Shown here: positions 1 to 64,000 of the stretch, one piece after another
How the letters are laid out: every line of letters begins with the position of its first letter
Numbering within the stretch: the stretch's first letter is position 1
Assembly (NCBI GenBank): GCA_943788245.1
Contig: CALSPN010000048.1
Location: 1-64,000 of the forward strand
Direction of reading: 5' to 3'
From: an uncultured Verrucomicrobiae bacterium
GTDB taxonomy: Bacteria; Verrucomicrobiota; Verrucomicrobiia; Limisphaerales; AAA164-E04
Length of the DNA: 64,000 bases
Translations under genes and position numbers: made by a program
The notes under the pieces: generated by a model
The model's input: only the letters and a program-made list of their open reading frames with translations
Told to the model about the DNA's origin: nothing
Database searches by the model: none

Positions 1-170
1 TCCACGTGGCTCACCCCGCCAGACATGTAACACAATATCACCGAGCGTGCTTTCGGTTGATGATGGCGGGGCTTACCCTGCGACGCACTTAATTGACTCA
101 GAGCGAGCCCTCCCAGGCTTCCAAACCCCAGCTGCATGAAGCGTCGACGACAAAAAGTATCAGTAAACAT
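1..170 (-). CDS. DUF1501 family protein, N-terminal 56 residues only
   Basis: The start of a DUF1501 protein, cut by the left window edge. These exported proteins resemble sulfatases and in Planctomycetes and Verrucomicrobia usually lie directly downstream of a DUF1549/DUF1553 gene; their reaction is not established. The frame opens with ATG at 170, overlaps the end of the preceding gene by 11 bases and stays open to the edge. Residues 8-20 read CRRRFMQLGFGSL, which looks like a twin-arginine export signal, and the last residues read SVILCYMSGGVSHV, the conserved opening of the DUF1501 core. The overlap suggests translational coupling to the upstream gene, which is itself broken. This piece shows no break of its own. 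Confidence 0.85.
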   Translation of the reverse strand, partial: MFTDTFCRRRFMQLGFGSLGGLALSQLSASQGKPRHHQPKARSVILCYMSGGVSHV

Positions 171-3100
171 ATATTAGCTCCTTTGAATTGAACAATGTGG
201 CAATCAATCGACGCCAGTCTTCGGCGTCGGGGTTTTCTCCTAAAAACTTCTGGCACAGCGTGCGGTCGCTTGCCGTGATCTCACGGGCATAAAACCTCAA
301 AAACAACTCACGCAACACCACATCCACGTCCCGTTTCACATTCACTCGGCTCAACAGATTCCCAGACAAATCCTCTGCCAACCCATTCATCAGACTCAGC
401 GCCTGGGCCGGCACGTTGTTGCTGGGGCGCCGACTTACCGTCGACAAAGGAACCGGGTAGTTGAAAGCGGTCAGGAAGGGGTGCAAGCGGTTACGGATCA
501 CGCTTTCGTATATCGCCCGCTTCTTTTGCCCCGCTACAAAATGCAGGCTATCATAGATAGACTCTGCATCCAGGCGACGCGGTGTGTAAAAAGACAAGTA
601 CTTGTTGACAGGATCAACCTCCCGGGCGGCTGCCGTGATCTGACTGCTCAATTTGAATGCACGACTGGTCACCATCAACTTGAGGCTTTTCTTTAACGAC
701 CAACCATTCTTCTTGAAATCACTGGCCAGAAAATCCAGCAGTTCGGGGTGCGAGGGTTGCCCCCCCATGCGTCCAAAATTATCGGTGGTAGCCACCAGGC
801 CGGCGCCAAAGACATAATTCCACAAACGGTTCACCAGCACGCGTCGTGTCAGAGGGTTGTTGTCAGCCACAATATCCTGCGCCAGCTCCAGGCGCCCACT
901 GTTTGTTCTGCTGTAAGGTTTGTTCCCAAACATTTCCAAGAATTGCCGCGGCACCGCCTTCCCTTCACTTTGATGGTCACCACGATTCAGAAAGGGAGCA
1001 TCCACCGGATCCGACTCATACACTCCCGGGGCGCGGGTGGGTGCGGGGATATCATTTTCAAGCCTGCGATATTGCTGCACCAGTGCCACAACATTTTCGG
1101 GTAATTGTTTCATATTGTGGTTCAATACGTTGCCTTGCAGCATCTGCCCCAAAAATTCCGCCTCATCATCGCTGATGATATCGTCCATCCATTTGTTCAG
1201 TATGTTTTGTATGGTTGTTTGATACGCTTTCAACAAAGACGCTTTGTCCACAGGCGGCGTGGCACCCACAAACTCAGTGGGGCTCCCCTTCTCTGCGGAG
1301 CTTCAGGACTCATCAAAATCTCGCTCACTCCCCACCAGCTACGCTCGTCCCCCGGTCCGCTGATCACGTCGCGAGCGGTGCGAAATTCATAATGAATTTT
1401 TTCACCCTGCCAGATAGCCATCTTCCTCGAACTCTGCCACACGGGCAAAGTTTGATTGAGGCGATGATCATCATGCAACAAGCCCCCAAACGGGTAGTGC
1501 CTGACCGCATAACGCCTTTTGGCTTGTTGACCGGCGGCGCGTATCCAGAGATTGTTACCTGACACCGTCATACGAGGCGACCCCATCACGGCCGCATGTT
1601 TGTCGCTGATGAGATGACTGTATACACCGGCAGGGTACACACCTTGAAACACGTTCTCCCCTTCCCCCTTCAAAGCAAAAGAGCCCGCAGGCTGTGTGGA
1701 TAGGTGTGAGCCATTCCCCGTTTTAAAAAACATGGCGGCCACTTTGGGATCACGCAAATCATAGTATGCGGCGGCTTTTTCCTTCACTTTCTTATTGTGC
1801 GCTTCCACTCGTCCCACATGCCCCTGTAATCCCTCCCAATACGATTCAAACGCTTCCGGCCCCTGCTCTTTCATTTGAAGCCATGGGCTCAGCGCATCAC
1901 TGTCATCCCGTTCCTTTAATTCCACCTTTTGCAGCCTGTCTTCAAGTGATTCGATTTGAGACAGCCAGTAGGTGGCAAAAGCTTTTTTTATTTGAGGTTT
2001 CAGTTGTTTGATGGCCTCTTGGTGGCGGCGCTGTTTTTCCTGGCTGTCCACCACAATGGTGGTGGGGCGATTACTAATCATCACACCATAAAAGCGCGTG
2101 TAATCCTGCTGACTGACAGGGTCAAATTTGTGATTGTGGCAACGGGCGCATGACACCGTGAGGGCCATGGTGGCCTTGCTCACCACATCCACCTGATTGT
2201 CAGTGAAAGTCACCAATTCCTGATAGGCATCCACCACTCCATAACCAAAAGGATTCATACGCAGATGCGCCGGGGCCAATGGCCGATTCATTGACATGGG
2301 TTTCTTCATTGATTCGGGGGGGTCGGCAACAGATCGCCGGCCAGATGCTCGATCATCATCTGATCATAAGGCACATCCTGTTGCAGAGCCCTGATCAAAT
2401 AATCACGATACTGCTGCGCAAATGCGATGTGGGGGTCGCCCTCACTGCCATGACTTTCGCTGTAGCGGTACCAGTCCATCCAGTGTCGGGCCCAACGTTC
2501 CGCATAAGCCTTACTGGCCAGCAATGTGTCGACGTATCTTTCATAGCGCTTCGGATCTTTGCTTGACGCAAACGCTGTCACATCGTCAGTTGACGGCGGT
2601 AGGCCCGTCAACACCAGCGACACTCGGCGCAGCAAAGTGTATGGATCGGCAAGGTCTCCGGGTGTCAGCTGCTGCTCTTCCATACGGCTATACACAAAGG
2701 CATCAATGGGATTTTGACGCCAATCAGCGTTGTTCACCTTCGGCGGCTCAGGATTTGTTATCGCTTGGAAGGACCACCATTTTTTACGCTCGTCCCGCAC
2801 ATCCGTCCCAGCTGCGACCTGCTTTTTTCAGAAGCGGTGGGCTGTGTGTGACGTGGATCCGGAGCCCCCATGCGTACCCACTTTGTGAAATCAGCGATGA
2901 CACTGTCGACCAACTTGGGGCTTTTGTCAGGCATACTCTCTACCCCCGCCTGATGGCGGATGGACTGAATCAATAAACTGTTATCGGGATCACCGGGTAT
3001 GATGACCTTGCCCGAATCACCCCCTTGTCTTGACGGTTGACTCCAGTCGAGGGCCAGCCCACCCTTTTTCTTGTCAATCGAGTTGTGGCATTCGAGGCAT

Positions 3101-3240
3101 TGGTCGGCCAGCACAGGTCGGATCTTCGTTTCAAAAAACTCCCGTTGAACCTCTGTGATCGTCGGATTCTCAGCCAACACCACAGGGATCGAAAGCCCCC
3201 ACAAACACAACATCATCACGCAACAGATGGATCTTTTCAT
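160..3240 (-). pseudogene. Cytochrome c (PSCyt1)/DUF1549/DUF1553 protein, split by several frameshifts
   Basis: One gene for a secreted PVC-type protein, now spread over four overlapping frames: 3240-2758, 2800-2306, 2309-1230 and 1269-160. The first piece has a signal peptide (MKRSICCVMMLCLWGLSIPV) and a haem motif (CLECH). The second carries the DUF1549 region (DERKKWWSFQAITNPEPP onward). The third has a second Cys-x-x-Cys-His (CARCHNHKFDP), and the last is the DUF1553 domain ending SKELIYVY. Joining the pieces restores the normal order and about 1,000 residues. The breaks lie near an A6 run (about 2825), a C7 run (about 2321), a C4 run (about 2278) and about 1265. The family is inferred to be extracellular, haem-binding and linked to polysaccharide or sulfated-glycan use; its exact reaction is unknown. 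Whether the breaks are decay or sequencing indels cannot be decided from sequence alone. Confidence 0.85.
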
Positions 3241-3721
3241 CTTTATATTTCCCTTCGCCTGAATCAGATGACCGAAAACGTCGGTCGATCGGAAGCCACC
3301 TCCCTGAAATTTAAAAATCAGTCATCTATGGCTTACACTTTGGTATATTAACATCTTCGAATCCAAATCCAAGAATCTATTGTTTCATCATCCTGATGTT
3401 TTTGGTTTTGAAGCGCTGGCAGGATGGCAAAGTCCATTTTCGTGTGGTTGTCCCGTTCGAACAGGGTGGCCAGGAGGAGGGCGGCAGAGGTGATGATGTT
3501 GGACACAATCAAATGGGTTTGATGAACAACATGCGATCCCGAGCGATCCAGCACCGGCGCAGATCGATCTTGAACCAGCCATCGCCGTTCTTCTTTTGAA
3601 TCCGAACTGGCAAGGTGGCCAAATCATACCGCGCCCGATTTCCTAGAAATCTGGTGAGATTATCAAACCGATTTTGTGAGCGACGCCGAGGCATGGTGTG
3701 CACCCCATCAAGGGCGCAGAA
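3241..3721. other. Region without a recognisable gene; short open frames on the minus strand
   Basis: No convincing gene. On the minus strand two frames, 3703-3509 and 3554-3348, could be joined by one frameshift into about 110 residues, with a stretch reading LPVRIQKKNGDGWFKIDL that looks protein-like. I recognise no family. It sits between broken genes on the same strand and may be another remnant. Confidence 0.3.
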
Positions 3722-3923
3722 TTACCAACCGGGTCTTGCGGGAGCTTTCAATTCTGCGCCTGTCTTGCCTCCGTGTTTGCGGAGGAGTTCGGCTATTTGG
3801 CTTGTTCATAAGAATGGTCAAATCTAGCGGTGTTTTGTCCAACACAATCTTCGCACTCACATCCGCACCTTTGCCTATAAGAAGTCTGACGGCGACTGCG
3901 GGCTCGTCAATGACCGGGGGCAT
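3722..3923 (-). pseudogene. Ankyrin-repeat fragment with one frameshift
   Basis: A short ankyrin-like piece. From ATG 3923 it reads through AVRLLIGKGADVSAKI and DKTPLDLTILMNKP, a typical ankyrin helix-loop pattern. The frame then drifts into unlike sequence. Shifting by one base at the AAA run near 3810 restores IAELLRKHGGKTGAELKAP and a stop at 3722-3724, a common C-terminus of ankyrin proteins in this phylum. Even repaired it is only about 66 residues, so it is a truncated tail rather than a full ankyrin protein. It begins 7 bases after the restored end of the DUF1080 gene on the same strand. Confidence 0.6.
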
Positions 3924-3929
3924 CCAACA

Positions 3930-5073
3930 TCATTCAATTGCCCTGAGTCGCGCGGCACGATACTGTATGGTGCCCCCAGGCGTATGATGTTGAAAACCAA
4001 TACTGCCTCGGTACGGAGGTTTGAGATCGCGGGCATGGGAGACCGCTTTCACCGTTCACCAGCACCTCCGCAGTGGACCCGCGATTGAAGATCTGCAGCA
4101 AAAACCACTCCTGATCACGACTGAGCACACGCTCTGCAGGTGCTATTCCATAGAAGCTCCCGGTGGGATTGGTACTGTCGGGAGCATTGAAGCACTGAAC
4201 CTCTACCCGACCAGGACCGCCATTGAAGAGCACCCCGCCATTTCCGTTCACGATGGTCTTGACCCAGACCTGGAGTTCAAAGGGGCTGGAGAATTCAGCC
4301 CGAGTCATCGCGGCGCCATCCTTGCCCTGCCCCGTGAGCACCTCGTCTTCGATGCGCCAATCGGAGTGCCCCTGTTCATGCATACCAGCCATGCCAGATC
4401 GGAATAGCGGTTGCCAGAGTTTTTCCTGATCGGGCAGCTCACGGATTTGTATGTTCCTGAACGACGCGCGACAGCCAAGGTTCTGGATGCCAATAAAGCC
4501 CCGTCGCAGTCGGTGCCTGAAGGCAGCGTCGGTGTCCATCGAAATGTCATGAATCAGCTCGCCATTGAGCGTCACGCGCAGATGAGGCCACTCGCATTTG
4601 ATCTCACAGTAGTTCCACTGCCCGGACGGAAGATTGGCAATACGGAGGGGAGCCGCCGCATCATAAATGGCCCCCGGCGAGCGAAGCCCATAAGCCTTTT
4701 GATCATGCCGTAAATGGATCTTGAATCCCAGCTTCGAGCCGGGTCCATCCAATGGGGCATGCAGGAGAACACCACCCTCATACCAGCCTTCGGTCTGATA
4801 CTCAAAGCGGAGCACAAAGTTCTCGTATTCCCGCTCACTGCGCAGCCAGGAAGGATAGGGGCCAGCTCCGGTCGAGAAAATGGCAGAGTCCCTGACGATG
4901 AACGCCTCAGCCGGTCCCACGGCCACCCACCCCTGCAGGTTCCTCCCATTGAACAGGGGCGTAAAGCCCTCATCCGCCGCGGCGCTGAGCCGCAAGGGCG
5001 CATGCAGCGCGATCCACATCACCAATAGAACAATCCGACAGTGCCTCTGTCGCATCAGCTGTCTCATTGTCAC
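3930..5073 (-). pseudogene. Secreted protein with two DUF1080 (3-keto-disaccharide hydrolase-like) domains, frameshifted near the C-terminus
   Basis: A signal peptide (about residues 1-32 from the GTG start at 5073; ATG 5067 is the alternative) is followed by two DUF1080 jelly-roll domains, the first opening FTPLFNGRNLQGWVAVG and the second near residue 220. DUF1080 members include 3-keto-glycoside hydrolases and many uncharacterised PVC proteins. The open frame runs to 3934 but its last 35 residues do not fit the family. Moving one base near 4045-4050 gives HARDLKPPYRGSIGFQHHTP and ends at a TGA at 3930-3932, the expected DUF1080 ending. So the gene carries one +1 shift close to its 3' end. 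Most of the fold is intact, so a slightly altered protein could still be made. Confidence 0.8.
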
Positions 5074-5211
5074 ACCTAAAACTCATTATAACACTATAAA
5101 AAATTGTGGAGCCGACTGCTGCGACTCACCACAGCCTCACCAGCACCATGGCTGCGATTGTTGTGAGTGGGAGGTGTTTCATTTCCGTTTAAATAATGGG
5201 GAGACAACAGC

Positions 5212-5425
5212 TTAGCTCTTTTTGACTGCAAGTCGATCTAATTCCTCTGTTGGCACTTCTTTGCCGCCTAAGTTCACAGAGGCTACTTTTCCTGTGGTTT
5301 TATTAAACTTGATCTTTATTGCTTCTGATTTCTTTTCCGTTGTTCCTTCTAGAATCAGGAGTTCACCTTCTGCTTTCCAAGAACCAATTATCCTGCCGTC
5401 TTCAGATCTTCTTAATCTTCATCTC
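5212..5425 (-). pseudogene. Remnant of a small unknown protein
   Basis: On the minus strand an open stretch ends with TAA at 5212-5214 and reads EDGRIIGSWKAEGELLILEG and later VNLGGKEVPTEELDRLAVKK. The composition is strongly protein-like, but no start codon is found in this frame before a stop near 5430. A frame starting MSEMKIKKI just upstream would join with one shift. I do not recognise the family. It lies downstream of the dimethylformamidase-like remnant. Confidence 0.45.
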
Positions 5426-5483
5426 GCTCATAATCTTGATCACACTCGGATTTCTCTCCTCGGGTTGGCGATGAAGAGTCAGA

Positions 5484-5797
5484 TCATGCCTCCAGCATGC
5501 GTTGAAACAGGTTTTGAGTGATTTGTTGGACGCGCTCGTCAGGGCCTTGTTGCGTTACTCCATGCCTTGTCGGATTTTTGTGACTCGGTGGGCTGGATAA
5601 GCCATTGGCCCACCAAATCGTAGCCGCATTAAAGACGACATTGCCCTTGGGACCGTCGTAGAGAGTCGAGGAATAACGCCCCTCCTTTTTACCCTTAATC
5701 GTGGCATCTCCTTCCGCGACGATATTCATCCCCGGCAGGTTCATGGCCGGAGCTCCATGCAGCGAACGCGACCGAATTACCTGTGCCTTGGACGTCG
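5484..5797 (-). pseudogene. C-terminal remnant of an N,N-dimethylformamidase-beta-like protein
   Basis: The frame reads VIRSRSLHGAPAMNLPGMN, then a segment with NVVFNAATIWWANGLSSPP and QGPDERVQQITQNLFQRM before its stop at 5484. This resembles the C-terminal part of secreted proteins annotated in Verrucomicrobia and Planctomycetes as N,N-dimethylformamidase beta-like. The assignment is from memory of the family and is tentative. An in-frame TAG near 5798 cuts it off upstream, so only about 100 of several hundred expected residues remain. It is the last minus-strand relic before the intact pectate-lyase gene on the other strand. Confidence 0.5.
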
Positions 5798-5896
5798 CCT
5801 ATCTCATTACATTTTTAATCTCTTTGGAAACTTCAATTGTGTAGGTTTATTCTGGTATTGGTATTGTTTCATCTGATTTAAACGCTACACAGGAAG

Positions 5897-5925
5897 TTGA
5901 CAGGGCAACTTTCGAATTGTAGTTA
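5897..5925 (+). promoter_or_regulatory. Candidate sigma-70 promoter of the pectate-lyase-like gene
   Basis: A perfect TTGACA at 5897-5902 is followed after 17 bases by TAGTTA at 5920-5925. Transcription from here would begin around 5932, almost at the ATG at 5935, suggesting a leaderless message. No Shine-Dalgarno sequence precedes the ATG, which fits. Confidence 0.4.
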
Positions 5926-5934
5926 ATTTTCTCT

Positions 5935-8628
5935 ATGTTAGTGAAAATCCGTTACAGTTTAATCCTAATTTCCGGATTTCTTTGTTTCTTTGAGACGAAG
6001 TCCAAAGAGATTCCTGCTTTCCCCGGGGCTGAAGGTTATGGGATGTACACGGTAGGCGGACGCGGTGGTCGAGTGATTAAAGTACGCAACCTTAACGACA
6101 GTGGAGATGGTAGTCTTCGTGCTGCCGTTGAAGCGAAAGGACCTCGCATTGTCATTTTTGATGTCTCGGGCACGATTGAATTAAAGAGCCGACTGAAAAT
6201 ACAAAACGGCTATCTTACGATTGCGGGGCAAACCGCTCCCGGAGATGGGATATGCCTCAAGAACTACGAGGTATTCCTTGATGCCTCTGAAGAAGTCATT
6301 ATTCGATACATCCGTTTTCGAATGGGAGATGAGGCACGACAACAGGGGGATGCGATTGGCGGCCAAAAGAACCGGAACGTCATAATTGATCATTGTTCTG
6401 CGAGTTGGTCTACTGATGAATGCGCTTCGTTCTATGCGAACGAGAACTTCACAATGCAATGGTGTTTGATCGCCGAGAGCTTGCGGAACTCTGTACACAA
6501 AAGCGGCAAACATGGGTTTGGTGGTGTTTGGGGGGGCAAGAATGCCTCATTTCACCATAACCTATTGGCACATCATGACAGCAGAAATCCAAGGTTAGGG
6601 GAGTATGTGTCTTCTTACGCGCTGTCGGACCTCGTCGATCTCAGGAATAATGTCATCTACAACTGGGGAGGAAACAGTTGCTATGGGGGCGAAGGGATGA
6701 ACGTCAATATTGTGAATAATTATTATAAACCCGGGCCCGCGACAGTTAAGAATCAAGAGAGAATTATTGCAGTCTGGAATCGGGTCGAGACCTGGGATCC
6801 CCTCTACAATGTTTGGGGAAAGTTTTACATCGCTGGCAACAAACTTATCGGGTCCGAAAGAGCAACAAAGGATAACTGGAGATTCGGTGTCCAATTCGAT
6901 TCCAAGTGGAAACACATGTCAGAAGAGGACAAACAAATGCTCCGACTGAATAGTCCGTTAGAGGCAGGTATGGTGACGACCCATTCTGCCGAAGAAGCCT
7001 ATCAAAAAGTACTTCAGTTTGCTGGGGCCAGTGTGAAGCGAGACTTGGTCGATCAGAGAATCCTCAATGACGTCGCTAGCGGAACAGTGAGCTTTCCAGA
7101 TGGAGGTAACGGCAGCACAGATGGCTTTATTGATACGCAAGCAGCAGTCGGGGGGTGGCCTGAACTGAAGTCGCGACCAGCCTCTTTGGATAAGGACGAT
7201 GATGGAATGCCTGATGAATGGGAGCTTGCCAATGGATTAGATCCCGATGATTTCCGGGACGGAATTGAAGACATTAACAATGATGGCTATACCAACGTAG
7301 AAGATTATCTGAATAGTCTTTCCCTTCAGTACTATGACACGCGACCTCTTGTAAACTTCGTAAGGCCCCCACGAAACCAAATATTCATCACTCAAAACGA
7401 AGCGGTAATTGAAGTTGAGGCTTATGTAAACGACTACAACGGTGGTTCAATATCTGAAATGGAATTGTATCTGGACGGGCGAAAAATAAAGAGGCTAGAA
7501 GATTCCCATAGCATCATAGCGACATTGACCAACGTGTCTCCCGGTTTACACGAGATTCTTGTCGAGGCTGAGGATAATTCTGGCAATGTCAGCCGAGAGC
7601 GAATTCCTGTTTTCGTCGGCATGAGAAAGGTGGCGCTAAAAATCGAAAAGGATGTACCGAACGGACACGCTGAACTCGAACCTGAGGGAGGTCTCTACGT
7701 CGACAACATTCCGGTTAAGGCCACAGCAATTCCGAAAAAAGGCTACCGCTTTCATAGTTGGATTGGTGATATGGAGAGTGAAGATCGTGTGCTGACAATT
7801 AAAACAAATCGAGATCTCACCTTAAGACCAGTATTTGTGAGCGAGGCAAACCCAGTGGAGCTATACCGTAAGCCGATACGGATCTCATTTGGTCCCTTGG
7901 AAGGATTTTACGCAACTGCTGGATACCAGGTCGACGGGGGCGCTCCGTATGGCAAGAAATTGAGTGGATATACTTATGGCTGGCTTGAGGGATACAACAT
8001 GGCTGGCTCAGTGGGTGACTCGCAAACCAACATGCTCTTCGCAGCCTGCAATGTTTTTGAAACCCAGCGTAGCAATCATTCATGGGGCATCGCTTTACCT
8101 GCAGGGCTCTACAATGTGAGATTGGGGCTTGGGGCCAGGGGGCCTCAAGACACCGTAAACGTTACCGTAGGGCAGTTACGTGCTGATGGCAGTAAGATAT
8201 CCATTCATGACCAAATAGGTGCGGGTGAATACAAGGAGTATTTGTTAGAGAAAGTAGAACTTAAAGATGGAGGCACCGTTCTTTCCGATGTGCGTTTGTC
8301 GTTAAGTAGCGTGAATCAAACTGAGATTTACTTCATTGAAATTGATTCTTTGAGAATAGATGGGCTGAGAAAGTTGAGGGTGACACGTGGTAGCGGTAGC
8401 GGACGATACTACGAGTTTGGCAAACCAATTATTATTGTTGCTGACCCACCTGCTGAAGAAATGGTTTTTGATCGATGGGTTGGCAATACTGAGCCTCAGT
8501 ATTTTGAAGGGGTTGACCAATGGTATCATAGTTCAGAATATATCGGTGATATTTATTCGCCCACAACATTTGTGACGAGACTTGATTATGTGACCTCAGT
8601 AACTGCGACCTACAAAGAAAAACGGTAG
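5935..8628 (+). CDS. Secreted pectate-lyase-like (PL1 type) beta-helix protein with accessory domains
   Basis: An 897-residue exported protein, probably for pectin or a related acidic polysaccharide. A signal peptide (about 1-24) leads into the typical opening IPAFPGAEGYGMYTVGGRGG, then a right-handed beta-helix to about residue 400 with VIIDHCSASWSTDE and FHHNLLAHHDSRNPR, matching family 1 polysaccharide lyases. Next come a calcium-loop segment (DKDDDGMPDEWELANGLDPD, then DINNDGYTNVEDYLN), an Ig-like domain (about 480-565), an InlB-type B-repeat (about 570-640), a beta-sandwich starting IRISFGP with a YTYGW motif, and a last repeat-like segment (RVTRGSGSGRYYEFG). The accessory parts probably bind glycan or the cell surface. 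Base composition looks more AT-rich than its neighbours, which could mean transfer. The catalytic set was not mapped residue by residue. Confidence 0.85.
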   Translation: MLVKIRYSLILISGFLCFFETKSKEIPAFPGAEGYGMYTVGGRGGRVIKVRNLNDSGDGSLRAAVEAKGPRIVIFDVSGTIELKSRLKIQNGYLTIAGQTAPGDGICLKNYEVFLDASEEVIIRYIRFRMGDEARQQGDAIGGQKNRNVIIDHCSASWSTDECASFYANENFTMQWCLIAESLRNSVHKSGKHGFGGVWGGKNASFHHNLLAHHDSRNPRLGEYVSSYALSDLVDLRNNVIYNWGGNSCYGGEGMNVNIVNNYYKPGPATVKNQERIIAVWNRVETWDPLYNVWGKFYIAGNKLIGSERATKDNWRFGVQFDSKWKHMSEEDKQMLRLNSPLEAGMVTTHSAEEAYQKVLQFAGASVKRDLVDQRILNDVASGTVSFPDGGNGSTDGFIDTQAAVGGWPELKSRPASLDKDDDGMPDEWELANGLDPDDFRDGIEDINNDGYTNVEDYLNSLSLQYYDTRPLVNFVRPPRNQIFITQNEAVIEVEAYVNDYNGGSISEMELYLDGRKIKRLEDSHSIIATLTNVSPGLHEILVEAEDNSGNVSRERIPVFVGMRKVALKIEKDVPNGHAELEPEGGLYVDNIPVKATAIPKKGYRFHSWIGDMESEDRVLTIKTNRDLTLRPVFVSEANPVELYRKPIRISFGPLEGFYATAGYQVDGGAPYGKKLSGYTYGWLEGYNMAGSVGDSQTNMLFAACNVFETQRSNHSWGIALPAGLYNVRLGLGARGPQDTVNVTVGQLRADGSKISIHDQIGAGEYKEYLLEKVELKDGGTVLSDVRLSLSSVNQTEIYFIEIDSLRIDGLRKLRVTRGSGSGRYYEFGKPIIIVADPPAEEMVFDRWVGNTEPQYFEGVDQWYHSSEYIGDIYSPTTFVTRLDYVTSVTATYKEKR

Positions 8629-8773
8629 TGGGCAGGAGCAAATAAAGCACAGAAATCAAAGTGCCGAGTTGGAGCGTCGAAAATCAGATAAAGCCCATTG
8701 AATCCGTTGTGAGAATCAGAATCCCCACTGCTCTATCGCATCGGTAAACCGTCCTGACTGAAGGGTGGAGAAG

Positions 8774-8847
8774 TGGAGCGGGTGAAGGGAATCGAACCCT
8801 CGTAGCCAGCTTGGAAGGCTGGAGCTTTACCACTAAGCTACACCCGC
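8774..8847 (-). tRNA. tRNA-Gly (anticodon UCC)
   Basis: The minus strand reads GCGGGTG at 8847-8841, pairing with CACCCGC at the 3' end. A D-arm with GTGGTAA, an anticodon loop CTTCCAA (TCC, glycine), and the T-loop GGTTCGATTCC all fold in the cloverleaf. The discriminator T at 8777 is followed by an encoded CCA (8776-8774). Confidence 0.95.
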
Positions 8848-8860
8848 TTAAGAAGATCAT

Positions 8861-8888
8861 AGTTTACTGACGAAGCTTGCCTTGTCAA
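8861..8888 (-). promoter_or_regulatory. Promoter of tRNA-Gly
   Basis: On the minus strand TTGACA (8888-8883) is followed after 16 bases by TAAACT (8866-8861), 14 bases before the mature tRNA 5' end. The spacing and consensus suit a stable-RNA promoter. Confidence 0.55.
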
Positions 8889-8914
8889 TTCCCTCTTGAG
8901 TATCTTTTTGATCA

Positions 8915-10282
8915 ATGGAAAGTTTACTGATTCAAAACGGTCGTGTTATCGATCCCGCCAATGGTATTGATGCCCATCAGTCCTTACTGATCCTGAACGG
9001 AAAGATAGCTGCCCTGGGTGCCGAGGCCGAAGCAAAGGCTGGTGATGAGATCAAGGTCATTGACGCCAGAGGGAAAGTTGTCTGCCCTGGCCTTGTGGAT
9101 ATCCATGTGCATCTTCGTGAACCAGGTCAAAGTGCCAAGGAAACCATCGAGACAGGTACCAAAGCCGCGGCTTTGGGTGGTTTCACTACAGTAGTGTGCA
9201 TGCCAAACACCACTCCTTCGATTGATTCACCTGGGACGGTTGCCCTGATTCAGGATGAAGTGGAAAAAAGTGCGGCCATCAATGTGTTCACGACTGGGGC
9301 TATTACCAAGGGCATTCAGGGAGACGAACTCGCGCCGATCGGTTCACTGCACGGTGCAGGCGTGGTCGCCATCACCGATGACGGACGTTGCGTGCAGAGC
9401 AACGAACTGATGCGTCGCGCCTGTGAATATGCCAAAATGTTTGATCTTCCCTTGATGGATCATTGTCAGGACTACGATCTGGTCGGCAATGGGGTCATGA
9501 ATGAAGGTCACTGGAGCAATGTGCTGGGACTCCCCGGGTGGCCAGCGGCGGGTGAGGAGATCATTGTCGCCCGCAACATCCAGATGGCTGAGTTGACAGG
9601 TACGCATATTCACTGTCAGCACATGAGTTCAGCGGGCGCAGTCAACTTGATCAGAGAGGCGAGAGACAAGGGCATTCCCATTTCAGGCGAAGCCTGCCCT
9701 CATCATTTCACACTCACCGATGCAGCCCTGGCTGGAAGCGCTCCCTTCTGGGAAAAAGAAGGCAAGCATTTGCTGGATGTGATCAAAATGGATTTCGAAC
9801 GTCCTGAATGGGAATCTTACGACACCTTGTTCAAGATGAATCCTCCCCTGAGATCAGGTTCCGATCGAGATGCGGTGCTGAGGGGAGTCGCAGACGGAAC
9901 CTTGAGCATCCTCGGATCGGATCACGCGCCACACTGCGGCTTCGAAAAGGAAGTGGAATTTGACAGCGCACCTTTCGGCATCACAGGGCTGGAATCGGAA
10001 CTGGCGCTGGGTGTGATGCGTCTTTATCACACGGATATGATGAGCCTGAGTGAACTGATTCGTCGCTGGACCGAAGCACCCGCAAAACTGGTCAAGTTGG
10101 ACAAAGGGACGCTTTCGGTTGGTGCAGACGGTGATGTGACGATTTTCGACCCGGAAGAGGAATGGATCTATGATCGCATGGATACTCCCAGCAAGGCGAA
10201 TAATTCTCCCTTCCATGGATGGCCATTGAAGGGACGCAACAAAGCAACCATCCTCATGGGTAAAGTAGTTTTTGAGGCTTGA
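8915..10282 (+). CDS. pyrC: Dihydroorotase
   Basis: Closes carbamoyl-aspartate to dihydroorotate in pyrimidine synthesis, in the cytoplasm. The 455 residues match class I dihydroorotases. The metal-binding VDIHVHLREPG sits at about residues 65-75, followed by GGFTTVVCMPNT, a mid-protein His (HIHCQHMSS), and the catalytic-Asp motif ILGSDHAPH near residue 335. Length is a little over the usual 420-430. The ATG at 8915 gives the expected N-terminus (MESLLIQNGRVIDPANG); no clear ribosome site precedes it. pyrB is not in the window. bioB follows on the same strand about 50 bases later and may be co-transcribed. Confidence 0.96.
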   Translation: MESLLIQNGRVIDPANGIDAHQSLLILNGKIAALGAEAEAKAGDEIKVIDARGKVVCPGLVDIHVHLREPGQSAKETIETGTKAAALGGFTTVVCMPNTTPSIDSPGTVALIQDEVEKSAAINVFTTGAITKGIQGDELAPIGSLHGAGVVAITDDGRCVQSNELMRRACEYAKMFDLPLMDHCQDYDLVGNGVMNEGHWSNVLGLPGWPAAGEEIIVARNIQMAELTGTHIHCQHMSSAGAVNLIREARDKGIPISGEACPHHFTLTDAALAGSAPFWEKEGKHLLDVIKMDFERPEWESYDTLFKMNPPLRSGSDRDAVLRGVADGTLSILGSDHAPHCGFEKEVEFDSAPFGITGLESELALGVMRLYHTDMMSLSELIRRWTEAPAKLVKLDKGTLSVGADGDVTIFDPEEEWIYDRMDTPSKANNSPFHGWPLKGRNKATILMGKVVFEA

Positions 10283-10333
10283 GACGCTGTTACGGCTTGC
10301 TTTTCGGTGGCTATTTTCTGTAGTCTGTCAACC

Positions 10334-11431
10334 ATGAAGGCATCAATGGTTGACGTCACTAACAGGGATCGGATTCACGCTTTGGCCGATCGAATCATGG
10401 CAGGCGGATCGGTAGATCGCGACGAGGCGCTTTGGATGTTTCATCTGGAAAGTCAGGCGGATATCACCGATCTGATGTCGGCGGCCAACCGATTGCGGGA
10501 GCATTTTAAAGGCAACAAAATCCATCTCTGCTCCATCGTCAATGCCAAAGCCGGCGGGTGTTCCGAAAACTGCAAGTTCTGCTCTCAATCTGCTGCCTAC
10601 ACCACCGAATCTCCGCGCTATGGTTTTATTGATCCAGAACCTGTCAGTGAGGCCTCCAAAGAAGCCGAACAGAACAACGTGACCGCTGTGGGCTTGGTCG
10701 CAGCGTGGAAAGGCTTGCGCGAAGGCCCCGTCCTGGATGAGGTCTGTGACCGCATCCGTGAAATGGCTGCGGATGGCAAGGTAAGGCCTGATGCCTCCCT
10801 TGGGCTGATCGACAGCCAGCAGGTAGCTGACCGCCTTAAAGACGCTGGACTGGCCTGTTACGGTCACAATCTGGAAAGTTCGCGCCGATTCTTCCCTGAG
10901 CATTGTACCACCCACACTTTCGAAGATCGCTTGCAAACGATCAAATACCTCAAGAATGCCGGAATCAAAATCTGCAGCGGCGGTATCATTGGTATGGGGG
11001 AAACGCGGGAAGATCGTTGCGATATGGCAATGCAACTACGCGAGATCGGGGCGAGTGTGGTACCGGTCAACTTTTTGAACCCCATCGAAGGTACGCCCTA
11101 CGAAACGATGAAGCCACTGGCTCCGATGGAAATCCTGAAAACAATCGCATGCTTCAGGTTTATTCTACCCCAACAGGAAATCATGGTGGCAGGTGGCCGG
11201 ACCGTTAATTTGAGGGATCTCCAGAGCATGGTCTTCATGGCGGGCGCAAGCGCGCTCATGGTGGGAAATTATCTGACGACACTGAACCAGCCTGCGGAGC
11301 AGGATCTCCAGATGCTGAAGGATCTGGGATTGGATCCTGACTGGGAGCCTCACGAAGATATGGAAAGCGATGGGTGTGGATCCAATGATGCCTGTGGTTG
11401 CGCTTCCAAAGAAGAGCCGGTCACGGCCTGA
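10334..11431 (+). CDS. bioB: Biotin synthase
   Basis: Radical SAM enzyme that inserts sulfur into dethiobiotin. The SAM-binding Fe-S motif CSENCKFCSQ (Cys-x3-Cys-x2-Cys) lies near residue 75, and GLACYGHNLESS and ICSGGIIGMGE are typical BioB segments. ATG 10334 (MKASMVDV) is chosen; ATG 10346 or an upstream TTG are alternatives. The C-terminus ends in an unusual cysteine-rich tail (DGCGSNDACGCAS) of about 20 residues beyond the catalytic barrel. No other biotin gene is nearby, but the biotin-dependent pyruvate carboxylase at 32.7-36.3 kb is an obvious consumer. Confidence 0.95.
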   Translation: MKASMVDVTNRDRIHALADRIMAGGSVDRDEALWMFHLESQADITDLMSAANRLREHFKGNKIHLCSIVNAKAGGCSENCKFCSQSAAYTTESPRYGFIDPEPVSEASKEAEQNNVTAVGLVAAWKGLREGPVLDEVCDRIREMAADGKVRPDASLGLIDSQQVADRLKDAGLACYGHNLESSRRFFPEHCTTHTFEDRLQTIKYLKNAGIKICSGGIIGMGETREDRCDMAMQLREIGASVVPVNFLNPIEGTPYETMKPLAPMEILKTIACFRFILPQQEIMVAGGRTVNLRDLQSMVFMAGASALMVGNYLTTLNQPAEQDLQMLKDLGLDPDWEPHEDMESDGCGSNDACGCASKEEPVTA

Positions 11432-11474
11432 GCTCAAGCGTTCACACCTTTTTTTATCTCTCGCATGCCGGCAG

Positions 11475-12290
11475 ATGTTTCAGGGAGATCAGGGGAGAAA
11501 CAAGGACGGATATCTCGGGCAGACCATTCAGGTGGATCGGGAGCTGACCAGACTGAAGAATCAATCCATCCCTCTGGGCTGGATGACAGAATCGCTTCCT
11601 ACTGGGCATGATGATTCGTTGATGTTCATGCATCGCTCCGCTGTTTCAGCGTCGGCTCCTTCCATTTTGATCACGGCAGGCATTCATGGCGACGAACCCG
11701 CCACAACGATTTCTCTGTGCCAACTCATCTTGGAGGATGCTTTACCGAAAAACATCACTTACGCTGTTTTCCCATGCCTGAATCCGCGTGGGATGCGGAT
11801 ATCCCGCCGTGAAACACCGGAAGGAGTGGACCTGAATCGTGACTTCTTGGAAGCAGAAACAAAAGAAGTCCGAACCGAATTGAAAAAACTTCGAGAGTTC
11901 GAATCATTTGAAGTTGCCATATTACTGCATGAGGATTGGGAGGCGAACGGATTTTACTTGTATGAGCTCACGCAGCCGAACAAGCCTCCTCGGTTTGGGA
12001 GGTCTGTCCTTGATGCCGTTTCAAAGGTTTGCCCGATCGAAAAAAATGCCCTGGTTGAAGGCCATGAAGCAGATCGCGGATTGATCCACCCCCCCTACCA
12101 TCAGGAGCAACGGCAGGACTGGCCGGAAGCATTCTACATGATGCACAACAAGACCGACCATTCATTGACTCTGGAGGCACCATCAGACTTTGACATGCAA
12201 GTCCGAATGAAAGCCTTGATGAGAGCGGTTTTGACAACAGCCGAGCTGGTGAGCGGCAAGGAAATATCAATAGTTAGGACCGACCCCTAA
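11475..12290 (+). CDS. M14-type zinc carboxypeptidase / succinylglutamate desuccinylase-like protein
   Basis: About 271 residues from ATG 11475; longer versions overlapping bioB lack family sequence. The zinc-binding His-x-x-Glu is in LITAGIHGDEPA, the substrate-anchoring region reads CLNPRGMRISRRETPEGVDL followed by NRDF, and a late catalytic Glu is in LTLEAPSD. This pattern fits small M14 peptidases such as the MpaA murein peptide amidase group. No signal peptide is seen, so a cytoplasmic role in peptide or cell-wall recycling is inferred. The substrate cannot be read from sequence. It runs convergently into dtd, with only one base between the two genes. Confidence 0.75.
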   Translation: MFQGDQGRNKDGYLGQTIQVDRELTRLKNQSIPLGWMTESLPTGHDDSLMFMHRSAVSASAPSILITAGIHGDEPATTISLCQLILEDALPKNITYAVFPCLNPRGMRISRRETPEGVDLNRDFLEAETKEVRTELKKLREFESFEVAILLHEDWEANGFYLYELTQPNKPPRFGRSVLDAVSKVCPIEKNALVEGHEADRGLIHPPYHQEQRQDWPEAFYMMHNKTDHSLTLEAPSDFDMQVRMKALMRAVLTTAELVSGKEISIVRTDP

Positions 12291-12291
12291 T

Positions 12292-12744
12292 TTATTCACG
12301 GCGTTTGGAATCGATTGAAATAGTAACGGGGCCGTCATTGATGAGTGCAACTTTCATATCGGCACCGAAAATACCGGTTGGGACAGTCTTGCCGATGGCT
12401 AGCTCCAGGGTCTGAATAAAGGCTTGGTAAAGCGGCACGGCGACTTCGGGGGGAGCCGATCGAATGTAGGAAGGGCGGTTTCCTTTTTTGGTGCTGGCAT
12501 GAAGCGTGAATTGACTGATGACCAGCACCTCGCCTTCCACGTCGGAAAGGGAGAGATTCATTTTATCATCAAGATCAGCAAAAATCCTGAGGCGAGCTAT
12601 TTTTCCAACAAGCCAATCGATATCTTCCTGGATATCCTCCGACTCAATGCCGAGCAAAACCAGAAGCCCGCAACCTATTTCCCCATGAATTTTCCCTTCA
12701 ATGGTGACGGAAGCCTCGACAACACGTTGAATGACAATGCGCAT
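12292..12744 (-). CDS. dtd: D-aminoacyl-tRNA deacylase
   Basis: Removes D-amino acids (and mischarged glycine) from tRNA. At 150 residues it is the normal family length. The start MRIVIQRVVEASVTIEGK, the SQFTLHAST motif around residues 77-85 and the late NDGPVTISID motif are both halves of the DTD active site. Nothing is missing. It is the last gene of a minus-strand set pgsA-pgpA-dtd with gaps under 40 bases, so co-transcription is likely although the functions are unrelated. Confidence 0.96.
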   Translation of the reverse strand: MRIVIQRVVEASVTIEGKIHGEIGCGLLVLLGIESEDIQEDIDWLVGKIARLRIFADLDDKMNLSLSDVEGEVLVISQFTLHASTKKGNRPSYIRSAPPEVAVPLYQAFIQTLELAIGKTVPTGIFGADMKVALINDGPVTISIDSKRRE

Positions 12745-12782
12745 GCACGTGAGTGTATGTCATGGAATTCTCAGATCCAGAA

Positions 12783-13304
12783 TCAAAACAGAGCGAAGAT
12801 CAGGCACAGGACCAGATTGACGTATCCAGCAGCAAGGATATCGTCCATGACCACTCCCCAGCCTCGTGGCCATTTTTGGCTCGGGCCAACCGGCCATGGT
12901 TTCCAGATATCAAATATCCTGAACAGAATGAAGACAGCCAGATGAAGTCCGATTGCTTGATGCGACAGGAGACTGCCCGTCTCCGTAAGTTGCATATGAA
13001 TCTGAGGGTTGAATAAAGCAACACCCAGGTAGCACACAGGCACCGCTACGAATTCATCCAGTACCACACATCCGGGGTCGCGCTGATGGAGCACTTTTTC
13101 TGCGGCACCGCAGCACCATACACTGAAAAGAATCATTACGATACTGAGGGCGAGCGCTCCCCATATCCCAGCCCACTGGAACAAAGCGATAGAAAAGGGA
13201 ATCGCAAACAGAGTTCCCCAGGTACCCGGCGCCTTGGGAAGATGGCCGATAGGGCCTAGGCATGCCAATGTTGATGTCCAGTGTGTTTTTTCGGAGGAAC
13301 TCAT
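12783..13304 (-). CDS. pgpA: Phosphatidylglycerophosphatase A
   Basis: Integral membrane phosphatase that turns phosphatidylglycerol phosphate into phosphatidylglycerol. 173 residues, with the family opening GPIGHLPKAPGTWGTLFAIP, several hydrophobic segments and the conserved acidic motif DPGCVVLDEFVAVPV. It lies 35 bases downstream of pgsA, which makes its substrate, so the two steps are encoded side by side. The order pgsA-pgpA supports the assignment over other small membrane phosphatases. Confidence 0.92.
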   Translation of the reverse strand: MSSSEKTHWTSTLACLGPIGHLPKAPGTWGTLFAIPFSIALFQWAGIWGALALSIVMILFSVWCCGAAEKVLHQRDPGCVVLDEFVAVPVCYLGVALFNPQIHMQLTETGSLLSHQAIGLHLAVFILFRIFDIWKPWPVGPSQKWPRGWGVVMDDILAAGYVNLVLCLIFALF

Positions 13305-13339
13305 GCTTTAAGTATAAGAGAGATGAACGGGATCATCCC

Positions 13340-13930
13340 TCACATATCATCGAGATAAATCTCTCGATTCTTCCAGAGATACACCATACCTGAATAGAAA
13401 GTAAGGGCGACAGTCACCCATTGCGCCAACACGGTAAAGGAAACGACCCAAGGCTGTTCTCCGATGTGCCACCCAAAAACAACTTGGCCGAGCGTTCCCC
13501 AGTTTGGATAACTGATCATCACCAGAACGGAGAGAATCGCCGTTATCTGCGAGATCGTTTTGTGTTTACCAAAACGTTCAGCAGCCAATACGATATTTTT
13601 TGAGGCAGCCAGGAGCCGTAACCCAGTGATTGTCAACTCTCGGGCAACGATGATGATCACCATCCAGGCAGACATGAGGTCCAATCCAACAAAGGCAATA
13701 AAAGCCGATCCAGTAAGAATTTTATCTGCCAGCGGATCCATTAATTTGCCAAAATCGGTGATCAGATTATCGCGACGAGCAATTTTCCCATCAAAATAAT
13801 CCGTCAGACTGGCAATACCGAATAGGATCAATGAGAGGCTGTGGTGATAAGGTATTCCAGAGAACAAGACTGCCAGAAAAACAACGGTCAGCACAAAACG
13901 AGCGACGGTGAGTTGATTTGGAATGTTCAT
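13340..13930 (-). CDS. pgsA: CDP-diacylglycerol-glycerol-3-phosphate 3-phosphatidyltransferase
   Basis: Makes phosphatidylglycerol phosphate from CDP-diacylglycerol and glycerol 3-phosphate in the inner membrane. From ATG 13930 (MNIPNQLTVARFVL) it is 196 residues, the usual length; a longer open frame upstream lacks family sequence. The CDP-alcohol phosphotransferase motif is complete: DYFDGKIARRD followed by DFGKLMDPLAD. Several membrane segments follow. It heads the pgsA-pgpA-dtd set and diverges from the zinc-ribbon gene at 14055. Confidence 0.95.
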   Translation of the reverse strand: MNIPNQLTVARFVLTVVFLAVLFSGIPYHHSLSLILFGIASLTDYFDGKIARRDNLITDFGKLMDPLADKILTGSAFIAFVGLDLMSAWMVIIIVARELTITGLRLLAASKNIVLAAERFGKHKTISQITAILSVLVMISYPNWGTLGQVVFGWHIGEQPWVVSFTVLAQWVTVALTFYSGMVYLWKNREIYLDDM

Positions 13931-14054
13931 TATAGCCTGTCCGGACCTGCTGTTGACAGGATCTGTTTGGATATAAAACAAACCAGAGGAGCTTGGCAAT
14001 CCTTTGTATTTTTAATTGGGTTTTTAAACATAGGTTGCTAGGTAATAGGGCGCG

Positions 14055-14519
14055 ATGGGCAGAGCATACCGATATCATTGCGAACGATGCGGCTACAGAG
14101 CGGATGTCTGCGGAGCGCACGTAGAGGCATCCGGTTTTCAGATGACCACTATCCACTGTAAAGATTGCCGCTGTCTTTACGATGTCTTGAGTCGGGTCGA
14201 GCTGGATCGACCTGTTGCTGACGGAACAAAAGACGCCCATCCTGCACGCCATTTGCATCTCTCAGAAAGCAAATGGCGAGAGCTTGAGCATAGATTCAGC
14301 CTTACTTCAGGCTCATTGCCTCGCAAGAAGGAACTACATTTTAAAATAAAAACTGCCTCTCCGTTTCAAAACCGATTGACGCAGCTTTGCTACCAGCTCG
14401 TGTTGGAATGCCCCATCAAGATCACACATCGGGTCCGCTGCTGGAAGGAGCCGGGGCGATGCCCGAGATGCCGTGATTATCTGGAGCGCGCTGCCCTCCC
14501 ATTCCGTGAGTGGGATTGA
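14055..14519 (+). CDS. Hypothetical protein with zinc-ribbon cysteine pairs
   Basis: A 154-residue soluble protein of unknown function. Cysteine pairs appear at the N-terminus (YHCERCGY), around residue 35 (IHCKDCRC) and near the C-terminus (GRCPRCRDYLERA), spaced like zinc ribbons. The middle is basic and rich in Arg/His. There is no signal peptide or membrane segment. It diverges from pgsA with about 120 bases between. Nucleic-acid or protein binding would be a guess only. Confidence 0.65.
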   Translation: MGRAYRYHCERCGYRADVCGAHVEASGFQMTTIHCKDCRCLYDVLSRVELDRPVADGTKDAHPARHLHLSESKWRELEHRFSLTSGSLPRKKELHFKIKTASPFQNRLTQLCYQLVLECPIKITHRVRCWKEPGRCPRCRDYLERAALPFREWD

Positions 14520-14531
14520 AGCCTGCAGACC

Positions 14532-14906
14532 TTGTTTGAAGACAGAATTTTGGACGGAAACAACAATCCCAGCTATTATAATCATATGGATGCCTGCAAA
14601 TCACCCACTCAGTTACGACGAGTCATCAACGCCTGCCTTGCAGGTTCATCAGCTCCTCTGGGAGTCGATATGGTTTCATCCTGGGGATCGTATTTTCTGA
14701 GGGATCAAGATGGAGATTCAGCTTCTCCTGGTGTAATCACAATGACGTATGCTGTGATGTTTGGTCTGAGTTTGATTTTATCGATGTTCCTGGCGAGATG
14801 GCAGTGGCGACGGTCCTCTCAATCCACTCAAATGTATGAGATCCTTGTGACCGGAACCTGGATGCTCATATGCTTTATGTTATCTGCAAGACCAAGGATG
14901 TGGTAG
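14532..14906 (+). CDS. Possible small membrane protein
   Basis: A possible 124-residue gene 12 bases after the zinc-ribbon gene; an internal start at 14586 (MDACKSPTQLRRVIN) would give 106. Two hydrophobic stretches, ITMTYAVMFGLSLILSMFLA and MYEILVTGTWMLICFML, look like membrane helices, with a basic segment between. No family recognised. Another frame overlaps it (14473-14700) and coding character is not decisive. Confidence 0.35.
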   Translation: MFEDRILDGNNNPSYYNHMDACKSPTQLRRVINACLAGSSAPLGVDMVSSWGSYFLRDQDGDSASPGVITMTYAVMFGLSLILSMFLARWQWRRSSQSTQMYEILVTGTWMLICFMLSARPRMW

Positions 14907-14993
14907 TCTGAAATCTACAAAACGCAATCCGACAAGAAGACTCTTGCATTCAAGGCGTTCAGTTCTATTTTGGGTGCCTAACAAAAACTAGAA

Positions 14994-17048
14994 ATGATCA
15001 CTGCAACCATGCAAAAGAAACCATTGCTCGAAACGATGCATCCATTTGTTTACCTGTTGTCAGCCTTTTGCCTGATCATGTCGGCTGCCGGCGCTGACAA
15101 ACCAGCGCTTGATATCTCGGGCTGGAACCGAGACACGCGCCCACAGGACGATTTTTTTGAATTCGCCAACGGCGGTTGGCTAAAAAACACAGAGATCCCC
15201 TCCGACAAGACACGATGGGGGTCGTTTGTTATCCTCGCGGAGGAGAGCCGGGATGCGGTGCAGGCCATCATTGATGAACTGAGTGCCAAAGATGGGTTGA
15301 AAAATGGATCAAACCCACAAAAAATTCGCGACCTTTACCGCAGTTTCATGAATGAGGAACGCGTCGAGGAACTCGGCGTTGCCCCCATCAAGGCCTATCT
15401 GCAAGTGATTGAAGGCATCTCGAGTAAAAACGAGTTCGGTAATATCTGGGCAGAGGCAGGCAGATTGGGCATCTCCAACCCCATCGGAGCCTACATCAAT
15501 CAAGACGGCAAAGACTCCACTCGTTATGCACTCTACTTCACTCAAAGTGGTTTGGGATTACCCGATCGCGATTACTACTTCCAGGATGACGAACGCTCAA
15601 CCGGACTTAAGGAGGCCTATCGCACCATGCTCGCCAGACTGTTTGATCTGGCAGAATTAAGTGATGGCTTGAAAAAATCAGAAACCATCTTTGCGCTGGA
15701 GCAACGCATCGCCGGCGCTCACTGGACACGTGTCGAAAACCGGGACCGCATCAAAACCTACAACAAAAAGACAAGGGAAGAAATCAAAGGCATGCTGCCA
15801 GCTTTTGATTTGAAGACATTCCTGGAAGTAAGCGGTGTCGCAAATGAATCTTCCTTCATTGTCCGTCAACCCTCATTCCTTGAGGGATTGAATGCAACCA
15901 TCAGGGAAGCCTCCCTGAGCGATTGGAAAGATTATTTCAAAGCACGTGTTCTTATTGATTTTGCTCCTTACCTGAGCGAACCCTTCGCTCAAGCACATTT
16001 TGAATTTTACAATAAGACCCTGGGCGGCCAGGAAGAACCGGAACCACGGGCAAGACGTGCGGTCAATCTGGTCAATGGGTCACTGGGCGAACTCATCGGC
16101 AAGGAATATGTGCAACGCAATTTCCCACCGGAGGCCAAGGCACGCATGCTGGATCTGGTAGGCAACCTCAAAGTAGCGATGAAGCAGAGTATCGAGAACC
16201 TGGAATGGATGACCACTCCAACCAAAGTCGCGGCACTCGAAAAACTCAAAAAATTCAATACCAAAATCGGGTACCCGGACAAGTGGAAGGATTATTCCGG
16301 CCTGACGATTGCCCCGGATGATCTGGTAGGCAATATCATTCGATCAGCCGGCTTTGAGCACGAGCGGGAAATCAGCAAACTCAGTAAACCTGTAGACCAA
16401 ACCGAATGGTTCATGACACCGCAAACGGTCAACGCCTATTACAACCCTTCCATGAACGAGATCGTGTTTCCCGCCGCCATCCTCCAGCCGCCTTTCTTCA
16501 ATATGAAGGCAGATGATGCGGTCAACTACGGTGCGATAGGGATGGTGATTGGTCATGAGATAGGTCATGGATTTGATGATCAGGGCCGCAAATCCGATGG
16601 AGACGGCAACCTGCGAGATTGGTGGACAGAGGAGGATGCCAAGGCATACGAGGCACGCACTTCCAAACTGGTTGCACAATATGAAAAATTTGAACCTGAA
16701 TCCGGATTTTTCGTGAATGGACAACTCACGCTGGGTGAAAACATTGGCGATCTTGGAGGTATCACGCTCGCTTACCGCGCATACCTTGAATCGATGAAAG
16801 GAAAATGGCCTCCGATGGTGGATGGTCTCACTGGAGAACAACGATTTTTCCTGTCGCTCGCTCAAATCTGGCGTATCAAACAACGCACAGAAACAACCAT
16901 ACGCCGATTAAAAACCGATACTCACTCACCACCTAAGTTCAGAGTCAATGGACCTGTCCGAAATTTTGACGACTTCTACAAAGCCTTTAATGTGAAGGCA
17001 AAAGACAGCATGTGGCTAGCCCCGGAAGAACGTGTCCAGATTTGGTAG
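14994..17048 (+). CDS. M13 family zinc metallopeptidase (neprilysin/PepO-like)
   Basis: A secreted or envelope peptidase for oligopeptides. From the start at 14994 (15009 is an alternative) it has 684 residues, standard for the family. A signal peptide ends near SAAGADKPALD. The N-terminal peptidase half reads QDDFFEFANGGWLKN. In the C-terminal domain the zinc motif VIGHEIGHGFDDQG and the third-ligand motif GENIGDLGG are both present, and the protein ends with the typical VQIW. All catalytic residues expected are visible. asnS follows about 60 bases later but is unrelated in function. Confidence 0.95.
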   Translation: MITATMQKKPLLETMHPFVYLLSAFCLIMSAAGADKPALDISGWNRDTRPQDDFFEFANGGWLKNTEIPSDKTRWGSFVILAEESRDAVQAIIDELSAKDGLKNGSNPQKIRDLYRSFMNEERVEELGVAPIKAYLQVIEGISSKNEFGNIWAEAGRLGISNPIGAYINQDGKDSTRYALYFTQSGLGLPDRDYYFQDDERSTGLKEAYRTMLARLFDLAELSDGLKKSETIFALEQRIAGAHWTRVENRDRIKTYNKKTREEIKGMLPAFDLKTFLEVSGVANESSFIVRQPSFLEGLNATIREASLSDWKDYFKARVLIDFAPYLSEPFAQAHFEFYNKTLGGQEEPEPRARRAVNLVNGSLGELIGKEYVQRNFPPEAKARMLDLVGNLKVAMKQSIENLEWMTTPTKVAALEKLKKFNTKIGYPDKWKDYSGLTIAPDDLVGNIIRSAGFEHEREISKLSKPVDQTEWFMTPQTVNAYYNPSMNEIVFPAAILQPPFFNMKADDAVNYGAIGMVIGHEIGHGFDDQGRKSDGDGNLRDWWTEEDAKAYEARTSKLVAQYEKFEPESGFFVNGQLTLGENIGDLGGITLAYRAYLESMKGKWPPMVDGLTGEQRFFLSLAQIWRIKQRTETTIRRLKTDTHSPPKFRVNGPVRNFDDFYKAFNVKAKDSMWLAPEERVQIW

Positions 17049-17106
17049 AGATGATCAAATCTTTCTTGTCATCTGACAGTATGAAATTTCATGATGGGGT
17101 GAGACA

Positions 17107-18495
17107 ATGATACGCCGAACACTGGTAAAAAAAGCACTCAACGCAAAAGAACCAGAGGACGAAATCCGAATTGAGGGCTGGGTTCGTACGCGGCGGGATG
17201 CGAAGGCATTTTCATTTGTTGAAATCAACGACGGTACCAGCCTCGCGAATTTGCAGATCATCATTGATGCCACTCTTTCCGATTACGAAACGGAGATTGT
17301 AAAAGTGACGACAGGTGCAGCAATCCGTGTTCACGGGAAACTGACACTGTCCCAGGGTAAGAACCAGGGTTGGGAGGTCATTGCGACTGCTTTCGAAGTC
17401 ATTGGACAAGCCGACGCAAGCTATCCATTGCAGAAAAAGGGTCACAGTCTGGAATTCCTAAGGGAGATTGCACATCTTCGCCCGCGATCCAACCTGTTTG
17501 GCTGCGTCTTCAGGGTCCGAAGCCGACTGGCTCATGCCGTGCATCAATTTTTCCAAGGACGGGATTTCATTTACATCCACACCCCCATCATCACTGCCAG
17601 TGATTGTGAAGGCGCTGGGGAAATGTTCAAGGTCACCACCATCGACCCTGCCAAACCTCCCTTGAAAGACGGGCAGGTTGATTATGGCAAGGATTTCTTT
17701 GAAAAGCCTAGTTACTTGACAGTGAGTGGCCAGCTGGCAGCAGAAGTGTTCGCATGCTCCATGTCGAACGTTTACACATTTGGCCCCACTTTTCGTGCAG
17801 AGAACTCCAACACCACGCGACACGCCAGTGAATTCTGGATGATTGAACCAGAAATGGCTTTTTGTGATTTGCAGGAAGACATGGATGTGGCAGAGACTTT
17901 TGTCAAATACCTGATCGACGACATACTCAAGCATTGTGCTGCGGACATGACGTTTTTCTCAAAGTTTGTGGACAAAGGTTTGAAGGATCGATTGCAGTGG
18001 GTCCTGGATCGTCCCTTCGAAAGGGTCAGCTATGCGGAAGCAATTGATATCCTGCTCCAGTCGGGACAGACATTTGAGTATCCCGTCGATTACGGGCTGA
18101 ACCTCCAATCAGAACACGAACGCTATCTGACAGAAAAACACTTCAAGTGTCCGGTAACGGTTTACAATTACCCAAAAACCATCAAACCATTTTACATGCG
18201 AGCCAACGACGATGGTAAAACAGTGGCAGCCATGGATGTACTGGTCCCGGGAATTGGGGAGATCGTCGGGGGCAGCCAAAGGGAAGAACGGCTTGAGGTT
18301 CTTGAAAAACATCTGGAGCACCATGAATTGAGCAAGGAAGATTACGGATGGTATCTTGACCTGCGAAGATTTGGCTCCGTCCCTCATAGCGGCTTCGGAA
18401 TGGGATTCGAACGTATGTTGATGTTTGTGACGGGCGTGTCCAATATACGCGACGTCATTCCTTTCGCTAGAACACCCGGAAACGCCGAGTTTTAA
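17107..18495 (+). CDS. asnS: Asparaginyl-tRNA synthetase
   Basis: Charges tRNA-Asn with asparagine. 462 residues, the normal length. An N-terminal anticodon-binding OB fold ([20 protein letters not shown]) is followed by the class II catalytic core: motif 2 around [20 protein letters not shown] and motif 3 [15 protein letters not shown] near the C-terminus. The NTTRH form of motif 2 favours asparagine over aspartate enzymes. The ATG at 17107 has a purine-rich GGGGTGAG nearby upstream. Confidence 0.97.
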
Positions 18496-18541
18496 GTCTG
18501 CCTGAGACACGCGCTACAGCCTGCAGGAAAAAGGTACCCCG

Positions 18542-18571
18542 TGGACCAATGATGATTTTATGCATTATCAT
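18542..18571 (+). promoter_or_regulatory. Candidate promoter of the FecR/CHASE2 pair
   Basis: TGGACC (18542-18547) and TATCAT (18566-18571) are separated by 18 bases. Initiation would fall near 18578, downstream of a possible TTG start at 18574 and upstream of the ATG pair at 18616, which supports the later start. Confidence 0.35.
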
Positions 18572-18615
18572 GATTGAGAATCGGCGCGTTTTCTGCTCCT
18601 GTCCTTGATGAACTT

Positions 18616-21600
18616 ATGATGAATGTAACAAAAAAGCACCCTCATCCATTGACCAGACGTCCTGATAGATGGGGTTGGATCCTTTGCTTCATCTTCTGCA
18701 ACGTGATTCTTTGCGCATTCATTCACCCTCTTTTACAGGCAGCTGACGCTCAGATGACCACCCCGCAGGTACGAATCCTCTCCGCACAAGGCACGGTGGA
18801 TATCTTCAGGGGAGAATCGCAATTATGGATCCCAGCAAAGGTCAACATGCCACTGGCTTTTGGAGATATCGTGCGCACCGGTCGCCGTAGCAAAGCGGCT
18901 TTGCAAATGACTGATAAAACTTTACTTAAGATCCGCCAGCTAACCAGCATGGTTATTCAAGCGCCTGAAAAGAAGGGGAAACAGCCGCTGCTGAACCTGC
19001 GTTCAGGTTCGGTATTCTTTTTCAGTCGAGAAAGTCCGAAAGAAGTTCCTTTTCGAACATCCCTCACCTCGGGAGCCATCAGAGGAACGGAATTCGAACT
19101 CACAGCAATCGAAAACGGCTCATCCACCCTGACCATGGTCGATGGACTGGTAGACCTATCCACCCCCATGGGAAACGTGTCGGCAACAGGAGGAGAGCAA
19201 GTTGTCATTGAGCCTGATCAATCACCACGCAAGACGCCCATGCTGAATCCAGAATCAGTGATTCAATGGACACTTTATTACCCTGGAATACTGGACACAT
19301 CGGAACTGCAATGGACTGAGGGAGGCCCCCCTGAAATCTGGAAAGCTACTTTGAACGCCTACAATCTCGGCAACCTGCCTCAAGCCATTACATCCATGCC
19401 GAAGGCATCTGATCAAGCAGAGCAAGAAGCTGCCCGTTTACTCAGGGCAGCCATCTGGCTTGCACACGGTGAAGTTTCGATTACTGAAAATGCACTCGAC
19501 GGAAACTGGAATCTAGGACGGCATGCTGAATTAAGTGCGGCATTGAAGAGCTTGATCCAAAAGTTATCACTCGGGGGCCGCTCAAAAGACAATTACAATC
19601 AGGCTGAACTCGGTAGCACGCGCACGCTCATGTTGGCAAGATCTTATCATGCGCAAGCATCCTACCATCTTGAAGAGGCATTGGAATGGGCACAAAGGGC
19701 AGCTGAAGAGTCAACCACCTTTGGCTATGCATGGGCGAGGCTCGCGGAATTGCAATTCTCATTCGGCAATCATCAAAGAACAAAAGAAGCCTTGGAAAAG
19801 GCCACCGAAATATCCCCCGAAAATGCTCAGGCCCGAATCCTTGAGGGATTCATTCAACTCGCCAACAAGCAACCGGAAGCGGCACTGGCTTCAATGCAGA
19901 AAGCCGTTGAACTGGACTCGGGATTATCCAACGCATGGTTCGGGCAAGGTTTGGCAAAATTCAAGTTAGGCCAGACTGAACAAGCCCGCCAGGACCTGCA
20001 GGCTGCCACTATCCTCGAGCCGCAGCGGGCGTTGCTGCGCAGCTATCTCGGTAAGGCTTACGAGGCAGACAATGAATGGATCGCCGCAAAACGAGAACTG
20101 GACCGTGCCAAGGTACTGGATCCAAACGACCCCACTCCCTGGCTCTATAGCGCACTGATTCAATACCAGAAAAATGAGTTGATTCCTGCCATCACCGAAT
20201 TGCAGGAATCGGTCAGGCTGAACAACAACCGCAGCATCTACCGCTCACGCTCACTCCTGGACAAGGACCAGTCCATTCGTCAGGCAAACCTTGCGGTCAT
20301 GTATCGCGATGCCCAGATGCATGCGTGGAGTCAACGCGAAGCCACCCAGTCTATCGAGAGTGATTACACCAACGCGTCAGCTCACCTCTTCCTGGCGAAC
20401 AGTTACGATGCCCTGAGAGATCCACGTCAATTGAATCTTCGCTACGAAACTCCCTGGGCAAGTGAACTTTTCCTGGCGCAACTCCTGATGCCAGCAGGCT
20501 CCGCAAGTTTGTCGCGCCAGATTTCACAGAACGAATACACGGCACTTTTCGATCAGCAGCCGTTCCATCTGATCAACACAACAGAATATCAAAGCAGCGG
20601 GCTCTGGGATCAATCCACTTCCCACTTTGGCAATATGCCCGGATTTAGCTATGCTGTAGATGTTGACTATCTCCGCGACCCGGGGCAACGACCCAATAAT
20701 GATGTGGAAAACCTTTCGATTTGGACTTCAGCAAAGTTCAATCTGACGCCTCAGGACGAATTAATGATTCAAGCCGTCTACTCCGACTACGAATCGGGTG
20801 ATGCATCACAATACCACAGTCAGGCAAACGGAAGCACAACCCAGCGGGTTGAGGAAGACCAGGAACCCCTTCTTTTTCTGGGCTATCACCGTGTCTGGCA
20901 TCCTGGTAGTCACACGCTTTTTCTCGCCAGTTATTTTGACGATACTTTCAGGCGCCGGGATCCTGGAAGTATCGTTCCGCTCATTGATCGAAATGCGTCT
21001 GGGGCAATCACGGGCGTCAATCCCTTTACCTTTGACTTGAATTACCAACGCAAGCTGCAGGGTTTCAGCGCGGAGCTGCAACAAATTTTCAAAACCGACC
21101 AATCCACGATCATAGGTGGAGCGCGGTATCAATGGGCAGAGGTGGGCACTTTCGCAAGATTAGACCGCCCGGGAACCGCCTTTCCTCCCGTATTTTCGAC
21201 CCCACCGGCCAACCAGAATGTAAGTCCTGATCTCGACCGGTTTTCAGTTTATGGCTATCACTACTATCAACTGACGGAAAAGCTGATGTCTTACTTCGGT
21301 GCATCAGCCGAAACTCAGCGTTATCCAGAAAACACGGAAATACCACCGGTCTCGTCAAATGAAAAAACAAAGGCTCAGGTGTCACCCAAGATTGGATTGC
21401 GATATCGCCCTTTGGATCAAACGACGCTGAGGGCTGCCTACTCAAAGAGTCTTGGTGGCGTGTTTTTCGATCAAAGCATCCGACTGGAACCGACTCAGAT
21501 GGCAGGGTTCGTCAATGCTTACAGAAGCATCCTGCCTGAATCCGCTGCAGGCATTTTACCTGGCGCTGAGCAGGACATTGCTGGCATGGCATGGGATCAG

Positions 21601-22176
21601 CAGTTAGGCCCCAAAACGTTCCTGACCCTATCCGGACAATGGCTTCATTCCGATGGAGCCAGGTCCTTGGGCACTTTTGATTTCTCAAGTCTGCCGGCCA
21701 ACCTTGCAGATACACCTCAATCACTCGATTACGAAGAAAGATCATTACTGCTATCCTTCAATCGCTTGATCGACCCCTGGTTCTTTGCGGGTGCCAATTA
21801 CCGCTTATCTCATGCATCACTGGACACGACCTTGAATCACATTCCAACCACTGTGCTCCCAACAGGAAATGCTCAAAGGGATGCCACCCTAAATCAAATC
21901 CAGATGTTTGCCGGCATCCAGCATCCCTCTGGGTTTTTCGCGCGTGCCGAAGGTGTTTACAGCCGGCAATCGCATGAGGGAACGATACGGCCTGCGAATG
22001 AATCACTTTGGCAATGGAACCTATGGGCAGGCTATCGGTTTTGGCAACGAAGGGCAGAGATGAGCGCAGGCATATTGAACATCGGCGATCAGGACTACCA
22101 GCTAGACCCCATTCATTACTACAACGAATTACCTCGTGAACGGACTTTTACTGCTAGATTTAGGCTTAGCTTTTGA
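18616..22176 (+). CDS. FecR-domain, TPR-repeat and outer-membrane beta-barrel fusion protein
   Basis: A 1,186-residue envelope protein. After a signal peptide ending near LLQAADA, a FecR-like domain spans about residues 50-195 (GDIVRTGRRSKAALQ, SGAIRGTEFELT). A TPR array follows to about 560 (WARLAELQFSFGNHQRTKEA and AWFGQGLAKFKLGQTEQARQ). From about 620 to the end lies a TonB-receptor-like beta-barrel with alternating aromatic strands, ending TFTARFRLSF, whose last Phe is the usual outer-membrane signal. There is no plug domain or visible TonB box. FecR domains normally relay signals in the periplasm, so this protein may sense at the outer membrane. The CHASE2 adenylate cyclase gene begins 54 bases downstream and is probably its partner. 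Function is inferred only. Confidence 0.8.
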   Translation: MMNVTKKHPHPLTRRPDRWGWILCFIFCNVILCAFIHPLLQAADAQMTTPQVRILSAQGTVDIFRGESQLWIPAKVNMPLAFGDIVRTGRRSKAALQMTDKTLLKIRQLTSMVIQAPEKKGKQPLLNLRSGSVFFFSRESPKEVPFRTSLTSGAIRGTEFELTAIENGSSTLTMVDGLVDLSTPMGNVSATGGEQVVIEPDQSPRKTPMLNPESVIQWTLYYPGILDTSELQWTEGGPPEIWKATLNAYNLGNLPQAITSMPKASDQAEQEAARLLRAAIWLAHGEVSITENALDGNWNLGRHAELSAALKSLIQKLSLGGRSKDNYNQAELGSTRTLMLARSYHAQASYHLEEALEWAQRAAEESTTFGYAWARLAELQFSFGNHQRTKEALEKATEISPENAQARILEGFIQLANKQPEAALASMQKAVELDSGLSNAWFGQGLAKFKLGQTEQARQDLQAATILEPQRALLRSYLGKAYEADNEWIAAKRELDRAKVLDPNDPTPWLYSALIQYQKNELIPAITELQESVRLNNNRSIYRSRSLLDKDQSIRQANLAVMYRDAQMHAWSQREATQSIESDYTNASAHLFLANSYDALRDPRQLNLRYETPWASELFLAQLLMPAGSASLSRQISQNEYTALFDQQPFHLINTTEYQSSGLWDQSTSHFGNMPGFSYAVDVDYLRDPGQRPNNDVENLSIWTSAKFNLTPQDELMIQAVYSDYESGDASQYHSQANGSTTQRVEEDQEPLLFLGYHRVWHPGSHTLFLASYFDDTFRRRDPGSIVPLIDRNASGAITGVNPFTFDLNYQRKLQGFSAELQQIFKTDQSTIIGGARYQWAEVGTFARLDRPGTAFPPVFSTPPANQNVSPDLDRFSVYGYHYYQLTEKLMSYFGASAETQRYPENTEIPPVSSNEKTKAQVSPKIGLRYRPLDQTTLRAAYSKSLGGVFFDQSIRLEPTQMAGFVNAYRSILPESAAGILPGAEQDIAGMAWDQQLGPKTFLTLSGQWLHSDGARSLGTFDFSSLPANLADTPQSLDYEERSLLLSFNRLIDPWFFAGANYRLSHASLDTTLNHIPTTVLPTGNAQRDATLNQIQMFAGIQHPSGFFARAEGVYSRQSHEGTIRPANESLWQWNLWAGYRFWQRRAEMSAGILNIGDQDYQLDPIHYYNELPRERTFTARFRLSF

Positions 22177-22230
22177 TCCATTGCTTGTTAAGGTCAAAAC
22201 AAAGGAGAACACGTTTTGCCCTGATCCATT

Positions 22231-24288
22231 ATGTCAATCTCGGATTCCCTGCAAAGATCAACATGGCTGGGCCCTGTCTTGGGAGCCACGATAAGCATTA
22301 TACTGGGATTGTTTTGTTTTGATTCCATCATGCCGGTCACCGAGGCCTTGCGCCACAAAAGCTACGACCTCTCTTTTCATCTCAGACCAAGAATCATCCC
22401 CGAAGAAGCGGTGTTGGTTTATATGGATGATGCGTCCTATCAGGAATTCAATCCTGGCTACAAACGCTGGGACCGTGCGCTTCATGCCAAGTTATTGGAC
22501 CGCTTGACGAGCGAAGGTGCGAAGCTCGTTGTCTTCGATATCATTTTTTCTGAGGCAAACGGGGAAAACCCAGAGGCAGACGCCGCATTTGAGGCAGCCA
22601 TCGAACGCAATGGCAATGTCGTTCTAGGCGCGGACTACGTCACGGCAGGATCTTCCTACAGCATGAAACAAGCTGAGATGCTCTTGCCTCCTCATGAACC
22701 TTTCGAGTTTGCAGCTGCATCGACAGGATTTGTTCAATTGCACGAAGACACTGATTTCATGGTGAGAAGGCATTACCACAGTGGCAGTTTGAATCCAGAG
22801 ATCACCAGCATGACTTGGGAGTCCGCCATGTGGTCAGAGTCTCCTTATATTGAATCCCAAGAAAGTGCCTCCGGTAGAGAAGCACAGCAAGCTTGGGTTA
22901 ACTACTACGCCGAACCCAGATCACTGCCATCGGTGAGTTACAGCCAAGCCATCGCTGAGGATCAATTAACTGAAGGTTTTTTCAGAGATAAAATCGTTCT
23001 GATCGGGGCCAATATCCGCACAGGTGAAAGCAATCAACGCAAGGATGAATTCAGAAATCCATTCGTTGACTGGGAGTACGTAAGCCAGACCGATCGCTTC
23101 ATGCCGGGTGTGGAGGTACACGCAACCATTTTATTGAACCTTGTCAGAGGGGATTGGCTACGCAGAGTCCCCTTAAGCTATCAGGCGATTTTGGTTACCT
23201 TGACGGGATTGGTCTTCGGTTTGGGGATTGGACGACTTCGTCCCCTGTCAGCTATTCCCGTTACCCTGCTCTCCATGGCACTTGTCATCGGGTTATCGCA
23301 ATGGTTATTCCAGCAATACCGTTACTGGTTTCCATGGCTCATTATTGTCATCGTTCAATTACCTGCAGCGATGCTTTGGTCAATTACTTTCAATGCAGCT
23401 CGTTTGTATGTGCAACGGCAGTTATTGAGACAATCATTGAACCTCTACTTATCTCCCCGTCTGGTGAAAGCATTCTTGAATCAAAAGAATCGAAACTTCC
23501 TGAAACCCGGCGCGGAAAAACAAGAAGTCACTATTTTGTTCAGTGATATTGCTGGATTCACGAGCGCCACCGAAGGCATGGACTCAGATAAATTAGCTCG
23601 ATCCATGAACGCGTATTTTCAACGCATGGTGGAAAATGGCATTCATCCACAAGATGGAACGGTGATCAAATTTATTGGAGATTCCATTTTTGCGCTATGG
23701 AATGCTCCTGAACCACAAAAAGACCATGCTCTGCGAGCCTGCAATGCCGCACTCGCACTCGGCCAGCAATCCTTTGAGTTCAGTAAAGACCACCCCATCA
23801 AAACTCGCATTGGCATCCACACGGGTGTTGCCAATGTGGGAAACTTCGGAAGCAATAACCGAGTTGACTACACCGCCATAGGCGAAAATATCAATCTGGC
23901 ATCCCGTATCGAAGGTTTAAACAAGTATCTCAGAACAAATATCCTCATCAGTGCAGAAACACGGGAAAAGGCTGGTGAAGGGCTGAAGGCGGTGCGGTAC
24001 CTCGGTCAATTCAGATTATCGGGGTTTGGAAAGAAATTCGGAATCTACGAATTACTGCAGACCAACAATGCTTTTTCATCGAGCCAGAAACTTCAGCAGG
24101 ATTTTAATGTAGCCATGGCAAGGCATGATCAAGGGAACATGTTATCTGCCATGGAGCTGTTTTCCTCCATTCTGAAAGAATGCCCTGATGATGGCCCATG
24201 CCAATTTTACCTCAAACGATGCCAGGATATCCACTCCAAACCAACGGAATCGATTGATCCCACGCTTATTGTGATAGAAGAAAAATAA
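22231..24288 (+). CDS. CHASE2-domain class III adenylate cyclase
   Basis: A membrane enzyme predicted to make cAMP in response to a periplasmic cue. An N-terminal membrane helix (about 13-30) precedes a CHASE2 sensor domain (about 35-310; LVVFDIIFSEANGENPEADA). Three membrane helices follow (about 320-400), then the catalytic domain (about 430-610). Metal aspartates are D439 (FSDIAGFT) and D484 (KFIGDSIFALW). K480 and D546 (DYTAIG) are the pair expected for adenine rather than guanine, and N555/R559 (NLASRIE) the transition-state pair, so the active site looks complete. A short helical tail resembling TPR ends the protein. It lies directly downstream of the FecR-TPR-barrel gene, probably in one transcript. 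Confidence 0.92.
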   Translation: MSISDSLQRSTWLGPVLGATISIILGLFCFDSIMPVTEALRHKSYDLSFHLRPRIIPEEAVLVYMDDASYQEFNPGYKRWDRALHAKLLDRLTSEGAKLVVFDIIFSEANGENPEADAAFEAAIERNGNVVLGADYVTAGSSYSMKQAEMLLPPHEPFEFAAASTGFVQLHEDTDFMVRRHYHSGSLNPEITSMTWESAMWSESPYIESQESASGREAQQAWVNYYAEPRSLPSVSYSQAIAEDQLTEGFFRDKIVLIGANIRTGESNQRKDEFRNPFVDWEYVSQTDRFMPGVEVHATILLNLVRGDWLRRVPLSYQAILVTLTGLVFGLGIGRLRPLSAIPVTLLSMALVIGLSQWLFQQYRYWFPWLIIVIVQLPAAMLWSITFNAARLYVQRQLLRQSLNLYLSPRLVKAFLNQKNRNFLKPGAEKQEVTILFSDIAGFTSATEGMDSDKLARSMNAYFQRMVENGIHPQDGTVIKFIGDSIFALWNAPEPQKDHALRACNAALALGQQSFEFSKDHPIKTRIGIHTGVANVGNFGSNNRVDYTAIGENINLASRIEGLNKYLRTNILISAETREKAGEGLKAVRYLGQFRLSGFGKKFGIYELLQTNNAFSSSQKLQQDFNVAMARHDQGNMLSAMELFSSILKECPDDGPCQFYLKRCQDIHSKPTESIDPTLIVIEEK

Positions 24289-24655
24289 CCCAACAGGACC
24301 AAGGTTCACTGGATCGCATAGGGCTTTGCAGAGCCGGATCTGTTATTGCCTGGTTTGCAAATGGACTCTCAGGTGAGGGCAGCAACGCGCAACCACTCTG
24401 ATTTCAATCCATCTAATTCACATACCATTGTAACCTGTAAGCCCCCCTTGGCAGATCGTCTTTCATGAGCAAGCAAGTCAGATAAAGGAGACCTCGGTCT
24501 GCCCTTTTCAAACTTTCTTGAGGCAAATGCGTCTATCCCGAATTTTGCTTGGAACGGAACAATCTCAACGAATGAAAGTGAGAACAAAGTTCTTTTCCTA
24601 AATGAGAGGGTCAAGCAGAATCGTGCCTTACCCAATCAAATTGAATGAGAATGAG
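24289..24655. other. Intergenic region, nothing recognised
   Basis: No gene-like sequence on either strand. An open frame on the minus strand (24635-24369) has no family resemblance and an improbable composition. No clear terminator hairpin after the cyclase gene. Confidence 0.5.
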
Positions 24656-26095
24656 ATGAATATGATCGAAGCTTGCATGAATCGTTTTTGGCAAAACAAA
24701 GTTTGCGCGTTCGTGGCCCTGTGTTGCCTGGGGTCGGGAATTTCAGGCGCGCGAGCCGAAAGCCTTTACAAGCAGGACTTCCAATCGACTGAAAGCGGGA
24801 AGACTCCCGGTGACTTCCTCTTACTGAGTGGTAAATTTGCAGTAGGAAAGGCCTCGTCAAATCACCAATTGACACTGCCTGGCGCACCTCTCGACAGCCA
24901 TGGCGCCATTTTCGGTCCAGACAATGATGGCGACCTGGTTTTATCTGCACGTATCCGATCCGAGCAAAAGGGCAGGCTCTATCCATCGTTTGGTATTGGC
25001 CTCTACGGATTGGGCGGCCACATCCTGAAAGTATCTCCCGCTAAAAAAAGTCTGGAGCTTTTCCGTGGGCGTACGTCCGTCATGGAAACCCCCTTCGATT
25101 GGGAATCCGAAAAATGGACACACCTGAAATTACAAGTATCTTCACAAAATGAAAACAGCTGGTCCGTTCAAGGCAAGGCATGGAATGAGGGTGCGATCGA
25201 GCCGAAATCGTGGCAACTAAATACCACCACCAAGCTCGCTCCCACTCAGGGAAAAGCCAGCTTGTGGGGGCAACCTTATTCAGGTAGAGCCATTCATTAT
25301 GATGATATTTCCCTGGAACGACCCAGATCTGCTGTCAGCGAGAACGCCGCTCCATTTCAATTGGGAATCCAAACGTGGACTTTGAGAAACCTTGATTTTG
25401 ATGCGGTGGTCTCCTTTGCAAAGAAGCATGGTATTCGAAATCTTCAGGTTATCGGCAAACACATCGATCCCCATGCCGACTGGGAAGAGATCAAAGCCAA
25501 AAAAGCCATCCTGGATACCAATGGACTTCGAGCCTATACCTTCGGAGTCGCAGGCACTTCAATGGACCACGCGTTCAACCGTCGCTTGTTTGAATTTGCC
25601 AAATTCATGGGGATCAAGGTCATCATTGTCGAACCTAGGGATTTTGCCATTTTTGATTCACTGGAAAAACTGGTTCAAGAATTCGATATCCGCATTGCCA
25701 TCCACAATCACGGCCTGACATCCTTGTATGGCAACCCCATTGTTGTTCGAAATATCATTCAACATCGTGACGAGCGCATAGGGGTCTGCCTTGATCTCGG
25801 CTGGATTACAGCGGCAGGATTTGATGCAGCAAAAGTTTTCCGCAATTACAAGGGCAGGGTCTACGATATTCATCTCAAGGATAAGACCGTAGAGATCACG
25901 GACAGAAAGCTAGTTGGCATCAGCGCGCACATTGGCAAGGGGGATGCCAATATCGCAGGTTTGGTAAATGCCCTGAAGGAGACAAACTTTGATGGTGTTC
26001 TTGCCATCGAAACAGACAGCCCCATCTTTGCTCGTCAGCCAGATAATTTTGTCAGAAGCGCCAAAGCCTATTATGAAAGCTTGGTAAATCCTTGA
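24656..26095 (+). CDS. Secreted jelly-roll plus sugar-phosphate isomerase/epimerase-like TIM-barrel protein
   Basis: About 479 residues. The start is uncertain among ATGs at 24656, 24662 and 24677; the last puts the signal peptide (NRFWQNKVCAFVALCCLGSG) right at the N-terminus. Residues about 35-235 form a concanavalin/DUF1080-like jelly roll. From about 240 a xylose-isomerase-like TIM barrel begins (FQLGIQTWTLRNLDFDAVVS) with metal-ligand positions IIVEPRD, CLDLGW, YDIHLKD and VLAIETDSP, the Glu/Asp/His/Glu set of this fold. A barrel of this type exported and joined to a sugar-binding-like domain suggests processing of oxidised or keto sugars outside the cytoplasm, as for DUF1080 proteins. 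The substrate is unknown. Confidence 0.75.
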   Translation: MNMIEACMNRFWQNKVCAFVALCCLGSGISGARAESLYKQDFQSTESGKTPGDFLLLSGKFAVGKASSNHQLTLPGAPLDSHGAIFGPDNDGDLVLSARIRSEQKGRLYPSFGIGLYGLGGHILKVSPAKKSLELFRGRTSVMETPFDWESEKWTHLKLQVSSQNENSWSVQGKAWNEGAIEPKSWQLNTTTKLAPTQGKASLWGQPYSGRAIHYDDISLERPRSAVSENAAPFQLGIQTWTLRNLDFDAVVSFAKKHGIRNLQVIGKHIDPHADWEEIKAKKAILDTNGLRAYTFGVAGTSMDHAFNRRLFEFAKFMGIKVIIVEPRDFAIFDSLEKLVQEFDIRIAIHNHGLTSLYGNPIVVRNIIQHRDERIGVCLDLGWITAAGFDAAKVFRNYKGRVYDIHLKDKTVEITDRKLVGISAHIGKGDANIAGLVNALKETNFDGVLAIETDSPIFARQPDNFVRSAKAYYESLVNP

Positions 26096-26126
26096 TCCAT
26101 TACAGCCTCATCACCACTTCAGCCGC

Positions 26127-26603
26127 ATGAACAGTGAACCTGTTAAAATCCTTTTTGTCTGCATGGGGAATATTTGTCGGAGCCCCGCTGCCGAAGCCGT
26201 GATGCAGAGCAAATTACGAACAATGGGTTCGGAACACCTCGTCGCATGCGATTCTGCAGGTACCATTGATTTCCATACAGGGCAACCTTCAGACATGCGC
26301 ATGCGTCAGAGCGCCGCCAAGCGTGGATACGACATGACCAGCAGAGCCCGCCAAATCACACCTTCAGACCTGAAAGATTTTGATCATATCTTGACGATGG
26401 ATGATGCTAATTACAACGAAGTCATGAAGATCGACCCGCAAGGGCCTTTTAATCAAAAGGTCCGCCCATTTTGTAACTACGTTTCGGCGTTTGAAGAGTC
26501 GGAAGTACCTGACCCGTATTATGGCGGGCTGGCGGGCTTTGATCATGTGCTGAATATGCTTGAAAACGGTTGCGATCAATTGCTGAAAGAACTGAATGTT
26601 TGA
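26127..26603 (+). CDS. Low-molecular-weight protein tyrosine phosphatase
   Basis: 158 residues. The phosphate-binding loop VCMGNICRSPAAEA (Cys-x5-Arg-Ser) starts at residue 12 and the general acid Asp is in EVPDPYYGG near residue 128, so the enzyme should be active. Members dephosphorylate protein tyrosines, in bacteria often tyrosine kinases of exopolysaccharide export, though no such kinase lies here. The gene follows the sugar-isomerase-like gene by 31 bases and may share its transcript. Confidence 0.93.
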   Translation: MNSEPVKILFVCMGNICRSPAAEAVMQSKLRTMGSEHLVACDSAGTIDFHTGQPSDMRMRQSAAKRGYDMTSRARQITPSDLKDFDHILTMDDANYNEVMKIDPQGPFNQKVRPFCNYVSAFEESEVPDPYYGGLAGFDHVLNMLENGCDQLLKELNV

Positions 26604-27161
26604 AAACGGCTGGTGAGAAAAGAGGTATCTCATGACAAACATCATGTTTTGATGGGGTATTTTGTCTCCTCTTGGGCACTGACCTTGTTATCTCCGTGCA
26701 AAAAATGCTTGGGACAGATCGGAGCCTCCCTTCGAATCATGGTTGAATTACTTAGTCAACTTGATGACTTGAACCTCGTCTGACTTTGTCCACTGCAACA
26801 ATTACCTTGGGGACGTTTTGGCGTGTGGCAAAGACACTTTATTGCTCGCTGGGTTCTCCATTGTTTTGCCTGCAGCCACAAGGCACCCTGCATCAAAATC
26901 TTGAGTAGAACCGGCTAAGAAAGTCCCCATTGGCCTTGTTCAAAACTGGAGCTATGAGCAAACTGTCTATCCATTCGGAAACCTGTCACGGTCATGACGA
27001 ATGAAATCAATCACAAGCCCACTATGAGGAAGCAACATTTTTGTGATTGTCATTCAGCGGAAATATCCGAATCTTCTGATCTCACAACAGTTGAGCGCAC
27101 TTGAGGAAGTTGGAAATCATCCACAACTTGTTCACTGATTCACATAAGCAAGACAACTATT
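26604..27161. other. Intergenic region of about 560 bases, nothing recognised
   Basis: No convincing coding sequence, tRNA or terminator on either strand. Short frames here have no family resemblance. The length would allow a small RNA or the regulatory region of purK, but no motif supports one. Confidence 0.4.
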
Positions 27162-28331
27162 TTGAGCACAAATTACGAAAAAGAAGGACGTTTACCACTG
27201 ATCGGTATTATCGGCGGAGGCCAGCTGGCACGCATGCAAGCACAGGCAGCAAGTCGCCTTGGATGCCAGGTTCGCACCCTTGAAAAAACCGCGAACTGCC
27301 CAGCAGCCAGCGTGGTGCATGATCATAAGGTCGGAGACTGGAATGACCCAGACACTTTGATTGAATGGGCCAAAGGCTGCGACTTGATCACGCTTGAAAA
27401 TGAATTCGTGGAAGCGGAAAGTCTGGCAAAGCTTGAAGAATCTGGATTCCCCGTCATCCCAACCTCGGCGACAATGGCAGCCGTCCAGGACAAGTGGATA
27501 CAAAAACAGCGCCTTAAAGAGCAAGGATTAGCCGTCCCGGTCTTTGAATCGGTCTCATCTCAAGAGTGTATTAAAAAATTTGGCGAAAAACTGGGGTGGC
27601 CTGTGGTCTTGAAAAAACGCAAGCAGGGATATGACGGAAAAGGAAATGCAACGATCCGCAATCCCGAATCCATAAAGGAGGCCTGGTCAGCAATGGGAAG
27701 CGGGAAATACCCACTATATGTGGAAGCCTTTTGCCCATTTGTAAAAGAGTTGGCAGTGATGGTAGTTCGATCGGTATCCGGGGATCATACAGAATACCCA
27801 GTCGTAGAAACCGTTCAGAAAAATCACATCTGCCATGTCGTCACTGCCCCCTGCTCCATCGATCCTGCACAGCAGAGCAAAGCATCTGCATTGGCGCGAA
27901 GCGCCATTGAAGCCGTGCAGGGTTTAGGGTGTTTCGGGGTGGAAATGTTTTTAACCAGAGAAGGTGAAATCCTTATTAACGAATTGGCTCCTCGTGTCCA
28001 TAATTCCGGTCATTACACCATCGAGGCGTGTCCTTGCTCTCAATTCGAAAACCACATTCGATCTATTCTGGGGTGGCCTCTGGGAGACACTAGCTTGGTC
28101 AAGCCTGCTGCTGTGATGATCAATTTGTTGGGAGTTGGTGAGGGGCCACCATTACCTCAAGGTATCAATAAGGCATTGCAAAACCCTAATGTACATCTGC
28201 ATATCTACGGAAAACCTGATAGCCGAAAAGGTCGGAAAATGGGACATCTCACATTGATGGGCGATCACATGGAGGAAACCACCCAACAGGCGATCAGTTT
28301 GGCAAGCCAACTGGTATTCGGTAACGCTTAG
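27162..28331 (+). CDS. purK: 5-(carboxyamino)imidazole ribonucleotide synthase
   Basis: ATP-grasp enzyme of purine synthesis that carboxylates AIR with bicarbonate. 389 residues. The N-terminal nucleotide fold reads LIGIIGGGQLARMQAQAASR, ITLENEFV is the next conserved block, VVLKKRKQGYDGKGN the ATP-grasp loop and INELAPRVHNSGHYTIEAC the C-terminal signature. The start appears to be TTG at 27162 (MSTNYEKEG); no ATG gives a full N-terminus. Its usual partner purE is not in the window. Confidence 0.95.
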   Translation: MSTNYEKEGRLPLIGIIGGGQLARMQAQAASRLGCQVRTLEKTANCPAASVVHDHKVGDWNDPDTLIEWAKGCDLITLENEFVEAESLAKLEESGFPVIPTSATMAAVQDKWIQKQRLKEQGLAVPVFESVSSQECIKKFGEKLGWPVVLKKRKQGYDGKGNATIRNPESIKEAWSAMGSGKYPLYVEAFCPFVKELAVMVVRSVSGDHTEYPVVETVQKNHICHVVTAPCSIDPAQQSKASALARSAIEAVQGLGCFGVEMFLTREGEILINELAPRVHNSGHYTIEACPCSQFENHIRSILGWPLGDTSLVKPAAVMINLLGVGEGPPLPQGINKALQNPNVHLHIYGKPDSRKGRKMGHLTLMGDHMEETTQQAISLASQLVFGNA

Positions 28332-28412
28332 CCAAACTCTTTCTTTCTGCTTAAGTTTAAAGTGCAAAGATCCGATAGTAGACTGGTAGACATCCCAACT
28401 TGACTGATGTTT

Positions 28413-28430
28413 GCTTCTAGAGCTTCTAGA
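28413..28430 (+). repeat. Tandem 9-base repeat (GCTTCTAGA twice) upstream of the HDOD gene
   Basis: Two exact copies of GCTTCTAGA lie head to tail, 29 bases before the HDOD start. Each contains the palindrome TCTAGA. This could be an operator, but a chance repeat of this size is also possible. Confidence 0.4.
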
Positions 28431-28458
28431 GTTTCGCTGAAATAATAAAATCCGTAGA

Positions 28459-29430
28459 ATGGAAGCCACATTTGCAAAACTTGGATCAAAGCCAAACGTT
28501 TCGGGAAAGGTGAATCGCGATGAGGTGATCAATGCCGCAAAAAGTTTTGAGCCACTGAGCCCAACGATTGTCAAGTTGAGCTCGATGCTGGTTGATACAA
28601 ACATCGATTTAAGTGAAATCATTTCACTCATTTCCTATGATCAAGCACTCACTTACCAGCTATTGAAGGCGGCCAATTCGGCCTATGTAGGAAGTGCTTC
28701 GCGTATTACGAATGTTCAAGAAGCCGCCTATTTCATGGGAAAATTCAAGACGCTCAACCTCCTCCTTGCATGCGCCTTTGGCAGCAAGCTGCGCAATACC
28801 AAATTACCTGCATATGAAGAAGTAGAAGGTCAATTGTGGCGAGATTCCGTAATTGCATCCATTACGGCAGATCAATGCTCCAAGGTCTTCAGACTTAGAA
28901 TACCGCCTGAGACAGCATGTGCAGCCCTGCTGCTCAATGCAGGAAAAGTAATCCTTTCAAGGTTCATTTCCGATGAAATGAAACGCTACATTTCTGAATG
29001 CAGATTAAATGGAAGAGACCAAATTCATGCTGAACTGGAGGTCTTGGATACACACTATGTCGAAGTAGGGGGATTTATTGCAGAACATTGGGGATTACCA
29101 CCCGAGATCGCCATCGGCATAAAGTATCAGCATGATCCGGACAAGGTGAAAAAGGCCACAAGTGACGTGACACATGTCTGCTACAGATGGATAGAATTTC
29201 TTTCAAATCCAGTTTCCTCGGGAAAAGGGGAAATAAAAATCAATCCAAACGTCATTCAGCGCTTGCAGCCTAGTTCAAAGGCTTGGTTTAACGTCATGGA
29301 GACATTGGTCAAGGAACGTTATCAAAAGATATGCGGTGACTACGGCTTGCCCGAAAAAGGGCTGCTTCCAAAACAATGGGCCTTCGACGAAAGAGGCAAG
29401 GATAGCATCAATGAACCTGCATGCGCCTGA
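28459..29430 (+). CDS. HDOD-domain signalling protein
   Basis: 323 residues. An HDOD domain spans about residues 25-235, recognised by the opening FEPLSPTIVKLSSMLVD, ISLISYDQALTYQLLKAANS and the small-residue segment ACAALLLNAGKVILSRF. HDOD is a degenerate HD-type fold without the metal-binding His-Asp pairs, usually acting as a non-enzymatic signalling module linked to cyclic-dinucleotide or two-component systems. No GGDEF, EAL or receiver domain is fused. The C-terminal 80 residues are unassigned. It stands alone between purK and the pseudopilin. Confidence 0.88.
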   Translation: MEATFAKLGSKPNVSGKVNRDEVINAAKSFEPLSPTIVKLSSMLVDTNIDLSEIISLISYDQALTYQLLKAANSAYVGSASRITNVQEAAYFMGKFKTLNLLLACAFGSKLRNTKLPAYEEVEGQLWRDSVIASITADQCSKVFRLRIPPETACAALLLNAGKVILSRFISDEMKRYISECRLNGRDQIHAELEVLDTHYVEVGGFIAEHWGLPPEIAIGIKYQHDPDKVKKATSDVTHVCYRWIEFLSNPVSSGKGEIKINPNVIQRLQPSSKAWFNVMETLVKERYQKICGDYGLPEKGLLPKQWAFDERGKDSINEPACA

Positions 29431-29621
29431 GGAACTTTCATCAAAGGAAACAAGCCTTGATGGATTTGAAAGCCAGCTTTGTTTCTTCCAGGTCTGGGGC
29501 CAGGGCAGAGGGTATCTCACCCGAAACGTTTTCAGCTCTTCCGGAAGGATATGGTGAGTATCTGAATCGAAATGAGATTCGTCAATTAGAGACTTGCCAA
29601 AGAGAAATCTAAGGCTTATTT

Positions 29622-29650
29622 TTGACGGGTATTTAACCTTAAAATTATTT
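29622..29650 (+). promoter_or_regulatory. Possible promoter of the pseudopilin gene
   Basis: TTGACG (29622-29627), a 17-base AT-rich spacer and TTATTT (29645-29650), 26 bases before the ATG at 29676. The -10 is weak, so this is tentative. Confidence 0.3.
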
Positions 29651-29675
29651 GCTCCTCTATCGGGGAACAACTGTT

Positions 29676-30563
29676 ATGAAGATAAAAGAGATAAAAGGAA
29701 ACCAGCTTGCGATGGCGCAAAGAGGCTTCACGTTGATTGAATTGTTGGTGGTTATTGCCATCATCGCCATTTTGGCGGGCATGCTCCTCCCTGCTTTGAG
29801 CAAAGCCAAAGAAAAAGCAAAAGGCATCCTTTGCATGAACAATACCAAGCAACTGATGCTTGCCAATCACATGTATACGGGAGACAACGAAGACAGCTTC
29901 CCAAAAACACGTCATGGTGGTGGCAGCGAAGTGAACGAAGGTTCGTGGGTTACTGGATCAATGACCTGGACCACTTATCAGGGCAACACAAACGTGGCTT
30001 ATTTGCTGGACCCCAGGTATTCTAAACTCGCTTCTTATTTCTCTGGTGCGAAAAATATTTTCAAATGCCCATCCGATCACTTCTTGAGTGCCGCACAACG
30101 ACGCGCGGGTTTTACAGAACGTGTTCGCAGTATTTCCGGGAATATCCGAATTGGTGATGATTCCAACGCTTGGGATACAAGAGCATTTCCTCGATACACT
30201 GCAAAGGCGTCCGGCTTGACTGACCCAGGGCCATCCGATACCTGGATCTACATGGATGAGCATCCTGACAGTATCAATGACGTAGGTAACTTCACCTATG
30301 AGCCATTCTCAGGTCGCTGGGTTGACGTTCCTGCCAACTATCATAATGGCGCTGCGGGAATCGCATTTGCAGATGGACACTCTGAAATTCACAAATGGAA
30401 AGGTGGCCTTGGTGGAGCACCATTCGTAATCCTTCCGGCTGGAACAGGCAACTTGGGAGCCATCAGAGGTTATACCAGAAAAGATCAAGACGCTTTGTGG
30501 TGGGCACTTCGCACTCAGCGTAAGAGTGGTATTACTGAGGCAGCCATCCGCGGTACATTCTAA
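29676..30563 (+). CDS. Type II secretion/type IV pilin-like pseudopilin of the H-X9-DG class
   Basis: 295 residues from ATG 29676. The prepilin signal [20 protein letters not shown] has the Gly for cleavage, Phe+1 and Glu+5, followed by the hydrophobic helix and [15 protein letters not shown]. The C-terminal half has [12 protein letters not shown], the His-x9-Asp-Gly motif of the large pseudopilin families of Verrucomicrobia and Planctomycetes. These are processed by prepilin peptidase and held in the envelope; individual roles are unknown. It stands alone, without secretion genes, and ends at a strong terminator. A dead relative lies at 31.8-32.6 kb. Confidence 0.9.
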
Positions 30564-30594
30564 CAGTATATATTTTAGTGTATTTAATTCAAAA

Positions 30595-30625
30595 GCCTGC
30601 CGATTTTTGATCGGCAGGCTTTTTT
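30595..30625 (+). terminator. Rho-independent terminator after the pseudopilin
   Basis: A perfect 10-base-pair stem, GCCTGCCGAT and ATCGGCAGGC, around a TTTTG loop, followed by six T's. An A4 run before the stem lets it also work for the convergent dioxygenase gene. Confidence 0.93.
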
Positions 30626-30689
30626 GTTTAAGAGTCTGAGTTAGAGATCTAAAAACCTTACCTGTAGGCGATGACGATGATCCTGCCTG

Positions 30690-31520
30690 TCATTCAGGAA
30701 GACCTTTAGCGCTGGCGTCCTCGGCCATGAGATTCACAAAATCAACCTTGGCTCGTTGAGCATCGTCTTCACCCACTTCGCGCACCTTGGAATCATCCAC
30801 TTTTTGAAGTTTCGTATAGCGAGGGTGATGTGAATCTTTATACGGATTGTTACTTGCAGTATTGTAGCAACAAATCAATGCCCATCTTGACCGTTCACTG
30901 TGATTTGCCGCGGAACTGTGAAGCAGGTTGGCATGAAAGAAAAGGGCATCTCCCGGCGCCATCGTAACGTGAACAAGTTCCAGTCGTTTTTTCACCTCCT
31001 CTACACGTTCGAGGTCGGCTCCTGCCTGCTCGCCCGACAATACGTGATTGATACGCCCCATCTTATGCGATCCTTTTAAAACCTGCAGACAACCGTTTTC
31101 CAGAGTCGCCTGATCAACCGCAATCATGACGCTGCATAGATCTGGAAAAAGCACTCCATTCTGATACCAGTATCCATAATCTTGATGCCACGCCCAAGCT
31201 CCTCCCACACGCGCATCTTTTAATATCATCTTTGAATGGTAATGATATACCTCGTCTGCCAACAATGCCTCGACGGTATCCACCACTCGATGACATCTTG
31301 CAAACATGCCATAAACGCCATCACCAGGGTGATTCCATAGCGCCAGCCTGACATCATTCCCCTTGCCATCATCCATCGTGGAGGATGCCTGGTCCATGGC
31401 ATTGTCATGATGCGCTGTTTCTCCTAACAGTCGCGTTTCCTCCGTCGAAAACAGTTGACGAATAATGATGTAACCATCGCGGTCAAAATCAGCCTTCTGA
31501 TTGGGTCTAAGCATGTTCAT
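30690..31520 (-). CDS. Phytanoyl-CoA dioxygenase (PhyH) family protein
   Basis: 276 residues. A non-haem Fe(II)/2-oxoglutarate oxygenase fold is indicated by the metal motif WAWHQDYGYW (His-x-Asp) near residue 115, LENGCLQVLKGSHKMGR, and a distal His in FFHANLLHSSAANHS. The opening FDRDGYIIIRQLFSTEETRL is typical of PhyH proteins. Bacterial members hydroxylate diverse small molecules, so the substrate is open. The gene stands alone and converges on the pseudopilin terminator. Confidence 0.9.
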   Translation of the reverse strand: MNMLRPNQKADFDRDGYIIIRQLFSTEETRLLGETAHHDNAMDQASSTMDDGKGNDVRLALWNHPGDGVYGMFARCHRVVDTVEALLADEVYHYHSKMILKDARVGGAWAWHQDYGYWYQNGVLFPDLCSVMIAVDQATLENGCLQVLKGSHKMGRINHVLSGEQAGADLERVEEVKKRLELVHVTMAPGDALFFHANLLHSSAANHSERSRWALICCYNTASNNPYKDSHHPRYTKLQKVDDSKVREVGEDDAQRAKVDFVNLMAEDASAKGLPE

Positions 31521-31844
31521 GGTGGTAAGCTTCCATGATGGAAGGGAAATATGATGATGTCATCAAAATATTCAACATTCAGCAAATGAACCGTTTCTAA
31601 GATGAGGATCCACAACAAAGCTGAAAACATAATCAATCTGGATTACTGCAAGGCATCTCTTCAGGTCCTCCAGCATCTTCAAAACCTCCAAAGGGACGCA
31701 AATTCCCCCTCCACAAACAACACAAATGGAATCCCGCGCTGATCGAGGTAAGCATGGCCGAAGCAAACCTCATTCATTTTTTGAAATACAAGACCAAGCT
31801 GCCTTCCCTGAATTTCGCTTTACTCGGGTGATGCCTCATTCTAA
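31521..31844. other. Intergenic region, nothing recognised
   Basis: About 320 bases between the divergent dioxygenase and the dead pseudopilin. A minus-strand frame (31766-31572) exists but has no family resemblance. No clear promoter motif was found. Confidence 0.4.
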
Positions 31845-32560
31845 TTGCTGCATTCGATGACTCGAAGTAGCTGCAATCGACAAATTACCACATTCATATT
31901 GATCGAGCTTTTGATAGTGATTGCCATCATTGCGATACTGGCTGGCCTACTGCTGCCTGCATTGAGTCGGGCCAAGTCCAAAGCCCATACAGCCGGGTGT
32001 GTTTCCAATTTACGTCAGTTTGGTATCACCATGCATATTTACACCTCGGACCATGGGGAAAAATCCCTTTCTCAGGTCGAAAATGGCCGCAGATGCCGCT
32101 GATCGATTTGGTGATTTTGTTCGATCCCTAGATCAGTTCCAACGCAAGGGTCTTCTACCTTTGCCCTGCTGACAAGCCGCCCGCCTGGAATATCGCCTGA
32201 GCTTCTGGAGCCGGGAGCGGAACCGGTATCCATACAAACGAGCTGCCCTACTCCCATTCTTATCATTACTACCATCAATTCTATGACAGCGATAAAATAC
32301 CTGCTCCAAAATTGGCATAACGCAGAACCACTGAAGTCTCCTTTCCTTCCCATAGGGCAATCATCAGCTTTTATGCGGAACCCAGAAATGGTCAAGTAGG
32401 TGACAGGAATCTGCCCCATGGAGGCAATGGGTTGCCCCTTCTTTTCGTGGATAGTCACGCTGGCTATACCAAATACATGAAACTCTACAAAGCGGCCGCG
32501 TATGGCGATAGTAATTTGGACTGGACTAGGGAGGGATTGAAAGGGAAAGACCTCAAGTAG
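31845..32560 (+). pseudogene. Dead pseudopilin gene (frameshift plus three in-frame stops)
   Basis: The N-terminus reads [20 protein letters not shown] and [17 protein letters not shown], a pseudopilin helix, but the Gly needed before the cleavage site is replaced by Thr. After about residue 70 the frame shifts near 32057-32071 (an AAAAA/CCC/TTT run). The restored frame continues through HTNELPYSHSYYHQF to NLPHGGNGLPLLFVDSHAGY, but has stops at 32129 (TAG), 32198 (TGA) and 32318 (TAA) before its natural end at 32558-32560. The C-terminal H-x9-D-S motif and DLDWTREG-like tail are still visible. Several independent lesions show true decay. It is related to the intact copy at 29.7 kb in architecture, though not closely. 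Confidence 0.85.
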
Positions 32561-32717
32561 CTCACATGCATTTAAATAACGCCCGGCAAAACTAGTGGCT
32601 GAATTTTCCGGAATGCACCAAGCCTCCACTCGTTGTAAAGATCAGCTTGCAGCAGCAAGGTGCATTGATATGAAAATCCGCTGAGGCAACGTAGGGCTCC
32701 CGTATCCCTGAAGTCAC

Positions 32718-35700
32718 TCAAGCTTTCATCTTGACCAGTAAATCCTTGATATCAACATTGTCCGCAAACTTTACAGCCAGCTCAGCCACATGACCATCGC
32801 AAGGTGAATTGATCGACGTTTGCATCTTCATCGCTTCCATCATGATCAACCTTTCGCCTTTTTTGACCTTTTGACCTACGGAGACGTGAACTTCAGCAAT
32901 GAGTCCGGGAATAGGAGCGCCAACTTGCAGCGGGTCTGATTCATCCGCCTTGATCCGCTGGGCACGTTTGGGAGCGACACTTTCATTGGTGATCATTGTA
33001 TCACGCGCAATGCCGTTCAGCTCATAGGTTACTGCGCATTGGCCATCCTCATCAGGTTTACCGACATTGATCAACTTGATGAACAGATCCTTACCCTCCT
33101 CAATACTTACCGCAATCTCTTCATTTGGATACAATCCATAAAGGTAACCAGGTGTTGGTAAAGCGCTGACTTCTCCAAATTCCTTGCGATGTTTCTCGAA
33201 ATCCAGAAAAACTTTTGGATACATCAAGTAAGAGTATAGATCGTCATCGGACACTTTGCGTTTGATCTTTTGCCCAAGCTCCTTGCGAGTCTTTTCCAGA
33301 TCAAGTGATCTGGGTGGTTTTGGTCGCCCCCGCTTCACATCTTGTCGATACCGCTGCCTTGCCTTCTTGTAATCTTCAGGTGGAAGGATCGCCTTCCAAA
33401 TATCTTGAGGCCAACCGCCATCAGGCCAACCAAGCCCCCCTTTGAACATGTCAATCACCGACTCCGGCCAGCTTTGCTCCCGAGGGTCCAGATTGACGAC
33501 ATCATCCGGTTTGATACCATGACTGAATAAGAATAATGCCATATCACCAACAACCTTGCTTGAGGGCGTCACCTTGACGATATCCCCGAAGAGCTGATTC
33601 ACATCTGCATAAGTCTTGGCAATCTCGTTCCATCGATGCCCTACCCCCATGCTGGCAGCCTGGGCTTTCAGGTTGGTGTATTGCCCCCCGGGCATCTCAT
33701 GGAGATACACATCCGCACTCCCTGTTTTGGGTGCTGTATCAAAAGGACGATATACATCCCTCACTTGATCCCAGTAATCACTGACCCGATTCAGAGCACC
33801 AACATTGAGTTTGGTTTTCCGGGATGAATCTTCCAAAGCCACCGCAAGCGAATTCATATTGGGCTGCGAGGTACTTCCCGACATGGAGGCAATCGCAAGA
33901 TCAGCGACATCCACACCTGCTTGCGCCGATTCAAGAATCGTGGCCGTTTGAACACCGGCTGTCTCATGCGTGTGGAAGTGAATGGGAATACCAATTTCCT
34001 GTTTGAGTGCCTTGACCAGCTTCCTCGCAGCCATGGGACGGCAAAGACCAGCCATGTCTTTGATGGCAAGCATGTGAGCCCCCATCCGTTCCAATTCCTT
34101 GGCAAGTTGCACGTAATATTTCAGTGAGAACTTATCACGCTTTGAATCCAGAATATTCCCAGTATAACAAATAGCAGCCTCACAAATGGCATGCGTATCC
34201 TGAACGGATTCCATGGCTACCTTCAAATTGGGAAGGTAATTCAGACTGTCAAAGATGCGAAAAATATCCATCCCGGCATCTGCAGCATGTTTAACAAAAC
34301 CGGCAACAACATTGTCGGGGTAGTTGGAATACCCCACGGCATTGCTCCCACGGAACAACATCTGAAAACATACGTTGGGGATATGCTGTCTGAGCACCCT
34401 CAAACGCTGCCATGGATCTTCATTCAGAAAACGCATCGCAGTATCAAAAGTTGCCCCGCCCCACATTTCCATGGAGAACAATCCATTTTTTTCCGATCCA
34501 AGTTCGCGTGCAATGTAGTCCGCACACCCCACCAGATCGTAGCTGCGCATGCGAGTTGCCATCAAAGATTGATGTGCGTCACGGAACGTGGTGTCTGTCA
34601 CAAGCAACCTCCGCTGCTTGATTACCCAATCTGAAAATTTCACGGGCCCCAGTTCGAGTAAGAGATCACGTGTTCCCTTGGGACATGGTGCATCGGGATG
34701 AAAAGGCATCTTCGAGGGCGTCGCGACGGATAAATCAGGGTGGGGGGTTTTGACGTGCGGATTCCCATTGATGGTCACATTGCCAAGGAATTTGAGAAGC
34801 TTGGATGCACGATCCCGACGTGGACGAAACTCAAATAGTTCTGGAGAACTGTCAATGAGGCGGGTTGTCGCCTGCCCTGACCGGAAGTCCTCGTGGGAAA
34901 TAACATTTTCGATAAACGGAATATTGGTCTTTACTCCGCGGATTCGAAACTCGCTCAAGGCACGGTGCATCCGGTCCATTGACAATTCATAATTACCACC
35001 CCGGGTGATCAATTTAACCAGCATCGAATCGTAGAAAGGCGTGATCACCGCACCGGAATAACTCATCCCACCATCAAGCCTGATCCCCAGTCCCCCTGGA
35101 GATCGGTAGGCCAGTAACTTCCCGTAATCAGGCATGAATTGGTTGGCGGGATCTTCGGTGGTGACACGGGCTTGAATAGCCCAGCCATTGCGAGGAATCT
35201 GCTCTTGCGCTGGAATGCCGAGTTCAGGAGAAGTGAGAGGATGATTCTGGGCAATCAATATTTGACTGCGCACAAGATCGATTCCGGTGATTTCTTCAGT
35301 GACCGTATGCTCGACCTGAATACGCGGGTTCATTTCGATGAAATAGCCCTTTTGCCCATCCACATCGTAAAGAAATTCGACGGTACCAGCATTCTCGTAA
35401 CGGATCTCTTTTGCCAGTCGGACTGCGTCTGAACACATTTTGTCAACAAGGGAGGGCGGCAAACCAAAACTTGGCGCCACTTCGATCACCTTTTGATGGC
35501 GACGTTGAATCGAACAATCACGCTCGTGCAAGTGGACGACATTTCCATGTTGATCTCCAAGAATCTGGACTTCAATGTGTTTGGCGCGGCCGATAAATTT
35601 TTCAAGAAAAACAGCAGCATTGCCAAAGGCTCTCTCAGCTTCTGCCTGCGCTTCGTCGAGAAGAGATGGCAGTTCTTCTTCGGTTTTGACAACCCGCATG

Positions 35701-36260
35701 CCTCGGCCACCCCCACCGAAAGCAGCTTTTATAATCAAAGGGAACCCGATTGCTTTTGCCATTTTGATAGCGGCCTTGCGCTCTGCAATAGGCTTATCCG
35801 TGCCAGGCAAGGTGGGAATACCAATCCGCTGAGCAACAGCACGCGCTGCAGTCTTGTCACCCATCATGTCCAAAAGCTCTGGTCGAGGGCCAATGAAAGT
35901 GATTTCAGCCTTGGCGCAGGCTCGAGCAAGATCAGGGTTCTCACTCAGAAATCCGTAGCCAGGATGAATGGCATCGACACCCTTGGCCTTGGCAATTTGA
36001 ATAATGCTGTCGATATCCAAATAGGCCGCAACAGGTCCCTTTCCTTTGCCCACCTGATATGCTTCATCAGCCTTGAAACGGTGCATGCAAAAACGATCCT
36101 CTTGAGCATAAACGGCAACCGTCCTTTTGCGAAGTTCCGTCGCAGCACGGAAAACACGAATCGCAATCTCAGATCGATTCGCAGCCATGATTTTCGAAAA
36201 GTTGGCGATCGAAGCTTTGTTCGGCACCTTTGCCGTGCGCGATTTGTGTTTCTTTGTCAT
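32718..36260 (-). CDS. pyc: Pyruvate carboxylase
   Basis: Single-chain enzyme that carboxylates pyruvate to oxaloacetate to refill the citric-acid cycle. From ATG 36260 (MTKKHKSRTAKVPNK) it has 1,180 residues, the normal size. Order: biotin carboxylase (about 20-470; AIHPGYGFLSENPDLARAC, EMNPRIQVEHTVTEE), carboxyltransferase (about 550-830; RDAHQSLMATRMRS, FHTHETAG), the allosteric/central region, and a C-terminal biotin carrier with MMEAMKMQTS; the biotinylated Lys is about residue 1145. Nothing is missing. Biotin would come from the pathway that includes bioB at 10.3 kb. It is monocistronic here. Confidence 0.97.
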   Translation of the reverse strand: MTKKHKSRTAKVPNKASIANFSKIMAANRSEIAIRVFRAATELRKRTVAVYAQEDRFCMHRFKADEAYQVGKGKGPVAAYLDIDSIIQIAKAKGVDAIHPGYGFLSENPDLARACAKAEITFIGPRPELLDMMGDKTAARAVAQRIGIPTLPGTDKPIAERKAAIKMAKAIGFPLIIKAAFGGGGRGMRVVKTEEELPSLLDEAQAEAERAFGNAAVFLEKFIGRAKHIEVQILGDQHGNVVHLHERDCSIQRRHQKVIEVAPSFGLPPSLVDKMCSDAVRLAKEIRYENAGTVEFLYDVDGQKGYFIEMNPRIQVEHTVTEEITGIDLVRSQILIAQNHPLTSPELGIPAQEQIPRNGWAIQARVTTEDPANQFMPDYGKLLAYRSPGGLGIRLDGGMSYSGAVITPFYDSMLVKLITRGGNYELSMDRMHRALSEFRIRGVKTNIPFIENVISHEDFRSGQATTRLIDSSPELFEFRPRRDRASKLLKFLGNVTINGNPHVKTPHPDLSVATPSKMPFHPDAPCPKGTRDLLLELGPVKFSDWVIKQRRLLVTDTTFRDAHQSLMATRMRSYDLVGCADYIARELGSEKNGLFSMEMWGGATFDTAMRFLNEDPWQRLRVLRQHIPNVCFQMLFRGSNAVGYSNYPDNVVAGFVKHAADAGMDIFRIFDSLNYLPNLKVAMESVQDTHAICEAAICYTGNILDSKRDKFSLKYYVQLAKELERMGAHMLAIKDMAGLCRPMAARKLVKALKQEIGIPIHFHTHETAGVQTATILESAQAGVDVADLAIASMSGSTSQPNMNSLAVALEDSSRKTKLNVGALNRVSDYWDQVRDVYRPFDTAPKTGSADVYLHEMPGGQYTNLKAQAASMGVGHRWNEIAKTYADVNQLFGDIVKVTPSSKVVGDMALFLFSHGIKPDDVVNLDPREQSWPESVIDMFKGGLGWPDGGWPQDIWKAILPPEDYKKARQRYRQDVKRGRPKPPRSLDLEKTRKELGQKIKRKVSDDDLYSYLMYPKVFLDFEKHRKEFGEVSALPTPGYLYGLYPNEEIAVSIEEGKDLFIKLINVGKPDEDGQCAVTYELNGIARDTMITNESVAPKRAQRIKADESDPLQVGAPIPGLIAEVHVSVGQKVKKGERLIMMEAMKMQTSINSPCDGHVAELAVKFADNVDIKDLLVKMKA

Positions 36261-36456
36261 TGCTCTTAATTCCGCGTTAATCCACAAGCTTAGGTCAAGC
36301 TAAATTCGAGGAACAAGATCATTTTTATCTGTTGGATACAATCATGCAAGATTGATATGATATCCTACGATTGATTGCTCGCTCTTCTCATCAAATTACA
36401 ATGTAATTCATTAAGATGGCTCCGCTCGTGTGATGGATTTGCTTTGAACGGAACCA

Positions 36457-36485
36457 TTGACCTCATGCCTGACTTTGAGTATATA
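36457..36485 (+). promoter_or_regulatory. Near-consensus sigma-70 promoter
   Basis: TTGACC (36457-36462), a 17-base spacer and TATATA (36480-36485). Transcription would start near 36492, about 24 bases before the ATG at 36516. It is among the best promoter matches noticed in the window. Confidence 0.65.
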
Positions 36486-36515
36486 TAACTGGGAAGGGCA
36501 AAGATTATTTTTACG

Positions 36516-37619
36516 ATGAACACTTGGAAATTCACAACCATCATAAGCCTGCTTTCAACCATGTGCATCGCGATTGCCATTGCAGGTGAACCCATTATTT
36601 TTGATAACAGCTCCAAACTCATTCTCCCCAAGGAAGATTTAGATCCTTATAAACTGGGAAAAAACGGTGAATTCGGGGGAGGGAAAAAAAGTTCGGTGGA
36701 GGCAGTTGTCGCGCCTTGGCAGAATCCTTTCAATTCGGGGAAGATTGATAATAAACGCCGCAAAGCTCTTTTGGAGGCATTGGACAAAAAGAATAACTGG
36801 GCTTTTCAGTCGACAGACGAATACCTTGGATCAACAGATCTCGATGGTCTTGAGGGAAATGATGACAATTTCAAATCAACAGACCTCGACTCAAAATCAT
36901 CTCGTCAACTGGCTGAGCGCGTCTTTTACGGAAACCGAAGGAAGACTGAATCCAAAACAAAACGTACCAACCGCCAATTCGAAGACCGCAAAGAAAACCT
37001 GAGGAAAGACAATGAAAATCAGCTGACAGGCGCTGAGCTTCTGGCTGAAGATGGCGTGGCGACTCCTGAATATTATCAGGGCCAGTTTGATGGTTTGTTC
37101 CAATCCACGAATGCTTTAAAATCTGACAGAGGACCTGATGCCCTGACCAAGATGAGTTCTCGTGAAGTTACTGCGGCAAACATGCTCGGTATGGGAGATC
37201 TGGTTCCCGAACAATTCAGCCGTCATAATCCAAGCACCAAAAGGCTTCAAAATTTTCAGAATCTTCTCAGTCAATCAAGCCCCGGAACTTCCACTCAGAC
37301 CGGACTCGGCACGCTATCAAGTGGTGGACTCAGCGCATCTCCAAGAGCAGAAGGCTTGATCAGCAGCTGGGATAGCTCAAGCACTTCCCTGAATATGGGG
37401 AACCAACTCAATGGTGCATTTTCTGGAAACAACCTTAATCGTTCATTGGAATCACTAAACGCCACTCGCTCCTTGAGTGGCAATGGTATCAATTTTGGCA
37501 CCTCGGGACTGGCTCCTTCAGGTCTGGGAGGAAACAGTGGCCAACTCAACACAGCCCCAGCAACAGCCAGAACTCAACAAAGACCCATCTTCTTCAATAT
37601 ACCGAAAAGATCTTTCTAG
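36516..37619 (+). CDS. Secreted, low-complexity protein of unknown function
   Basis: 367 residues with a signal peptide (TIISLLSTMCIAIAIAG). The mature part is hydrophilic, with acidic stretches, a Lys/Arg/Glu-rich middle (RKTESKTKRTNRQFEDRKEN) and a Ser/Gly/Asn/Leu-rich C-terminal 120 residues (LSSGGLSASPRAEGLISS). The tripeptide STD recurs (QSTDEYLGSTDLDG, FKSTDLDSKSS). No cysteine pair, enzyme motif or membrane segment beyond the signal is seen, and I recognise no family. Much of it is probably disordered. It follows a strong promoter and its stop overlaps the stop of the convergent moeA by three bases. Confidence 0.8.
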   Translation: MNTWKFTTIISLLSTMCIAIAIAGEPIIFDNSSKLILPKEDLDPYKLGKNGEFGGGKKSSVEAVVAPWQNPFNSGKIDNKRRKALLEALDKKNNWAFQSTDEYLGSTDLDGLEGNDDNFKSTDLDSKSSRQLAERVFYGNRRKTESKTKRTNRQFEDRKENLRKDNENQLTGAELLAEDGVATPEYYQGQFDGLFQSTNALKSDRGPDALTKMSSREVTAANMLGMGDLVPEQFSRHNPSTKRLQNFQNLLSQSSPGTSTQTGLGTLSSGGLSASPRAEGLISSWDSSSTSLNMGNQLNGAFSGNNLNRSLESLNATRSLSGNGINFGTSGLAPSGLGGNSGQLNTAPATARTQQRPIFFNIPKRSF

Positions 37620-38836
37620 GATAACTTGGGCCACATCATAACAGAAACTGGCGCTCCCTGAGCCAGAACTGTTCCTTCAGGCACGCTCAATAGACCATCG
37701 GATGTGGCCAGTGAACCAAGCGCATGTGATGCCTGATTTCTGCCGGACATGGATACCTCTCGGTCGGCATTCAATTGTACGCGCAGGAAAAGCCTTCTGT
37801 TCCCTGGATTGTTCATGGACTCTGTCAATATGCCCTGAATATGGGAATGCTGATATTTGCTGACGCCTCCCATCTTTACCAGAGCCGGATGCACAAACAG
37901 AGTAAAGGTAACCGTGGCAGAGCCGGGATTCCCGGGTAAACCAAAGACGGGCACAGATTTAATTTCCCCAAATACCAGAGGTTTTCCGGGCTTGATTCGA
38001 ATACGCCAAAAATCTATCTCACCCCCCAGAGACTCAAAAGCGGGTTTTATGAAATCATAATCACCCACAGAAACCCCGCCGCTTGTAACTATTGCATCGC
38101 ATTCCTCAACAGCCTTGGACAATGCCTGACAGGTCGCCTCCAAGCTGTCTTCAACAATAGGATAAACCACCGGTTCACACCCGGCACGCTGAACCAACGA
38201 TTTCAGCAATATACGATTACTTTCATAGATCCCCCCTGGAGTTAAAGGTTGCCCTGGTTCACATAATTCGGAGCCTGTGGCCAGAATACCAACACGGGGA
38301 CGACAATGCACAGAGCACCTTTGCAACCCGGTAGCCATGGCAAGTGAAACCTGAAAACCCGAGACACGGGTTCCAGGACTGACCAATGCATCCCCTTCTT
38401 TGACATCTTCCCCTTTGAACCGTACGCTTTCAAAAGGCCGCACGGAATCCAATACAAGAACGTGCTCATCACTCTCGCCCAATGTTCTGGTGTCCTCTTG
38501 CATCACGACTGCATCAGCACCTTGGGGCATCGGGGAGCCAGTGAATACTCTCAGACAAGTCCCGGGAACTATGATACTGTCGGAAACAGATCCTGCAGGC
38601 GATTCTCCCAAACATTTCAAGATTGCAGGCGCTTCCGCTGAGGCGGAGGTAAGATCAGAAGCCTTTACGGCATATCCATCCATCGCAGAATTATCCCAGG
38701 GAGGCAACGAAATACCGGCAATCAGAGACTCTGAGACAACCCTTCCTTCAGTCTCGGAGATGGAAACAAACTCCGATCCCAACGGATTCATCTTCACAAG
38801 GATTCGATCCAAAGCTTCTTCCATGGACAACAGCAT
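37616..38836 (-). CDS. moeA: Molybdopterin molybdenumtransferase
   Basis: Inserts molybdenum into molybdopterin in the last step of cofactor synthesis. 406 residues, normal length. Key signatures are LPPWDNSAMDGYAVKASD (about 40-57), GSPMPQGADAVVMQED, VTSGGVSVGDYDFIKPA (the MoCF-biosynthesis core) and VFGLPGNPGSATVTF. No other cofactor gene is adjacent, but fdhD lies 870 bases away on the same strand, which suggests a molybdenum- or tungsten-dependent formate dehydrogenase elsewhere in the genome. Confidence 0.95.
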   Translation of the reverse strand: MLLSMEEALDRILVKMNPLGSEFVSISETEGRVVSESLIAGISLPPWDNSAMDGYAVKASDLTSASAEAPAILKCLGESPAGSVSDSIIVPGTCLRVFTGSPMPQGADAVVMQEDTRTLGESDEHVLVLDSVRPFESVRFKGEDVKEGDALVSPGTRVSGFQVSLAMATGLQRCSVHCRPRVGILATGSELCEPGQPLTPGGIYESNRILLKSLVQRAGCEPVVYPIVEDSLEATCQALSKAVEECDAIVTSGGVSVGDYDFIKPAFESLGGEIDFWRIRIKPGKPLVFGEIKSVPVFGLPGNPGSATVTFTLFVHPALVKMGGVSKYQHSHIQGILTESMNNPGNRRLFLRVQLNADREVSMSGRNQASHALGSLATSDGLLSVPEGTVLAQGAPVSVMMWPKLS

Positions 38837-38941
38837 GAAAGCATCTTAATGTGTATCATTGAGGATATGAAAGCTTCGAGTCCCGCCTGATTTGGATTGC
38901 ATCCATTGAGTGCATAGCGGAACGTGAAGACCTGATCGCAA

Positions 38942-39685
38942 ATGACTGATAAGAGCATCCAAGAAAACGACTACTACGATCCTGGTGAAAACCGAGCCAA
39001 TCGGGTCCGGGATCTCTTTGATCGCATCGCGCGCCGTTATGATCTCATCAATGACGTTCAAAGCGGGGGACTCCATCGATGGTGGAAACGGACTGTCATC
39101 AAAGAAGCCGGTGATCTTCAGAATAAGGCAGCGCTTGATATCTGCTGCGGGACAGGAGATCTCTCCTTCGCCTTGGCAGCGCAAGGGGCAGAAACGACTG
39201 GATTGGATTTCAGCTCTGAAATGCTCTCTCAGGCCAGAAACAAGATTCTTGGGAAGCAACCAGAAGCCGATACTGTTCTGCCTGAGTTCCAGCAAGGGGA
39301 TGCTAGTGAACTACCCTATAAAAACGATACTTTTGATGTCGTGACCATGGCCTATGGTCTGCGAAATTTAAAGGATTGGAAATTGGGTTTGGCAGAAATG
39401 CACCGGGTCACACGCCCTGGGGGGCGCATGCTTATCCTGGATTTTGGTAAACCTCCCAATCCGTGGTGGAGATCAATATATTTTAACTACTTGAAATTAA
39501 TCGTGCCCGTCATGGGGTGGAGTTTGGTAGGTGACGCGGAAGCGTATCGGTATATTTTAACTTCCTTGCAACATTTCCCAGCACAGAGAGGTATCGAGGC
39601 GGCAATGATTCGCCTGAACTGCCGACATGTGCGCACGCGCCTGTTCCTCGGAGGAGTGATGAGCTTGAACGTCGGCGTAAAATAA
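38942..39685 (+). CDS. menG: Demethylmenaquinone / 2-methoxy-benzoquinol methyltransferase
   Basis: SAM-dependent methylation of the quinone ring in menaquinone (UbiE/MenG family) synthesis. 247 residues. RIARRYDLINDVQSGGLHRW is the family opening, LDICCGTGDLSFALA the SAM-binding motif I, FDVVTMAYGLRNLKDW the central signature, and RVTRPGGRMLILDF motif III. PVC bacteria usually use menaquinone, so menG is the more likely name than ubiE. It diverges from moeA and converges on fdhD with a 20-base gap. No other quinone gene is visible. Confidence 0.93.
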   Translation: MTDKSIQENDYYDPGENRANRVRDLFDRIARRYDLINDVQSGGLHRWWKRTVIKEAGDLQNKAALDICCGTGDLSFALAAQGAETTGLDFSSEMLSQARNKILGKQPEADTVLPEFQQGDASELPYKNDTFDVVTMAYGLRNLKDWKLGLAEMHRVTRPGGRMLILDFGKPPNPWWRSIYFNYLKLIVPVMGWSLVGDAEAYRYILTSLQHFPAQRGIEAAMIRLNCRHVRTRLFLGGVMSLNVGVK

Positions 39686-39704
39686 GAAATCGCCATCTCC
39701 TTCG

Positions 39705-40547
39705 CTAACCAGTCACCAGGCGATCGTGGCGACTGTAGACATTGAACCTGCCGCTGCGCATGAAGCCGATCAGGGTCTGCTGGTTTGCTTTTGCAAATTC
39801 CACTGCCAGACTCGAAGGAGCCGAAGCGCAGGCGATCGCAGGTATCTGGGCTGACAAGGCTTTTTGAACAATCTCAAAAGAAGCTCGGCTGGTTACAAAT
39901 AGAAGGTACTCTTCCAATTTTGAGTGACCTTTGCGGACCCTTGAACCAATCACCTTATCTACCGCATTGTGTCTCCCCACATCCTCCAGGATTTCGACTA
40001 ATTCACCTTTGAAGGTAAATAAAGCCGCTGCATGAAGTCCTCCTGTCTTTTCGAAGAGGGGTTGGCATTTTTTAACCGTGTCCAACAATCCATTCATCAC
40101 TCGCACAGAAATTCGCACTTCAGATTGCACTGCTGGAAACTTCGTATGAATACTCTCGATCGTTGATTTACCGCAAAGCCCACAACCCGAAGCGGCATAG
40201 CTGAATCGATGAAATTGATGATCCTCGAGAACTATATCCTGGCGCAGGAAAACATTGAGGATGTTATGATCCAGACCTGAACCTCGCTGGCAATGCGCCA
40301 CCTCAAGGATATCGTGCGGACTTTGAATAATCCCCTCACTCCAGAGATAGCCGGCAGCTAATTCCGGATCATGGCCAGGGGTTCGCATGGTGACAACCAG
40401 CGCCTTCCCTTGCACCCGGATCTCGAGGGGTTCTTCTATGGCGACAGGATCACGCGGTTGAATTGAGTATTTTTCACCAGAGTAAGCCACCACTTCGCAG
40501 TGCCGGATGGAGTTGAGTATTTCTTGATTGGGTGAGTGGTTGTGCAT
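39705..40547 (-). CDS. fdhD: Formate dehydrogenase accessory sulfurtransferase
   Basis: Transfers sulfur to the molybdenum cofactor so that formate dehydrogenase becomes active. 280 residues. IEEPLEIRVQGKALVVTMRT and PGHDPELAAGYLWSEGII are family segments; the catalytic cysteines are in SGCGLCGKSTIE (Cys-Gly-Leu-Cys); GGLHAAALF and LEDVGRHNAVDKVIG follow. The start codon overlaps the stop of the upstream esterase gene by one base, so translation is probably coupled. No formate dehydrogenase is in the window. Confidence 0.95.
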   Translation of the reverse strand: MHNHSPNQEILNSIRHCEVVAYSGEKYSIQPRDPVAIEEPLEIRVQGKALVVTMRTPGHDPELAAGYLWSEGIIQSPHDILEVAHCQRGSGLDHNILNVFLRQDIVLEDHQFHRFSYAASGCGLCGKSTIESIHTKFPAVQSEVRISVRVMNGLLDTVKKCQPLFEKTGGLHAAALFTFKGELVEILEDVGRHNAVDKVIGSRVRKGHSKLEEYLLFVTSRASFEIVQKALSAQIPAIACASAPSSLAVEFAKANQQTLIGFMRSGRFNVYSRHDRLVTG

Positions 40548-41428
40548 CAGGGAATAGGGTAATCCTCCCAGAGCCAGCGCAGTGTGTCGGGAAGAATGGC
40601 TCCTCCATGCTGACCACTGTGACTCCCCTCCCCCATGATGAATTGATATTCATAACCTTTAAACTGGAGAGCAGCAGCCATTTCCTGATTGGCAAGGGGC
40701 CAGTGTCCGTGAAGGTTATCCAAGTCGTTTGAACCTTCCTGGAGAAAAATTTTCAAGGGCTTCTTTTCCGTTTTTCTTATCAAGAAGGGATAAACGTGTC
40801 CACCTCGGATATTCACAAAACTCCCGATGTGACTGATCACTCGACCAAACGCATCCGGTCGCTCCCAGGCAGCCGTGAATGCCGCAATACCTCCCGAGCT
40901 GATACCACAAATCGCCCGTCCGGATGAGGCCTCTGTGATGAGGTAGTCGGATTCAATATGAGGCAGAAGTTCTTCCAGCAAAAACCGGACATATTGGTCC
41001 CCCAGAGAGTCGTATTCAAAACTTCGATTCTTCCTGGCAGCTTGACCTGGGCCGGAAGAAGGAACTTCCCCTGGATTGATGAACAAGCCGATGGTGACCG
41101 GCATCTCACCACGGTGAATGAGATGATCGAACACCGTTGGCGTACGAAAGCTACCCTGATCATTCACATAACTTCGACCGTCATTGAAGACCATCAAACA
41201 AGCGGGCTTGGATGCATCATACTGAGCTGGCACATAGACCCAATAATCGCGAATCGTCCCAGGAAAAATGTCACTGTGCCAGACATCATGATGCAGGACT
41301 CCCCTGGGCACGCCCGGTTGGGGTTTGGAATCTGGGCTCAGAGAATAATCCACCGCGGACACCATGTGCGTGATCAGCAGCGGTATGAGAACACTGGTGG
41401 ATCGAAATAAATCAAAAATGGACCTCAT
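40547..41428 (-). CDS. Secreted esterase, alpha/beta-hydrolase of the enterochelin-esterase type
   Basis: About 293 residues from ATG 41428, which places a signal peptide (FDLFRSTSVLIPLLITHMVS) at the N-terminus; an earlier in-frame start adds 40 residues without family sequence. The esterase fold is shown by DIFPGTIRDYWVYVPAQYD, PACLMVFNDGRSYV, the nucleophile elbow ICGISSGGIAAF (Gly-x-Ser-x-Gly) and a late His in GEGSHSGQHGG. Related PVC proteins act on plant-polymer esters or iron chelates; the substrate is unknown. It is coupled to fdhD by a TGATG overlap, an odd pairing. Confidence 0.88.
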   Translation of the reverse strand: MRSIFDLFRSTSVLIPLLITHMVSAVDYSLSPDSKPQPGVPRGVLHHDVWHSDIFPGTIRDYWVYVPAQYDASKPACLMVFNDGRSYVNDQGSFRTPTVFDHLIHRGEMPVTIGLFINPGEVPSSGPGQAARKNRSFEYDSLGDQYVRFLLEELLPHIESDYLITEASSGRAICGISSGGIAAFTAAWERPDAFGRVISHIGSFVNIRGGHVYPFLIRKTEKKPLKIFLQEGSNDLDNLHGHWPLANQEMAAALQFKGYEYQFIMGEGSHSGQHGGAILPDTLRWLWEDYPIP

Positions 41429-41672
41429 GTTAGTTTTTAAAAGATAACTGTCCCCCCATCCTTCAGCCAGTCCAAAAGAAACCATTCTCAATGGCCATGT
41501 TATACTGATTCTCACAGAGATTGGGCTTCCGGTTATTTGAATAAACACATTCGAACATACAAAATGTCATCTCGAAGGGCGACAGAAGGAGCAAGGCAAA
41601 ACCAATCACGCACAGAAAAAGTAGCTTGTCGATTGATCGACTGGTTGTATGTCTTTATTAGAGAATGCTTTC

Positions 41673-44600
41673 TTATTCGGATGGCTGAGCCAGATATTCG
41701 ATCAATGCCTTCAAATCTTCTCGAGGTAAGGCTTCAAAACCGACAGGCATGATCGAATTATTGGATACCTCCAAAGTCTCGATATCGTTTCTTCGGATCA
41801 CATGCTTCTGTGCCGCGACATCCAGTATTTCAACCGTTGTCTGAGTTTCAGCTTCAAGTCGGCCGGAAATAACTTCTCCATCCGCGGTTTCCACAGTCCA
41901 CATGCGATAATTAGCTTCAACTGAACGGTTCGGATCCAAAATCTCGAGCAGGATGTCAGAGCGATCACGGGCGTTAATACCTGTCAGTTCTGGACCGACC
42001 GGACCGCCTTGGCCATTGAGCAAATGACAGACGGCACAGTTTTCTGCAAACACCGTCTTGCCGCGCTGCGCATTCCCTTTTTCTTTTGCAATGGGTAGGA
42101 GGGCTTTGACCAATGCAGCGCGATCTTGCGAAATACCAACATTTGTATCTGCCATCTCATTGGCCCGACGAGCCACTCGAGGGTCGGGGTTCTGGCGTAA
42201 TTGAGACCAGTGCTCGGGAGCGAGATCGGTTCGACTGATACGATCATCCTTCACCCCGTCCAGCAGCGCCATCGTCCACTCTGCACGCCGTATCAAAACT
42301 CCAACAGCAACCCGACGCGCTGCGGGTGTTAGTCTAGACCAGGCATTCACAAGAAGACGTCCAGTGTCGCCATGACGACTCACACTCAAAGCATCAATCA
42401 ATCCGCTGGCTAGAGCAGGTGTGCTCAATAACTGAACCTGGGCCAGGGTTAGCTTGATGACTTCGGGCTCATCTTCAAGTTCGATCAATCGTTTGACAGC
42501 TGCGACGCGGTCTTCTTCAGCTGTTTTGGCGTCCTTCACCTGAGCCATGAGATGATTGATGATCGCGCCCTGAGTCGCGCTGAAGATTTCTTCTTTCCCC
42601 CACCGAACGGATAAGGCGAGCAAACGGTCTCGGGTCCGTGCAGGCAAAGACAGCATGAGAGTTTGAAGAGCCGCCTCGTGAGATTCGGTAATTTGAGGAG
42701 CCACCCCTTCCGGCCAGCTGGATCGCAATGTATCCAACACCAGGGTTGCAAGATCAGGAGACGCGTTCTTCAGGGCAGTAAGGGTGCCTACAATACTGTC
42801 CACGGGACCACGCTGTGCGTAGTGAGATGTCACCACACGTATCACACGGCCAAGCTCACCCGCAAAACCACTCCCCGGAGCGCGAACCAATGTGACATCA
42901 TCGAACCAGGCTGTTCCGCTGCAGCGCCCCCAGCCTCCATACAAGCAATTGATGGTGATGAATTCGAGCGCTCCTGTATTGAATGTCAACTCCACATGAG
43001 TCCAATCCTGAGTCCCGGTTACCGCGAGAGTTCCTCCACCGACCGGATCCTGCAGTTCATGAATGTTGAACATCGCACCTCTTGCACCGCTTATTTTGAC
43101 GACACCCTCGGTTTTGATCCAGCCGCTGAGTTGGTAGTCAGTGTGAGGTTTGACCCGGATGCGCGTTGCCCAACTGAGGTCTCCCCCTTTCTCGGATGAG
43201 ATTTGGACAGCGCGTCCTCCTGTATGTGCATTATTGGACAGCGAGAAGGTTCCTTGCCCACTGTGCGTGACCGGATCCCATCGGGCCGGGGTGCCATCAC
43301 TTTCAGACTCAAAGGAGCTGTTGCGAATCAAGTTAGAAGCTTTTCCGGGTGCTTGCCGGGTTCCCACAGGATTGAAATCAGACAGCATCGCTTGAAGAAA
43401 GCCAGCGTCATGACGGGCAGCTGCGGCCGTCGCAGCGTCCGCAATCCAGACATCTCCAGCATTCTCAGACGATTGAAGCATCTCAAAAACCGCCTGCCCG
43501 GATTCCAGATTTGCTTGCATTTCGGAGAGGGCCAACAGTGACGCCAGGCGCACCTTGGCATCCTCGTCTTCCAGAAGACCACTTGCCAGCAAGGTCTCCA
43601 ATCCCTGAGTGTTCCTCGGCAGCACGGAGACAGCTGCCTTGCGCACTGAGGCAGAAGGATGAACCAGTGCATCAAAAACCGCTTCGGTGGAAGCGGTGTG
43701 TGAGCCATCCATCAAGCCCAGTCCATGCAATGTCCAAAGCGCATGAACAGCCGCAGGATTCAGGCCCAGGGCATCTAGGCTTGTGTCCCGAATCAAAGCA
43801 TGCAAATCATCCGTAACATCTCGAAGTCCACGCTCAACAAGCAGGCGCTGCGCGTGCATCCGCCAAAGCAAATTGTCATTTTTCAAAGCGGTAACAAGTG
43901 ATGAACCTGACGCACCCGATGCCGCAAGTCCACCTTCAGGCCCAGCACCCAATTGAGCTCCCCTGTGAGTTACCCGGTAAATACGCCCGTGCGTTTTGTC
44001 ACGCAGAGGAGTGTCGTAAGCATTGCCTTTGCCAGTTTCAAAACCGATGGGTGTCGGATTGTGCTGAATGATGTAATTATACCAGTCAACGACCCAAAGG
44101 GCACCATCGGGCCCCACTTCAGCATAGATAGGTGATGTCCATTCATCATCACTCGCCAGGAAATTCCTGACATTATGCGCCACAAAATCCGCACCTCTCG
44201 CCTCAAGAAGGAACATCCCCAACAGGTGCCCTGTGGGTTCTGCAACGAATTGTGCCCGATTCCAATATCGTTCCGGAAAATGGCGTGCCGTATAAATAGC
44301 ACTTCCCGAGCCAGCAGTATATTTCCCATGCCAGTCGACTTGTCGGATCTTCTGGGTGATCGGATAAAATTTCTGACTATCTGCGATGGACTCCAGACGA
44401 CTGGCAGACCAACCATTCACGGCTTCGTAATATCGATTGGCAATGGGCATATACATGCTCGCATTACCATTCGCAGTTGAACCAATGACAACGTTGTCCT
44501 CGGTTAAAGCTAACCCCCATGTGTTGTTGTTGCTGGATCTGACAAATTCCAGCGCTGTGCCGTCAGGTTTGAAGCGAAAGATTCCCTGCCCGAAACGCAT

Positions 44601-45935
44601 GTCCTTCCCCCCCACATTGCCATTGAACCCGGAGTATCCCACAACACCCCATATCCAGTTGTCGAATCCATAGCGCAAGTTACTTGCTGTCGCATGCGTA
44701 TCGCGAATTCCCCACCCCTCAAAAAGGACTTTGCTTTGATCCGCACGATCATCTCCGTCGGTGTCGGCAAACCATTCTGTTTTTCCAGAATGAATCACAA
44801 TCACACCATCATTGGCAAAAATAAAACTGGTGGGCACACTCAACTTATCAACAAACGTCGTGTATTTGTCGGCCTTACCATCGCCATCGGTATCCTCGAT
44901 TATTTTCAATCGATCGTTGCCCTCTCCCTCCGATTGCAGACGGTTGGGATAATCCACAGATTCAGCGATCCACAAGCGACCTCGCTCGTCAAATGCCAAC
45001 CACAAAGGCTTGATGATTTCTGGCTCAGAAGCAAAGAGCTTGTGTTCGAATTCAGGGAAAGTCACAAGATGCTTCTGAGATTTCTCGGGACTCAAGGGCT
45101 TCTGCATGGTCATGATGGGTTCGCCTTGAGTTCCCCATCGAGCATTTGCCGTGTAGTTGGGCAAACGATCCGATGATTTCTCATATTCAAAATCAGCCAA
45201 TCCCTCGACAGGTTTCAAAACGGTGTGCGAGCGACCAGAAGCCCAGCGAACCCCTCTTTCAATCAGCGCGTGAAATCCCTCATTCGACCAGGTTCGGTGA
45301 TCATGCCCCCATGCCGTGTAGAACACGCGACCTTTTCCGTGCTCGCGCACCCAGGTCCATGGCTCTGCACCTTCGTCGTCTCTCCTGACTGATAGAACAG
45401 TACGATCGTCATTATGCTTTGCATGAACATACGATTCATCCCAGGATTCGATTTCCTCCAGGCCACGGGTCACTGGATGATCGTGATCGGTAATGGATTC
45501 CTTAAAAACGCCGGTGCCGTGGCGTTTGAACTGCGCCCCCACAAGTTCGATATATTTTGGAGAATTATGAAAACAGTAGCTCGCGCAATGAATCGGCACC
45601 AACCCTCCACCAGCGAATACAAAGTCAAGCATGGCTGATTCCTGTTCAGCGCTTATTTCGGTCACGTTGGCATAAATGGCAAGTACATCATATCCGGCCA
45701 GCTTGGACGGATGGATGTCACGCATGTCATCGGTATAGGTTAGCTCAATGCCCTTGGAGGAAAGAGCGGGCTGGAGCAGTTCAAACCTCTCGGCAGGACG
45801 GTGAGGCCCATTATCCCCGAGAAAAAGAACTCGAATCAAATCACTCCCATGCCCTGAGGCCTGGACAGAACCCGTTTTCAATTGCAAAAGAAAACACAGC
45901 ACTGTTAACAAAAAGATACGGTATGGAACATTCAT
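41673..45935 (-). CDS. Giant secreted PVC-type dehydrogenase with ThuA, HEAT, carbohydrate-binding-like and cytochrome c domains
   Basis: About 1,420 residues from ATG 45935 (MNVPYRIFLLTVLCFLLQLK), chosen because it opens a signal peptide. Order: ThuA glutamine-amidotransferase-like domain (about 30-250; FAGGGLVPIHCASYCFH), PVC membrane-bound-dehydrogenase beta-propeller (about 300-690; ERGRLWIAESVDYPNR, WFADTDGDDRADQ), HEAT repeats (about 730-880), a jelly-roll resembling carbohydrate-binding modules (about 905-1065; NLIRNSSFESESDGTPARWD), more HEAT-like helices, and a C-terminal cytochrome c-like domain with FAENCAVCHLLNGQGG. Such proteins are thought to oxidise sugars or alcohols outside the cell and pass electrons to the attached haem; no reaction is proven. 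It diverges from the CotH gene, with about 110 bases between the starts. Confidence 0.85.
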   Translation of the reverse strand: MNVPYRIFLLTVLCFLLQLKTGSVQASGHGSDLIRVLFLGDNGPHRPAERFELLQPALSSKGIELTYTDDMRDIHPSKLAGYDVLAIYANVTEISAEQESAMLDFVFAGGGLVPIHCASYCFHNSPKYIELVGAQFKRHGTGVFKESITDHDHPVTRGLEEIESWDESYVHAKHNDDRTVLSVRRDDEGAEPWTWVREHGKGRVFYTAWGHDHRTWSNEGFHALIERGVRWASGRSHTVLKPVEGLADFEYEKSSDRLPNYTANARWGTQGEPIMTMQKPLSPEKSQKHLVTFPEFEHKLFASEPEIIKPLWLAFDERGRLWIAESVDYPNRLQSEGEGNDRLKIIEDTDGDGKADKYTTFVDKLSVPTSFIFANDGVIVIHSGKTEWFADTDGDDRADQSKVLFEGWGIRDTHATASNLRYGFDNWIWGVVGYSGFNGNVGGKDMRFGQGIFRFKPDGTALEFVRSSNNNTWGLALTEDNVVIGSTANGNASMYMPIANRYYEAVNGWSASRLESIADSQKFYPITQKIRQVDWHGKYTAGSGSAIYTARHFPERYWNRAQFVAEPTGHLLGMFLLEARGADFVAHNVRNFLASDDEWTSPIYAEVGPDGALWVVDWYNYIIQHNPTPIGFETGKGNAYDTPLRDKTHGRIYRVTHRGAQLGAGPEGGLAASGASGSSLVTALKNDNLLWRMHAQRLLVERGLRDVTDDLHALIRDTSLDALGLNPAAVHALWTLHGLGLMDGSHTASTEAVFDALVHPSASVRKAAVSVLPRNTQGLETLLASGLLEDEDAKVRLASLLALSEMQANLESGQAVFEMLQSSENAGDVWIADAATAAAARHDAGFLQAMLSDFNPVGTRQAPGKASNLIRNSSFESESDGTPARWDPVTHSGQGTFSLSNNAHTGGRAVQISSEKGGDLSWATRIRVKPHTDYQLSGWIKTEGVVKISGARGAMFNIHELQDPVGGGTLAVTGTQDWTHVELTFNTGALEFITINCLYGGWGRCSGTAWFDDVTLVRAPGSGFAGELGRVIRVVTSHYAQRGPVDSIVGTLTALKNASPDLATLVLDTLRSSWPEGVAPQITESHEAALQTLMLSLPARTRDRLLALSVRWGKEEIFSATQGAIINHLMAQVKDAKTAEEDRVAAVKRLIELEDEPEVIKLTLAQVQLLSTPALASGLIDALSVSRHGDTGRLLVNAWSRLTPAARRVAVGVLIRRAEWTMALLDGVKDDRISRTDLAPEHWSQLRQNPDPRVARRANEMADTNVGISQDRAALVKALLPIAKEKGNAQRGKTVFAENCAVCHLLNGQGGPVGPELTGINARDRSDILLEILDPNRSVEANYRMWTVETADGEVISGRLEAETQTTVEILDVAAQKHVIRRNDIETLEVSNNSIMPVGFEALPREDLKALIEYLAQPSE

Positions 45936-46043
45936 TAGATTTAGATTACATAACAGGTCAGCAGCAGGACATAAACAACAAAAGAATTTCATATATTCAG
46001 ATCTGAAATTTGGATCAAATCCTGCTAACAGTAATTCTCAATC

Positions 46044-49000
46044 ATGATTAAGATTTTATTTCACCAAGCTTCAAGACTAATGACTACAAACAGTTTAAAA
46101 TTTTTAGTCACCTTGATGCTTGCAATGGCAGGCCTTCAGATATCACGTGCCCAGACGATTATCATTTCAGAATTCATGGCGTCCAATGGTGAAACGACCA
46201 TTGACGACGAAGACAATCGCTCTGATTGGATCGAACTGCATAACCCGGGATTCAGTGCGATCAACCTGGAAGGATGGGCATTGACGGACGATCCGACTCA
46301 CACGGACATCTGGACTTTTCCATCCATCACACTCTTTCCCAACAGCTATCTGGTCGTTTTTGCCTCTAACAAAGATCGGAAAAACCCGGGAGCCCCGTTG
46401 CACACAAGCTTCAATCTGAACAGGGAGGGAGAATACCTGGCGCTCCTGGATCCGGACGGAAACCCCTCGACCGAATTTGCCCCGGCATATCCTGAGCAGA
46501 CCACAGATGTTTCCTATGGCAGAGGTGTGGTGAAAGCGGATGAAACCGTAATCATTCCAAACAGAGCACCCGCTAAGGCACTGATCCCCGCCAATGGCAC
46601 ACTTGGCAGAAGCTGGACACAACCTGATTTTGATGATGGTGATTGGAAATCTGGGCGAACAGGAATAGGATACGATTACCAGGGGTTGATCAATTTAGAC
46701 GTACGTAACATGCGGGGGGAAAACGAAACCGTGTATGCACGTATCCCATTTGCGTTCGAAGAAAATACAAATTTGGATACGTTGATTTTACGTATACGTT
46801 ACGATGACGGGTTTATTGCTTATTTAAACGGCACAGTGATTGCCAGAGACAACGCTCCCAGCAATCCAGATTGGCAGTCGGCTGCTACTCTCAACCGACC
46901 CGACAACATCGCCGTCAATGCCGTCGATGTGAACATTTCATCCGCCATTGATTTGTTGGAGACCGGTGGAAATGTGTTGGCTATTCAGGGTTTGAATCAG
47001 GGCATCAATAGCTCGGATATCCTGATCCTGCCCGAGCTGATCGCTCAGCTTCAATCAGACGCGCCCGAAACATTTGGTTTCATGCTGGCTCCCTCACCAG
47101 GCCTCCCCAACAACGACTCCATTCAAGGAATCACTTCATCTGTTGAGTTTTCGGTCGCCAGTCAGGTGTTCGACGAGTCCTTCTCTCTGGAACTGAGCCT
47201 CCCTCAGGACGCATTACCCGGAACTGAAATCCGTTACACGGAAGATGGAACGCGGCCGAATTCCTCATCCAACCTTTACACAACCCCATTGCAGGTTTCT
47301 GAAACCGTTCAGATCAGGGCTATCTCGGTTTTACCCGGTAAAGGCCAAAGCACTGTGACCAGCGAAAGTTATACTGGACTCAATGCTCAAACACGGAATT
47401 TCAATTCCAACCTCCCCGTGGTGGTTCTGGAAAACTACCAGAGTGGACGCCCTCCACAAAATTCAAAACAGGCTTCTTTCATGATGCTTTACGAGCCCAA
47501 TGACGGCCGTACCCGATTTAATCAAGCACCCACCATCAGCACACGCTCAGGCATCAAAGTGCGCGGTTCCAGCACATCAGGGCGATCTAAACCTTCAATG
47601 AGCATGGAAGCATGGGACGAGTTTGATCAGAACAAAAACATTGCGCCGCTGGGAATGCCGAGTGAATCAGATTGGGTATTATGGGGTCCATATAACTTCG
47701 ATCTCAGCTTGATGCACAACCCGTTTATCTACGAGCTGAGCAACCAGATCGGCCGATATGCGACTCGCACACGTTTTGTGGAGGTCTTTTTGAACACAGA
47801 CGGAGGGCCACTGGATTCCAATGATTATTATGGAGTCTATGCGTTGATGGAAAAAATCAGTCGTGATCAGGATCGTGTGGATGTGGCAAGGATTTTCCCT
47901 GAACACAATCAGGAGCCCGGCGTCACAGGTGGTTATATTTTCAAAATAGATCGAGCCGATCCCGGTGACTCAGGGTTCGGTGGAGCAGGTCAAAACATCC
48001 GCTACGTTTACCCCAAGGAAGTAGAAATCGAACGCCCTGAGCGTAATGATCAGGAGAGCTATATTCGTAGTTTCTTTCAGGAAATGAATCGTAGGCTCAG
48101 AGGCTCTTCGTTGACTGACGGAGAGGAAGGTTATGCCGGACTGATAGACGTTGATGCTGCGATTGATCATCATCTTTTGAACGTGCTCGCTTTTAATGTC
48201 GATGCACTGCGGCTGAGCGGTTATTTCCACAAACCACGAGGCGGCAAACTTACTTTTGGTCCCATCTGGGATTTTGACCGCGCATTGGGTTCCACCGATG
48301 GTCGGGACCGCAACCCACGCACGTGGCGAAGTGCCAATGGAGATCGCGGCACCGATTTTTTCAACTACCCCTGGTGGAGAGACATGTTCAGGGATTTGGA
48401 TTTCTTTCAACGCTATATCGATCGCTACCAGACGTTCCGACGCTCTGAATTCAGCAATCGAAATATCAACGCCATCATTGATTCCATGGCCGATGAACTT
48501 CGCGAGGCTCAAAAACGCAATTTGTCACGATGGAACCAACGTCCCCGAGGTTCCAATGGTGGCACCTATCAGGGTGAAATAGATTATATGAAAGATTGGC
48601 TTGAGGATCGAATGGAGTTCATGGACGGTGAATTCGTTGACGCTCCCCTGCTCGGTGTTTCTTCACTGGGTGAAAGCAAAGTTGTCTCCCTGAGCTCCCG
48701 AGATGGCGGCGTGATTTATTACACAACCGATGGCACCGATCCACGACTGCCAGGCGGAAACCCCTCAGGGAAAGCTTCCATCTACAAGAGTACGATCGAA
48801 TTCAGCACTTCAACAACCATCACCGCACGCGTTTTCAATGAGAATCACCGGAGTCGTACTGGATCCAATAATCCTCCTTTATCAAGCAAATGGTCTGGCC
48901 CATCCACTCGACTGATTTCGTTGAGCGTTCCCCCAAGAGCGGGGGAATTGATCGTCAGCGAGATTCACTACAATCCACAGTCTGCGAACAACGAGGAATT

Positions 49001-49691
49001 ACTCCTGAGCCCCTCGTTTCGCAATGAGGATTTTGAGTTCATCGAATTGAAAAACGTCGGCAATGCGACACTTGAATTGGCAGGCACCGAGTTCTCCAAC
49101 GGCATCCAATTCCGATTCCCCATCACTGAATCATGGGCCCTTCCAGCAGGTAGGTATATCACCGTTGCGAAAAATCTGGATGCTTTCAACACGCGATACC
49201 CGGCATATGACGGATATCTGGCCGGACCCTTCAATGGTAATCTTTCCAATGGAGGAGAGACATTGTCCATTCAGAACAGCGCAGGGAGCACCTTGACGGA
49301 GTTCCGCTACGAAGACAATTGGTATCCAACCACGGATGGAGATGGATTTTCACTCGTGGTGGCCAACGAGGATGGATCAGGAGCCGATTACGCCACTCAG
49401 GAAGCCTGGCGACAAGGCTCGGTGCTACATGGCACACCAGGAACCAAAGATGCGGGTCAGATTTCAGTGAGTTTGGAATCGATACAGATAGTGGATGGCT
49501 CCGTTTCGATTGCATTCCAATCCGAAGCCGGCATCACCTACATCATGGAATACACCACCGCACTCGCAGGGGCGGACTGGCAAACTTTGAGACTCATTCC
49601 AGCCTCTGCTGAGAGCGCACTCATCTCAGTCACTGATCAGAACCCACAGGATCAAACTAGATTCTATCGCTTGAATGTTGTGACCGAATAG
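46044..49691 (+). CDS. Secreted CotH-kinase protein with lamin-tail and chitobiase-like domains
   Basis: 1,215 residues; ATG 46080 is an alternative start giving a cleaner signal peptide (FLVTLMLAMAGLQISRAQ). Domains: lamin-tail domain (about 38-150; IIISEFMASNGETTIDDEDN), a jelly-roll (about 175-335), a chitobiase C-terminal-like domain (about 385-450; GTEIRYTEDGTRPNSSS), a CotH domain (about 465-860; TRSGIKVRGSSTSGRSKP, YGVYALMEKISRD, FGPIWDFDRALG), a second chitobiase-like domain (VIYYTTDGTDPRLPGG), a second lamin-tail domain (ELIVSEIHYNPQSANN) and a C-terminal segment common in this phylum. CotH of Bacillus is a spore-coat kinase; here a secreted role in attaching to or phosphorylating surface material is only inferred. 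Confidence 0.87.
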   Translation: MIKILFHQASRLMTTNSLKFLVTLMLAMAGLQISRAQTIIISEFMASNGETTIDDEDNRSDWIELHNPGFSAINLEGWALTDDPTHTDIWTFPSITLFPNSYLVVFASNKDRKNPGAPLHTSFNLNREGEYLALLDPDGNPSTEFAPAYPEQTTDVSYGRGVVKADETVIIPNRAPAKALIPANGTLGRSWTQPDFDDGDWKSGRTGIGYDYQGLINLDVRNMRGENETVYARIPFAFEENTNLDTLILRIRYDDGFIAYLNGTVIARDNAPSNPDWQSAATLNRPDNIAVNAVDVNISSAIDLLETGGNVLAIQGLNQGINSSDILILPELIAQLQSDAPETFGFMLAPSPGLPNNDSIQGITSSVEFSVASQVFDESFSLELSLPQDALPGTEIRYTEDGTRPNSSSNLYTTPLQVSETVQIRAISVLPGKGQSTVTSESYTGLNAQTRNFNSNLPVVVLENYQSGRPPQNSKQASFMMLYEPNDGRTRFNQAPTISTRSGIKVRGSSTSGRSKPSMSMEAWDEFDQNKNIAPLGMPSESDWVLWGPYNFDLSLMHNPFIYELSNQIGRYATRTRFVEVFLNTDGGPLDSNDYYGVYALMEKISRDQDRVDVARIFPEHNQEPGVTGGYIFKIDRADPGDSGFGGAGQNIRYVYPKEVEIERPERNDQESYIRSFFQEMNRRLRGSSLTDGEEGYAGLIDVDAAIDHHLLNVLAFNVDALRLSGYFHKPRGGKLTFGPIWDFDRALGSTDGRDRNPRTWRSANGDRGTDFFNYPWWRDMFRDLDFFQRYIDRYQTFRRSEFSNRNINAIIDSMADELREAQKRNLSRWNQRPRGSNGGTYQGEIDYMKDWLEDRMEFMDGEFVDAPLLGVSSLGESKVVSLSSRDGGVIYYTTDGTDPRLPGGNPSGKASIYKSTIEFSTSTTITARVFNENHRSRTGSNNPPLSSKWSGPSTRLISLSVPPRAGELIVSEIHYNPQSANNEELLLSPSFRNEDFEFIELKNVGNATLELAGTEFSNGIQFRFPITESWALPAGRYITVAKNLDAFNTRYPAYDGYLAGPFNGNLSNGGETLSIQNSAGSTLTEFRYEDNWYPTTDGDGFSLVVANEDGSGADYATQEAWRQGSVLHGTPGTKDAGQISVSLESIQIVDGSVSIAFQSEAGITYIMEYTTALAGADWQTLRLIPASAESALISVTDQNPQDQTRFYRLNVVTE

Positions 49692-50115
49692 AGGCTGAGA
49701 AAAGAAACTATGCAGATGCCCGCCGAGGATGATCGAAGAAAAACACTGTAAGGGCAATCTCCCGTCATCGGGCAGAATTGGTGCTTTGATTCCTTGGGCA
49801 CGTCTTTGAAGAAAAAGGTTCAGTCCGAGGACCGTGTTGCTTGTTCACTGGCGGCAGAAGCTTTTGTGTTTCTGCGTATTATCTGTATGAGAAGATTCGT
49901 AGAATCCAGCTGGCACCGTTTTGCCGCAAGGATTGGGACAGCTTTTTACAAACTTGCCGGCGCATTTTTGCCAGACAAGAGCTGATGACTACAAGTGATG
50001 TGCATGACAGATGCAGTTACTTGCTGTTTACTTATTGGCTGCAAACGGCAAATTGCCACATTTCCGAGACTGGAATCACAGAATCAAACCAAAGGTCCCT
50101 GACATAATCGGGAGG
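49692..50115. other. Intergenic region, nothing recognised
   Basis: About 420 bases between the convergent CotH and FmdB-like genes. A plus-strand frame (49794-49985) has no family resemblance. No terminator-like stem followed by T's was seen. Confidence 0.45.
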
Positions 50116-50322
50116 CTATTTCCTACCAGACTTGACATTCATGGACATGATGCTCGCTCCATGAGTGACCAAGCCGCTTCCGCCGACAATGATGCGTTTG
50201 CAGGGCTGCCCTGTTTTGGGATCGTGAGTAAGCGCGTCATCGCTCATTTTCTGCTCTACCTCAAACCGCCTGGCCTTTTGGCCTTTCTTTTGCGGGATGG
50301 TTTCGTAAACATAAATCGCCAT
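50116..50322 (-). CDS. FmdB-like small protein lacking the zinc cysteines
   Basis: 68 residues. MAIYVYETIPQKKGQKARRF and QKMSDDALTHDP follow the layout of FmdB/CxxC zinc-ribbon proteins, including the later KRIIVGGSGL. The two Cys-x-x-Cys pairs of the family are absent; only one Cys (GQPCKRI) remains. This degenerate form may fold without zinc. Function is unknown; FmdB was proposed as a regulator of formamidase genes. It diverges from the aminopeptidase gene. Confidence 0.65.
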   Translation of the reverse strand: MAIYVYETIPQKKGQKARRFEVEQKMSDDALTHDPKTGQPCKRIIVGGSGLVTHGASIMSMNVKSGRK

Positions 50323-50406
50323 ATGAAATCAACTTCTTTAAATGTTAGTGTTCCTTTCTTCCTCATATGACCATCGCTTGTCAAGCGCAGAACCCAGAAG
50401 CATTAC

Positions 50407-51519
50407 ATGCAGCAATTGAGAAAGCATCTTAGAAACATTCTGAAAACCACGTTGCCATTTGATTGGAAGACGGCCTTGGTGGCTCTTTTGGCGATTCAAG
50501 GATCAGGATGCGGAACGATCGACTATTACCGTCAGGCGGCAGTCGGGCAATGGCAGATCGAACGCAGCAAACGATCCATCCGGGACCTGAAACAGTCCAA
50601 GGAGATCGATGCCGCGCTCAAAGAAAAATTCGAACGTATTCAGGAAATACGTCGATATGCATTCTGGCATCTTGGACTCCCGGCCGAGGATGCCTACGAC
50701 ACCTATGTGGAACTTGACCGCGATTATGTTGTGTGGAATGTGACCGCCTGCCCTGAGTTCTCCATGGAACCTCACCGCTGGTGGTACCCGTTTTTGGGCC
50801 GATTGAAATACAGAGGCTATTTCGACAAAAACGATGCCGATCAATATGCCCGAGCGTTCACCTCCCGTGGTTACGACGTCGCAGTCGAAGGTGTCGTCGC
50901 ATACTCGACTCTGGGATGGTTCCGGGATCCTGTGTTCGACACATTCATGAGTTGGAGCGACAGGGCCATTGCAGAACTGCTGTTTCACGAATTGGCACAT
51001 CAAAAAGTCTTTCTCTCAGGAAAAACAGAATGGAACGAAGCCTTTGCCGTGGTCACCGCCCGTGCCGCCGTCAGACAATGGCTCGATTCCCAATCACATA
51101 TCGAAGAATTAGAAACGTACGAATCCGAGATCGCATTGGAGGAAATATTCATTCGACTGGTTCTGGAAACAAAGCATGAACTGGAGAAACTTTATACCTC
51201 CTTCGAAAGGGATAATTCAGCGCGTTCAAAATCAGGAACATACAGATCTGAAGCAAGGAACAAGGCCCAGCTGAAAAAGTCCGTTTTCGAGTCGCTTCGT
51301 CATCGTTTTGATGTGGCAAAATTAACCCATCCTTCCCTGAACGTGTATGATGGCTGGATGTCAAGGCCTCTCAATAACGCCAGATTGACCTCCATCGACA
51401 CTTATTATCAATGGGTGCCCATGTTTGAGGCATTACAACAACAATATGACGGGGATTGGGAGGGGTTTTTCAATGCCGTTGAGCAACTTGATAACGATCC
51501 ACCTTCCGAAGACTCCTGA
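50407..51519 (+). CDS. Putative lipoprotein aminopeptidase (DUF2265/Aminopep type)
   Basis: 370 residues. A signal peptide ends at a lipobox-like GSGCGTIDYY, so the protein is probably lipid-anchored facing the periplasm. The typical sequence RRYAFWHLGLPAEDAYDTYV is followed by the zinc motif FHELAHQKVF near residue 197 and NEAFAVVTA downstream. The family is annotated as putative aminopeptidase; activity is not established. It lies 8 bases before prmC, which probably shares its transcript. Confidence 0.88.
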   Translation: MQQLRKHLRNILKTTLPFDWKTALVALLAIQGSGCGTIDYYRQAAVGQWQIERSKRSIRDLKQSKEIDAALKEKFERIQEIRRYAFWHLGLPAEDAYDTYVELDRDYVVWNVTACPEFSMEPHRWWYPFLGRLKYRGYFDKNDADQYARAFTSRGYDVAVEGVVAYSTLGWFRDPVFDTFMSWSDRAIAELLFHELAHQKVFLSGKTEWNEAFAVVTARAAVRQWLDSQSHIEELETYESEIALEEIFIRLVLETKHELEKLYTSFERDNSARSKSGTYRSEARNKAQLKKSVFESLRHRFDVAKLTHPSLNVYDGWMSRPLNNARLTSIDTYYQWVPMFEALQQQYDGDWEGFFNAVEQLDNDPPSEDS

Positions 51520-51527
51520 GTAAAAGC

Positions 51528-52430
51528 ATGCCCGACCAACGAACCATCAGATCGCTCATCCATGAGGCTACTCAAACACTCTCCAAGAGTGGTGTGGACT
51601 CTGCCGAACTCAACGCCCGATTACTGCTCGCTCATGTGCTGGGTATTGAGGAATGGCAACTGGCCGTCTATCGTAAAAAAATTTCCGAGCAACAAGCAAA
51701 CCAACTTGGTGGACTGATTCAAAAACGCAGTCAGCGAATCCCTCTTCAACATCTGGTGGGCAGCGTCGGGTTCTATGGATTGGATGTTCAGGTTTCCCCA
51801 AGCGCATTGATTCCACGTCCGGAGACAGAGTTACTTGTGGAAACAGTGATCAAGACCATCCACTCGCAGCAGAAGCAAAACGAACCTGTCAAGTTGCTGG
51901 ATATGGCCACGGGAACAGGCTGTATCGCGCTGGCTTTGGCAAAGGAACTTCCCATGGCGCAAGTCTGGGGATTGGACATCTCCGAGGCTGCACTGAATCT
52001 GGCTCGCAACAATGCTTCCAACAGTGGCCTTGAAAAGCGCGTGACGTGGATTCATTCCGATATGTGGAGCGGGATCAAAGATCCCGGACAACAGTGGGAT
52101 TACATCATTTCAAATCCTCCCTACATCCCGAGTCATGAAATCAGCGAACTGGAACCGGAGGTCCGTGATCACGATCCGAAACTGGCTCTGGACGGCGGCC
52201 AGGACGGCTTGGACATTTACCGCATACTGGCCCATCAAGCCGGCCGCTGGACCACTCAGCGTGGCTTTATCTTTCTTGAATGCGGCAAAGATCAGGCACA
52301 GGCCATACAAATGTTGTTTAAAAGCGCATCGTGGTTTGCGGATCAAGTGGTTCGAGATTACAATAATGTCCAACGAATTCTGGTTTTCCGGCGGGCTACC
52401 ACCCCCGATCCCGGAGATCCGATACAATAA
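51528..52430 (+). CDS. prmC: Peptide chain release factor N5-glutamine methyltransferase
   Basis: Methylates the GGQ glutamine of release factors. 300 residues, with an N-terminal helical domain, the bridging QHLVGSVGFYGLDVQVSP, the cofactor motif LLDMATGTGCIALALA and the diagnostic active-site IISNPPYIPSHEI. Unlike in many bacteria, prfA does not lie directly upstream; an aminopeptidase gene does. murA follows after 22 bases, giving the common prmC-murA order. Confidence 0.96.
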   Translation: MPDQRTIRSLIHEATQTLSKSGVDSAELNARLLLAHVLGIEEWQLAVYRKKISEQQANQLGGLIQKRSQRIPLQHLVGSVGFYGLDVQVSPSALIPRPETELLVETVIKTIHSQQKQNEPVKLLDMATGTGCIALALAKELPMAQVWGLDISEAALNLARNNASNSGLEKRVTWIHSDMWSGIKDPGQQWDYIISNPPYIPSHEISELEPEVRDHDPKLALDGGQDGLDIYRILAHQAGRWTTQRGFIFLECGKDQAQAIQMLFKSASWFADQVVRDYNNVQRILVFRRATTPDPGDPIQ

Positions 52431-52452
52431 AGCCAACTTGCAACAGAACTAA

Positions 52453-53715
52453 ATGGACACCTTCATCATCAAAGGCGGCGTGCCTCTTAACGGAGAAGTC
52501 GCCATCAGTGGCGCAAAAAATGCCGTTTTACCCATCCTTGCCGCAACTTTATTAACTTCTGAACCATGTGTGATAAGGCGCGTCCCCAACCTCAGTGATG
52601 TGCATTTCATGGGCAGGATCCTTCGATCCCTTGGCGCTTCATTTTCCTATGAAAACGGTACGGTGGCTGTGCATGCAAACCGCATCAAGGCAAGAGGCGA
52701 CTATGATCTGATCCGTAAGATGCGTGGATCGATTTGTATATTGGGCCCTCTGCTTGCACGCAAGGGAAAAGCAAATGTCTCCATGCCTGGTGGATGCATC
52801 ATAGGCACTCGCCCTATTGACTTGCATTTAAAGGGACTCAAAGCCTTGTCTGCTGAGGTGAAGGTAAGAGAGGGATACGTTCAGGTTGAAGCCAAGCAGT
52901 TAAAAGGAACGGAAGTCTTTCTTGGAGGAAGGGTGGGACCAACGGTGCTGGGGACCGCGAACATCATGATGGCGGCAACCCTCGCTGAGGGGGTCACCAT
53001 CATCGAAAGTGCTGCATGTGAACCTGAGATAGTGGACCTGGCCCACTTCCTGATCGCGATGGGGGCCAAAATCCAGGGTGCTGGCACGCCTCGCATGACC
53101 ATCACAGGCGTAAGCAAACTACATGGTGCAGAACACGATGTCATTCCTGATCGCATTGAAGCGGCCACTTACGCCATCGCAGCGGCAGCCACCAATGGTG
53201 AAGTGACATTGAAAGACATGCGCTGCGATCATCTGGCGGCAGTTCTGGATAAATTAAAGGAGGCAGGAGTGCAATTTGAAGCCAAAGGAACCTCCCTGAA
53301 AATTTTGTCCGGTGGTAATATTCAGCCGGTCGACGTCAGCACTCAACCCTACACTGGATTTCCAACAGACGCACAGGCTCAACTCATGGCATTGATGCTA
53401 AAGGCACCGGGATTGAGTATCATCACCGAACGTATCTTCGAATCGCGGTTTATGCACGCCAACGAATTGGCCCGTTTGGGCGCGGATATTGCTATCGAAG
53501 GACCCAGTGCCATCGTACGTGGCGGAATGCCGCTCAGCGGCGCAAAGGTCATGGCCAGTGATTTGAGAGCATCCGCCGCTCTCGTGATTGCCGGGCTGAT
53601 GTGCGAAGGTCGCACTCAGGTGAATCGAATCTACCATCTGGACCGTGGCTATGAAGTTATGGATAAAAAATTGCGTTCTCTCGGTGCACGCGTTAAGAGA
53701 GGTAAAGAATCATGA
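52453..53715 (+). CDS. murA: UDP-N-acetylglucosamine 1-carboxyvinyltransferase
   Basis: First committed step of peptidoglycan synthesis: adds enolpyruvate to UDP-GlcNAc. 420 residues. GGVPLNGEVAISGAKNAVLP is the opening, and the catalytic cysteine sits in MPGGCIIGTRPIDLH near residue 115. Its presence as Cys (not Asp) predicts fosfomycin sensitivity. The TGYPTDAQAQ-type loop appears as TGFPTDAQAQLMAL. The end overlaps the start of the next gene by four bases (ATGA). Confidence 0.97.
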   Translation: MDTFIIKGGVPLNGEVAISGAKNAVLPILAATLLTSEPCVIRRVPNLSDVHFMGRILRSLGASFSYENGTVAVHANRIKARGDYDLIRKMRGSICILGPLLARKGKANVSMPGGCIIGTRPIDLHLKGLKALSAEVKVREGYVQVEAKQLKGTEVFLGGRVGPTVLGTANIMMAATLAEGVTIIESAACEPEIVDLAHFLIAMGAKIQGAGTPRMTITGVSKLHGAEHDVIPDRIEAATYAIAAAATNGEVTLKDMRCDHLAAVLDKLKEAGVQFEAKGTSLKILSGGNIQPVDVSTQPYTGFPTDAQAQLMALMLKAPGLSIITERIFESRFMHANELARLGADIAIEGPSAIVRGGMPLSGAKVMASDLRASAALVIAGLMCEGRTQVNRIYHLDRGYEVMDKKLRSLGARVKRGKES

Positions 53716-54149
53716 ATGCGAAAGTTGCAGCAGTCGGAATATTCGTCATCGTAGGATTCGCGGGCACCCGCGTGGCCATCTTCATGCAGGAGGCAGACCA
53801 GCAAATCAACAAACAGGCCTATGAGGATGGATTCTATCAAATGCCGGACAACGTAGATGAAGAGCAAGAATATATCCCGGTAGAGCTCGAGGGTTTACCG
53901 CCCAGCCTGCAACCTTCCCTTGATGTCATTATGGGAAAGGACGCAGAGTCTTTCAAGGCCTGGCTGAAACAGTATCGACCTTATATCAAGGAACCTAAAT
54001 TGTCAGAAATCGAACTCGACTACGTCGTCAAAGTAGGCAGGGTAAATCCCCCTGAAGCTCAAAAAGTATTTTCAGAGATAGCAGAACGCAATGGCCCTGA
54101 CTCACCTTTGCGTGGGCGTATAGACATCTTGTCAAAAACATATCAATAA
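53712..54149 (+). CDS. Small membrane-anchored protein coupled to murA, unknown function
   Basis: 145 residues starting inside murA (ATGA overlap), so translational coupling is likely. The N-terminus (AAVGIFVIVGFAGTRVAIFM) is one membrane helix or uncleaved signal anchor. The rest is acidic and hydrophilic (MPDNVDEEQEYIPVELEGLP) with predicted helices ending ERNGPDSPLRGRIDILSKTY. No family recognised. The coupling suggests an envelope or cell-wall role, but that is inference. Confidence 0.8.
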   Translation: MNAKVAAVGIFVIVGFAGTRVAIFMQEADQQINKQAYEDGFYQMPDNVDEEQEYIPVELEGLPPSLQPSLDVIMGKDAESFKAWLKQYRPYIKEPKLSEIELDYVVKVGRVNPPEAQKVFSEIAERNGPDSPLRGRIDILSKTYQ

Positions 54150-54414
54150 GGCCAAATTTGGATGGAAAAATACCGTCTGTGAAGGTTCGGAGAAGCCACA
54201 ATTACATCAAAATACCACATCGAAATCCCTCAAAAAGAGGATTGACCTGCATTTTTTCCCTGCTTAAATCCCCTCTGTCCTGACCGGGGACTAGGTTTCC
54301 AATGCAAAATCTCAAACGGTCTACCGGAAATAATGTCGGTAGTGTCCGGATTATGCCAAAGCAAGTATCGTCATCGACGATTCAAAAAACCTAAACGACC
54401 CGGCAGGCGTCATT

Positions 54415-54585
54415 ATGCAAGAAGTTTATTGCCCGGAATGTCGCACCAAGCGTGATATCAACAATAGCGAAGAGGAGGTCATGAAAAATGGCCGCCGAGT
54501 TCTGAAAGGACGCTGTGCCTCCTGTAACACCCCCATCATCAAAGTTCTGAACCAGAAACTCAATTGGCATGCCATGGCCAGGTGA
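54415..54585 (+). CDS. DUF5679-type zinc-ribbon protein
   Basis: A 56-residue protein. MQEVYCPECRTKRDI and KNGRRVLKGRCASCNTPI carry two Cys-x-x-Cys pairs 28 residues apart, and VMKNGRRVLKG matches the DUF5679 pattern. Function of the family is unknown; small zinc ribbons like this often bind nucleic acid or ribosomal partners. It lies 265 bases after the murA-coupled gene and is probably transcribed on its own. Confidence 0.75.
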   Translation: MQEVYCPECRTKRDINNSEEEVMKNGRRVLKGRCASCNTPIIKVLNQKLNWHAMAR

Positions 54586-55165
54586 GTCAGCATGGTTGCA
54601 GATTGCCCTGATCAACCTGGAACCATCAAGCAGACTTTTTGCAGGCATGCTGCAAAAAACAAATCAGGCCAATGATCGCTTCCGGCAACGAAGATAACAT
54701 GATACCCGATTTAGTAGGGTTGGATCTTTCGAAATCAGAATCACTTTCAAGAACAAAGAATCTCTGACATGAATGGATCCGAAGCTGGAGCCCGATACAA
54801 TCCAACCTTATCTTTTTTGATTAATTGATAAGGAAGCTGGACTAAAAACCAAGCCGCTTGAAAAGCTATTCGATCCTTTTAAAAAGTATATGAAGGGAGA
54901 ATGCTGGAGCTGATAATCAGGCAAAAATGTTGTCGTGTGCTGGATGTAAATTGAATCGGTATCACCAAATTCGGAAAAGTCTCGCAGTTGGAATCCATAC
55001 TACCCAAAGAATTCAAGCGGCTGACAATACCAGAGACAAGAATGTAAGTATTCCCTCAAACATCCAATAACCAAAAGTTGCAAATAAATGCGAGGACAGG
55101 ATCAGGTGCGTTTAACATTGATCTGATGAACCTCGTGGCTTATTTTGGTGATAGTGCAGGCTTGG
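54586..55165. other. Intergenic region of about 580 bases, nothing recognised
   Basis: AT-rich, without a convincing gene. It probably holds the regulatory region of the metal-efflux operon, but no repeat of a metal-regulator operator type (inverted GACC/GGTC) was noticed. Confidence 0.4.
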
Positions 55166-55522
55166 ATGACATGGACTCTGATATTGCTTCTCACCTTTCC
55201 CGGGTGTTTATGCAATTTTTTTTGTCATGGCGAAGATCACGAAGAGCCCGGATCACATCAGGACGGCCCCACTTTGTCTTATTCGTGTGACGCAGAGGGA
55301 CATGAACATTGCTGCTCGCATTCAGAAGAACAATACGTAGAGTCAATCATTTCCAAAAGCCAGGTGGATTTACCCTTCCCTCTGGATCCATTCAATTCCA
55401 AGAGCCTTCACAGTTCAGACAAATTTCGCTCGAAAAATAAATTTCAGCCTTTTTCCGCCTGCCACTCTTGCATCCGCGATGGCAGACATACATTGAGGCT
55501 CTGCAACCGACTTATCATTTGA
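55166..55522 (+). CDS. Small secreted Cys/His-rich protein at the head of the efflux operon
   Basis: From ATG 55166 a hydrophobic leader (MTWTLILLLTFPGCLC) is followed by a ligand-rich stretch: NFFCHGEDHEEPGSHQDG, then SYSCDAEGHEHCCSHSEEQ. This composition suggests metal binding in the periplasm, in keeping with the efflux genes downstream. The open frame ends at 55522, but at the T5 run 55450-55454 a -1 shift would give FRLPLLHPRWQTYIEALQPT and run to a stop at 55567-55569, which looks more natural as a C-terminus. So the gene may be frameshifted. I do not recognise a named family. Confidence 0.5.
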   Translation: MTWTLILLLTFPGCLCNFFCHGEDHEEPGSHQDGPTLSYSCDAEGHEHCCSHSEEQYVESIISKSQVDLPFPLDPFNSKSLHSSDKFRSKNKFQPFSACHSCIRDGRHTLRLCNRLII

Positions 55523-55673
55523 ACTCCATACCGCCTGAGGAACCAATGAAGGTTCTTCAACCCAGCTGAACATGCAGACTCCTGACTTGGATTTTGCTGG
55601 AGTAAAAGATGAACACAGTCTCCCATGTCGTATCACATCCTGCCTGAGTGTGCTGCGGACATAACCTTGATCA

Positions 55674-56981
55674 ATGAAAATGAACTTTAATATGGTGAAA
55701 AGCGCTTGGATTATCGTATTTATCTCTGGCTTTTGCATACTGGCAGTCAATGCCCAAACACACCCAGATGAGCACCCTCATGCAGTATCATTCACTTATG
55801 ATGCGCTTCCGGGAAAGATCATGGAACACAACCCAGAACTTCGAGCAGCTCTGTGGACCATCCGGGAGGCGGCAAGTCAACTGACTCAATCTGGACGTTT
55901 GAAAAACCCAAACCTGATCACCTCATTCAATAACAACCAACAAACTCCCGAACGTTCCACTGGACTTGGATTTCAGCAATCTTTTCCGATCACTTCCCGT
56001 TTGCGCCTGGAAAAAAATATCTCACGACTCAAAGTAAACGAGGCACGAGCGGAAGTCATGATGGTCGCACAATCGATTGTCGAATCGGCACTTCAAACCG
56101 CAACACAATGGTTTGGCAATCAAGAGAGACAATTCATCATTGCGGATCAGATACGGCTAGCAAAGGAGCTGGCAACATTTCTTTCAAGCCAATCGGCTAA
56201 AGGAGAGATTTCGTCATTGGATGCCGAGCAGGCCAACTTGGAGGCAGGTGAATTGGCTCTTGGCTTGCGACCTTTGAGTTTGAAGCGCAAGCAACTGGAA
56301 TCTGAATTAAGGATTTCCCTGGGGCTGAAGCCTGCCACAGCAATCCACATTGAAGGAAAGCTACCCGAGGCAAAAATCCCATCAGCTGAAAGTATCCTCA
56401 TGGAATCGCGCCCTGATTATTTACTTTTGAAAAACCAAGTCCAAACGACAAGGGAATCGATCCAATTGACCAGAGCAAACCGTATCTCAGATATCAATCT
56501 TCAATTGATGCACCAATGGAACAGGGAGGAAGACATGCCGATAGGTATCGAAAAAGAAAACAGGGCACTGATTCAACTTTCAATTCCCCTGCCCCTCTGG
56601 AACCGCAATCAAGGCCGCATTGCCGAACTGAACAACAAATTAGAACGGCTCATGGGTTCGATACGAGCCCTTGAAATTACCATCAGCAATCACGCCGATG
56701 CCGCATTCACCGGCATGATTGATCAACTGGCTGTTTACAAACAAATCAAAAATCAAACTCTGCCCAAACGAGTCAAATACCAACAATCGCTGGAAGGCGC
56801 ATACAACGAGGGTCTCAGTTCATTCGAACGCTTGATTCAGGCAAGAAATCAGATCCTGAAACTGAAACTGAAAGCGTCAGAATCTCTCACTTTGTTTCAT
56901 ATCAATCGCATTCAATATCAATCAGAAACCGGCAAATTGCCCATTTCCTATGATTCATTCCCCGTTCAGACAATCAACTAA
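55674..56981 (+). CDS. TolC-family outer-membrane efflux channel (CusC/CzcC type)
   Basis: 435 residues with a signal peptide ending near LAVNAQT. The outer-membrane efflux protein repeats are seen as helical segments: SQLTQSGRLKNPNLITSFNN, FQQSFPITSRLRLEKNISRL and, in the second half, RALIQLSIPLPLWNRNQGRI. It forms the exit duct of the tripartite pump with the adaptor and RND genes that follow. It overlaps the adaptor gene by 32 bases, indicating a tight operon. Confidence 0.9.
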   Translation: MKMNFNMVKSAWIIVFISGFCILAVNAQTHPDEHPHAVSFTYDALPGKIMEHNPELRAALWTIREAASQLTQSGRLKNPNLITSFNNNQQTPERSTGLGFQQSFPITSRLRLEKNISRLKVNEARAEVMMVAQSIVESALQTATQWFGNQERQFIIADQIRLAKELATFLSSQSAKGEISSLDAEQANLEAGELALGLRPLSLKRKQLESELRISLGLKPATAIHIEGKLPEAKIPSAESILMESRPDYLLLKNQVQTTRESIQLTRANRISDINLQLMHQWNREEDMPIGIEKENRALIQLSIPLPLWNRNQGRIAELNNKLERLMGSIRALEITISNHADAAFTGMIDQLAVYKQIKNQTLPKRVKYQQSLEGAYNEGLSSFERLIQARNQILKLKLKASESLTLFHINRIQYQSETGKLPISYDSFPVQTIN

Positions 56982-58086
56982 AACCTTCACTTTGGCATTG
57001 CTCATCACGAGCGCTCTCATGCATGCCATGAGAGCAGACCGTGAGGCGGATCTCGTCATTCTGGATACTGTCAGCGCAGAAAACCTGGGGATCGAAACTG
57101 AGGTAGTGGAAAGACGCGATTTCCGGGAGACCCTATTTGCCCTTGGTCGCATTCAAGCAAAACCCGGAGGTCATGCCTTTGTGAGCAGCCGTGTTGCCGG
57201 ACGATTGGTTGATGTCCCTGCTCATGAGGGTGATTTTATCAAAGCAGGAGATCCAGTGGCAGTTGTGGAGAGCAGGCAACCGGGCAATCCACCGCCTCGC
57301 CTAACACTCCATGCGCCTATTTCAGGGCTGGTAGTCAGAAGCCTCCAACATTTGGGGGAACCCGTTGTTCCGGAAATCCCTATTCTCGAGATCGTTGATT
57401 TGTCTGAGGCATATGCCGTAGCTAAAATACCAGAAGACAAAGTATCATGGATCAAATCTAATACCCTATCGAACATCAAAGTCGCGGCTTATCCTGACCG
57501 AATCATGAAGGGAACCTGGGAAAGGTTTGGTACGATGGCCGACGCAAGTAACGCCACTTTGGACGCCTATTTCCGTATCCGCGATCCAGGCGAAAACATT
57601 CGCCCAAACATGCGTACAGAATTCACATTACACATCAATACGAAAAAGGATGTGATGGCCGTGCCCAAGGAGGCATTACAAGGGGATAGTTTTCAACCCT
57701 TTGTTTTCGTTAAGGATTTTGAACTGCCCAATGCCTTTTTGAAAGCCCCAGTCGTTACAGGCACCCAAAATGATTCTCACGTTGAAATACTAAAGGGGCT
57801 TTTCCCCGGAGATGAGGTTGTCACCAGAGGGGCTTATCCATTGGCATTCGCAGGCAACGGGGGTATTTCGCTCAAAGAGGCTCTGGACGCGGCTCACGGT
57901 CACGAACACAACGAGGACGGTTCAGAAATGACGGCAGCTCAAAAAGCGACCGAAGCTTCCGGAACAGGCAAAAACCTCTCTGGTCTCGGAGGCGGGCCTC
58001 TTACCTGGTTTTTGATAGTACTTTGCGTGATTCAATGGCTCCTTCTGGCCTTGCTGGCCGTAAAGAAGAAAGCCGTTGAGGAATAG
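56950..58086 (+). CDS. Periplasmic adaptor of an RND metal-efflux pump (CusB/CzcB type) with a C-terminal membrane helix
   Basis: 378 residues. A signal peptide (TFTLALLITSALMHAMRA) precedes the lipoyl-like core GRLVDVPAHEGDFIKAGDPV and its partner half LTLHAPISGLVVRSL. The beta-barrel domain and membrane-proximal part follow (LFPGDEVVTRGAYPL). Near residue 320 is a His-rich run (DAAHGHEHNEDGSE), and the protein ends with a clear membrane helix (WFLIVLCVIQWLLLALLAVK) and a Lys-rich tail. C-terminal anchoring is unusual for this family. It joins the TolC channel to the RND pump. Confidence 0.9.
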   Translation: MIHSPFRQSTKTFTLALLITSALMHAMRADREADLVILDTVSAENLGIETEVVERRDFRETLFALGRIQAKPGGHAFVSSRVAGRLVDVPAHEGDFIKAGDPVAVVESRQPGNPPPRLTLHAPISGLVVRSLQHLGEPVVPEIPILEIVDLSEAYAVAKIPEDKVSWIKSNTLSNIKVAAYPDRIMKGTWERFGTMADASNATLDAYFRIRDPGENIRPNMRTEFTLHINTKKDVMAVPKEALQGDSFQPFVFVKDFELPNAFLKAPVVTGTQNDSHVEILKGLFPGDEVVTRGAYPLAFAGNGGISLKEALDAAHGHEHNEDGSEMTAAQKATEASGTGKNLSGLGGGPLTWFLIVLCVIQWLLLALLAVKKKAVEE

Positions 58087-58096
58087 AAATTCGATT

Positions 58097-61000
58097 ATGC
58101 TGAGTTTGCTCATCCAATTCTCACTTCGCCATAGGGTGATTATCCTGTTGGCGGCATGCATCCTTCTTGCTCTGGGCATTCAGATAGGCAGAACCTTGCC
58201 CGTGGAGGTCCTGCCGGACCTGACCAAGCCAACGGTCACGATCCTGACTGAAGCTCCGGGACTTGCACCTGAAGAAGTTGAAGCACGTGTTACGTTTCCA
58301 CTTGAAAATGCCTTGATGGGAGTTTCCGGAGTGACACGCCTCCGCACGACCTCAGATGTTTCTCTTTCTTTGGTCTACATCGAATTTGATTGGGGAACCG
58401 ACCTGATTCAAGCCCGTCAATTTGTTCAGGAACGTCTACAATCTGCAGTTCAAAACCTGCCCGAAGGAATCTTTCCCTACATGACACCTATTGCCTCCTT
58501 GATGGGTGAAATCATGCTGGTGGGCGTCTACGATCCTGAGAATCACACAAACCCCCGCGATCTGCGCACGCTTGCGGATTGGACAGTGCGACGCCGACTT
58601 CAAAGCATACCTGGAATTGCTGAAGTCCTGGCAATGGGGGGAGGGATCAAGCAGATCCATATTCAACCAAACCCTGACCGCATGCGAGCCATGAATGTTC
58701 GTTTTGATGAGCTCTTGCATGCAGCACATGAAGCTGCGGGAAATACTACTGGCGGCTTCCTCACAAATTCCTCTAAGGAAATCATGGTACGTCATCTGGC
58801 CATGACCACGGATCTTGAAGCCATCGCATCAACTATCATAAAACAGATTCATGATCGCCCCATCACTGTAGGTGATGTTGCCGAGGTAAAGTGGGACGTC
58901 GAACCCATGCGAGGTGATGCAGCTGTCAATGGTATTCCAGGCGTCATTCTAAGCATCACGAAAGCTCCTGGTTTTGATACACTTGCATTGACAGAAATCA
59001 TTGAAGATACCCTGGCAGATCTTCACGAATCGATGCCTGACGGAATCTTGGTTGAACCCTTGTTTCGTCAATCTGATTTCATTGATCATGCTGTTGGCAA
59101 TTTGAAAGAAGCCATACGTGACGGCGCAATCATGGTCTCCATCGTTCTTTTTTTGTTCCTCTTCAACGTTCGAACCACTGTCATCACCCTGATGGCAATC
59201 CCTCTATCATTTGCGACCACCTTATTGGTCTTCGACATATGTGGACTAAGTGTCAATTCCATGACTCTTGGAGGCCTTGCAGTTGCAATAGGGATGGTCG
59301 TTGATGATGCCATCGTGGATGTTGAAAACGTATTACGAAGACTCAAGATAAATGCTGCATCCAGCAAACCAAAACCAAGAATATCAATCATTGCATCCGC
59401 TTCTGCTGAAGTGCGAAATTCGATACTATACGCAACGTTATTCATCATACTTGTTTTCCTCCCCCTATTGGGGTTATCAGGAGTTGAGGGCCGATTATTT
59501 GCCCCCATAGCACTTGCAACAATGGTCAGTATGACCGCTTCATTTTTTATTTCGCTCACGGTTATTCCAGTGCTTTGTTCCTTCCTGCTGTATCCAAAGG
59601 AAAACCAAAAGCAACAGGATGGCACGTTCGTAAGAAGTCTCAAATGGGCGTTAAGAAAGACTTGGTTGAAATTGGCACTGGACAAACCTTTTGTAGTTCT
59701 CAGCATGGCAGGTGCCTTAGTCGCGGGCGCGATGACGATATATCCGATGATGGGTAAAGATTTTCTTCCAGCCTTTGAGGAGGAAACCGTTCTGGTCGCT
59801 CTCACCACTGCCCCGGGAACGTCCTTGAAGCAGACCGCTGAGATAGCAGATATTGCAGACAGGCTTCTGTTGACCATCCCTGAGATAAGGAAAGTTGGAA
59901 GACGTCAGGGCCGTGCCGAGAGAGGAGATCATGTTGTGCCGGTTTCCACAGTGGAATTTGATATCGATTTCACCACAAGCAGGCGTGGGCGCGCCGAAGT
60001 ATTGGATAACATCCGGCAGACCATGCGCAGCATCCCCGGAACTTTCAGTGCTTTGAGTGGACCGCTTGCCGATCGGATTGGTCACATGCTCAGTGGCGTT
60101 TCAGCTAAAGTAGCTATCAAAATTTTTGGACCGGATCTCGATGAGATCAGGAGAATTGGTGAATCAATCCAGAAAATCGCAAAGGAAGTCCCGGGATTTG
60201 AAGACGCTCGAGTGGAGCAACAAGCCCCGATCCCCCAGTTGCGTATCGAAGTGAACCGAGACCGTGCAATGGCTTACGGAGTAACTCCCGGGGCTCTTAA
60301 CAGTCAATTGTCGGCGCTGATCGGCGGTCAACAAGTAGAACAGTTATTCGAAGGACCTCGCACCGTCGATCTGATGGTACGATTACCAGATTCCTGGCGT
60401 GAGTCCCCAGACCGTCTTCGCAACATGTATATCGATACAGAAAGTAACCTGCGCGTTCCATTGCATCTTGTCGCTGACGTCAGAGCAGCCAAAGGCCCCA
60501 ATGTCATTCAACGGGAAAACACCCAAAGACGATTTGTGGTGAGTATTAACCCAACGGAACGAGGTCTTGATTCAAAAATCGAGACTCTTCAGAAAAGAGT
60601 GGCTGGAGAGGTAAAAATACCCGAGGGGTATTTCGTAAGTTTTGAGGGGGAATTCAAAGCCCAGCAAGCAGCTACTCGGCGCATCATTTTTTTAAGTATC
60701 ATCGTTTTTGTCATCATGGCTGGACTACTTTACTCCTACTTTGGCTCTCCGATCTTTGTTATTCAGGTTATTATGGATATACCCCTGGCGCTGATTGGTG
60801 GACTATTACTAACCTTTGTGATGACTCAGAATGTAAGCATTGCAACACTGGTCGGGTTCATTGCTGTCGCTGGAATTGCAGCAAGAAATAGTGTGATGCT
60901 CATTTCACACTACCTGCACCTGATGCGTCATGAGAATGAACCTTTCGGCCGTTCCATGATCGAACGTGGCACTTTGGAAAGACTTGTGCCTGTACTGATG

Positions 61001-61213
61001 ACTGCCCTGTCTGCGGGTATAGCTCTCATCCCTTTAGTCCTTGCTGCGGGGGAACCCGGAAAAGAAATCCTGCACCCGATCGCCATTGTGATCGTGGGAG
61101 GATTAATCACTTCAACATTGCTGGGCCTGGGGGTGACCCCTGCCATATTTTATGCATTTGGCGGGAAGCATGCCCGGAAAGTTGTTGAAAAGAAAGTCCC
61201 TGCTTCTGCCTAG
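58097..61213 (+). CDS. Heavy-metal efflux RND transporter (CzcA/CusA family)
   Basis: About 1,038 residues from ATG 58097; a TTG at 58076 overlapping the adaptor is the other option. Twelve membrane helices in the RND arrangement are expected: helix 1 at MLSLLIQFSLRHRVIILLAA, then periplasmic porter domains (PTVTILTEAPGLAPEEVEAR), helices with SIVLFLFLFNVRTTVITLMA, and a second porter half ending in the C-terminal helices. The helix-4 signature reads GGLAVAIGMVVDDAIVDVEN, with two adjacent Asp. This places it in the metal-export (HME) branch, but not clearly with the zinc- or copper/silver-type motifs, so the metal is open. It exchanges protons for metal ions across the envelope. Confidence 0.93.
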   Translation: MLSLLIQFSLRHRVIILLAACILLALGIQIGRTLPVEVLPDLTKPTVTILTEAPGLAPEEVEARVTFPLENALMGVSGVTRLRTTSDVSLSLVYIEFDWGTDLIQARQFVQERLQSAVQNLPEGIFPYMTPIASLMGEIMLVGVYDPENHTNPRDLRTLADWTVRRRLQSIPGIAEVLAMGGGIKQIHIQPNPDRMRAMNVRFDELLHAAHEAAGNTTGGFLTNSSKEIMVRHLAMTTDLEAIASTIIKQIHDRPITVGDVAEVKWDVEPMRGDAAVNGIPGVILSITKAPGFDTLALTEIIEDTLADLHESMPDGILVEPLFRQSDFIDHAVGNLKEAIRDGAIMVSIVLFLFLFNVRTTVITLMAIPLSFATTLLVFDICGLSVNSMTLGGLAVAIGMVVDDAIVDVENVLRRLKINAASSKPKPRISIIASASAEVRNSILYATLFIILVFLPLLGLSGVEGRLFAPIALATMVSMTASFFISLTVIPVLCSFLLYPKENQKQQDGTFVRSLKWALRKTWLKLALDKPFVVLSMAGALVAGAMTIYPMMGKDFLPAFEEETVLVALTTAPGTSLKQTAEIADIADRLLLTIPEIRKVGRRQGRAERGDHVVPVSTVEFDIDFTTSRRGRAEVLDNIRQTMRSIPGTFSALSGPLADRIGHMLSGVSAKVAIKIFGPDLDEIRRIGESIQKIAKEVPGFEDARVEQQAPIPQLRIEVNRDRAMAYGVTPGALNSQLSALIGGQQVEQLFEGPRTVDLMVRLPDSWRESPDRLRNMYIDTESNLRVPLHLVADVRAAKGPNVIQRENTQRRFVVSINPTERGLDSKIETLQKRVAGEVKIPEGYFVSFEGEFKAQQAATRRIIFLSIIVFVIMAGLLYSYFGSPIFVIQVIMDIPLALIGGLLLTFVMTQNVSIATLVGFIAVAGIAARNSVMLISHYLHLMRHENEPFGRSMIERGTLERLVPVLMTALSAGIALIPLVLAAGEPGKEILHPIAIVIVGGLITSTLLGLGVTPAIFYAFGGKHARKVVEKKVPASA

Positions 61214-61248
61214 CGTTGCACGCGGTAAGATGTTAGGAATTACTCAAC

Positions 61249-61815
61249 ATGAAAACCAATCCATCTTTTTCTATTGTAGTCTACTTGATTGCTTGCATGT
61301 GCATTCTATCAGGCTGTGGCCCTGCCGAAAACTCACCTCAAACATCCTCGGAACAAGTTCATGTTGCTACGAATCAAGGTGCAAGTGAACCTGAAGGACA
61401 TACCCATGAAGACGGTGGCGATCACCACCGGACCAGAATCCCGGGACCCAACGGAGGTCGCCTGGTTGTAGGTGTGAGTCCTCATTTTGAATTCCTTGTT
61501 CTGCCAAACAATCACGCACAAATTACATTTGTCGGTGACGATATCAAACCCATCGCTCCTGCGGACATTCAAATCAGGCTTACAGGCGGAGACAGATCTA
61601 ATCCGATTGAAGTTACCTTCGAGAAAAAAGAGAATACCCTTGTATCATCAGTCCCTTTGCCCCGAGAAGGTAACATGGCCGTGGTGCTGCAGATCAATGG
61701 GAAAACATTAAAAGAAACTGTTTTTGAGAGGTTTCATTTAAATATGGAAACATGCCCAGAGTGTGACCTCCATGAGTACGCCTGTATTTGCGCCCACGCA
61801 GAGCATGGGCATTAA
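61249..61815 (+). CDS. His/Cys-rich lipoprotein of the efflux operon
   Basis: 188 residues. A lipoprotein signal ends at CILSGCGPAEN. Then comes a His-rich segment (GHTHEDGGDHHRTRIPGPNG) and a middle domain resembling the beta-sandwich found in some metal-efflux accessory proteins (GGRLVVGVSPHFEFLVLPNN). The C-terminus carries closely spaced ligands: METCPECDLHEYACICAHAE followed by HGH. The layout suggests a periplasmic metal carrier or buffer handing ions to the pump. It follows the RND gene by 35 bases on the same strand. No exact family is known to me. Confidence 0.75.
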   Translation: MKTNPSFSIVVYLIACMCILSGCGPAENSPQTSSEQVHVATNQGASEPEGHTHEDGGDHHRTRIPGPNGGRLVVGVSPHFEFLVLPNNHAQITFVGDDIKPIAPADIQIRLTGGDRSNPIEVTFEKKENTLVSSVPLPREGNMAVVLQINGKTLKETVFERFHLNMETCPECDLHEYACICAHAEHGH

Positions 61816-62054
61816 TTGACTTCAGGGGAATGGTTATGTGTGCCCTCTTTCGGAGGTTTTATTTCTTTATCCAAGAAGTTAGGAAAACTTTGGATTTGGA
61901 TGTAAGAATAAAAAAGTGGTTTGGAGGCAGACTCACTCCCATTTCTCTGGCGTTCCAAAAAAACATGTTCATCATGTTTTCAGAACCCTTGGCAAGCCTA
62001 TGTTAACCAAGCTTCATTGATGCCTAAAAAAACAACGACTGAAAGAACATCTTC

Positions 62055-63473
62055 ATGAGCTCGCCTGACAAATCAGAATTCAAGACAGTGCACCTTTGGC
62101 AGGCCCTTATCCCTGTCGTGGCACTGATTGGATTGATTGCCATCAATCTACTTAAATTTGAAGGAGAAGCACATATCCCACTCATTCTAGCTTCGGGCGT
62201 TGCCGCACTAGTGGGATTAAGTTTGGGGCATTCTTGGAAATCGATCGAAAAAGGCATCCTTGAGGGCATTCTCATTGGCATGAAAGCCATTTTGATTCTC
62301 TGCGTAATTGGTGTGATGATTGGAACATGGATCGCAGCTGGGGTTGTGCCTTTTATGATCTATTATGGGCTACAAATTTTATCACCAGGAATTTTTCTTG
62401 TAGCTGCCTGTTTGATTTGTGCGGTTGTTTCCCTGGCGACAGGAAGCTCTTGGACCACAGCCAGCACAGTTGGGATTGCTCTGATGGGAGTGGCGACAGG
62501 TTTGAATATTCCTGCTCCCATGGCGGCAGGAGCTGTGATTTCTGGCGCCTATTTTGGAGACAAGATGTCGCCTTTATCCGATTCGACAAATTTAGCTCCT
62601 GCCGTCGCAGGCTCCGAATTATTCGAACATATCCGGCACATGTTGTATACAACCTTACCAGCGCTGTTCATCGCCTTGATCCTGTATGGATTATTGGGAA
62701 TGCGTGGATTTGAAGGGAGTATTCAAACAAACCAAGTCACCGAAATTACCGACGCATTAAAAACCCAATTCGACCTGAGTTTTCTTTTGATCCTTCCTCC
62801 ATTATTTGTCATAGGAATGGTATTTTTTCGTTGGCAAGCATTACCCGCACTTCTGTTGGCGGCTCTAATCGGTGGAGTAATTGCAATGGGAATTCAAGGT
62901 GAAAGTATCGGAAGCGTTTTTCACATAGCACATTATGGTTATGTTTCGAAGACAGGAAATGAAGCCGTAGATGCGCTACTTTCACATGGCGGATTAGATA
63001 GTATGATGCATACTATTTCATTGGTCCTGTGCGCTCTTAGTTTCGGGGGGATCATGGAAAGAACCGGGTTATTAAAAACTTTGGCGCAATCGATTCTTAA
63101 TCTGGCTCGATCTACCGGATCATTAGTAGCAGCAACAGTCTGCACTTGTCTGGGCATGAACATACTGGCTCCTGATCAGTATTTGTCCATTATTGTTCCA
63201 GGTCGCATGTATCGAGATGCTTACAGAACGAGAGGACTTCATCCCAAAAACCTTTCACGAACACTTGAGGACGCCGGAACATTGAGTTCACCGCTGGTCG
63301 CATGGAATTCATGCGGGGCCTTCATGGCGGGAACGCTGGCGGTCTCCCCAATAGATTATCTACCCTACGCTTTTCTCAACTTGTTTGCGCCTGCGATTTG
63401 TATTATCCTTGCCTATACAGGATGGACAATCGTTCGACTTCCAAACGCTAAAAATTCAAATAATAATCATTAA
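62055..63473 (+). CDS. nhaC: Na+/H+ antiporter, NhaC family
   Basis: 472 residues, almost entirely membrane helices (about 11). NhaC signatures: ACLICAVVSLATGSSWTTAS, GAVISGAYFGDKMSPLSDST followed by NLAP, and HGGLDSMMHTISLVLCALSF. It exports sodium in exchange for protons, in keeping with a saline habitat. It follows the efflux operon after 239 bases without a gene and is probably independent. The frame ends 8 bases before the convergent histidine-kinase gene. Confidence 0.93.
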   Translation: MSSPDKSEFKTVHLWQALIPVVALIGLIAINLLKFEGEAHIPLILASGVAALVGLSLGHSWKSIEKGILEGILIGMKAILILCVIGVMIGTWIAAGVVPFMIYYGLQILSPGIFLVAACLICAVVSLATGSSWTTASTVGIALMGVATGLNIPAPMAAGAVISGAYFGDKMSPLSDSTNLAPAVAGSELFEHIRHMLYTTLPALFIALILYGLLGMRGFEGSIQTNQVTEITDALKTQFDLSFLLILPPLFVIGMVFFRWQALPALLLAALIGGVIAMGIQGESIGSVFHIAHYGYVSKTGNEAVDALLSHGGLDSMMHTISLVLCALSFGGIMERTGLLKTLAQSILNLARSTGSLVAATVCTCLGMNILAPDQYLSIIVPGRMYRDAYRTRGLHPKNLSRTLEDAGTLSSPLVAWNSCGAFMAGTLAVSPIDYLPYAFLNLFAPAICIILAYTGWTIVRLPNAKNSNNNH

Positions 63474-63480
63474 AGAAAAA

Positions 63481-64000
63481 CTATTGTCTTAATTTTTTGT
63501 GGGTCGAAATTTTCATCTGCTTAACTAAAGCCTCACGCAATTTTTCAATTTTTATGGGCTTCAAAAGAAACTCATCCATACCTGCTTCCAAGGCTACTTG
63601 TTTTTCATTTTTTGAATTATCCGCCGTTAATGCGATGATCCGGGGACGGTCTTTGCCTTCATAACGTTTGATTAACTGCCTGGTTGCTTCAAGTCCGTCA
63701 AGAGCAGGCATGTGTAAATCCATCAATACGACATCAAACGCTTCTTCTTCCAGCGCAGCTAAAGCTTCATTCCCATCATGAACAATTCGATTTGTACATC
63801 CAAGATTATCAAGATAAAGCTTCGCCAGCTTGCAATTGATTGGGTGATCTTCAGCAACCAGCACATGGATTTGAAGGGGTTCAAAGTGCAAAATGGGTGA
63901 AGGTATTTCTTCCGTTTTAATGTCCTTTTGATTCCATTCGAGGGGAATAGTTGCTGCCTTTTCCATGAACTGCTCAATCAAAAAGGGTTTGGCAATGGAG
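63481..64000 (-). CDS. Hybrid histidine kinase / multi-receiver protein, C-terminal part
   Basis: Cut by the right window edge; the reading frame is open to base 64000. The first residues seen (SIAKPFLIEQFMEKA) are the end of one receiver domain, with the conserved Lys-Pro. After a linker a second receiver follows: VLVAEDHPINCKLAKLYLDN, phosphoacceptor Asp in VVLMDLHMPALDGLEATRQL, Thr in IIALTADNS and Lys in FLLKPIKIEKL. Two receivers in a row at the C-terminus are typical of hybrid sensor kinases. The input domain lies outside the window, so what it senses is unknown. Confidence 0.88.
   Translation of the reverse strand, partial: SIAKPFLIEQFMEKAATIPLEWNQKDIKTEEIPSPILHFEPLQIHVLVAEDHPINCKLAKLYLDNLGCTNRIVHDGNEALAALEEEAFDVVLMDLHMPALDGLEATRQLIKRYEGKDRPRIIALTADNSKNEKQVALEAGMDEFLLKPIKIEKLREALVKQMKISTHKKLRQ

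Follow-up and report, generated by a model that had tools for sequence, protein, structure and literature searches.

Two neighbouring genes on the forward strand of the window, by which the whole analysed stretch of 64,000 nucleotides is meant, very probably encode an outer-membrane-to-cAMP relay of the NsrA/CyaK type of Sinorhizobium meliloti. Support for the relay reading is good, as mutants have shown that the homologous pair of S. meliloti acts in this way. The architecture, the conserved pairing and the homology to NsrA/CyaK were established in this analysis, and as judged from the sequences the window pair is a distant, marine Verrucomicrobiota member of the type. An earlier sequence-only reading had proposed that a ligand at the barrel controls the CHASE2 cyclase; the relay part of this proposal is supported by the work on the homologous NsrA/CyaK, its claim of novelty is not.

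The FecR-TPR-barrel protein and the CHASE2 cyclase

The first gene, from its ATG at 18616 to the end of its stop codon at 22176, encodes an NsrA-like FecR-TPR-beta-barrel outer-membrane protein of 1186 aa, assigned by Pfam, AlphaFold2, homologue search and profile alignment. The AlphaFold2 model was built from an input alignment of 40 homologues and had a mean pLDDT of 85.6. It starts with the hydrophobic helix of a signal peptide (aa 18-41, positions 18667-18738, also evident in the sequence), followed by a FecR-type periplasmic beta domain (aa 52-208, positions 18769-19239). Pfam placed FecR at aa 85-179 with an E-value of 1.1e-7, above the gathering cut-off, and the domain was aligned by hhalign to that of NsrA at 3.7e-28. 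According to sequence and model the FecR domain comes directly after the signal peptide, which leaves no cytoplasmic anti-sigma part. A TPR-type helical array, presumably periplasmic, was modelled at aa 240-624 (19333-20487), and several TPR families were matched by Pfam at about aa 340-540. The C-terminal part, aa 651-1186 (20566-22173), is a TonB-receptor-type barrel with 22 strands at 651-1185, most of it modelled with a pLDDT above 90. TonB_dep_Rec_b-barrel was matched at aa 671-947 (E 1e-6, above the cut-off). No plug domain was found by Pfam or in the AlphaFold2 model; the protein thus has the 22-strand barrel of a TonB-dependent receptor and lacks its N-terminal plug. All 50 listed Foldseek matches of the model were TonB-dependent receptors, with PqqU as the best (1.8e-15) and FecA and FpvA among them. 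The union of signal peptide, FecR, TPR and plug-less TonB-type barrel in one protein had been noticed from the letters alone, and Pfam and AlphaFold2 agreed with it; the barrel expected there beyond residue 620 was present in the model.

A gap of 54 bases (22177-22230) separates the stop codon from the ATG of the second gene at 22231, the distance given in the sequence-only reading. This gene (22231-24288, forward strand) encodes a CHASE2 class III adenylate cyclase of 685 aa. In the model, the CHASE2 domain (aa 27-330, positions 22309-23220, Pfam 2.3e-40) is preceded by one membrane helix at the N-terminus and followed by three more, and the catalytic domain comes last (aa 429-598, positions 23515-24024, Pfam 4e-20). 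D439, K480, D484, T548, N555 and R559 were found at all six expected catalytic positions, as had been claimed before. By analogy with other class III enzymes we take D439 and D484 to serve the metal, K480 and T548 the adenine, and N555 and R559 the transition state. The protein is a class III adenylate cyclase with a full catalytic set, and activity is predicted from it.

Homology to NsrA/CyaK and to other FecR-CHASE2 systems

For the spread of the pair outside Verrucomicrobiota the analysis covered plasmid records only; among these, tblastn detected Methylocystis, Rhizobium and Ensifer plasmids on which a fused protein is encoded ahead of a CHASE2 cyclase. A S. meliloti record annotated nsrA-cyaK and a sister record had the same gene arrangement and the same domains. 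A fused-type protein of this kind and its cAMP-signalling role were reportedly published by Garnerone et al. (2018, J Bacteriol, doi 10.1128/JB.00019-18), according to papers citing that work. NsrA has 1190 aa, with FecR and TPR recognised by Pfam and a barrel predicted in print from about residue 600 (PMC7529298).

The window protein and its S. meliloti counterpart showed 22% identity over FecR and TPR (BLASTP, E 2e-18), and the cyclases 28% identity over 665 columns (2e-45). Profiles of the two barrel-protein families were aligned near end to end (1023 columns, E 1.5e-48), and the barrel alone reached 1.3e-11 with 97.4% probability, compared to 0.0-0.1% for shuffled-column controls. Common to both systems is a protein close to 1190 aa in length that combines signal peptide, FecR, TPR and barrel, with homology over the last three. 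Its gene is directly upstream of, and co-directional with, that of a CHASE2 class III cyclase, which in the window is a CyaK homologue. There are also differences. Identity of the barrel proteins is only 19-22%, the window genes are 54 bases apart whereas nsrA overlaps the start of cyaK, and in an unrooted tree the window cyclase groups apart from CyaK. The window comes from a member of Verrucomicrobiota with no known plant host and not from an alphaproteobacterial plant symbiont, and no Clr-type regulator was identified in the window MAG.

In S. meliloti, mutants showed that signal 1 is perceived only if nsrA and cyaK are both intact, so that the two proteins are needed to convert an external signal into cAMP output; the candidate for signal 1 is a ribosomal protein, uL2 (PMC7529298). 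Overproduction of NsrA raises the sensitivity of the bioassay (PMC7529298, Sorroche et al. 2020), and the pathway was restated in a 2026 paper (PMC13001267). The earlier claim that fused version and mechanism were undescribed therefore falls, the mechanism being established in the homologous NsrA/CyaK (PMC7529298, PMC13001267).

Neighbouring FecR and CHASE2 genes had been mentioned for other phyla in the earlier reading, and they are indeed in print. A cluster in Campylobacterota holds a CHASE2 cyclase, a FecR outer-membrane protein, a TPR protein and a phosphodiesterase (PMC9239204). FecR, TPR and CHASE2 cyclase are co-encoded as in the window, whereas the published cluster is described with FecR and TPR on two different proteins and has the phosphodiesterase as an additional member (PMC9239204). 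In Burkholderia and relatives FecR is found next to a CHASE2 histidine kinase, the BiofilmReg operon having a LysM-FecR protein (PMC5192318). A FecR protein is paired with a CHASE2 receptor there too, but the output is a histidine kinase, and neither barrel nor TPR was reported (PMC5192318).

Pairing in Pedosphaerales and beyond

The survey covered 58 genomes, namely the window's own and relatives of its genus, family and order (Pedosphaerales). Near-full-length barrel proteins were found in 50 copies in 31 of the 58 genomes, often several per genome and with identities of mostly 35-97%. A gene was counted as paired when a CHASE2 cyclase followed on the same strand within 800 bases downstream. 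This applied to 24 of the 50 genes, in 20 genomes. For the other 26 no CHASE2 cyclase was present within 800 bases downstream; some were at contig ends, some had the cyclase farther away, upstream or with one gene between, and some had none nearby. Given these 26 genes, some barrel proteins might work on their own or with cyclases encoded elsewhere. Full-length genes without an adjoining CHASE2 cyclase were seen at loci L053, L054, L055, L057, L058, L063 and L067.

At the level of genomes, CHASE2 was present in 35 of 36 barrel-bearing compared to 13 of 22 barrel-less genomes (Fisher p 0.0004), and in the sole barrel-bearing genome without it the contig stops just past the barrel gene. Phylum-wide sampling of 289 genomes gave four barrel copies in three genomes outside the order, three of the four directly followed by a CHASE2 cyclase. 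A search for this domain order beside CHASE2 cyclases had been suggested as a check of the sequence-only reading, and its outcome speaks for the pair: the pairing recurs within and outside the order and is not due to chance. The spread and paralogy of NsrA-like proteins in Verrucomicrobiota, with many barrel genes lacking an adjoining cyclase, are added here to what is known of the type.

Also added by this analysis is a further arrangement within the order, in which CHASE2 proteins that lack a fused partner are frequently accompanied by a short FecR protein (250-320 aa), encoded immediately upstream or divergently. It carries neither TPR nor barrel and was seen beside CHASE2 cyclases on the same strand (L105, L106, L107) or divergent (L103, L104). 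Since FecR accompanies CHASE2 with or without the barrel, this co-occurrence points to FecR as the part in contact with CHASE2.

In an unrooted tree 22 partner cyclases from Pedosphaerales fell in a set of 27 rows with a split support of 100/100. The CyaK-type partner cyclases of Alphaproteobacteria formed a separate supported set, a separation which in an unrooted tree may also reflect an ancient split. The pair therefore need not descend as a single unit, and its history would be either old or repeated. A clade shared with CyaK, which would indicate joint descent, is not among the published defining features of the type.

The proposed relay and its alternatives

In the proposed relay, the outer-membrane barrel would bind an extracellular ligand, probably a macromolecule, by its external loops. 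Because it has no plug, the barrel is regarded as a receptor and not as a transporter powered by TonB. In the periplasm, TPR array and FecR domain would pass the change on to CHASE2 of the inner-membrane cyclase, presumably by direct contact. CHASE2 would in turn alter how fast the enzyme makes cAMP on the cytoplasmic side, and a cyclic-nucleotide-binding protein would read the cAMP. In the window genome, as in two congeners, the search for class III cyclases turned up the CHASE2 cyclase alone. The window MAG, which is 79% complete, yielded no cNMP-binding protein; this is read as incompleteness because all four congeners have one (4/4), and a cAMP system without a reader was rejected on the same ground. 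Four genomes of the window genome's family (G005-G008) lacked barrel protein, CHASE2 and class III cyclases altogether and had zero or one cNMP-binding protein each, as if the whole cAMP system had been lost.

A system like FecA/FecR/FecI, with a sigma factor under the control of FecR and TonB-dependent ligand import by the receptor, is highly improbable. Pfam did identify a FecR domain and a TonB-receptor-type barrel, and the 22-strand fold is common to the window protein and to FecA and FpvA, TonB-dependent receptors with FecR-type signalling. Unlike these, the window protein has no plug, no anti-sigma part in the cytoplasm and a FecR domain that is fused to the barrel and not located in the inner membrane. 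The ORFs nearby, read by eye, resemble a peptidase, asnS and a gene of sugar-isomerase type, and none was recognised as coding for an ECF sigma factor. Within a relay, CHASE2, a domain with a described sensor role, might sense a ligand of its own which the barrel protein only admits or concentrates; this would agree with those CHASE2 proteins of the order that have a short FecR protein alone beside them, or for which none was found. Such a division of labour is nevertheless quite unlikely: FecR stands beside CHASE2 even where the barrel is lacking, in line with a contact through FecR, and the signal reported for S. meliloti, uL2, is a protein that would hardly pass through the barrel (PMC7529298).

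Of the 72 slots flanking the unit, 13 hold a secreted protein with Ig-like repeats, compared to 6 of 468 background genes (Fisher p 2e-8). These Ig-like proteins are up to 1942 aa long (loci L054, L064, L066, L068, L070, L076, L078, L079, L081, L084, L085, L087 and L088). The excess is a lead only, since gene calls were mechanical, fewer genomes contributed to the background of random and cyclase-only stretches, and no Ig-like gene adjoins the window copy. TPR arrays fused to outer-membrane barrels are known in exporters, for example PgaA, BcsC and Slam. The window protein could thus be a channel for secretion or export with a merely co-transcribed cyclase, and the Ig-like proteins would suit as cargo, but this explanation is unlikely. 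It leaves the FecR domain and the recurrent CHASE2 pairing unexplained, the window copy has no such cargo beside it, and a receptor role was shown for the homologue NsrA (PMC7529298). The exporter was set aside on the 22 strands and on fold matches to TonB-dependent receptors, with no exporter barrel among the 50 matches listed. Under the receptor reading, the NsrA-like proteins of Pedosphaerales might instead read a dedicated secreted Ig-like protein that comes from the same cell or from its kin and whose gene often adjoins the unit. This is a doubtful suggestion; if true, the relay would sense the surface layer of the cell itself, or neighbouring cells, and not a host signal.

For the NsrA/CyaK-type relay itself, the results mean that the outer-membrane-to-cAMP route studied in a legume symbiont has probable counterparts across much of Verrucomicrobiota, where it has been duplicated repeatedly and reaches into a marine lineage. 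As this lineage has no known plant host, the original role of the relay was probably not symbiosis. The natural variants, with or without an adjoining cyclase or with a short FecR protein replacing the fused one, offer a route to the communication between FecR and CHASE2. Downstream of the pair, a single ORF at 24602-26095 appeared, by eye from its translation, to join a concanavalin-like part (DUF1080-type) to a sugar-isomerase-like TIM barrel.
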